NCBI GenBank assembly: GCA_003166475.1
Contig: PMVV01000430.1
Coordinates: 1-32,034 of the forward strand
Source: Bryobacterales bacterium
GTDB lineage: Bacteria > Acidobacteriota > Terriglobia > Bryobacterales > Bryobacteraceae
Reading direction: 5' to 3'
DNA length: 32,034 bases
This document shows positions 1-32,034 of this stretch, in pieces; within the stretch, counting starts at the first letter, position 1, and every line of letters begins with the position of its first letter. The notes beneath the pieces were generated by a model. The model was not told the origin of the DNA and did not search any database. It was given only the letters and a program-made list of their open reading frames with translations. The translations under genes were made by a program, and so were the position numbers.

Positions 1-691
<691 letters not shown>

Positions 692-702
692 ATGATCTCC
701 AA

Positions 703-2796
<2,094 letters not shown>

Positions 2797-2810
2797 AAAT
2801 TATTCTGAAC

Positions 2811-2836
2811 TTCTGACTTCTGACTTCTGACTTCTT
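2811..2836. repeat. 7-bp tandem repeat in rpsG-fusA spacer
   Basis: The unit TTCTGAC occurs three times in a row plus a partial fourth copy. On the coding strand it reads as GTCAGAA repeats immediately upstream of the fusA start. It fills most of the 43-base spacer and replaces any obvious ribosome binding site. It probably arose by slippage; no function is evident. Confidence 0.8.
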
Positions 2837-2839
2837 GTC

Positions 2840-3310
2840 TCACCAGCGATAATGCGCAAACGCCTTATTCGCCTCCGCCATGCGGTGCACGTCGTCTCTC
2901 TTCTTGATCGCGCCGCCCCGCATGTTGGCGGCATCGTTCAACTCATTGGCCAGCTTCTCCGGCATCCCTTTTTCCGGGCGCGACCGGGCTTGCGTCACGA
3001 TCCAGCGGATCGCCAGGCTGGTGCGGCGATTATTGGGCACCTCGATGGGCACCTGGTAGTTCGCGCCGCCCACGCGCCGCGTCTTCACTTCCAGCAGCGG
3101 CTTAACGTTCTCCACGGCCTTCTTGAACAGCTTCAACGGGTCGTCGCCCGAGCGCTCCCGGATCTTGTCCATGGAGTCGTAAAAGATACCCTGCGCCACG
3201 GTCTTCTTGCCCTGCCACATCATGGAATTGACAAATTTCTCGACCAGTGTGGAGTTATAAACCGGATCTGCAGGCACTTCCCGAATTTCAACGCGTCGTC
3301 TTCGTGGCAT
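2840..3310 (-). CDS. rpsG: 30S ribosomal protein S7
   Basis: S7 nucleates assembly of the 30S head by binding the 3' domain of 16S rRNA, and it contacts E-site tRNA. The product is 156 residues, the standard length. It starts [20 protein letters not shown] and contains the conserved stretches [26 protein letters not shown] and [27 protein letters not shown] (given here only to identify the conserved C-terminal helix). It lies 15 bases downstream of rpsL and upstream of fusA, the canonical str operon order. No truncation or odd residue was seen. Confidence 0.98.
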
Positions 3311-3325
3311 ATCGATTCCCGCGGC

Positions 3326-3700
3326 CTACGCCTTCGGCCGCTTCGCTCCATATTTCGACCGGCTCTGCTTGCGATTGGCCACCCCGGCCGTATCCAGCGC
3401 GCCCCGGATCACGTGGTAGCGCACGCCCGGCAAATCCTTCACGCGGCCCCCGCGGATCAGCACGATGGAGTGCTCCTGCAGGTTATGGCCAACGCCCGGA
3501 ATATACGTGGTCACCTCGATGCCGTTGGTCAGCCGCACGCGCGCCACTTTCCGCAGCGCCGAGTTCGGCTTCTTCGGCGTGGAAGTGTACACGCGGGTGC
3601 AAACGCCGCGCTTCTGGGGGCAGCTCTGCAGCGCCGGACTGGCGGTCTTCCAGCGGGGTGGTCTCCGCCCGTTACGCACAAGTTGGTTAAAAGTCGGCAC
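3326..3700 (-). CDS. rpsL: 30S ribosomal protein S12 (GTG start)
   Basis: S12 sits at the decoding centre and controls tRNA-selection accuracy. The 124-residue product matches the family length. The loop [11 protein letters not shown] keeps the lysine where streptomycin-resistance changes are classically found, and KDLPGVRYH keeps the aspartate that is methylthiolated in many bacteria. The start is GTG (3698-3700), placed by homology to MPTxNQLVR and by the purine-rich AAGGGAAGG just upstream. It is the first gene of the str operon, with about 230 bases of leader to the predicted promoter. The sequence predicts a streptomycin-sensitive form, which is inference only. Confidence 0.98.
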
Positions 3701-3933
3701 GAACCTTCCCTTAAGTTCTTTTAATCTCGAATGGGCGCTTCAGGCCCGCCAAATACATGCACAAGCCCAACGGCCTGTGTCTACGGTTCAACAACTGCGA
3801 GGATCACTGTTCGGACAGGTCCATATTCCAACCGGGGTTGACCGGTGAAACCTCGGGACCTCACCCCCGGCCGGACTGCGAACACTCGCAGTGGTAGCGC
3901 AGGAGCAGAAAGCTGTACTCGCGAAACTTTTTA
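3701..3933 (-). promoter_or_regulatory. str operon 5' leader
   Basis: This untranslated stretch lies between the predicted promoter and rpsL. It contains a perfect 7-bp inverted repeat, ACTGCGA and TCGCAGT at 3875-3881 and 3886-3892 with a 4-base loop. No gene and no recognisable riboswitch were found. The hairpin has no T-run after it, so it is not an obvious terminator. In many bacteria str-operon leaders and internal sites are bound by S7, but no S7-site mimic could be recognised here. Confidence 0.45.
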
Positions 3934-3962
3934 ATCATACCGAAAAGCAAACCCAAGTGCAA
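3934..3962 (-). promoter_or_regulatory. Predicted sigma-70 promoter of the str operon
   Basis: On the minus strand TTGCAC (3957-3962) and TATGAT (3934-3939) are separated by exactly 17 bases. The -10 matches five of six consensus positions; the -35 matches only the first three. It is the best candidate upstream of rpsL and faces the operon. The decayed insertion sequence begins about a dozen bases behind the -35, so upstream activating sequence may have been displaced. Confidence 0.5.
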
Positions 3963-3974
3963 GTGGCAGTCTTA

Positions 3975-5440
3975 TCTCATGCAAGATGAGCCTGGAGGGA
4001 GGGGCTGTTTCTCATACAAAATGAGCCTGGAGCGGAGCAACAAACCGGGGATGAGCCTGGACGAGATCCGGATTTTTTGAAAGCCAGCGAAGCCGTACAT
4101 TTCGCAGGCGAGAAAAAGGAGGAGGTTTACGCTTGGGTGAGCGGGTGCCTGGGGGAGCAGCACTGGGACGAGTTGGGGCGTACGGCGCGCGGTTTGGTAC
4201 GGCGATATATGGAGAAGTGCGGGTTAAGCGCAGCCGGCGCCACCGTTTCGCGACGGTGTACAGCCGCCAGGACGTGGCCCTGCTGGTGAGCGTGGATGAA
4301 ATGCATGAGACGCTCAGCGGACCGGCCACGCAGAAGATCTTGCAGCGCCAGTTCTATGACTTCGGCGAGCAGCGCTACCGGCGGTTGGCGGGGATCTCGG
4401 TGGCCCAAATCTATCGTTTGCGCAAGAGTGCGGGATACCGGAAGCAGCGGGTGGTCTACCGAGGTACACGCTCCGTGCAGGTAGCCATCGGCGAGCGGCG
4501 CGCGCCGCAACCCGAGGGGCGGCCGGGGTACCTTCGGGTGGACACCGTGCATCAGGGGGATCGGGACGGGGTGAAGGGGGTCTATCACATCAATGCGGTG
4601 GACGAAGTGACGCAATGGGAGGTGGTAAGCGCCACCGCGCAGATCAGCGAAGCGGCTCTGAAACCAGTGCTGGAGGCCATGCTGCGTCAGTTTCCCTTCC
4701 GCATTCTCGGGTTTCATTCCGACAACGGCAGCGAGTTCATCAACCATATAGTGGCCGAGTTGCTCAACAAACTGCTGATCGAGCAGACCAAGAGCCGGCC
4801 GCGGCACTGCAATGACAACGCCTTGGTGGAGTGCCAAAATGGAGCGATCATCCGCAAGCACATCGGCTTCGGATACATCGCCGCGGAACACGCTCCGGCC
4901 ATGCAGTCTTTCTACCTGCAATACTTCAACCCCTACTTGAATTTCCATCGGCCGCGCGGTGTGCCGGAGCGCGTGATCAACGCCAAAGGAAAAGAGCAGA
5001 AACGGTACCTCTGGTACGCCACTCCTTGGGAAATCCTGCGCCAGTTGCCGGGTGTGGCGGGGTACCTGAAGGGAGATTTGACGATCCAGGAAATGGAACG
5101 TTGGTCGCGGCGGCAAACGGACATGCAGGCTGCCACCGCCATGCAAGCGGCCAAGCGGAAGTTGTTTGCGAGCTTCCAACAACGGCGGACCGCATGAGGT
5201 TATTCACTAGGGTCACGTCCGCGTGCGACGGGGGCCGGCCTCCCGTCGGTCGGCCCTGCGGCACCGCAGGAAGGTCCGGCAGCAAAACAAAAACCTTCCA
5301 TGAAAGGAAAACCAAAACAAAACCATCCCAGCCCGAGGCGCAGTCCAGCCTCCCGCTGGTCGGCCCTGAGACGATGGCGCACGAATCAACATTCAAAAGA
5401 AAGGAGACCCGCATATCCGATACGGGTGCCGCAGGGATTG
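3975..5440 (+). mobile_element. Decayed insertion sequence, rve/DD35E type (borders approximate)
   Basis: The element contains a transposase pseudogene (4051-5197) and non-coding arms. On the left, two small dyads CTCAT-N5-ATGAG (3976-3990 and 4011-4025) each continue into ATGAGCCTGGA, an 11-mer that recurs a third time at 4051-4061, where it forms the transposase start. On the right, a 20-base motif recurs at 5239-5258 and 5349-5368 with 18 matches. No right-end inverted repeat matching the left end and no target duplication were found, so both borders are estimates and the right end may be lost. Nothing else gene-like lies in 5198-5464. Confidence 0.65.
4051..5197 (+). pseudogene. Transposase with rve/DD35E core, N-terminus frameshifted
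   Basis: The protein would move the surrounding insertion sequence by DDE-type strand transfer. The catalytic core is intact in one frame: D in DTVH (4541-4543), D in HSDNGSEF (4721-4723) and E in ALVECQNG (4829-4831), with 35 residues between the last two. The N-terminus is broken twice. From the ATG at 4051 the frame reads MSLDEIRIF and stops at a run of six T; one more T would give IFLKASEAVHF, which continues in another frame to about 4217. The sequence then jumps to the catalytic frame near RVKRSRRHRF, apparently with loss of a short helix-turn-helix segment. A protein could still be made from 4133, but it would lack the DNA-binding region. Confidence 0.75.
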
Positions 5441-5464
5441 ATAGCGAAATGGAGAGAGAAAACG

Positions 5465-7789
5465 TTACACCGCGGGGCGCTTGGCCTTCCGCCGCCCTCC
5501 TGGCGGCCGGGGCGCGGGAGCCCTGCTGGCATAGAGTTGGCGATACACCGTTGCGTTTCTCAACACCGCTTCCACGTATTCGCGTGTTTCGGTGAAGGGG
5601 ATGGATTCCACAAATTCGGCGGGTTCCTGGTACTGGTTCCAGGTGATCCACTCATTGACGCGGGATTTGCCCGCATTGTAGGAAGCCAGGGTCTGTTCCC
5701 ATTTGCCACCCCATTGATCGAGCAGGGCGCGCAGGTAAGAAGCGCCGAGCGTCAGGTTGATGGCGGGTTGGAACAGGGATCGGTTGCTGAAACGCTTGAT
5801 CCCGGCGCGGCGGGCCAAGGCGCGCCCGGTGGCCGGCTCGACTTGAATCAGGCCGTAGGCGTGTTTGGCGGAGAGCGCCTGCGGATCGAATTCGGACTCC
5901 TGCCGGACGATGGCGGCAACCATGTAGGGATCCAGGCTTTGCTGTTTGGCGCTGCGCACGAGGTCCTTCTCATAGGGCAAGGGGAACAGCAGTTGCCAGA
6001 ATGCGGGCGGCGCATCCTCGAGAGAGAGCGAGAGATAGTCGGGCGCGGCGCTCTTGATGTTGTGCAACCGCTGGTGCGGCGTACTGGCGGTGCGGGCGAG
6101 TTCCATGGCCAACAGATACGGCTGGCCGCTGCCAGGCTGGCCGCCATGGCGGACGCCGAAACGCAGTTCGGACTGGGCCAAATCCGGGAGCCCGGCGGAT
6201 TCCAGCAAGCGGGCTCGGGCGATGCGCAAAGCGGTTTCCGCATCCGGTTCGCTGGGAAGGGCGGGCCTGTGCGGCGGGAAGGCGATGGCGCGCAGGAACT
6301 GGGCCGTCTTCTCCGATGGAGCCGCAGACGCAATCTGCGGCTGGGCCATGCGCTCGCGGCCCAATATCCCGTAATAGTAGTTGGGAAACTGCGCCGCGAG
6401 CCTGGTATAGAAGGCTCGCGCGGCGGGGTAATCGATGTGATCGGGGCCGGCTTCGGCGAGGCGGCCCAGAAAATAAAGCGCGGCGGTGGCGGAGGGATGT
6501 CCGGGGTATCGTTCCAGGTGCTCGCGCAGCAGTTCGCGCGCGTCGTGCCGGCGGCGAATGTACGCGGCCCAGGCGACGCGCCAGTGGCTTGATGCGGCCA
6601 GCGGCTGATCCGGAAACGTCTCGTAGACGGCCTTGGAAAGCGGCACGTATTTTTCGGGCTGATTGGTCACCACGAATCGATTGGCGGCGGCCACCAGCGC
6701 CTTGTAGCGCCACGGCGATTCGCGGTGCTTGCCGAGTTTGCCGACCGCCTCCATCATCTGATCTTCGTCGTTCAGTTTACGGGCGCATTCGGCGAGGTAG
6801 TAGAGGCGCTCGGCCTCCGCCTCGGAATGGGCATCGCGATCGGAGAGTTCCAGCGAGCGCAGGTACGAATAAGCGGCAGCCACATCGCCGGCCAGGAACT
6901 CGGCGGCTCCCATTCCCACGCGGGCCTGGTCGCGCTCCGGGCCGCCGAGTTGCGGCACGAGGGCCTCGAACTCGGATCGCGCGCGCGTGTATTCGCGTTG
7001 GGCGAGCAGTTGGTTGCCGCGCTCGACCATAGCTTCGGGCGCGTGCGCGGGATACGCCGCTCCCATGGCGTCGCGCAGGGCGATGAGCGCGGCGGCGGCG
7101 CGGGTGGCCGGATCGCCGGTGGGGTACTCGAAGTAGACCCGCTGATAGTATTGCGCGGCGTGCGGCAGGTCGCGGGCGGCTTGGTAGGCGACGGCCAGGG
7201 CAAGGTCGCCATCGGGCTGCGGAAGATCGGCGTAGCGCTCGCGGAGCAGGCGCACGGCATCGGAGGCGGCACCCGAAGCCGCCAGACCGCGCGCCTGCAG
7301 TACCATGGATTTCGCGGCGAACGGGGATAGCAGCGGGACGGACCGCACGGCGGCCGATTCGCGCGCGGCGGCGGCATAGTCTTGGGTTTCCGAATGGGCG
7401 GCAGCCAGATAATAGGCCGTGTAGTCGGCCAGCTTGGGGAGGCGCGGCTGGGCGGCTTGGAGATGCTGAATGGCATCCGGGAAGCGCTTCTGTTCGAACG
7501 AGACGATGCCCAGGGTGAAGTGCGCCAATGCGCCGTTGGCATCTTTGTGACTGGCCGCGAAGTACTGCAGGGCTTTGGCGCGGGCGGGGGTGGGCGAGTC
7601 GCGGTAGGCGTGGGCTAGGGAGTCGGGGGTTTGGGGGAAGGCGGCTGCGGCGAGGAGCACACCACAGGCTAAAGCCTGTGCCACCTTCTTCCAGCAGGCG
7701 GCCTGAGAGGCCGCTGCAGGCCGGGGGCCTGCCCCACAACTACGCCAAACGTCCAGGGTAGTTACCTCCCAGCCAGGCTGGATTATCAT
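5465..7789 (-). CDS. Soluble lytic murein transglycosylase (Slt70-like)
   Basis: Slt-type enzymes cleave the MurNAc-GlcNAc bond of peptidoglycan in the periplasm, leaving 1,6-anhydromuropeptides. The longest reading frame gives 774 residues: a long helical-repeat superhelix to about residue 590, then a lysozyme-fold domain at about 605-755. The catalytic glutamate is E631 in RQESEFDP; YGLIQVEPATG and ASYNAG are the other family motifs. The start is uncertain. ATG 7789 overlaps the upstream gene by 50 bases; GTG codons at 7684 and 7660 are alternatives. The N-terminus before AAAAFPQTP is made almost entirely of two palindromic repeats (7697-7737 and 7663-7680) read in frame, so the export signal is partly repeat-derived. 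Confidence 0.9.
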   Translation of the reverse strand: MIIQPGWEVTTLDVWRSCGAGPRPAAASQAACWKKVAQALACGVLLAAAAFPQTPDSLAHAYRDSPTPARAKALQYFAASHKDANGALAHFTLGIVSFEQKRFPDAIQHLQAAQPRLPKLADYTAYYLAAAHSETQDYAAAARESAAVRSVPLLSPFAAKSMVLQARGLAASGAASDAVRLLRERYADLPQPDGDLALAVAYQAARDLPHAAQYYQRVYFEYPTGDPATRAAAALIALRDAMGAAYPAHAPEAMVERGNQLLAQREYTRARSEFEALVPQLGGPERDQARVGMGAAEFLAGDVAAAYSYLRSLELSDRDAHSEAEAERLYYLAECARKLNDEDQMMEAVGKLGKHRESPWRYKALVAAANRFVVTNQPEKYVPLSKAVYETFPDQPLAASSHWRVAWAAYIRRRHDARELLREHLERYPGHPSATAALYFLGRLAEAGPDHIDYPAARAFYTRLAAQFPNYYYGILGRERMAQPQIASAAPSEKTAQFLRAIAFPPHRPALPSEPDAETALRIARARLLESAGLPDLAQSELRFGVRHGGQPGSGQPYLLAMELARTASTPHQRLHNIKSAAPDYLSLSLEDAPPAFWQLLFPLPYEKDLVRSAKQQSLDPYMVAAIVRQESEFDPQALSAKHAYGLIQVEPATGRALARRAGIKRFSNRSLFQPAINLTLGASYLRALLDQWGGKWEQTLASYNAGKSRVNEWITWNQYQEPAEFVESIPFTETREYVEAVLRNATVYRQLYASRAPAPRPPGGRRKAKRPAV
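7663..7680. repeat. Palindrome CACAGGCT-AA-AGCCTGTG inside slt
   Basis: A perfect 8-bp stem with an AA loop, with the same core (GGCTAAAGCC) as the hairpin at 19132-19149. It lies in the slt reading frame, encoding part of the predicted signal peptide (AQALACG). Confidence 0.8.
7697..7737 (-). repeat. Twin-hairpin element inside the slt 5' region
   Basis: This 41-bp element has two adjacent stem-loops on the plus strand: GGCGGCCT/AGGCCGCT around a GAG loop, and GCAGGCC/GGCCTGC around GGG, followed by CCCAC. It is homologous to 13387-13427 and 12043-12083. Read on the minus strand it begins GTGGGGCAGG and encodes GAGPRPAAASQAA in the slt frame. Confidence 0.85.
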
Positions 7790-8681
7790 TTGCCAGCGTG
7801 CGCACCAACTCCAGATGAAAGTAGTCGACCATGGTTGGACTGGCCGTTAGAAAGGTTTGCCGGAAAGACTCTCTGCCTTCATCGATGGCATCCTGCAAGG
7901 CGGCGTACAATTCCTGCTGCGCCCGCCCGGCTTTGACGGCATCGGGCCGGTACAGCCGTATCTCGGCGACCTTCACACGGGCGAAGCGTTGTGCGCGCAG
8001 ATGCAGATGGCGATCGGCCGGGCTCAGATCGTCCCATTCCGGTGCGGGACCGGCGGGCGCGGCGGAAGCCGGTTCGATGCGCACCAAATGGCGGGAGGGC
8101 GCCGCGGGGCGTTGCCGCGCTTCCATGACGGCGGCAGCGGCCTGGGCCAACAACTCCAAAGCGGCGCTCTCGACCGCGCCGGAGGCGTAGAGCATGCCGA
8201 CCGTGGATCGATCGACGGTCAACGGGAACAGGTACGCTTTATCGCCAGGCGCGTGGGCGAACGCTTGCGCCACGGCGGGCGATACCTCCGCGGCGGAACA
8301 GAGCGCCACCACCGGCTCGCGCGATTCGATGGCGGCGGCAAAGGCGGCGGCTTCGGATGTGGCAAAGCGGATCTCGCGAAAGTGCGCGGCGGCATCGCCG
8401 GTGGCGCCGCGCAGGCGCTCTCCACCCACCGTATCCTCATTGATGTGAAAGACGGCGCAAGCGTTGGCGAAGGGGGCGGAGGCATCCGAGAGGATGGAGG
8501 CAACCTCGGGGAAGGCGGCAGCCTGGCGCAAGCGCCGCACGGACTGATTCAAATGTTCGGCCAGGGCCCGCTCGGCGGCTTGCACGCTGGTGGAGACGCG
8601 CGCTTCCGTTTCCGATTGGAACAACTGTTCCAGTTCGGAGAATAAGCTTCGCAAGGAGGGCGAGGGCGCGGCAGTGGACAT
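7740..8681 (-). CDS. GAF-like domain protein, function unknown
   Basis: The product is 313 residues with no signal peptide, so it is probably cytoplasmic. Residues 10-50 look like a coiled coil (LFSELEQLFQSETEARV and following). Residues 50-180 resemble a degenerate GAF fold, with blocks such as ACAVFHINEDTVGGERLRG and KAYLFPLTVDRSTVGMLY. After an A/P-rich linker the C-terminal 90 residues contain AQRFARVKVAEIRLYRPDAV and end DYFHLELVRTLANDNPAWLG; I recall similar tails in acidobacterial hypothetical proteins. It lies directly upstream of, and probably is co-transcribed with, the lytic transglycosylase. No ligand or partner can be named. Confidence 0.75.
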   Translation of the reverse strand: MSTAAPSPSLRSLFSELEQLFQSETEARVSTSVQAAERALAEHLNQSVRRLRQAAAFPEVASILSDASAPFANACAVFHINEDTVGGERLRGATGDAAAHFREIRFATSEAAAFAAAIESREPVVALCSAAEVSPAVAQAFAHAPGDKAYLFPLTVDRSTVGMLYASGAVESAALELLAQAAAAVMEARQRPAAPSRHLVRIEPASAAPAGPAPEWDDLSPADRHLHLRAQRFARVKVAEIRLYRPDAVKAGRAQQELYAALQDAIDEGRESFRQTFLTASPTMVDYFHLELVRTLANDNPAWLGGNYPGRLA

Positions 8682-8994
8682 CCTGGAACGATTCTAGCAA
8701 GCCGGGGGGCGGGGAGTAGAGTGGAACCACGGATGGACACAGATGCACACGGATAAAGGCCATAGGCTGTGCTTTGGAGGGACGGCCGCCGTCGATCAGA
8801 GGATGATCCAGAGAATTCGGGGTCAGTTGAAACGTTTTAGGGAGGTTGAATCACTATGCAACGTAGAGGGGCTCCAGGTTTGAGAAGGGGACGGATGCGG
8901 GGGTGTCCCTTTTCGTTCGATTTATCCGCTTTACAGAAACAGAGGGCTGACGATTCGCTTATAGAGCACCAAAACCTCGGGGGGAGCAAAAGAC
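8682..8994. other. Intergenic region upstream of the TIR gene
   Basis: This 313-base gap separates divergent genes. It contains a low-complexity segment around 8727-8757 (ACCACGGATGGACACAGAT), of a kind I recall dispersed in several bacterial genomes. A possible 54-codon frame starts at ATG 8856 behind GGGAGG and overlaps the TIR start, but its composition is not protein-like. TTGAAA at 8827-8832 is a possible -35 without a convincing -10. The TIR gene has a good ribosome binding site, GGGGGGAG, at about 8979-8986. Confidence 0.4.
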
Positions 8995-9825
8995 GTGGCG
9001 GACGCGATGCTGGCATCTGATAAAAAGTTCGATTTCTTCCTTGCACATGCCGCGAAGGACCGCGCGAGAGCGGAGGAACTGTATGAGTTGTTGCAGCCTA
9101 AATCGAGAGTTTTCCTCGACGTCAGGACGCTCTCCGACGGCACGGAATGGGACCGCCAGATTCCCGAAGCCCAACGGAGTTCCTCGATAACCGTCGTACT
9201 GGTTTCCGCCCATTCGGCTGACGCTTATTACCAGCGCGAAGAGGTGGCTACAGCGGTTGAGCTCAGTCGTTTCGACAGGAGCGGACACGGCGTCGTGCCG
9301 GTGTACCTGGACGGGATCCCAACCGTCCGTGACTGGAATTTCTATGGGCTGCGGATCAGGCAAGGAATCGACGCCCTTCGAGTCGGGGGACTGCCGCGGG
9401 TGGCTGAGCAACTGCTTGGCGTCCTCGGCGGCGAGGAATTGCGGCCGCCGGAATCCCAACACCCTCTCCACTTGTTCCCCAGGGGGCCCCTTGTGGAAGA
9501 GTACTACGTGCCATCAAGTCTAATTCAGGCGTACTGGAAGCGATATCAGAATTTGTTGCAATCGCTTGCCGTGATCGCCGATGCCAACGCCTTCCGGCGG
9601 GAGGCCGATCCCATTGACGCGTCGGTGACTTTTATAGACACAGGTGCGCTCCCGCAAGGACCGCAAGCGGCGCCCGCCGACTTCTGGTATGGCGCCTTCA
9701 CGGAAGCTCGCTTGAATTCGCCACGCATGCTCGCCGCACTGGTGCTCGTGGTGCCGGACGGAGGCTTTACCAAGGACGTACAACTGAAACGGGAGAAGCT
9801 TCTCGATGAACTGAGCAACATGTAG
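8995..9825 (+). CDS. TIR-like domain protein with unknown C-terminal domain
   Basis: TIR domains in bacteria are mostly NAD-consuming or signal-producing enzymes, often in phage defence, and some are scaffolds. Residues 11-130 fit the fold: strand A KFDFFLAHAAKDR, then VFLDVRTLSDGTEWDRQI, ITVVLVSAHSADAYYQREE and VVPVYLDG. E82 or E83 in YYQREE lies where the catalytic glutamate is expected. Residues 150-276 form a second, unrecognised domain that includes VPSSLIQAYWKRYQNLL and MLAALVLVVPDGG. The start is GTG 8995 behind GGGGGGAG; ATG 9007 is an alternative. It lies 38 bases before a gene for a secreted or membrane-anchored protein, with which it probably forms an operon. No known defence gene is adjacent. 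Confidence 0.75.
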   Translation: MADAMLASDKKFDFFLAHAAKDRARAEELYELLQPKSRVFLDVRTLSDGTEWDRQIPEAQRSSSITVVLVSAHSADAYYQREEVATAVELSRFDRSGHGVVPVYLDGIPTVRDWNFYGLRIRQGIDALRVGGLPRVAEQLLGVLGGEELRPPESQHPLHLFPRGPLVEEYYVPSSLIQAYWKRYQNLLQSLAVIADANAFRREADPIDASVTFIDTGALPQGPQAAPADFWYGAFTEARLNSPRMLAALVLVVPDGGFTKDVQLKREKLLDELSNM

Positions 9826-9863
9826 TTTTGAGGATTTGAATGGAAACAAAAGGAGATTGAATT

Positions 9864-11843
9864 ATGAAACGCAAAACGCTTATCTCGGTCATGGCGGCGC
9901 TCATCCTGCTCGTCGCGATCTCGATTGGGTGGGGCCAGGCCTTACATCCTTCCATCGGCGCCGAAGAGGGAAAAGCCTTAAGCATGATTGCCAAGTACGC
10001 TGGGAGTCACTCGGGTTGGCTGGATCGCCAGCTTGAGAGTCACCGTTTTCAACCGGGCCTGCCGCCCGACATCTGGCACCCGTTCCCGGCGGTCCGAAAA
10101 CTCGAAGGCTTTTATCTTGCCGCGCAGGCAGGTGGAACCGGCGGCGGCGACAAGGCGCTGGCACTATTGGCACGCGATTTGGCCCAGCAGTATGAGTCGG
10201 TAAAGTACGACCCGGCCTTGAAGCGCTATTTCGGCGATCGCCAAGCGGCCGGTCCTCTGGCCTTTGGCAAACCAGCCTCTACCGCCAAACTGGAATGGAG
10301 GGCAAGTCCGGAAGCTGGGAAGGCTATGTTGGCCATAGGTAAGTACTGTGACGGCGGCACAATGGGTGGAGCGCAAGGCATTCTGCAGCATTACCTCGAT
10401 CTGCCCCCGGAAACCGCGTTCGAGATCTTGAGGACCAGCAACAGCAGCGCGAACGCTATCCAGCAGGCGATGAACTGGGTCCCCGAGCAGGAGCGCGCTC
10501 CAAAAATACGAACAATTGTCAGCACGCTCCAAGAGTCTTATGAGAGCGCGCGCTATGAGGAAGCGTTTGTCCCGTTCTCCGACCGGCACGAGTGGGCTCC
10601 CAGGGAGCGCCGGCCCGCCGTGACGGAAGCGGCTCGGGATGGCGTCAATTACAACGAGTACTTGGAAAGCAACCACCTCAAGGAGGCTGGTGCCCGTAAA
10701 TTTGACTCGCTGAAAGTGGACCCGGAAACATTTGGCGGAGTCGTGCTCGGCAATCGCGTGACGCCGGAGTTGCCCGGTAAGGTTGAGGTCATTACGTGGC
10801 TTCCCGATGCAGACAATTCGTCGACGGGCAGACTAATCGCCCAGTTCGTGGATGGCACGGAAAAGGAATATGCGCCAGTTCTTCGAGAGGACGCCTATGC
10901 CGCGCATCAAATTGTGTACGCTGGAGTGCGTGGAGCGGGGCCAATCGCAGAAGGAGAGGGCGTTGGTCTTATCGGTTCTTTCGGCGAGGTTCCATACTTT
11001 GAAATCGGTGCTACTCGAATACAGCATGAAGGAATTCGCTCGCGCATTGTGATGCATCCGGCCATCGCGGACCTGGACCTCGGATGGTCCCTCATGCTTG
11101 CCGACGTGCTCCCGAGGCAACATGCCCGGTTTTCCAGCCTTCTGGGGAGCGCGGAGAACGCCGCGAAGCTGGACGCAACGGGCTGGCGGCCGGAGATGGA
11201 CGGCTGGAAATTCACGGATGTCCCGCTGACCATCTCGGGGCAAGGGGGGCGGCTGATCGTGGAACGGCAAGGCGGCCAATTCCCGGAGGATCTGCGACGA
11301 AGCGCTTTTTTCACTTTGACGGCCTTCTCGGCCTATGGCGGGAAAGCGCGGACGACCTTCCCGGATGTGTTTTACCCATTGGTTCCCGAGTTGACGCACA
11401 CCTCGCATGAGTACGATAGGCTCAACAGGTTTGCCGCCGTGCTCGCGATCTTTCGCTGGGCGAAGGCGTCCGGGGCGGGGAGTATCGGTCGCTTTAATGT
11501 CATTTCAAAGGTGCCCACGCCAGCTTCAATCGTGCTCACCGAGAAGGAATACCTGCCGATGCCGGATTATGAAGAAGCCCAAGCCCGCCAGGCATTGCGC
11601 GCTGCGGTTGAACGGAAACTCCGCGAAGAGTATGCCGCGCTGCCCGAAAGTATGCGCAAGCAGATTCGAGACTGCGATTCCGAACTGCAGAGGCTCGAGG
11701 GTCTCTACGAGGAGGAAAAAGATCCAGGCAAGGAAGCCGGGCTAATCAAGGAACTGATGCGGGTCAGCTCGCAGCGAGCCGATCTGCTAGGCAAGGCCCC
11801 CCGCATAAGGTACTGGAAAAAAGTTCTCGCCGAAAAAACCTAG
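9864..11843 (+). CDS. Large exported or membrane-anchored protein, function unknown
   Basis: I do not recognise this family. The 659-residue product starts MKRKTLISVMAALILLVAIS, a basic start plus one hydrophobic helix, so it is exported or N-terminally anchored. The rest is soluble-looking. Residues 20-230 are mostly helical; 270-400 contain a beta-rich stretch with FGGVVLGNRVTPELPGKVEV and GEGVGLIGSFGEVPYFEIG; residues 555-655 form a charged coiled coil (AVERKLREEYAALPESMRKQ and following). The ATG at 9864 is supported by AAGGAG at 9850-9855. It follows the TIR gene by 38 bases, so a joint role is likely but unproven. Its end abuts a minus-strand TIGR03437-like gene fragment. Confidence 0.75.
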   Translation: MKRKTLISVMAALILLVAISIGWGQALHPSIGAEEGKALSMIAKYAGSHSGWLDRQLESHRFQPGLPPDIWHPFPAVRKLEGFYLAAQAGGTGGGDKALALLARDLAQQYESVKYDPALKRYFGDRQAAGPLAFGKPASTAKLEWRASPEAGKAMLAIGKYCDGGTMGGAQGILQHYLDLPPETAFEILRTSNSSANAIQQAMNWVPEQERAPKIRTIVSTLQESYESARYEEAFVPFSDRHEWAPRERRPAVTEAARDGVNYNEYLESNHLKEAGARKFDSLKVDPETFGGVVLGNRVTPELPGKVEVITWLPDADNSSTGRLIAQFVDGTEKEYAPVLREDAYAAHQIVYAGVRGAGPIAEGEGVGLIGSFGEVPYFEIGATRIQHEGIRSRIVMHPAIADLDLGWSLMLADVLPRQHARFSSLLGSAENAAKLDATGWRPEMDGWKFTDVPLTISGQGGRLIVERQGGQFPEDLRRSAFFTLTAFSAYGGKARTTFPDVFYPLVPELTHTSHEYDRLNRFAAVLAIFRWAKASGAGSIGRFNVISKVPTPASIVLTEKEYLPMPDYEEAQARQALRAAVERKLREEYAALPESMRKQIRDCDSELQRLEGLYEEEKDPGKEAGLIKELMRVSSQRADLLGKAPRIRYWKKVLAEKT

Positions 11844-11849
11844 TAAACC

Positions 11850-12008
11850 GTTGCCGGCCAGGGTGACAGTCACCGGTTGATTGCCGGTGGGCGTACCTGG
11901 CGGGACGATGAAGTTGACCTGGGTGACTCCTGCCAGGTAATAGGGAATGCCGGCAAACGAGTTCTCGGCTGCGACGCCATTGACTAAGACCGTCACATTG
12001 GCTGATAA
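11850..12008 (-). pseudogene. Orphan TIGR03437-like (Solibacter C-terminal domain) fragment
   Basis: The minus strand encodes about 53 residues, including VTVLVNGVAAENSF, YYLAGVTQVNFIVPPGTPTG and QPVTVTLAGN. These match the pattern of the TIGR03437 C-terminal domain found on many large secreted proteins of Solibacter-like acidobacteria (GLYQVNVQVPAGVPTG in typical members, from memory). In-frame stops lie upstream (TGA near 12019) and no protein body precedes it. It is the stranded 3' end of a deleted gene. It is also the strongest taxonomic marker in the window. Confidence 0.65.
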
Positions 12009-12042
12009 AGTTCAGCACGCGGTGCTCCCTGTCTGTCAAAGA

Positions 12043-12083
12043 GGCGGCCTGAGCGGCCGCCGCAGGCTGAGAGCCTGCCCCAC
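12043..12083 (-). repeat. Twin-hairpin element between unknown gene and NUDIX gene
   Basis: Same 41-bp layout as 13387-13427: GGCGGCCT/CGGCCGCC around GAG (the closing pair is mismatched) and GCAGGCT/AGCCTGC around GAG, then CCCAC. It lies downstream of the NUDIX gene and could end transcription from that side, although no T-run follows. Confidence 0.85.
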
Positions 12084-12110
12084 GAACATTGAGTGTGTCA
12101 AAAGGACTCG

Positions 12111-12551
12111 TTAGTGTCTCCGGCGCTGGCGGAAACCTTTCTCGATGACGGGTAGCGTGCCGGTGGTGATTTGATAAGCAGACAGGAGGCGGCGTGGGAC
12201 CCAGGCGACGCGGCTGGCATCGTCGGCGGCGCGGAGGGATCCGCCGGTGACGCGGCAGATGTAGTCGATCAGAACGTAGTGATATTCGGGGGCGCCTTGA
12301 GAGTCGCGGATGATCCGCTCGAAGATTTCGAGCATCTTGAGCGGCTCGACTTCCAGGCCGGTCTCTTCGCGCACTTCGCGGACGATGCCTTGTTCGAGTG
12401 TTTCGCCGATTTCGAGGACCCCGCCGGGGAGGGACCAGTAACCCTTTAACGGTTCTCTGCCGCGTTCGACGAGAAGGATTCTGCCGCGGTCGAAGATGAG
12501 TGCGCCGATGCCCAGGACGGGGCGTTGGGGATAGCGGCGGTTATCGGGCAT
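12111..12551 (-). CDS. NUDIX hydrolase
   Basis: NUDIX enzymes hydrolyse nucleoside diphosphates linked to another moiety, such as nucleotide sugars, ADP-ribose or oxidised nucleotides. The 146-residue product has a complete NUDIX box at residues 44-66 (GVLEIGE, then REVREETGL) within an otherwise ordinary small NUDIX fold (LVERGREPLKGYWSLPGG). The substrate cannot be read from the sequence. The ATG at 12551 is chosen over the upstream in-frame ATG at 12629 because the extra 26 residues lie inside the SMP-30 gene and look like read-through. The start overlaps the SMP-30 stop by 11 bases, so it is probably translationally coupled as the last gene of the era operon. Confidence 0.9.
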   Translation of the reverse strand: MPDNRRYPQRPVLGIGALIFDRGRILLVERGREPLKGYWSLPGGVLEIGETLEQGIVREVREETGLEVEPLKMLEIFERIIRDSQGAPEYHYVLIDYICRVTGGSLRAADDASRVAWVPRRLLSAYQITTGTLPVIEKGFRQRRRH

Positions 12552-13434
12552 TGGAGAGGAGGGGCGGCCTGACTCGATACAAGGATGTTCTGGCAGTGAC
12601 GTAGAGCGTCTGGAAATCGGGGTCTGCAAAGGCGAAATTGGAGGGCGTCTCGGCGAGCGGGATGGTCGTCAGCAGTTGGCCTTCCGGGCTGTAGACGGCG
12701 ATGCCTTTGGCGGCGACGTACAGATTGCCCTTATCGTCGGTGCGGATGCCGGCTGGAATGCCGTCGATCTTGGAAATTGCAACGCGCTCATTGGAGACTT
12801 CGCCCTCGTGGTCCACGTCGTAAGCGCGGATGTTGCGGTCGTCGGAGTTGGCGACGTAGAGAATGCGCCCGTTGGGCGACAGCGCGATTCCATGGGGGCG
12901 GCCGGCGGGCCTGGCGATCACGGACAACTGGCCTTTTGGCGCGATGTGGTAGACGCCGTAAAAATCGAGCTCACGCGTATCCTGCTGGCTGCCGAACGCC
13001 GGATCGGTGAAGTAGACATGGCCGGACTTGCTCACGACGATGCCGTTGGGCGCGTTGAGCCGCTTGCCGTCCCATTTATCGGCCAGCACTTCGATGCGGC
13101 CCTTTTTGTCGGTGCGGGTCACGCGGCGGGTGTGCGTTTCGCAGGTGTACAAGCGGCCTTGCTGGTCGAAGGCGTTGCCGGCTGCGCCGTTGGAGGCTTC
13201 GCGGTAGACTTCGGTGGCTCCATCGGGCACGTGTTTCATGATTTTGCCGCGGGGGATGTCGCTGAACAGCAGGTAGCCATCGCGGGACCAGACGGGGCCT
13301 TCGGTGAAGCGGTAGCCGTGGGCTACTTTTTCGACTTGGAGATCGGGGACGTCTTGGGCGGCTAGGGGGAGCAGCAACAAGAAGAGGGCGGCCTGAGAGG
13401 CCGCCGCAGGCTGAGAGCCTGCCCCACGAATCAT
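12541..13434 (-). CDS. Exported SMP-30/gluconolactonase-like protein
   Basis: This six-bladed propeller family hydrolyses sugar lactones using one divalent metal. The 297-residue protein keeps the metal ligands: E45 in FTEGPVW, N130 in NAPNGIVV, N196 in LYVANSDD and D224 in IDGIPAGI. Residues 1-27 form a signal peptide (MIRGAGSQPAAASQAALFLL), implying a periplasmic or extracellular enzyme. The ATG at 13434 overlaps the BON stop as ATGA. Residues 4-16 are encoded by a palindromic element (13387-13427), so the region before the hydrophobic core is repeat-derived; no better start lies further inside. The substrate is unknown. Confidence 0.88.
   Translation of the reverse strand: MIRGAGSQPAAASQAALFLLLLPLAAQDVPDLQVEKVAHGYRFTEGPVWSRDGYLLFSDIPRGKIMKHVPDGATEVYREASNGAAGNAFDQQGRLYTCETHTRRVTRTDKKGRIEVLADKWDGKRLNAPNGIVVSKSGHVYFTDPAFGSQQDTRELDFYGVYHIAPKGQLSVIARPAGRPHGIALSPNGRILYVANSDDRNIRAYDVDHEGEVSNERVAISKIDGIPAGIRTDDKGNLYVAAKGIAVYSPEGQLLTTIPLAETPSNFAFADPDFQTLYVTARTSLYRVRPPLLSNAR
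13387..13427 (-). repeat. Twin-hairpin element inside the SMP-30 signal peptide
   Basis: Best-preserved copy: stem GGCGGCCT/AGGCCGCC around a GAG triloop, then stem GCAGGCT/AGCCTGC around a GAG triloop, then CCCAC. Both stems are perfect. It is read in frame on the minus strand as GAGSQPAAASQAA, the same frame and orientation as the copy in slt. Confidence 0.9.
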
Positions 13435-13733
13435 CGGGGGTTGCCTTTACCCACCACGATCAGTTCGTTGTTGACCTGCTTGACGCCGGGGACTTTGCGC
13501 GCGACCTTCTCCGCTTTGAGCTTTTGCTGTTCGTATTCTACTTTGCCACGCAAAGTAACGACGCCGTCCTTGACTTCGACCTCCATGGCGCCGCCCTTGA
13601 CCACGACGTCGTCGGCCAGCTTGCGCCTGACCAGATCGTAGAGTTGATCGTCGGAAGGGTGCTTATCGGCGGCCCAAACGCCCGCGGCCAGCACCAGGAT
13701 TATGAGTAAGGAGACTAACGTTTTAATTTTCAT
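13431..13733 (-). CDS. Exported BON-domain protein
   Basis: BON domains are thought to bind phospholipids or envelope surfaces; OsmY is the best-known example. The 100-residue product has a signal peptide (MKIKTLVSLLIILVLAAGVW, then AA) and one BON domain at about 26-95, with the family's typical DGVVTLRGKV and VPGVKQVNNELIVV. The ATG at 13733 has GGAG five bases upstream and overlaps the era stop by 11 bases. Its own stop overlaps the SMP-30 start. The context suggests an envelope protein co-expressed with era and corC. Confidence 0.92.
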   Translation of the reverse strand: MKIKTLVSLLIILVLAAGVWAADKHPSDDQLYDLVRRKLADDVVVKGGAMEVEVKDGVVTLRGKVEYEQQKLKAEKVARKVPGVKQVNNELIVVGKGNPR

Positions 13734-14628
13734 CTGCTCCGGCCATTGTACGCCAGTCGAGGGCCGCGAGGAAGCCCGCCTTCTGGCGCCAGTTAGGCTG
13801 CACCTTGATATGAAGATCGAGATAGACGTGGCGGCCGAAGAGGCGCTCCATCTCGTGGCGCGCCAGAGTGCCGATGTTTTTCAGCATGGCGCCGCCCGCG
13901 CCGATGATGATGCCCTTCTGTCCGCTGCGCTCGACATAGATGGTGGCGTAGATGCGAATGAGTTGGGGGGTATCTTCCCAGGACTCCACCGAGACGGCCA
14001 CGGAGTGCGGCACTTCTTCGCGCGTGGCTTGCAGGATTTTTTCGCGGATCAGCTCGGCGGCGAGGAAACGGTCGGGCTGGTCGGTGATGTGGTCCGGCGG
14101 AAAGTAGGCCGGGCCTTCGGGGAGGCGTTCGATAATGGCCTGGCGCAATTCGGCGACGCCATCGCCCGAGCGCGCCGAGATGGGAATGTAGCCGGCGAAG
14201 TCGTGCAGCGCGCGGTATTGCTCGATCAGGGGCAGCAGCGCGCCCTTGTCCTTGTGCAGCAGGTCGACCTTGTTGAGGAGCAGCAGGGTGGGGGTATCCG
14301 CCTTGCGGATGAGGTCGATGGCGTGACGGTCCTCGACGCCGAACTTGCGCGAGACATCCACGACGAGCAGCAGCAGGTCGCGTTCGCCGAGCGCGGCGCG
14401 CACGGTGTCCATCATGCGCTTGGTCAGCAGCGAATCGGCTTTGTGGATGCCGGGCGTGTCGAGGAACACGATCTGGGCATCGGGGAGGGTGAGCACGCCT
14501 TGGATGGAGGTGCGGGTGGTTTGGGGCTTGTTGGCGACGATGGCAATTTTAGCGCCGATGAGCTGGTTCAGCAGCGTGGACTTGCCCGCGTTGGGACGGC
14601 CGAGGATGGAGACGAAACCGGATTTCAT
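13723..14628 (-). CDS. era: GTPase Era
   Basis: Era is an essential GTPase that binds the 3' end of 16S rRNA and checks 30S maturation. The 301-residue protein has the G1 motif GRPNAGKST (10-18), G3 DTPGIH (57-62) and G4 NKVD (119-122), and a C-terminal KH domain with GIIIGAGGAMLKNIG. The start is ATG 14628 (MKSGFVSILGRPNAGKS); the in-frame ATG at 14649 would add seven residues from a hairpin-rich spacer and is less likely. It follows corC across a spacer with four hairpins and overlaps the BON gene. The phoH-ybeY-corC-era order is widely conserved. Confidence 0.97.
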   Translation of the reverse strand: MKSGFVSILGRPNAGKSTLLNQLIGAKIAIVANKPQTTRTSIQGVLTLPDAQIVFLDTPGIHKADSLLTKRMMDTVRAALGERDLLLLVVDVSRKFGVEDRHAIDLIRKADTPTLLLLNKVDLLHKDKGALLPLIEQYRALHDFAGYIPISARSGDGVAELRQAIIERLPEGPAYFPPDHITDQPDRFLAAELIREKILQATREEVPHSVAVSVESWEDTPQLIRIYATIYVERSGQKGIIIGAGGAMLKNIGTLARHEMERLFGRHVYLDLHIKVQPNWRQKAGFLAALDWRTMAGADEN

Positions 14629-14640
14629 ATTAGTGTGTAG

Positions 14641-14721
14641 GGTGGGCAATTCTGCCCGCAGCCGGCTTTCAGCCGGCCAGGCCGCCTAAAAGGCGGCTGC
14701 GGCCAAGATTGGCCGCCCTCC
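14641..14721. repeat. Multi-hairpin element between corC and era
   Basis: Four consecutive stem-loops fill the spacer: GGGCA/TGCCC (14644-14657), GCCGGCT/AGCCGGC around TTC (14661-14677), GCCGCCT/AGGCGGC around AAA (14681-14697) and GGCCA/TGGCC (14701-14714). The outer arms CCGCAGCC (14656-14663) and GGCTGCGG (14695-14702) could pair instead. It could attenuate transcription or protect RNA ends; it has no T-run. Confidence 0.8.
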
Positions 14722-14722
14722 A

Positions 14723-15982
14723 TCATTGTGTCACCGGCTGGGAACGGCGCACGCGAACCTGGGCCACTCGCAATTCGTCGCTGGCCAGGATATCGATGTG
14801 GATGCCGTTGCGCTCGACGGATTCGCCCGAATGGGGCACGCGGCCGAGCCATTCGGTGACCAGCCCGCCGACGGTGGTGGATTCGAGATCTTCCTCCGGG
14901 TGGAATTCGAGGAGGTCGCCGAGGCGCGCCACGTCGTAGCTGCCGGAAACAATGTAGCCTCCCTGGCCGTCTTCCTGCACGTCGGAATCGGGCTCGTGCT
15001 CGTCGCGGATTTCGCCCAGGATGACTTCGACGAGATCCTCCATGCTGGCGAGGCCGGCGGTGTTGCCGTACTCGTCGATCACGATGACCATATGGGTGTT
15101 GTCCTGCTGCATTTCGCGCATGAGGTCGTTGACCGGCTTGGTTTCGGGCACGGCGCGGATGGGGCGGATCAGCTCGCGAACGGTGCGGTTGGCGCGCTGG
15201 TCTTCATCCAGCTCGAACATGTCGCGCACATGCACGAAGCCGATGAACTGATCGATGGTTCCTTCATAGACCGGGATGCGCGAATACTGTTCGTCGATCA
15301 CGAGCTGCCGCAGTTGTTCGAGGGTAGCGTCCGCGGAGATGGCGACGATATTGGGCCGCGGGGTCATGACCTCGCGCACCACCTTGTCGCCGAACTCGAC
15401 CACGGATTGAATGAGTTTGCGGTCCTCCTCTTCGATGAGGCCTTCCTCGGTACCGGCGGAGATCAGCGCGTCGATGTTTTCGGCTTGAGTGGGCGGCTCT
15501 TCGGCGCCGCTGGAGTTGTCGGCGATCTCGACCAGCGACTGGAAGAAGGCGAGCACCGCGACGCAGGGCCGGGCAACCAGTCCCACGATGCGGATGAGGG
15601 GCGCCAGCGGGGCAAGCCATTGCGCTCCAGTGCGGCGGTAGAGCACCTGCGGGAGCACGTAGGCCATCACGATCATGGTGAGCCAGGAGGAGACCACGGT
15701 TTCGAGCGCTTCGGGCCAGGTCCAGGCCTGACCGTCGGCGAAGACCAGGAAGTAGAGGACGGCGATCAGGAGAATGGTGGTGTGTTTGATCAGGGTGAAG
15801 GAGCCGGCGCCGTCTTCGGTGGGGAAGCCGATTTTGTCTTCGAGAGTTTCCTTGAAGAATTTGATGGCGGGGAAATCGCGGGTGCGCAGGCGGAGGCTCT
15901 CGAGGTAGAGCACCTGGACGAAGGTGACCAAGCCCAGGAGGAGGGCTAGCGCAGCGATGAGGAGGGTTAGGGCGAGGGTCAT
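14723..15982 (-). CDS. CNNM/CBS-domain transporter-like protein (CorC/HlyC family)
   Basis: Members are membrane proteins linked to magnesium or cobalt export. The 419-residue product has an N-terminal membrane region (helices near 1-25, 68-84, 98-112 and 125-148), a CBS pair at about 205-325 (EVMTPRPNIVAISADATLEQ at its start, then VIVIDEYGNTAGLASMEDLV) and a CorC/HlyC C-terminal domain at about 335-415. The ATG at 15982 overlaps the ybeY stop as ATGA. The gene symbol is left open because the names corC, hlyC and ybeX are used inconsistently. Its place between ybeY and era is typical. Confidence 0.93.
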   Translation of the reverse strand: MTLALTLLIAALALLLGLVTFVQVLYLESLRLRTRDFPAIKFFKETLEDKIGFPTEDGAGSFTLIKHTTILLIAVLYFLVFADGQAWTWPEALETVVSSWLTMIVMAYVLPQVLYRRTGAQWLAPLAPLIRIVGLVARPCVAVLAFFQSLVEIADNSSGAEEPPTQAENIDALISAGTEEGLIEEEDRKLIQSVVEFGDKVVREVMTPRPNIVAISADATLEQLRQLVIDEQYSRIPVYEGTIDQFIGFVHVRDMFELDEDQRANRTVRELIRPIRAVPETKPVNDLMREMQQDNTHMVIVIDEYGNTAGLASMEDLVEVILGEIRDEHEPDSDVQEDGQGGYIVSGSYDVARLGDLLEFHPEEDLESTTVGGLVTEWLGRVPHSGESVERNGIHIDILASDELRVAQVRVRRSQPVTQ

Positions 15983-16437
15983 GGGCGGAGTCGTTCAATC
16001 AGGCCGGCGGGCAGGGCGAGGCGCTTGCGCCAGCGGGCTTCGGCGCGCTGCATTTGGCCGCGGTCGGTTTCGTGATCCATTCCCAGCAGGTGGAGGAGGC
16101 CGTGCAGCATCAGGATGCGGATTTCATTTTCGAGAGAGTGGCCGATTGCGGCGGCTTGGGCGCGGGCGCGGGCGGCGGAGATGGCGATTTCGCCGAGGTG
16201 AAGGACAGGCCGGGAGGCCTGTCCCACTGGGAATGAGAGGACGTCGGTGGGACAGTCTTTGCCTAGGAAGTCGCGGTTGAGGCGGCGGAGTGCGGCGTCG
16301 CCGGCGATCAGGCAGGTGAAGCCGGTGCCCTTGGCGACTTCGCCGCGCAAAGTTCGGGCGAAGCGTTCCAGGTTGCGGCGGTCCAGTTCCGCCGGGGTGC
16401 GGCGGAACAAAACTATGTTGTCGTCGGAGGCAGACAT
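15979..16437 (-). CDS. ybeY: Endoribonuclease YbeY
   Basis: YbeY is a zinc-dependent endoribonuclease needed for 16S rRNA 3' maturation and ribosome quality control. The 152-residue protein has the zinc motif HGLLHLLGMDH, with H112, H116 and H122, and the upstream CPTDVLSFP block. Between that block and LGEIAIS, residues 72-78 (GQASRPV) are encoded by a perfect palindrome at 16203-16224 related to the dispersed elements; the loop is variable in the family, so function is probably kept. The start overlaps phoH by 25 bases and the stop overlaps corC. Confidence 0.95.
   Translation of the reverse strand: MSASDDNIVLFRRTPAELDRRNLERFARTLRGEVAKGTGFTCLIAGDAALRRLNRDFLGKDCPTDVLSFPVGQASRPVLHLGEIAISAARARAQAAAIGHSLENEIRILMLHGLLHLLGMDHETDRGQMQRAEARWRKRLALPAGLIERLRP
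16203..16224 (-). repeat. Single-hairpin element inside ybeY
   Basis: GGACAGGCC and GGCCTGTCC form a perfect 9-bp stem around a 4-base loop. Read on the minus strand with the preceding bases it starts GTGGGACAGGCC, close to the terminus of the slt copy (GTGGGGCAGGCC). It contributes seven in-frame codons to a conserved gene. Confidence 0.8.
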
Positions 16438-17444
16438 GTATCGGGAGCCGGTTCGGCGGATGGTTCGGTCAGTTTCAGGCTAAGCTGGCGGCCGGCGCCC
16501 ACCGCTTCGTTATAGCGCTCGTAAGCCTTCACAATGCGCTGCACCAGGTTGTGACGGACAACGTCGCGCTCGTCGAACTGCACGAAGCTGATACCTTCGA
16601 CGCCGCGCAGCACCTCCAGCGCGTCGATGAGGCCGCTGCGCTTGCCCGGCGGAAGATCGATCTGGGTAATGTCGCCGTTGACCACCATCTTGGAATTGAA
16701 GCCGGTGCGGGTGAGCACCATCTTCATCTGCTCGGTGGTGCTGTTCTGGGCTTCGTCGAGGATGATGAAACTGTCGTTGAGCGTGCGGCCGCGCATAAAA
16801 GCGATGGGCGCGACCTCGATGGTGTTGCGCTCCAGCAGTTTGTCGACTTTCTCGGATTCCATCATGTCGAACAAGGCGTCGTAGAGCGGGCGCAGGTAGG
16901 GATCGACCTTTTCCTGCAAGGTGCCGGGGAGGAAGCCCAGGCGTTCGCCTGCTTCCACGGCGGGGCGCGTGAGAATGATGCGCGAGACGCGCTTCGAAAG
17001 CAGAGCGGACACGGCCATGGCCACGGCCAGGTAGGTTTTGCCGGTGCCGGCCGGACCGACGCCGAGGACCAGGTCGTTGCGCTCGATGGCTTCCAGGTAG
17101 CGGCGCTGATTCGGGGTTTTGGGCGCCAGCATCTTCTTGCCGAAATTGCGCTGGCGGCCGCTTTGGACCAAGGCGCGGAAGCTGACTTCGGGGTCTTCGG
17201 TGACCACGCGGAGGTAGCTATTCAGGTCGCCGTTATTGAAGACGTGCCCTTCGCGCACCAGCGCCACATAATCTTCGAGAATGGTCTCGGCGCGCGAGAC
17301 GGCTTCGGCTTCGCCTTCGATTTCCAACAGGTTGTCGATGAGTTGGGTGTTCACTTTGAGGCCCGATTCGATCAACCGGATGTTTTCATCGCGGGTGCCG
17401 AACAGGCTTTCGATGCCTCGGCTGATTTGCACACTGGATTTCAT
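16413..17444 (-). CDS. PhoH-like ATPase
   Basis: PhoH-family proteins are cytoplasmic ATPases related to the helicase fold and are regularly found beside ybeY, suggesting an RNA-processing role. The 343-residue product has an N-terminal KH-like region, Walker A GPAGTGKT (130-137), Walker B FIILDEAQN (226-234) and the family motif ILTRPAVEAGERLGFLPG. The start at ATG 17444 gives the normal N-terminus. It is the first gene of the phoH-ybeY-corC-era operon. The upstream region has TATACT on the minus strand at 17570-17575 but no good -35, so the promoter is uncertain. Confidence 0.94.
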   Translation of the reverse strand: MKSSVQISRGIESLFGTRDENIRLIESGLKVNTQLIDNLLEIEGEAEAVSRAETILEDYVALVREGHVFNNGDLNSYLRVVTEDPEVSFRALVQSGRQRNFGKKMLAPKTPNQRRYLEAIERNDLVLGVGPAGTGKTYLAVAMAVSALLSKRVSRIILTRPAVEAGERLGFLPGTLQEKVDPYLRPLYDALFDMMESEKVDKLLERNTIEVAPIAFMRGRTLNDSFIILDEAQNSTTEQMKMVLTRTGFNSKMVVNGDITQIDLPPGKRSGLIDALEVLRGVEGISFVQFDERDVVRHNLVQRIVKAYERYNEAVGAGRQLSLKLTEPSAEPAPDTCLPPTTT

Positions 17445-17614
17445 TGAGTTGGTGTGTGGGTACCTCCAAGGGCTGCAAAACGCAAACAGGGGATGACGGC
17501 CGGTGCTTGGCGGCCGGTTGGTAAACAGGATGTCCGCAGTGCGGGGTGGTTAAAAACCATCCGCTGTCCAGTATAGCAGGTGCGGAGTGCGTTATGGGTG
17601 CTCCGGTGCCCGGC

Positions 17615-17694
17615 GTGGCGCAGACGATCGTTGTTTGTCGTCTGCGCACCGTGCTCGAACTCGGCAGGCCACGAAAGACGATGGCCTGCCCTAC
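17615..17694. repeat. 80-bp two-hairpin element, solitary copy
   Basis: Two stem-loops: GCAGACGA/TCGTCTGC at the left and GGCAGGCCA/TGGCCTGCC at the right, separated by about 20 bases. It is homologous to the tandem copies at 30526-30781. Differences in the stems are compensated on the other arm. It lies in the divergent spacer between phoH and the DUF362 gene; the remainder of that spacer (17445-17614) shows no gene. Confidence 0.85.
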
Positions 17695-17728
17695 AGCTAA
17701 TGTGTAGGTACTGGGTACTGGAAACAGC

Positions 17729-17758
17729 TTGTAGTTTATGCACAGGGCCAGCTATCAT
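17729..17758 (+). promoter_or_regulatory. Possible sigma-70 promoter of the DUF362 gene
   Basis: TTGTAG (17729-17734) and TATCAT (17753-17758) are separated by 18 bases and lie 23 bases before the ATG at 17782, leaving a short leader with a G-rich Shine-Dalgarno sequence (AGGGGGGAA). The -10 matches five of six positions, the -35 three of six. Confidence 0.4.
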
Positions 17759-17781
17759 AGGCAGGACAGGGGGGAACGTAG

Positions 17782-19131
17782 ATGTGCAAGTATCGCGTTG
17801 ACGAGACCGATCCAGGCAAGCAAAGCGCCAGGCGCGCGGTTTCCGGAATGGACCGGCGGTCGTTCATCGGGCTGCTGGCGGCCAACTCAGCCTTGCTGGC
17901 CGGCGCCAAAGCGCAAAGCGCAACAACTTACCAGGTAGGCGTGGGCTACTCGACCGATCCGTATACCGCGGCGTCGGTGGCTCTGTCCGCCAGCGGGCAG
18001 TTTCCCACCAACCTTGCCGGGCAGACGGTGTTGATCAAGCCGAACCTGGTGGTTGCCAAGCCGTCCTCCTCCGGCGCCACGACCGATCCGCACGTGGTGC
18101 AGGCCGTCGTGGATTTGTGCATCGCGGCCGGAGCGACCCAGATTCAAATCATCGAAGCTCCCCTGCCTGGAAACCAGCCATACTGGGGTCCGTGCGGTTA
18201 CGGGGCGATCTTCACCAAGAAGGCTTATCCGCAAGTGCAACTGGTAAACCTGGTGACGGGGACCTACGTCTTGACCCCGGTGCCAGGCGGCGGCTCCGCA
18301 TACCAGCAGATGTGGGTTCCGTCGCTGGTGATGCAGCCAAATACTTTCTTTATCAGCGTGGGCAAAATGAAGACCCACCAGGAAGCGGTAGTCACGCTTT
18401 CCATGAAAAACCTGGTGGGCCTGGCTTCCGAGCCAGCCTATGCCCCACCGGTCGAGACAGATCTTCCGCGCCACGACTTGCATCTTCGCAGCATCAATCA
18501 GTCGATCGTCGATCTCAACATGATTCGGCCCATCGATTTCGCCGTGATCGACGGCGTTTGGGGGATGGACGGGGAAGGCCCCACGAGCGGAAACCCGGTG
18601 GCCACGAACGTGGTGTTGGCAGGCCTGAATCCCGTGGCAGTGGACCGGGTGGGGCTGAATGTGATGGAGTTTGCGCAAAACTCCGTGACTTATCTGGGCT
18701 ATGCGGCGCAAGCGGGTCTGGGACCGCCGAATACCAACAACGTCATCCTGTTGGGCGACACTTACACTCCGTACCCATATGTTCCCGCGATAACACCTCC
18801 GATTCTGTACCAGCCGGTCGCCACGCCAAACACAATCTCCATCTCGGCGGGCCAGTCGACCAGCATCAAGTACGCAATCGCGGCCAACTCTTTCACCTTG
18901 GTGGAGATCATCCAGGATAGCGATGTCACGCCCAGCGTGGATGTGATCCGAACGCTGCACGGTTATAAAATGGTCCTGGCGCCGGGAGAGAGCGTAACCT
19001 GGAACGGAAGAACCGGCGCTGGCGCGGCGGTTGCACCTGGAACCTATTTGGCCCGCGTGCAGGCTATTGCCTCGTCTACCACCAGCAGCATTGTCAACTT
19101 TTCGGTGTGCAGAATCACGGTTAATCCTTAG
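17782..19131 (+). CDS. Exported DUF362-domain protein
   Basis: The biochemical role of DUF362 is not firmly known; members often carry iron-sulfur domains or occur in redox contexts. This 449-residue protein has a signal with a Tat-like start (MDRRSFIGLLAANSALLAGA, residues 23-42), a DUF362 core at about 80-330 (TVLIKPNLVVAKPSS, KMKTHQEAVVTLSMKNLVGL) and an Ig-like C-terminal domain resembling FlgD at about 355-449 (GAGAAVAPGTYLARVQA). No ferredoxin-type cysteine cluster was seen. The ATG at 17782 has a strong Shine-Dalgarno sequence; ATG 17848 would remove 22 residues and leave a cleaner signal. A twin hairpin follows the stop at once. Confidence 0.82.
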   Translation: MCKYRVDETDPGKQSARRAVSGMDRRSFIGLLAANSALLAGAKAQSATTYQVGVGYSTDPYTAASVALSASGQFPTNLAGQTVLIKPNLVVAKPSSSGATTDPHVVQAVVDLCIAAGATQIQIIEAPLPGNQPYWGPCGYGAIFTKKAYPQVQLVNLVTGTYVLTPVPGGGSAYQQMWVPSLVMQPNTFFISVGKMKTHQEAVVTLSMKNLVGLASEPAYAPPVETDLPRHDLHLRSINQSIVDLNMIRPIDFAVIDGVWGMDGEGPTSGNPVATNVVLAGLNPVAVDRVGLNVMEFAQNSVTYLGYAAQAGLGPPNTNNVILLGDTYTPYPYVPAITPPILYQPVATPNTISISAGQSTSIKYAIAANSFTLVEIIQDSDVTPSVDVIRTLHGYKMVLAPGESVTWNGRTGAGAAVAPGTYLARVQAIASSTTSSIVNFSVCRITVNP

Positions 19132-19165
19132 GCGGGGCTAAAGCCCCGCGCGGGATAAATCCCGC
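19132..19165. repeat. Twin hairpin between DUF362 and DUF885 genes
   Basis: GCGGGGCT/AGCCCCGC around AA (19132-19149) and GCGGGA/TCCCGC around TAAA (19150-19165) follow directly after the DUF362 stop and end ten bases before the next ATG. The first has the same GGCTAAAGCC core as 7663-7680. It may slow transcription between the two genes or occlude the next start. Confidence 0.8.
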
Positions 19166-19175
19166 CCTCCATAGC

Positions 19176-20948
19176 ATGAATAGCCAAGCAGCCAGAACCA
19201 TCGCCACCCTGCTCACGGCCGCCGCGCTCGTGTGCGCCCAGCCCACCCGCCGTCCACCGCCCACACCCTATCAGGGGCCCGACGTGCGCGAGATCATGGG
19301 TCCGGCGCCGGCCGATCTGGGACCGTTGCTGGAAAGATATTCCAGCGATCTGCGGAGCCTGAGCAGGTTCTACGATGTACAACTCTCTCCCACCACCGAG
19401 CGGGTCATGCGCCAGTTCTACGAAGCGTGGCGGGCCGCGCTCGCATCGATCCCGTTCGACGGCCTGCCGCAAGAGGGGCGCATCGACTATCTTCTCTTTC
19501 GCAATAAGCTGGACCACGAGATTCGCCAGCTCGACCTGAACCAGAAGCGTTCGGCGGAGATCGCGGATCTGGTTCCGTTCGCGCCCGCCATCATCGAGCT
19601 GAAGGAGGCCCGGCAGCGTGTCGATCCGCTGGACCCGTCTGCGGCCGCTTCCACCTTGGAACAGATCTCCAAGCAAATGGAGGACCTCTCGAAGCGCATT
19701 AACGAGCCGGCCAAAGGGGCGGAGATCAAGGTCGCAAAAACCGCCGCATACCGCGCGGCGCGCACGGTGGACCGCCTGCGCGACACGCTGAAAGGCTGGT
19801 TCGAATTCTACAACGGCTACGATCCGCTATTCACCTGGTGGGTGACCGAGCCATATCAGAAGAGCGCGGCCGCCATGGAGAAGTATGCCATCCTGATTCG
19901 CGAGAAGCTGGCCGGGATCAAGCCGGGCGACCGCGACACCATCGTGGGCGATGCGGTGGGCCGCGACATGCTGGTCAGCGAGCTGGCCTACGAGATGATT
20001 CCCTACACGCCCGAGGAGATCGTGGAGATCGCCAACCGCGAGTTCGCCTGGTGCGATGCCGAGATGCTGCGCGCCTCCCGCGAACTGGGGTATGGCGACG
20101 ATTGGAAGAAGGCGCTGGAGCACGTGAAATCCGATTATGTGCCGCCGGGACAGCAGCCGGCCTTCATCCTGGGGTTGGTCGAGGAAGCCATCGATTTTGT
20201 CGGGTCGCACAACCTGGTGACGGTGCCGCCGCTGGCGGCCCAGACCTGGCGCATGGAGATGATGACGCCGGAGCGGCAGCGCATCAATCCATTCTTCACC
20301 GGCGGCTCGGTGCTGAGCGTTTCGTATCCGGTGGAGAGCATGACCGAGGAGCAGAAGCTCATGGGCATGCGCGGCAACAATAAACACTTCTCGCGCGCCA
20401 CGGCGTTTCACGAAGTGATCCCCGGCCATTTTTTGCAGGAATTCATGGACGAACGCTACCGGCCGTATCGCCGCACCTTCGACACGCCGTTTTCGGTGGA
20501 GGGTTGGGCGCTGCATTGGGAAATGCTGCTGTGGGATCAGGGCTTCACCAAGACGCCGGAGGACCGCATCGGGGCCCTGTTCTGGCGCATGCACCGCTGC
20601 GCGCGCATCATCTTCTCGCTGAGTTTTCACTTGGGCAAGATGACCGCGCAGGAGTGCGTGGATTTTCTGGTGAATCGCGTCGGATTTGAGCGCGAAAACG
20701 CCGCCGGCGAAGTGCGCCGCTCGTTCGAGTCGGGCTACTATGGGCCGCTGTATCAGGTCGCGTATATGCTGGGCGCGCTGCAGTTTCGCGCGCTGCACAA
20801 GGAGATGGTGGGGGCAGGCAAAATGTCCGACCGCGATTTCCACGATGCGATTCTGAAGATGAACGCGATTCCGGTGGAGATGGTGCGCGCCAGTTTGACC
20901 AAGCAGCCGCTCAATGCGGGGTTTGTGTCGAACTGGAAGTTCTACTGA
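19176..20948 (+). CDS. Exported DUF885 protein (putative metallopeptidase)
   Basis: DUF885 proteins are predicted zinc peptidases, usually exported. The 590-residue product has a signal peptide (MNSQAARTIATLLTAAALVC, cleavage near AQ), a long helical body, and the motif HEVIPGH with H412, E413 and H418, followed by VEGWALHWE, which probably supplies a third metal ligand. The substrate is unknown. The ATG at 19176 lacks a Shine-Dalgarno sequence because a hairpin occupies the upstream bases. It is probably read with the DUF362 gene. Its 3' end overlaps the convergent acyltransferase gene by 38 bases. Confidence 0.88.
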   Translation: MNSQAARTIATLLTAAALVCAQPTRRPPPTPYQGPDVREIMGPAPADLGPLLERYSSDLRSLSRFYDVQLSPTTERVMRQFYEAWRAALASIPFDGLPQEGRIDYLLFRNKLDHEIRQLDLNQKRSAEIADLVPFAPAIIELKEARQRVDPLDPSAAASTLEQISKQMEDLSKRINEPAKGAEIKVAKTAAYRAARTVDRLRDTLKGWFEFYNGYDPLFTWWVTEPYQKSAAAMEKYAILIREKLAGIKPGDRDTIVGDAVGRDMLVSELAYEMIPYTPEEIVEIANREFAWCDAEMLRASRELGYGDDWKKALEHVKSDYVPPGQQPAFILGLVEEAIDFVGSHNLVTVPPLAAQTWRMEMMTPERQRINPFFTGGSVLSVSYPVESMTEEQKLMGMRGNNKHFSRATAFHEVIPGHFLQEFMDERYRPYRRTFDTPFSVEGWALHWEMLLWDQGFTKTPEDRIGALFWRMHRCARIIFSLSFHLGKMTAQECVDFLVNRVGFERENAAGEVRRSFESGYYGPLYQVAYMLGALQFRALHKEMVGAGKMSDRDFHDAILKMNAIPVEMVRASLTKQPLNAGFVSNWKFY

Positions 20949-21546
20949 GTCGCACCACTGCCTGCTCAACTTCCCACGCCGTAGACGATGGCGGCATGGG
21001 AGCGCCAAACGAGATGACCACTGGCTGCCTTAAAGTGCGCGGCCGCTTCCAGAAGAACCGTCCGCCCTCGAAGCTATACAGGCTTTCCCACAATCCGCCG
21101 AGATGCACTGGGATCACGGGCACGTCCAGCCCCCGGACCACGGCTTCCAACCCGCGCTGGAACGGAAGCAGGTTTCCGGTCCGGCTGATGGAACCTTCGG
21201 CGAAAACGCAGAGCACCTGGCCGCGCGCCAATTCGGCGCGGGCCCGCTTGATGGCTTGCCCGGCGCTGTGAGGCTTGGTCCAGACGGGGATGGCCTTCGC
21301 CAGCCGGAAACCCCAGGTGAGCAGCTTGTGATCATAGTAGGGCTTCCACACCAGGAATCGGACCACCGGGCGCATGCAGGAACCGATCAGGAATCCATCC
21401 AGGTAAGTGAGGTGATTGGACACCAGCACAGCCGGTCCATGGGATGGAATATGATCGCTGCCGAGAATGCGGATGCGGAACAATGGCCGGGCGACAAGCC
21501 GCAGTCCAAGCCTGGCCAGAAAGTCGGAAAGCCGCGCCGTACTCAT
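20911..21546 (-). CDS. PlsC-like acyltransferase
   Basis: Proteins of this fold transfer acyl groups to lysophospholipids or related acceptors at the inner membrane. The 211-residue product has an acceptor block NHLTYLDG, where an NHxxxxD motif is expected, and FAEGSISRTG in place of FPEGTRSRTG. The later IPVHLGGLWESLYSFEGG resembles the acyltransferase part of Aas-like proteins. The ATG at 21546 overlaps the upstream stop as ATGA, which decides it over the in-frame ATG at 21591. It is the last gene of the sigma/kinase unit. The exact substrate cannot be inferred. Confidence 0.88.
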   Translation of the reverse strand: MSTARLSDFLARLGLRLVARPLFRIRILGSDHIPSHGPAVLVSNHLTYLDGFLIGSCMRPVVRFLVWKPYYDHKLLTWGFRLAKAIPVWTKPHSAGQAIKRARAELARGQVLCVFAEGSISRTGNLLPFQRGLEAVVRGLDVPVIPVHLGGLWESLYSFEGGRFFWKRPRTLRQPVVISFGAPMPPSSTAWEVEQAVVRLSRTSSSTQTPH

Positions 21547-22454
21547 TGGCCGGACACGCTCCGGGGCGGCCGCGAGGCTCTCCGCTCGCATTCCGCCCTG
21601 GTCGCCTCGAGAATCACGGTGAGGGTGTCCTGCGGCAGCGACTCCATGGCTGCCGATACGACCGCTTTAGGAACCGGAATGAAGCCGAGCGTGCAGGCAA
21701 AGGCCTGCACGGACCGCGCCAGGGTGATGCTCTCGAACTCCAGGTAGATATCCGGTCCGCGGCGGCGCGCGCGCCAGTAGGCGTTGAGCGCCCACATGAT
21801 CCCGTGGTCGCGATACGGCTCGAGGAAGTCGCTGTGCCCAGGCTCGCCACTGTCGGACTCGCGAATCTCGCTGGCCCCCAGGTGAACGCGCAACGCGGAA
21901 GCGCCGCCCGGGTCCGCGCCGCTGTAGCCGATGCGTCCCGTCACTTGAAAGGCATAGTGCTGCGGAAAGAGAGAGACGAAGCGGAACGCGCTACGCAGCC
22001 CGATAATGACATCGTAAACGGCGTCGGGCCCGTCCGCCGTCCGTTTGGTTTTGCAGGCAAAGACCAGCGGCCGGTAGATGCGATCGTAGCTGCCGTAGTC
22101 TTCGAGCACGGATCTGAGATCGGCGAGGCTCGCACCGGGAATGCGGATGGCGCCGATCCAGTGGATCACCGCGCCGTTTTGTCCGGCGATGCGCTGGTTC
22201 AGGGCGGCATCGCTGATATTGGATCGAACCAGTTTGCCGGCCGCGAGCGAAGCGGCCGCCTGCCGCGATGCACGAGCCGGCACCCACGACAGATCGCCCG
22301 AATCGAAGCGGCTGGGCATGGCCCGCTCCGCGGCAGCCACGTAGCTGTCGTATTCGCGCAGCATGGCAGGATCGAGCACGGTGGTGCATCGCGCCGCCCA
22401 GCATGCGCCAACGGCCCCGCAGGCCAGCGCGGCGATGTGGAGAAAAGGGCGCAT
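21543..22454 (-). CDS. Exported START/SRPBCC-like protein, function unknown
   Basis: The product is 303 residues with a signal peptide ([20 protein letters not shown]). Residues 90-270 look like a helix-grip (START-like) lipid-binding fold: GAIRIPGASLADLRSVLEDY, then FVSLFPQHYAFQVTGRIGY, WALNAYWRARRRGPDIYLEF and an end ESITLARSVQAF. This assignment rests on pattern only. The ATG at 22454 shares one base with the kinase stop (TGATG) and the stop overlaps the acyltransferase start. An exported lipid-binding protein next to an acyltransferase suggests a lipid-related role, which is inference. Confidence 0.75.
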   Translation of the reverse strand: MRPFLHIAALACGAVGACWAARCTTVLDPAMLREYDSYVAAAERAMPSRFDSGDLSWVPARASRQAAASLAAGKLVRSNISDAALNQRIAGQNGAVIHWIGAIRIPGASLADLRSVLEDYGSYDRIYRPLVFACKTKRTADGPDAVYDVIIGLRSAFRFVSLFPQHYAFQVTGRIGYSGADPGGASALRVHLGASEIRESDSGEPGHSDFLEPYRDHGIMWALNAYWRARRRGPDIYLEFESITLARSVQAFACTLGFIPVPKAVVSAAMESLPQDTLTVILEATRAECERRASRPPRSVSGQ

Positions 22455-25063
22455 CAATGGAGGCTTGCCATGGCGCGGATGAAATCCGGGTTGCCGGCCA
22501 GTTTGCCGACGCGCGGCTCGACACGCAGATACATCAGGTAGTCGCAGCGCTCCCCCGCCGCTTTCCAGCCCCACTGGAAGGCCTTCGCCATATCGCCCAT
22601 CGCATAATGAATTGTCGCAAAATAAAAGGCCGGAACGTAACGGGTGCGCGACGTCTCTTCCAACCGGCCCAACTCCCGCCTGGCTTCCGCGAGCTTTCCT
22701 GCCGCGGCCTCGGCGCTCGCCAGCGAGGCTACCGAAGCCGGACTGTTGCCCGACAACGCCGCCGCACGCTTGTACTCGTCGATGGCCTGGTGCAGCGCGC
22801 CCTTCTGCTGATAGGCCATTCCCAAGGTCTGGTGCGCCAGTGGAAGGGTGGGATCGATCTCCACCACGGAGCGGAATTGCTCGATGGCCTGATCGTACTG
22901 CCGCGAGTAGTAGAGGCACCAGCCAATGCCTATGTTGATGCTGGGCGATAGAGGCTCGAGTTGCAGCGCCTGGCGCATCTGTTCGGTGGCTTTGGGCAGG
23001 TCGGCCGCGGCCATGAAGTAGTGACTGTACCAGTGGTGCGCCGTGGCGGAATTCGGGTTCAGATCCAGAGCGCGGGAAAACTCCCGGGCCGCGCCGGGCA
23101 GATCCCAATCGTAAGACAGCATCACGTAAGCAAGAGAGCTGTGGCCGTCGGCCAAGTTCGGCTCCAGTTCGATGGCCTTCTGCGCGGCGGCCTTGGCGAG
23201 GGGCATGGCCTTGGTAGGCAGCATGCCGTCCGTGCCGATGGAGCCCAGCAGCGAGTAGGCGTCCGCCAGGCCGGCATAGGCCAGCGCATCGGTGGGATCG
23301 GCGGCAATGGCCTGCTGAAAGTATTGCGCGGCACGCCTCAGTCCGTCCTCCGTGCGCCGGTTCCAGAAGTATCGGCCGCGCAGATATGCGTCCAAGGCTT
23401 GGGGATTGGCCGGGCGCCGCTGCCGGAGGCGCTCCCGATCCCCGGCGGTGACGCTGACCTGGATCTCGCCCGCGATGGCTTCGGCGACCACCGATTCCAG
23501 AGACAGAACGTCTTCTATGTTGCGCTCATAGCTATTGGCCCAATGGACCGCCCGCGTCTTGGGATCGATCAACTGTGCGTCTACCCGGATGCGGCCGCCG
23601 GCCCGTTGAATGGTTCCGGTCAGAACCCCATTGATGGATTGGTTCTTGCGAATGGCGGCCCAGGCGGCGGTTTCTCTATACCCGCCGGCTTCGGAGGCGA
23701 ACGACACGACGCGCAGATTTCGCAAGTTCGCGAGGCGGGTGATCAGTGCCTGGGTCATGCCGTCGGCGAAATAGTCCTGCGAAGCTTCCTTCTCCGCACT
23801 GCGAAAGGGAAGCACCGCCAGGATGCTGGCAGGCGCCGTTGCGGGCACAGCCGGACGAGTTTCGACGTGCCCGGCGATGAATCTCCCGACAATCCAAAGG
23901 CCGGCCAGAAATAGGAAGGCGGCAAAGGCGATCCACCAGGCCGGAGGCCTCCGCGGTGGTCGTGGCACAGCGATGCCGGACGGGTGGAGACCGGGACTGG
24001 CGATCGCGCCCTTCAGGTCCGTCCGCAGGACAGCGGCTGACGGGTAGCGCAGGTCGCGGTCCTTTTCGAGCGCTCGGGCGATGACGCGCTCCACTTCCAG
24101 CGGCAGCGCCGGATTGAGGTGAAGCGGCGGCTCGGGCGCGCGGTTCAGGATGGCGTCGAAGACCACCGCCATGGTGTTGCCGCCGAAGGGCTGGCGTCCC
24201 GTGGCCATCTCGTACAGCACCACGCCGAAGCTGAACAGATCCGTGCGCGCATCCAGTTCTTCCCCGCGGGCCTGTTCCGGCGACATGTAAGGCACGGTCC
24301 CGACCGCCACGCCGGGAGTGGTCGGGAACTCCACCGTGGGCAGGCTGGTGGGGTCCGACGCGGCGGCGGCGCGCGCCAGTGGCGCGGCAACCTTGGCCAA
24401 GCCGAAGTCGAGAATCTTGGCCTGCCCCCGCGTGGTGATAAAGATGTTGGCGGGCTTGATGTCGCGATGCACGATCCCCGCCTGGTGCGCCGCCTCCAAC
24501 CCGTCGGCGATCTGCACGGCCCAATCCAGCAGCTCGCCGGTCTGCAACGGCTGAGTCCCGATGCGGTGCTTGAGCGTGTGCCCTTCCAGAAGCTCCATGG
24601 CGATAAACGGCTGCCCCTGGTGCTCGCCGATTTCGTAGACCACGCAGATGTTGGGATGATTCAGAGCCGCGGCGGCGCGCGCTTCCCTCTTCATCCGTTC
24701 CAGCCCTTGCGGAGTTCCGGACAAACCGCCGGGAAGAAACTTGAGCGCCACTGGGCGTGACAGCACCAGGTCGTCGGCTCGGTAGACCACGCCCATCCCG
24801 CCCCGTCCCAATAGGCTCACGATGCGGTAGTGGCTGCTCACGAGGTCGCCGGGAGACAACAACGGCGCGGCGGGGGACTCCGCGGAGATGGCGTCCTGGA
24901 GGAAACTGCCGGCCTGCGCATCGCCCGCAAGCAGGTTGCGCACTTCAGCCACTAGGCTGGGGCTCTCGCCCGCCTCTGCGAGCAAGGCATCGCGCGCGGC
25001 TGCGGGCTGGTCGAGCGCCCGCTCGAACAGAGACTTGATGCGCTGCCAGCGCTCGGGAGTCAT
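22454..25063 (-). CDS. Transmembrane Ser/Thr protein kinase with TPR sensor region
   Basis: The 869-residue protein has a helical N-terminus (1-70), a Hanks-type kinase domain at about 78-350, a transmembrane helix at about 375-397, a FlgO/TolB-like domain near 415-545 (ILAVLPFRS and [17 protein letters not shown]) and TPR repeats from about 560 to the end. Catalytic residues are present: [12 protein letters not shown]108 in VALKFL, D201 in HRDIKPAN, D219 in DFGLAK and the MSPEQ segment, so it should be active. The layout places the kinase in the cytoplasm and the TPRs outside. The start at 25063 overlaps the sigma-factor stop as ATGA, deciding it over ATG 25105. Targets are unknown; the coupled sigma factor is an obvious candidate. 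Confidence 0.93.
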
Positions 25064-25626
25064 CCGTACACTTCTTTGTATAGCCAGGCGCGCGCCATCC
25101 GCCATTCGCGGTTGATGGTGCGGGCCGAAACTCCCAACACCTCGGCGATCTCATCCTCGGACATGCCTGCGAAGAAGCGCATCTCCACCACCTGGCACTG
25201 GCGGCCATCCAGCTTCTGCAACCGCGTCAGCGCCTCTTCGAGCACCAGCAGGTCCCCGGAGTGCGCTTCCGCAATATTCAGGGCCCGATCCAGGCTGATC
25301 TCGGGAACGCCGCCGCCGCGCTTGCCCGCATGGCGCTTGCGGGCGCGATCGATCAGCACCTCGCGCATGACGTGCGCGGCCACCTGATAGAAATGCGCAC
25401 GGTCGCGCCAGGGCGTGCCGGCCTGGTCTACCAGCCGCAGGTAAGCTTCGTGAACCAGATCGGTGGTCTGGAGGCTGCGGCCGGACCGCTCCCGGCGCAT
25501 GTGGCCCGCGGCGATCTTGCGCAACTCGCGATAGGTCAGATCCATCAGGCGCGCCTCGGCGTCCGGCTCGCCCTTGCCGAAGGCGCCGAGAAGACGGGTT
25601 ATCTCGCCGTCACGCTTGCCCTGCAT
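25060..25626 (-). CDS. ECF-type RNA polymerase sigma factor
   Basis: The 188-residue protein has sigma region 2 ([20 protein letters not shown], then [14 protein letters not shown] and [20 protein letters not shown]) and region 4 with a helix-turn-helix ([20 protein letters not shown]). The LVHEAYLRL and KRGGG features match the TIGR02999-like group common in acidobacteria and planctomycetes, where a large Ser/Thr kinase commonly sits next door and no anti-sigma factor is found. The stop overlaps the kinase start, which implies coupled expression and possible control by phosphorylation. It is the first gene of the unit; no convincing promoter was found in 25627-25812. Confidence 0.93.
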
Positions 25627-25812
25627 AGGTTCCTGGGGTCGGGATCTTCTACTGACATTCTCACTCGCCCGGCACCATCAAAACCGTTGCAATTCTATCA
25701 CATTGAGACCGGTTGTCGGTTTTTCCGCTGGTTTCGCGCCACTACTAACGAGAGCCGAAAACGGCGGGCCGCGAGATCGATTACAGGTCAAGCGCGGCCA
25801 AGGAGACTGACC
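25627..25812. other. Divergent spacer between sigma factor and exported phosphatase-fold gene
   Basis: No gene was seen in these 186 bases. The plus-strand gene has AGGAGA at 25800-25805 before its ATG. No element of the GTGGGGCAG type and no CCCC/GGGG operator were seen, and no promoter could be defended on either strand. Confidence 0.4.
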
Positions 25813-26955
25813 ATGTTTCGAACGAAAGTAACGCGAACGTTAACGCTGGCGGGACTCGCGTCTGCCGGCCAACCAAACCATTGGGGCTGCCCGAGCCGGC
25901 TATGGCTCGCCTGTGCAGTAGCCGCCATCGCGATAGCACCGGCGAAGGCGCAGACCGCAGCCAGCCACGGTTCCACCGTCAAGATCATGACCCAAAACAT
26001 CGATGAAGGTACCGACGAAACCTTCATTGTCGAGGCCCTGTTCGGCTATATGCCTCTGCCGGACGCGATGGATCTCACCTATGCCGAACTGGAGGCGAGC
26101 CACCTGAGAGCGCGCGCCGCGCTGATTGCTGGTCAGATCGCTGCGCAGAAGGCGGACATCGTCGCCCTGGAGGAGGTGGCGCTCTGGCGCACCGGGCCCG
26201 ATCCCCAACACGCCTTTACGCCACTCTACGACCAACTCGCGTATCTTGTCGAGGATCTCGCCAGGCTCCGGGCCCCGTATTTTGTCGCCGGTGTCAACAT
26301 ACCGGAGGACATCGCACTGGCCGGCAACCAGATTGGCGCACTGCGTCTCACCGAGAGGAACGTCTTGTTGGTCCGCGCCGAGTTTCGTTGGCCGCCCTTC
26401 TACGTTTCCGACGTGCAATCGCACGTCTTCAGCTCGGTCTTGACCATTGGCACCTTGCAGATTCCCGCCGGATGGATTTCGGCTACCGTCCATGTGGGAA
26501 ACAAACAATTCATTCTGGCCATGGTTCACCTGGAGAGCACGGTACCGGGCACCGACGCTACCACGGTGCAGGAGGCGCAGGCGCAGGAGTTGATCCAGAC
26601 GTTGAGCGGCGCCAAGGTGCCGGTGCTCATCTGCGGCGACTTCAACTCCGACGCGAACGACAATCCCGCGGCGCCCGACCCGACTCCGACGGCCGACATG
26701 ATTCAGGCGGCGGGCTACACCGATGTGTGGAAGGTGCTCCACAGCGGAGACCCTGGGAATACCTGGAACCTCTATTCGGAGGATCTGCTGCCGACAGCCT
26801 TCCCGGCGCAGACGCCTGTCGAGCGCATCGACCTCTTCTTCACACTCGGCTTGTCCGCGCTTACGGACGTTCAGGTGATCGCGCCGGCGCCGGCCGGGTT
26901 CTCGCCGCCGGATGGGTCCGATCACGTGGGCCTGGTCGCGACGTTTGCACCGTAA
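25813..26955 (+). CDS. Exported endonuclease/exonuclease/phosphatase-fold protein
   Basis: This fold covers nucleases, sphingomyelinases and inositol phosphatases that cut phosphoesters with a divalent metal. The 380-residue protein has the expected catalytic set: N62 in TQNID, E120/E121 in ALEEV, H239 in VHLES, D276 and N278 in CGDFNSD, D340 in ERIDLFF and D370-H371 in SDHVG. Residues 1-47 form an unusually long N-terminus (MFRTKVTRTLTLAGLASAGQ, then a basic segment and the hydrophobic LACAVAAIAIA, cleavage near AKAQ), so it should be exported. The substrate is not evident. Residues 4-11 (TKVTRTLT) recur at the start of the small ORF at 31665. Confidence 0.87.
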   Translation: MFRTKVTRTLTLAGLASAGQPNHWGCPSRLWLACAVAAIAIAPAKAQTAASHGSTVKIMTQNIDEGTDETFIVEALFGYMPLPDAMDLTYAELEASHLRARAALIAGQIAAQKADIVALEEVALWRTGPDPQHAFTPLYDQLAYLVEDLARLRAPYFVAGVNIPEDIALAGNQIGALRLTERNVLLVRAEFRWPPFYVSDVQSHVFSSVLTIGTLQIPAGWISATVHVGNKQFILAMVHLESTVPGTDATTVQEAQAQELIQTLSGAKVPVLICGDFNSDANDNPAAPDPTPTADMIQAAGYTDVWKVLHSGDPGNTWNLYSEDLLPTAFPAQTPVERIDLFFTLGLSALTDVQVIAPAPAGFSPPDGSDHVGLVATFAP

Positions 26956-26977
26956 CATGGGAAGGGAGGATACGGCC

Positions 26978-27436
26978 ATGCGTTCATTCATGACAGTTGT
27001 GCTTTTGTGTGCGCTCGGGACGGCGGCTAACGGGCAGGATCGGCGCGACTGGCAATCGCTGGCGCAGTTGCAGGCGGGCGATAAGGTTCGCCTGTCGATG
27101 AAGACGGGCCCGGTCGATGGCGCATTCCGGAACTGGACGCCGCAACAAGTGACGGCCGGGACGGTGACCGCGCGCAGAGAGGACGTGGTCAAGATCGAGC
27201 GATACCGCAAGGGCGGCTGGGGGCGGGCCGGGCACGCCGCCCTCGGTGCGGCTATCGGATTTGGCGGAGGAGCCGCGATCGGCGCGGCTGTGGGCGGTTG
27301 TCGCCAGGGCCAACTCTGCATCGTTGGGCGCGGAACCGTGGCAGCGGCGGTCGGAGGCGTCGGTGCGTTGATCGGCGCCTCGGTTGGGGCACTGATTCCG
27401 GGGCACCATAAGGACCTGATCTATTCGGCAAAATGA
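26978..27436 (+). CDS. Exported glycine-zipper protein, function unknown
   Basis: The 152-residue product starts MRSFMTVVLLCALGTAANGQ, a signal peptide. Residues 25-78 are a small beta-rich region (LQAGDKVRLSMKTGPVDGAF, then VVKIERYRKGG). Residues 83-140 form a glycine zipper with two GxxxG-rich hydrophobic runs (HAALGAAIGFGGGAAIGAAV and VGGVGALIGASVGALI) separated by a CRQGQLC segment whose two cysteines could form a disulfide. Such regions insert in or pack against membranes. The ATG at 26978 has GGAGG eight bases upstream, and the gene follows the phosphatase-fold gene by 22 bases, so the two are probably an operon. Confidence 0.75.
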   Translation: MRSFMTVVLLCALGTAANGQDRRDWQSLAQLQAGDKVRLSMKTGPVDGAFRNWTPQQVTAGTVTARREDVVKIERYRKGGWGRAGHAALGAAIGFGGGAAIGAAVGGCRQGQLCIVGRGTVAAAVGGVGALIGASVGALIPGHHKDLIYSAK

Positions 27437-27447
27437 GGAAGCGCCGG

Positions 27448-27493
27448 GGCGGCCCGTAGGGCCTCGAAGAGGCGGGCTGAGAGCCTGCCCCAC
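27448..27493 (-). repeat. Degenerate twin-hairpin element before the kinase gene
   Basis: GGCCC/GGGCC around GTA, then GCGGGCT/AGCCTGC around GAG (one G-T wobble), then CCCAC. It is related to 13387-13427 and follows the glycine-zipper gene, 37 bases before the histidine kinase ATG. Confidence 0.7.
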
Positions 27494-27530
27494 AATTCGT
27501 GAGGGGGTACACTAGGAGACCGGAGGCAAC

Positions 27531-30500
27531 ATGCGACGGTGGGCGGTTCCGGTTGCGGCCATTGCCTTACCGCTGTGTCTCATCGCCGAATTGCTGCCGA
27601 TCCGGTCATATTCCACGGCCGACGGCCTGGCGGCCGACCGCATCGACTGCATCGTCCCCGATTCCCGCGGGTTCATCTGGTTCTGCACACCGGAAGGACT
27701 ATCGCGTTTCGACGGTTACCGCTTCAAGAACTTTGGCGTGGCGGAGGGGCTTCCACACCGGTCGGTGCACGTTTTCCTGGAGACCCGCTCCGGCGAGTAC
27801 CTGGTCGGGACAGCTCACGGCCTTTGCCAATTCCGGCCAGGGGGTGACGGAAAATTCACGACATATCTGCCCGGCAACAGTCCAGAGGAGAACAGTGTCA
27901 GCGCTCTGATGCAGGACTCCGCCGGCAGAATCTGGTGCGGCACCTACGCGGGGTTGTTCGAAATGCGGAGCGATCATACGTTCCGCCGCCAACGGCTGCC
28001 TGCACCTGCGAATGGATGGGAGTCGATACCTGTTGGAGATATCCTGGAGGACGCGGGCGGGAAACTGTGGCTGGCGACACCTATCGGCATCTACGTCATC
28101 GCGAAGGATGGCTCCGTGGAGCGCATTGGCAAAGAGGATGGCCTGCCAAATGACGCGGTGAACGTATTGTTCCTGGATAAGCAAGGCAGGCTTTGGGCCG
28201 GGACGCGCAGCGGCCTGGTATTGATGCGGGATGGGAAAAACGGGGGCAAGGTTGGCGTTCAACAAGCCTACAAGGAATTAGGGCAAGCACTGGTGGACGG
28301 GCGGGACGGGACCCTCTGGGTCGGCTCCGGCTGGGGAATCAAGCGCTGGCGCCCGGACAGACGCCCCGCGGTGCTCCAGGTTCTGACCCGAGCGAACGGA
28401 CTCATCGACCGCTGGGTCCTGGCACTCGCCAAGGACCGGGCAGGAAACATGTGGGCGGGAACGGAGGGCGCCGGGGTGATGAAGATCCTGCCAACCGGGT
28501 TCACCACGTTTCGTGAACCGGATGGTCTCGCGTCGGATCGGGTTGAATCGGCTTTGACGGACCGCGCCGGAACGGTTCTGGCCGTGACCACTTCTGAAAG
28601 CGCGCCGGGACATCATGCGGTGAATCTCTTCGATGGAGTCAAGTTTCACGCCATGTCGCTGAAGGGTTACAGCGAGCACCCACCCTGGGGAGGCCGCCGC
28701 ATCCTGCTGCAGGCGCGGAGCGGCGCCTGGTGGGCAGCGACGGCGACGGGGCTTTGCCGGTACCCACCCGTGCAGGCCGCGGACCTGGCGCACATAGAGC
28801 CAGGGGCCTGTTATGCGCGGGACACGACCGTGTTCCAGATCTTCGAGGATTCCAAGGGCCGAATCTGGGCCTCGGCGCAGGTGTGGCCGTCGGGCGACGG
28901 GCGGCTGATGCGCTGGGACCCAGCGACGAAGGCCATCTCCTGGTTTGAAAACGGTCCGGGCAAGCATCAGTTGGTTTGCGCCTTTGCCGAAGACCGGGAC
29001 GGCAACATCTGGATGAACCCTGGGGACGCCGCTTTAAGTCGCTACGACGGCCGGCATTTCACCCGGTTCGTAGCGGCCGATGGTGTCCCAGCGGGTGCAA
29101 TTTATGAACTGTTCGTCGATAGCGGCGGGCGATTGTGGATCGCTTCAACGCACGGACTCGGGGTGATCGATAAGCAGGGCAGTCCGCATTTCAAGATACG
29201 GGTTTATAAGACCTCGGACGGGCTGGCAAGCGACGCGATCAACTGCATCATCGAGGACGCGGCGGGGCGCATATACGCCGGCACGGGGAAAGGCGTAGAC
29301 CGTTTGGATCCGCGAACGGGCCGCATCAAGCATTTCTCGACGGCCGACGGACTGGGGCACGGAGAATTAAAGATGGCGCTCAGGGACCGCTCCGGTAATC
29401 TCTGGTTCGGGACCGCGCAAGGCTTCTCGAGGCTGTCCCCTGCCGCGGACCGGCCGCCCGCCATCCCGTCGGTACGAATTATGGATCTGCGCGTCGGGCG
29501 CGAAGGCTATCCGGTTTCGCAAGTTGGCGAAACGCGCATCTCCCGCGGGGATTTGCAGCCTTCTCAGAATCAGTTTCAGGTCGCGTTTGTGGGCTTCAGC
29601 GACGAACCGGAAGCGAACTTGCGCTACACCTACACGCTGGAGGGCGGAGAGTCGGGCTGGCAGGGGCCCGGCAGGGACCGTGAGGCGAATTACCCTGGCC
29701 TCGGGCCGGGTCGCTACCGGTTTCTGGTGAAGGCGGTGAATTCGGAAGGCCAGCCCAGCGCGACGCCCGCGGAAATCGATTTTGTGATTCTTCCACCGGT
29801 CTGGCGGCGCTGGTGGTTTGAGACCCTGGCGCTGGCGGCCGCGGCCTGCCTGGTTTTGGTGGCCTACCGGCGCAGGGTGCAAGGGATGACGGCGCGGGTC
29901 AGGCTGCTTTACGAAGAGCGGTTGGATGAGCGCACGCGCATCGCGCGCGAACTCCACGATACCCTGTTGCAGAGCCTGGCCGGCGTTTCTCTTCAGTTGG
30001 ACGGCGTGGCCAAGCAGATTGGCCCGAGTTCCGAAGCGGCCGCCGCCCAGATCAGAGTGGTGCGGCAGCAGGTGGACGCCTCTTTCCGCGAGGCGCGGCA
30101 AAAAGTGCAGGATCTGCGTTCCCCCATGCTGCAGGGCCGCGCTCTGCCCGCGGTCCTGCTGGAGTCTTTGGACCAGATCGCCGCGGGGCATCCGGTCCTT
30201 CTGCGGATGACGGTGGCCGGCCAGTCCCGCCCGTTGCGGGAGGAAGTGGACGAGGCCGTGTTACGGATCGGCCAGGAAGCCGTCGCCAACGCCGTGCGCC
30301 ACGCTCAGGCGAGCGAGATTCACGTGTCGCTCACTTATGACGACCGGTCACTGAGTCTTCGCATCCGGGACGATGGCCAAGGCTTCGACCTGGACGGCGC
30401 CGGCCGCCGGGTGGGACACTGGGGCTTGCGGAATATGCAGGAGCGCGCCCAGAAAATCGGCGCTGAGTGGAAGGTCGCGTCCGCGGCCGGGCGCGGGACC

Positions 30501-30539
30501 GAAATCGAAGTCATGGTGCCGCTGGCAGCGGACAAGTAG
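27531..30539 (+). CDS. Propeller-sensor histidine kinase (Y_Y_Y, HisKA_3)
   Basis: This 1002-residue one-piece sensor resembles two-component regulators with extracytoplasmic beta-propellers. After a short signal (MRRWAVPVAAIALPLCLIAE), about 13 blade signatures such as GRLWAGTRSGLVLM and GNLWFGTAQGFSRL run to about residue 645, fitting two seven-bladed propellers. A Y_Y_Y domain follows (about 685-755, YTYTLEGGESGWQG), then a transmembrane helix (about 764-781), a HisKA_3 dimerisation domain with phosphoacceptor H809 in ARELHDTLLQS, and a HATPase domain with N920 in EAVANAVRHA and GLRNMQERA. The ATG has GGAGG four bases upstream. The cognate regulator is 254 bases downstream, beyond a tandem repeat that includes this gene's stop codon. 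The ligand is unknown; such propellers often sense glycans or cell-surface compounds in other phyla. Confidence 0.93.
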   Translation: MRRWAVPVAAIALPLCLIAELLPIRSYSTADGLAADRIDCIVPDSRGFIWFCTPEGLSRFDGYRFKNFGVAEGLPHRSVHVFLETRSGEYLVGTAHGLCQFRPGGDGKFTTYLPGNSPEENSVSALMQDSAGRIWCGTYAGLFEMRSDHTFRRQRLPAPANGWESIPVGDILEDAGGKLWLATPIGIYVIAKDGSVERIGKEDGLPNDAVNVLFLDKQGRLWAGTRSGLVLMRDGKNGGKVGVQQAYKELGQALVDGRDGTLWVGSGWGIKRWRPDRRPAVLQVLTRANGLIDRWVLALAKDRAGNMWAGTEGAGVMKILPTGFTTFREPDGLASDRVESALTDRAGTVLAVTTSESAPGHHAVNLFDGVKFHAMSLKGYSEHPPWGGRRILLQARSGAWWAATATGLCRYPPVQAADLAHIEPGACYARDTTVFQIFEDSKGRIWASAQVWPSGDGRLMRWDPATKAISWFENGPGKHQLVCAFAEDRDGNIWMNPGDAALSRYDGRHFTRFVAADGVPAGAIYELFVDSGGRLWIASTHGLGVIDKQGSPHFKIRVYKTSDGLASDAINCIIEDAAGRIYAGTGKGVDRLDPRTGRIKHFSTADGLGHGELKMALRDRSGNLWFGTAQGFSRLSPAADRPPAIPSVRIMDLRVGREGYPVSQVGETRISRGDLQPSQNQFQVAFVGFSDEPEANLRYTYTLEGGESGWQGPGRDREANYPGLGPGRYRFLVKAVNSEGQPSATPAEIDFVILPPVWRRWWFETLALAAAACLVLVAYRRRVQGMTARVRLLYEERLDERTRIARELHDTLLQSLAGVSLQLDGVAKQIGPSSEAAAAQIRVVRQQVDASFREARQKVQDLRSPMLQGRALPAVLLESLDQIAAGHPVLLRMTVAGQSRPLREEVDEAVLRIGQEAVANAVRHAQASEIHVSLTYDDRSLSLRIRDDGQGFDLDGAGRRVGHWGLRNMQERAQKIGAEWKVASAAGRGTEIEVMVPLAADK

Positions 30540-30781
30540 TGGGGCAGACGATCGCTTATGTCGTCTGCCAACGCTCACCGAAGGCGGCAGACCACGAAAG
30601 GCGATGGTCTGCCCCACCAGCGGACAAGTAGTGGGGCAGACGATCGCTTTATGTCGTCTGCCAGCGCTCACCGAAGGCGGCAGACCACGAAAGGCGATGG
30701 TCTGCCCCACCAGCGGATAAGTAGTGGGGCAGACGATCGCTTTATGTCGTCTGCCAGCGGTCACCGAAGGCGGCAGACCAC
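30526..30781. repeat. Tandem array of a 92/93-bp two-hairpin element
   Basis: Copies begin at 30526, 30618 and 30711 (periods 92 and 93); the third is cut at 30781. Each complete unit carries GGCAGACGA/TCGTCTGCC and GGCAGACCA/TGGTCTGCC stem-loops, and its core is bounded by the inverted ends GTGGGGCAGAC and GTCTGCCCCAC. The unit also includes CAGCGGACAAGTAG, the last codons of the histidine kinase gene, so the duplication took in the gene end. It separates kinase and regulator genes. Confidence 0.92.
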
Positions 30782-30793
30782 CAAGTAGGAGTT

Positions 30794-31423
30794 ATGGAAC
30801 AGCGGCGGATCCGAATTCTGGTGGTGGATGATCATGCCCTCATACGCGTGGGGCTGGGTGCTTCGATCGGGGGCGAACCGGATATGGAGATCGTGGCCGC
30901 GGCCTCGAACGGCAAGGAGGCGGTCGAATTCTTCCGGCAGCATCGGCCCGACATTACGCTGATGGACCTGAAGATGCCCGTGATGGGCGGAGTGGAAGCG
31001 ATCCAGGCGATCCGCGGCGAGTTCCCTTTGGCCAAGGTCATTGTCTTATCCACCTATGAGGGCGATGACGACATCTTTCGCGCGCTCGAAGCCGGCGCCA
31101 CTTCCTATCTGCTGAAAGACACGCTGGCCGAAGACCTGGTGCGGGTGATCCGCGAGGTGTTTGCCGGCGGGCGGCCGCTTCCGGCGGCGGTGGCGAAACG
31201 TTTGGCGGACCGCATGCTGCATCCGGACCTGACGGCTCGCGAGCTGGACGTGCTGCGCCTGATCGCCAGAGGGATGCGGAACAAGGAGATCGCCGCGCAG
31301 CTTGGGATCGGCGAGGAAACTACGCAGGGCCACGTGAAGAACATTCTCTCGAAACTGGGCCTGCACGACCGTACCGAGGCTGTGGCGGTGGCCGTGCGCC
31401 GCGGAATCGTCCACATCGACTGA
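30794..31423 (+). CDS. NarL/FixJ-type (LuxR HTH) response regulator
   Basis: The 209-residue protein has a receiver domain (1-120) with acidic pocket D12-D13, phosphoacceptor D58 in LMDLKMP, T87 and K108, and a LuxR-type helix-turn-helix at about 146-205 (LTARELDVLRLIARGMRNKE, then TTQGHVKNILSKL). It is the expected partner of the HisKA_3 kinase upstream. The ATG at 30794 has AGGAG only two bases upstream, a short spacing that may lower expression; no better start fits the receiver fold. A CCCC/GGGG dyad array 120 bases past its stop is a possible target. Confidence 0.94.
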   Translation: MEQRRIRILVVDDHALIRVGLGASIGGEPDMEIVAAASNGKEAVEFFRQHRPDITLMDLKMPVMGGVEAIQAIRGEFPLAKVIVLSTYEGDDDIFRALEAGATSYLLKDTLAEDLVRVIREVFAGGRPLPAAVAKRLADRMLHPDLTARELDVLRLIARGMRNKEIAAQLGIGEETTQGHVKNILSKLGLHDRTEAVAVAVRRGIVHID

Positions 31424-31426
31424 ATT

Positions 31427-31520
31427 GTGGGGCAGGCGTCCACCCCTGCGGAGGGTCTCCAGACCCGCTGGGCTGGCTCTCGGCCGGCGCTCCGTTTGCG
31501 GCCTGCCGCTACTTGGGGCA
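31427..31520. repeat. GTGGGGCAGGC-ended palindromic element after the regulator gene
   Basis: The segment starts GTGGGGCAGGCGTCC, like the other elements, and contains a perfect hairpin GGGTCT/AGACCC around CC (31453-31466), a weaker GGCCGGC dyad and a terminal TTGGGGCAGCC. It may act as a processing or termination site for the regulator mRNA; it has no T-run. Confidence 0.55.
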
Positions 31521-31542
31521 GCCAGCCTCCGCCGCCGTAGTA

Positions 31543-31581
31543 CCCCTGAAAATGGGGGGTAATCAACCCCCAGATTTGGGG
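31543..31581. promoter_or_regulatory. Operator-like CCCC/GGGG dyad array
   Basis: CCCC (31543-31546), N7, GGGG (31554-31557) and CCCC (31567-31570), N7, GGGG (31578-31581) form two dyads with centres 24 bases apart; the inner G and C runs are also separated by 7 bases. The second dyad touches the proposed -35. The layout suits binding by two dimers of a LuxR-type regulator, possibly the adjacent one. This is inference. Confidence 0.5.
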
Positions 31582-31582
31582 C

Positions 31583-31611
31583 TGGTCTAAATACCGGGTT
31601 CACCTTATAGT
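31583..31611 (+). promoter_or_regulatory. Possible activator-dependent promoter of the small-ORF pair
   Basis: TATAGT (31606-31611) matches five of six -10 positions. At 17 bases upstream TGGTCT (31583-31588) is a poor -35 (three of six), as expected when an activator bound at the adjacent dyad replaces -35 contacts. The predicted leader to ATG 31665 is about 47 bases. Confidence 0.4.
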
Positions 31612-31664
31612 GCAGATAGCCAGCAAGTACCTCGCGATTTAATTCGCCAAAACTGGAGGGACGC

Positions 31665-31781
31665 ATGCACACGACGAAAGCCACTCGGACGTTAACAAAT
31701 CTCAACGCGCGCAACCTTCGAAGGGGATGGTCCGCCGATTTCGTTTTGTTAGTTGATCCCCAACAAGGGAGGACACCGTGA
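31665..31781 (+). CDS. Small ORF, 38 residues, possible leader peptide
   Basis: The ATG at 31665 has a strong Shine-Dalgarno sequence, GGAGGG, four bases upstream. The peptide starts MHTTKATRTLTNLNARNLRR and has no hydrophobic segment or known motif. Its stop overlaps the GTG start of the next ORF (GTGA), which suggests translational coupling. Residues 4-11 (TKATRTLT) match TKVTRTLT at the start of the exported protein at 25813, with 19 of 24 bases identical. It may be a real small gene, a coupling leader, or the remnant of a signal-peptide gene. Confidence 0.45.
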   Translation: MHTTKATRTLTNLNARNLRRGWSADFVLLVDPQQGRTP

Positions 31782-31999
31782 AAACCGAAAGCCGGCACGA
31801 GCATTTCTGCTTCGCGGGACAACCGGCGCCCTGCGAGGGCTATTTCTTCAGCGACTTGCTACCCTGCGTTTGTGGCGTCGAAGGCGACGTCGTTTCAGCG
31901 CTGAGCCGGGTGGCTGTCCCATCGCCGCCAGGTGGCACGCCGATCCCAGCAGAGCCGGCGCCCGCGAAGCCGGAGCCGGTTGAGGACGAAGCCGCGTAG
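31778..31999 (+). CDS. Small cysteine-containing ORF, 73 residues, function unknown
   Basis: The frame starts at GTG 31778 with GGGAGG five bases upstream and overlaps the preceding ORF. The first half contains H7, H9, C11, C19, C30 and C32 (HEHFCFAGQPAPCEGYFF, then LLPCVCGVEG), which could bind metal or be modified; the second half is rich in Pro, Ala and Glu and is probably disordered. There is no signal peptide. A peptide substrate or precursor is possible because it follows a regulated promoter and a further gene may start at ATG 32022, but no maturation gene is visible. Chance ORF remains possible. Confidence 0.5.
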   Translation: MKTESRHEHFCFAGQPAPCEGYFFSDLLPCVCGVEGDVVSALSRVAVPSPPGGTPIPAEPAPAKPEPVEDEAA

Positions 32000-32021
32000 G
32001 CAAGAAGAAACGGGATGTGTC

Positions 32022-32034
32022 ATGACAATCAAGC
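32022..32034 (+). other. Possible start of the next gene (cut by window end)
   Basis: ATG ACA ATC AAG begins 22 bases after the previous stop. AAGAAGAAACGGG upstream is purine-rich but not a clear Shine-Dalgarno sequence. Only four codons are visible, so nothing can be said of the product. Confidence 0.25.

Follow-up and report, generated by a model that had tools for sequence, protein, structure and literature searches.

Do a TIR-domain protein and the large exported protein encoded immediately downstream of it form a functional system, or do two unrelated genes happen to lie side by side? The question is raised by a 32,034-nucleotide stretch of Bryobacterales DNA (contig PMVV01000430.1; GC content 0.626), hereafter the window, from a 7.56-Mb assembly in 497 contigs whose host is a soil-type acidobacterium. 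A first-pass annotation, made from the letters alone, had ranked the pair as the window's best candidate for an undescribed system. We find no support for that ranking: the downstream partner has no detectable relative, and the pair was found in one genome only. The proposal to which we incline, at slightly better than even confidence, is that the locus would encode a stand-alone conflict effector of the TIR NADase type with a C-terminal tail, together with a probably co-transcribed orphan envelope protein.

RESULTS

Two credible genes, most likely co-transcribed

The coordinates of both genes, the 38 bases that separate them on the forward strand, and the 659-residue length and N-terminal hydrophobic segment of the second protein were exactly as first annotated (Table 1). 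In 300 first-order Markov sequences of the 3.3-kb stretch, the longest chance ORF reached 396 aa (median, 183 aa); thus, the partner ORF is not a chance product. Codon-usage scoring gave in-frame values of 0.105 (TIR gene) and 0.116 (partner gene), with antisense scores of -0.04 and -0.07 and about -0.44 in the +1 frame; these values are supportive rather than proof of coding, since the window is GC-rich and some ORFs antisense to its housekeeping genes have positive scores too. A plausible Shine-Dalgarno sequence, AAAGGAGA, can be read upstream of the partner ATG, as another can before the GTG of the TIR gene. ORF length, clean in-frame scores and these motifs together make both genes credible. 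Their shared strand and short spacing, the Shine-Dalgarno sequence before the partner and the lack of any promoter-like site above chance across the region fit co-transcription, which we consider most likely on this reading of the sequence.

Table 1. Features of the locus, with positions in the window
Feature	Positions	Strand	Basis or description
Shine-Dalgarno-like GGGGGGAG, upstream of TIR GTG	8979..8986	+	Direct reading of sequence
TIR-domain protein gene	8995..9825	+	276 aa, GTG start, Pfam TIR_2
Glu83 codon, candidate catalytic residue	9241..9243	+	Alignment with WxxxE, invariance
C-terminal region of TIR protein, residues 151-276	9445..9822	+	Mostly helical, no known family
Partner gene, orphan 659-aa protein	9864..11843	+	ATG start, ORF and coding signal
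Signal peptide or N-terminal anchor of partner, residues 1-28	9864..9947	+	Hydropathy 2.4
Truncated gene fragment, end of TIGR03437 (Solibacter C-terminal) domain	11787..11996	-	NCBIfam E=1e-9
Copy of ~45-bp palindrome-rich dispersed repeat GGCGGCCTGAGCGGCCGCCGCAGGCTGAGAGCCTGCCCCACGAAC	12043..12086	+	11 matches in 221 kb

The first protein is a likely NAD-cleaving TIR enzyme

The first-pass call of a TIR-like domain was borne out by three lines. Pfam TIR_2 matches residues 14 to 115 (E=2.9e-15) of a domain that spans residues ~9 to 150. An AlphaFold model built from a ten-sequence input, with pLDDT values of ~85 to 97 over most of the TIR core, has the TIR fold and not some other one: Foldseek returned 88 PDB matches at E<=0.001, the 50 listed being all TIR structures, with an E value of 2.5e-6 and a probability of 1.00 against such structures. 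A PDB profile search also backs the fold. Among the matches listed, the nearest structures were PdTIR, TcpB/BtpA and AbTir, with SARM1 and SPARTA lower down; AbTir, SARM1 and SPARTA are NADases.

Either Glu82 or Glu83 had been put forward as the catalytic residue. Only Glu83 stands: it is shared by all ten clade members compared and, in a profile alignment with solved structures, Y79-x-x-x-E83 aligns with the W-x-x-x-E of plant TIRs and BtpA/TcpB, whereas Glu82 is not conserved among the ten and was rejected. Position 79, usually Trp, is Tyr throughout the clade and equally invariant. The WxxxE glutamate is required in all enzymatic TIRs examined (PMC10022894). Together with the invariance and alignment of Glu83, this requirement makes NADase activity likely, and we infer that the protein is an NAD-cleaving enzyme. 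Relatives of the TIR protein were absent from viral contigs and phages.

A shuffled TIR domain with a probably lineage-specific tail

Scanning one genome per species (84,980 species) with degenerate patterns uncovered nine TIR relatives, 39-51% identical over the TIR region, three of which, along with more distant TIRs, were also met in a direct order-level search. TIR domains of this clade, at 36-52% identity, have the motifs FLDxRxLxxGxxWD and YYxREE in common. What they are joined to varies: NB-ARC plus TPR in a Gimesia protein (L044), a Cmr1-like RAMP plus SAVED in L041, and N- or C-terminal regions of no known family in L038-L040, L042 and L043. Such completely different second domains mark the TIR domain as a shuffled output module.

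The tail of the TIR protein, residues 151-276, had been annotated as a domain of no known family, which holds. It matched nothing in Pfam, PADLOC or plasmids, even at E<=10, nothing convincing in 396 genomes of the phylum or 100 genomes of another phylum, and no extra region of the TIR clade relatives; a second copy elsewhere in its own genome was not found at E<=0.01. One match, in L032, was rejected as antisense to an ABC-transporter ATPase. Structure prediction yielded a mainly helical tail, at low confidence (AlphaFold helices at 174-195, 228-237, 243-252 and 260-275). The best reading is that the tail is lineage-specific; by analogy with the rest of the clade, it may be a regulatory or adaptor region.

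Several further TIR loci were met in these searches. In L041 (positions 282-2573; WGAH01000921.1, Deltaproteobacteria MAG S143_5), a single unbroken ORF encodes a Cmr1-like RAMP (PADLOC, 2e-16), SAVED (Pfam, 4.8e-14) and TIR (1.3e-16), and the next ORF, which overlaps it by 4 bases, has a start that is by eye a candidate Cmr2/Cas10-like one. Judged from these domains, L041 would unite, in one fusion, a type III-B subunit with an NADase-type effector of its own that senses cyclic oligonucleotides. In known type III loci, TIR-SAVED is a separate effector (PMC11229360); Cmr1 is mentioned neither there nor in PMC9704534, and the Cmr1-SAVED-TIR fusion was not found in the literature searched. Although unrelated to the locus studied here, this fusion may exceed the TIR-partner pair in interest.

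In L045 (364-5751; uncultured Acidobacteriia, CAIRSA010000086.1), the gene for a TIR protein with two membrane segments overlaps genes for 279-aa and 999-aa (weak TPR) proteins, both with N-terminal export segments. The 999-aa protein is unrelated to our 659-aa partner. The three-gene layout of L045 makes TIR plus envelope protein a theme worth surveying, not a demonstrated system. L046 (5974-7041; Acidobacteria SZAS TMP-7) combines TIR and a GGDEF-type domain in one protein. In L042 (5995-8195; Zoogloea MAG), the gene for a 245-aa TIR protein of the clade and a 488-aa gene without Pfam or PADLOC family overlap by 4 bases, forming a further unplaced TIR gene pair.

The partner is a predicted exported orphan

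The membrane or export segment annotated at the N terminus of the partner was confirmed at residues 1-28. It is preceded by KRK and followed, by eye, by a candidate signal-peptidase site after GQA (residue 26), and the protein has no other membrane segment; the bulk of the partner should therefore lie outside the cytoplasm. A structure model from the single sequence was unusable (mean pLDDT, 41) apart from coiled-coil-like C-terminal helices (569-658), its sole confident part.

No family emerged from Pfam, PADLOC, NCBIfam (best, 0.39), PHROGs or PDB sequences (best, 0.26), and no relative from plasmids, phages or viral contigs. The scan of 84,980 species genomes, which for the partner used exact peptide patterns and so detects close relatives only, was likewise empty, as were ~1,000 genomes from three phyla: single-sequence searches covered 257 genomes of the order, 396 of the phylum, 246 from the phylum of the Gimesia locus and 96 from that of L041. 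A core fragment, searched in 179 genomes, gave no relative either. Upon translation, weak matches in L026, L089, L093, L099, L101 and L107 proved to be antisense readings or unrelated proteins, and those in L025, L047 and L119 had per-genome E values of 0.006-0.008, which is chance level over that many genomes. Within these searches the partner is thus an orphan, a family of size one as far as sequence comparison reaches; distant relatives beyond the sampled phyla are possible.

The predicted topology of the partner bears on whether the exported protein could act as a sensor, an envelope event such as phage adsorption, DNA entry or wall damage being relayed through its N-terminal membrane segment to the cytoplasmic TIR protein, which would then deplete NAD+ and stop the cell. 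The close same-strand spacing, an N-terminal anchor that is positive inside and would place the partner bulk outside, and the analogous layout of L045 are consistent with such coupling. It nonetheless seems rather improbable: the pair was found once only, the flanking DNA of nine distinct TIR relatives holds no partner homologue (0/9), the sole membrane segment resembles a cleavable signal peptide no less than an anchor, and no transmembrane signalling route was identified. The first-pass annotation had named a lack of co-occurrence as grounds for refutation; that the pair was seen nowhere else is in itself weak evidence, because the partner was found nowhere else.

Gene order changes at the locus

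A conserved gene (7740-8681) and a lytic transglycosylase gene lie to the left of the locus, and Nudix, SGL, CorC and PhoH genes lie to the right. The left-hand pair is kept together in 18 of 20 relatives. What lies to the right of 7740-8681 is arranged differently in all 20, which leaves no empty site to compare. The locus thus lies at a variable junction or synteny break. The stranded gene fragment that had been noticed at the right is real: it comprises profile positions 168-215 of 225, the last quarter of the TIGR03437 domain, and its homology ends ~6 bases from the partner stop codon, which is consistent with a recombination border.

Beyond it lies a copy of a genome-wide ~45-bp repeat, of which the window has three further copies (13387-13430, 7696-7737 and 27475-27493). 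This right-hand repeat is stronger than that of the left spacer, whose description as repeat-bearing is only weakly true: no repeat of >=14 nt lies inside the spacer, but the intergenic motif CCACGGATGGACACAGATGCACACGGATAAA (8725-8757), which has internal repeats, has one further match (34 bp, 94%) within 221 kb of this genome. Neither tRNA nor Rfam RNA was found in the window.

Base composition is unremarkable. GC contents are 0.593 (TIR gene) and 0.591 (partner gene) and GC3 values 0.69 and 0.67, both GC3 values lying at the 14th to 20th percentile of genome ORFs, and the codon usage of both genes is nearer the genome mean than that of most ORFs. Recent transfer was accordingly rejected as a reading of the compositional evidence, GC3 and codon usage being within the genome's normal spread; import in recent times from a compositionally different donor is unsupported. 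The evidence on the earlier suggestion of an acquired insertion is mixed: the synteny break, the truncated gene on the right and the scattered repeats speak for it, codon usage and GC3 against it.

These borders also speak to the alternative of accidental neighbours, an independent, fast-evolving exported protein beside a TIR gene that landed at a recombination-prone junction. Large acidobacterial genomes commonly carry exported orphan genes, and the alternative accords with a right-hand synteny that differs in every relative, a left pair that is mostly kept, and borders marked by the truncated TIGR03437 gene and by dispersed repeats. Against it stand the short same-strand spacing with no promoter-like site above chance between the genes, and their nearly identical GC and GC3. 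We regard mere adjacency as unlikely, if a serious contender. The wider surroundings are not those of a defence island, since the window genes that were scanned (EF-G, lytic transglycosylase, Nudix, SGL, CorC, PhoH, kinase etc.) included no recognisable defence gene.

DISCUSSION

The effector proposal that we favour would work as follows. The TIR enzyme, a member of a widespread, domain-shuffling clade, would cleave NAD+, or make an NAD-derived signal, through Glu83 once its own helical tail of ~126 residues is engaged, as the effector end of a response to conflict or stress. The partner, most likely co-transcribed, would be a lineage-restricted protein that resides in the periplasm or is held at the inner membrane's outer face. 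Joining of the clade TIR to the known sensor or signalling modules SAVED (L041), NB-ARC-TPR (L044) and GGDEF (L046), and to tails of no known family (L038, L042), counts in favour of this proposal; Tyr79, the lack of recognised defence genes in the window, the failure of the searches to return homologues of tail and partner, and the unrelated exported protein of L045 count against it. Regulation through the tail and a role of the TIR protein in defence are inferred.

A functional link between the two proteins is speculative, and we hold it rather unlikely that they work as a pair; the case for pairing is made by adjacency, the 38-base gap and the good Shine-Dalgarno sequence. More specific still, a lineage-restricted immune unit in which an envelope-anchored orphan senses phage or envelope injury outside and a cytoplasmic TIR NADase kills inside appears distinctly improbable. 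Envelope-sensed triggering of this kind is not described in the literature searched. If TIR protein and partner do cooperate, control of a TIR effector by the cell envelope would widen the known triggers of bacterial TIRs. As it stands, the locus contributes a further architecture to a TIR clade that shuffles its domains, along with one unplaced exported protein.

The layout had been thought unlike the common TIR systems, which is true in part. In Thoeris with a TM-macro ThsA, too, a TIR gene adjoins a gene for a membrane-attached effector (PMC11204291), and a TIR-derived nucleotide signal might by analogy activate our membrane-attached partner as a killer. The gene order resembles that of TM-macro Thoeris, and Pfam ThsB_TIR passes its cut-off (23.4 versus 21.2 bits); TIR_2 fits far better, however, and PADLOC ThsB reaches only 0.0015. 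Unlike ThsA, the partner has no macro, SIR2 or SLOG domain: Pfam, PADLOC and NCBIfam revealed no ThsA-type domain, sub-fragments being included for Pfam (E<=10) and PADLOC. Its single N-terminal export segment would moreover place the bulk of the protein outside, away from a cytoplasmic signal. A Thoeris-like pair is thus barely credible.

With conflict systems built on effector-associated domains (EADs) (PMC7159879), the locus shares an effector enzyme, a small helical domain and variable neighbours. It differs from them in that the tail has no Pfam match at E<=10 and no copy in the neighbouring gene; the TIR protein thus lacks a recognised EAD with a second copy next door.

The bacterial TIR NADases AbTir, BtpA/TcpB and PdTIR have in common with our protein the TIR fold, the position of the glutamate and the combination of TIR with a variable second region. 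Our protein differs in its helical tail of no known family and in Tyr for Trp in WxxxE, and its catalysis is a prediction. Closest are the fusions of its own clade (L041, L038, L044 and L046), which have the same TIR domain and the same two motifs. They carry SAVED, NB-ARC-TPR, GGDEF or other regions, none like the tail at 151-276 and none near a partner gene. The range of modules that this clade combines with one and the same TIR (SAVED, STAND, GGDEF and CRISPR subunits) makes it worth a survey.
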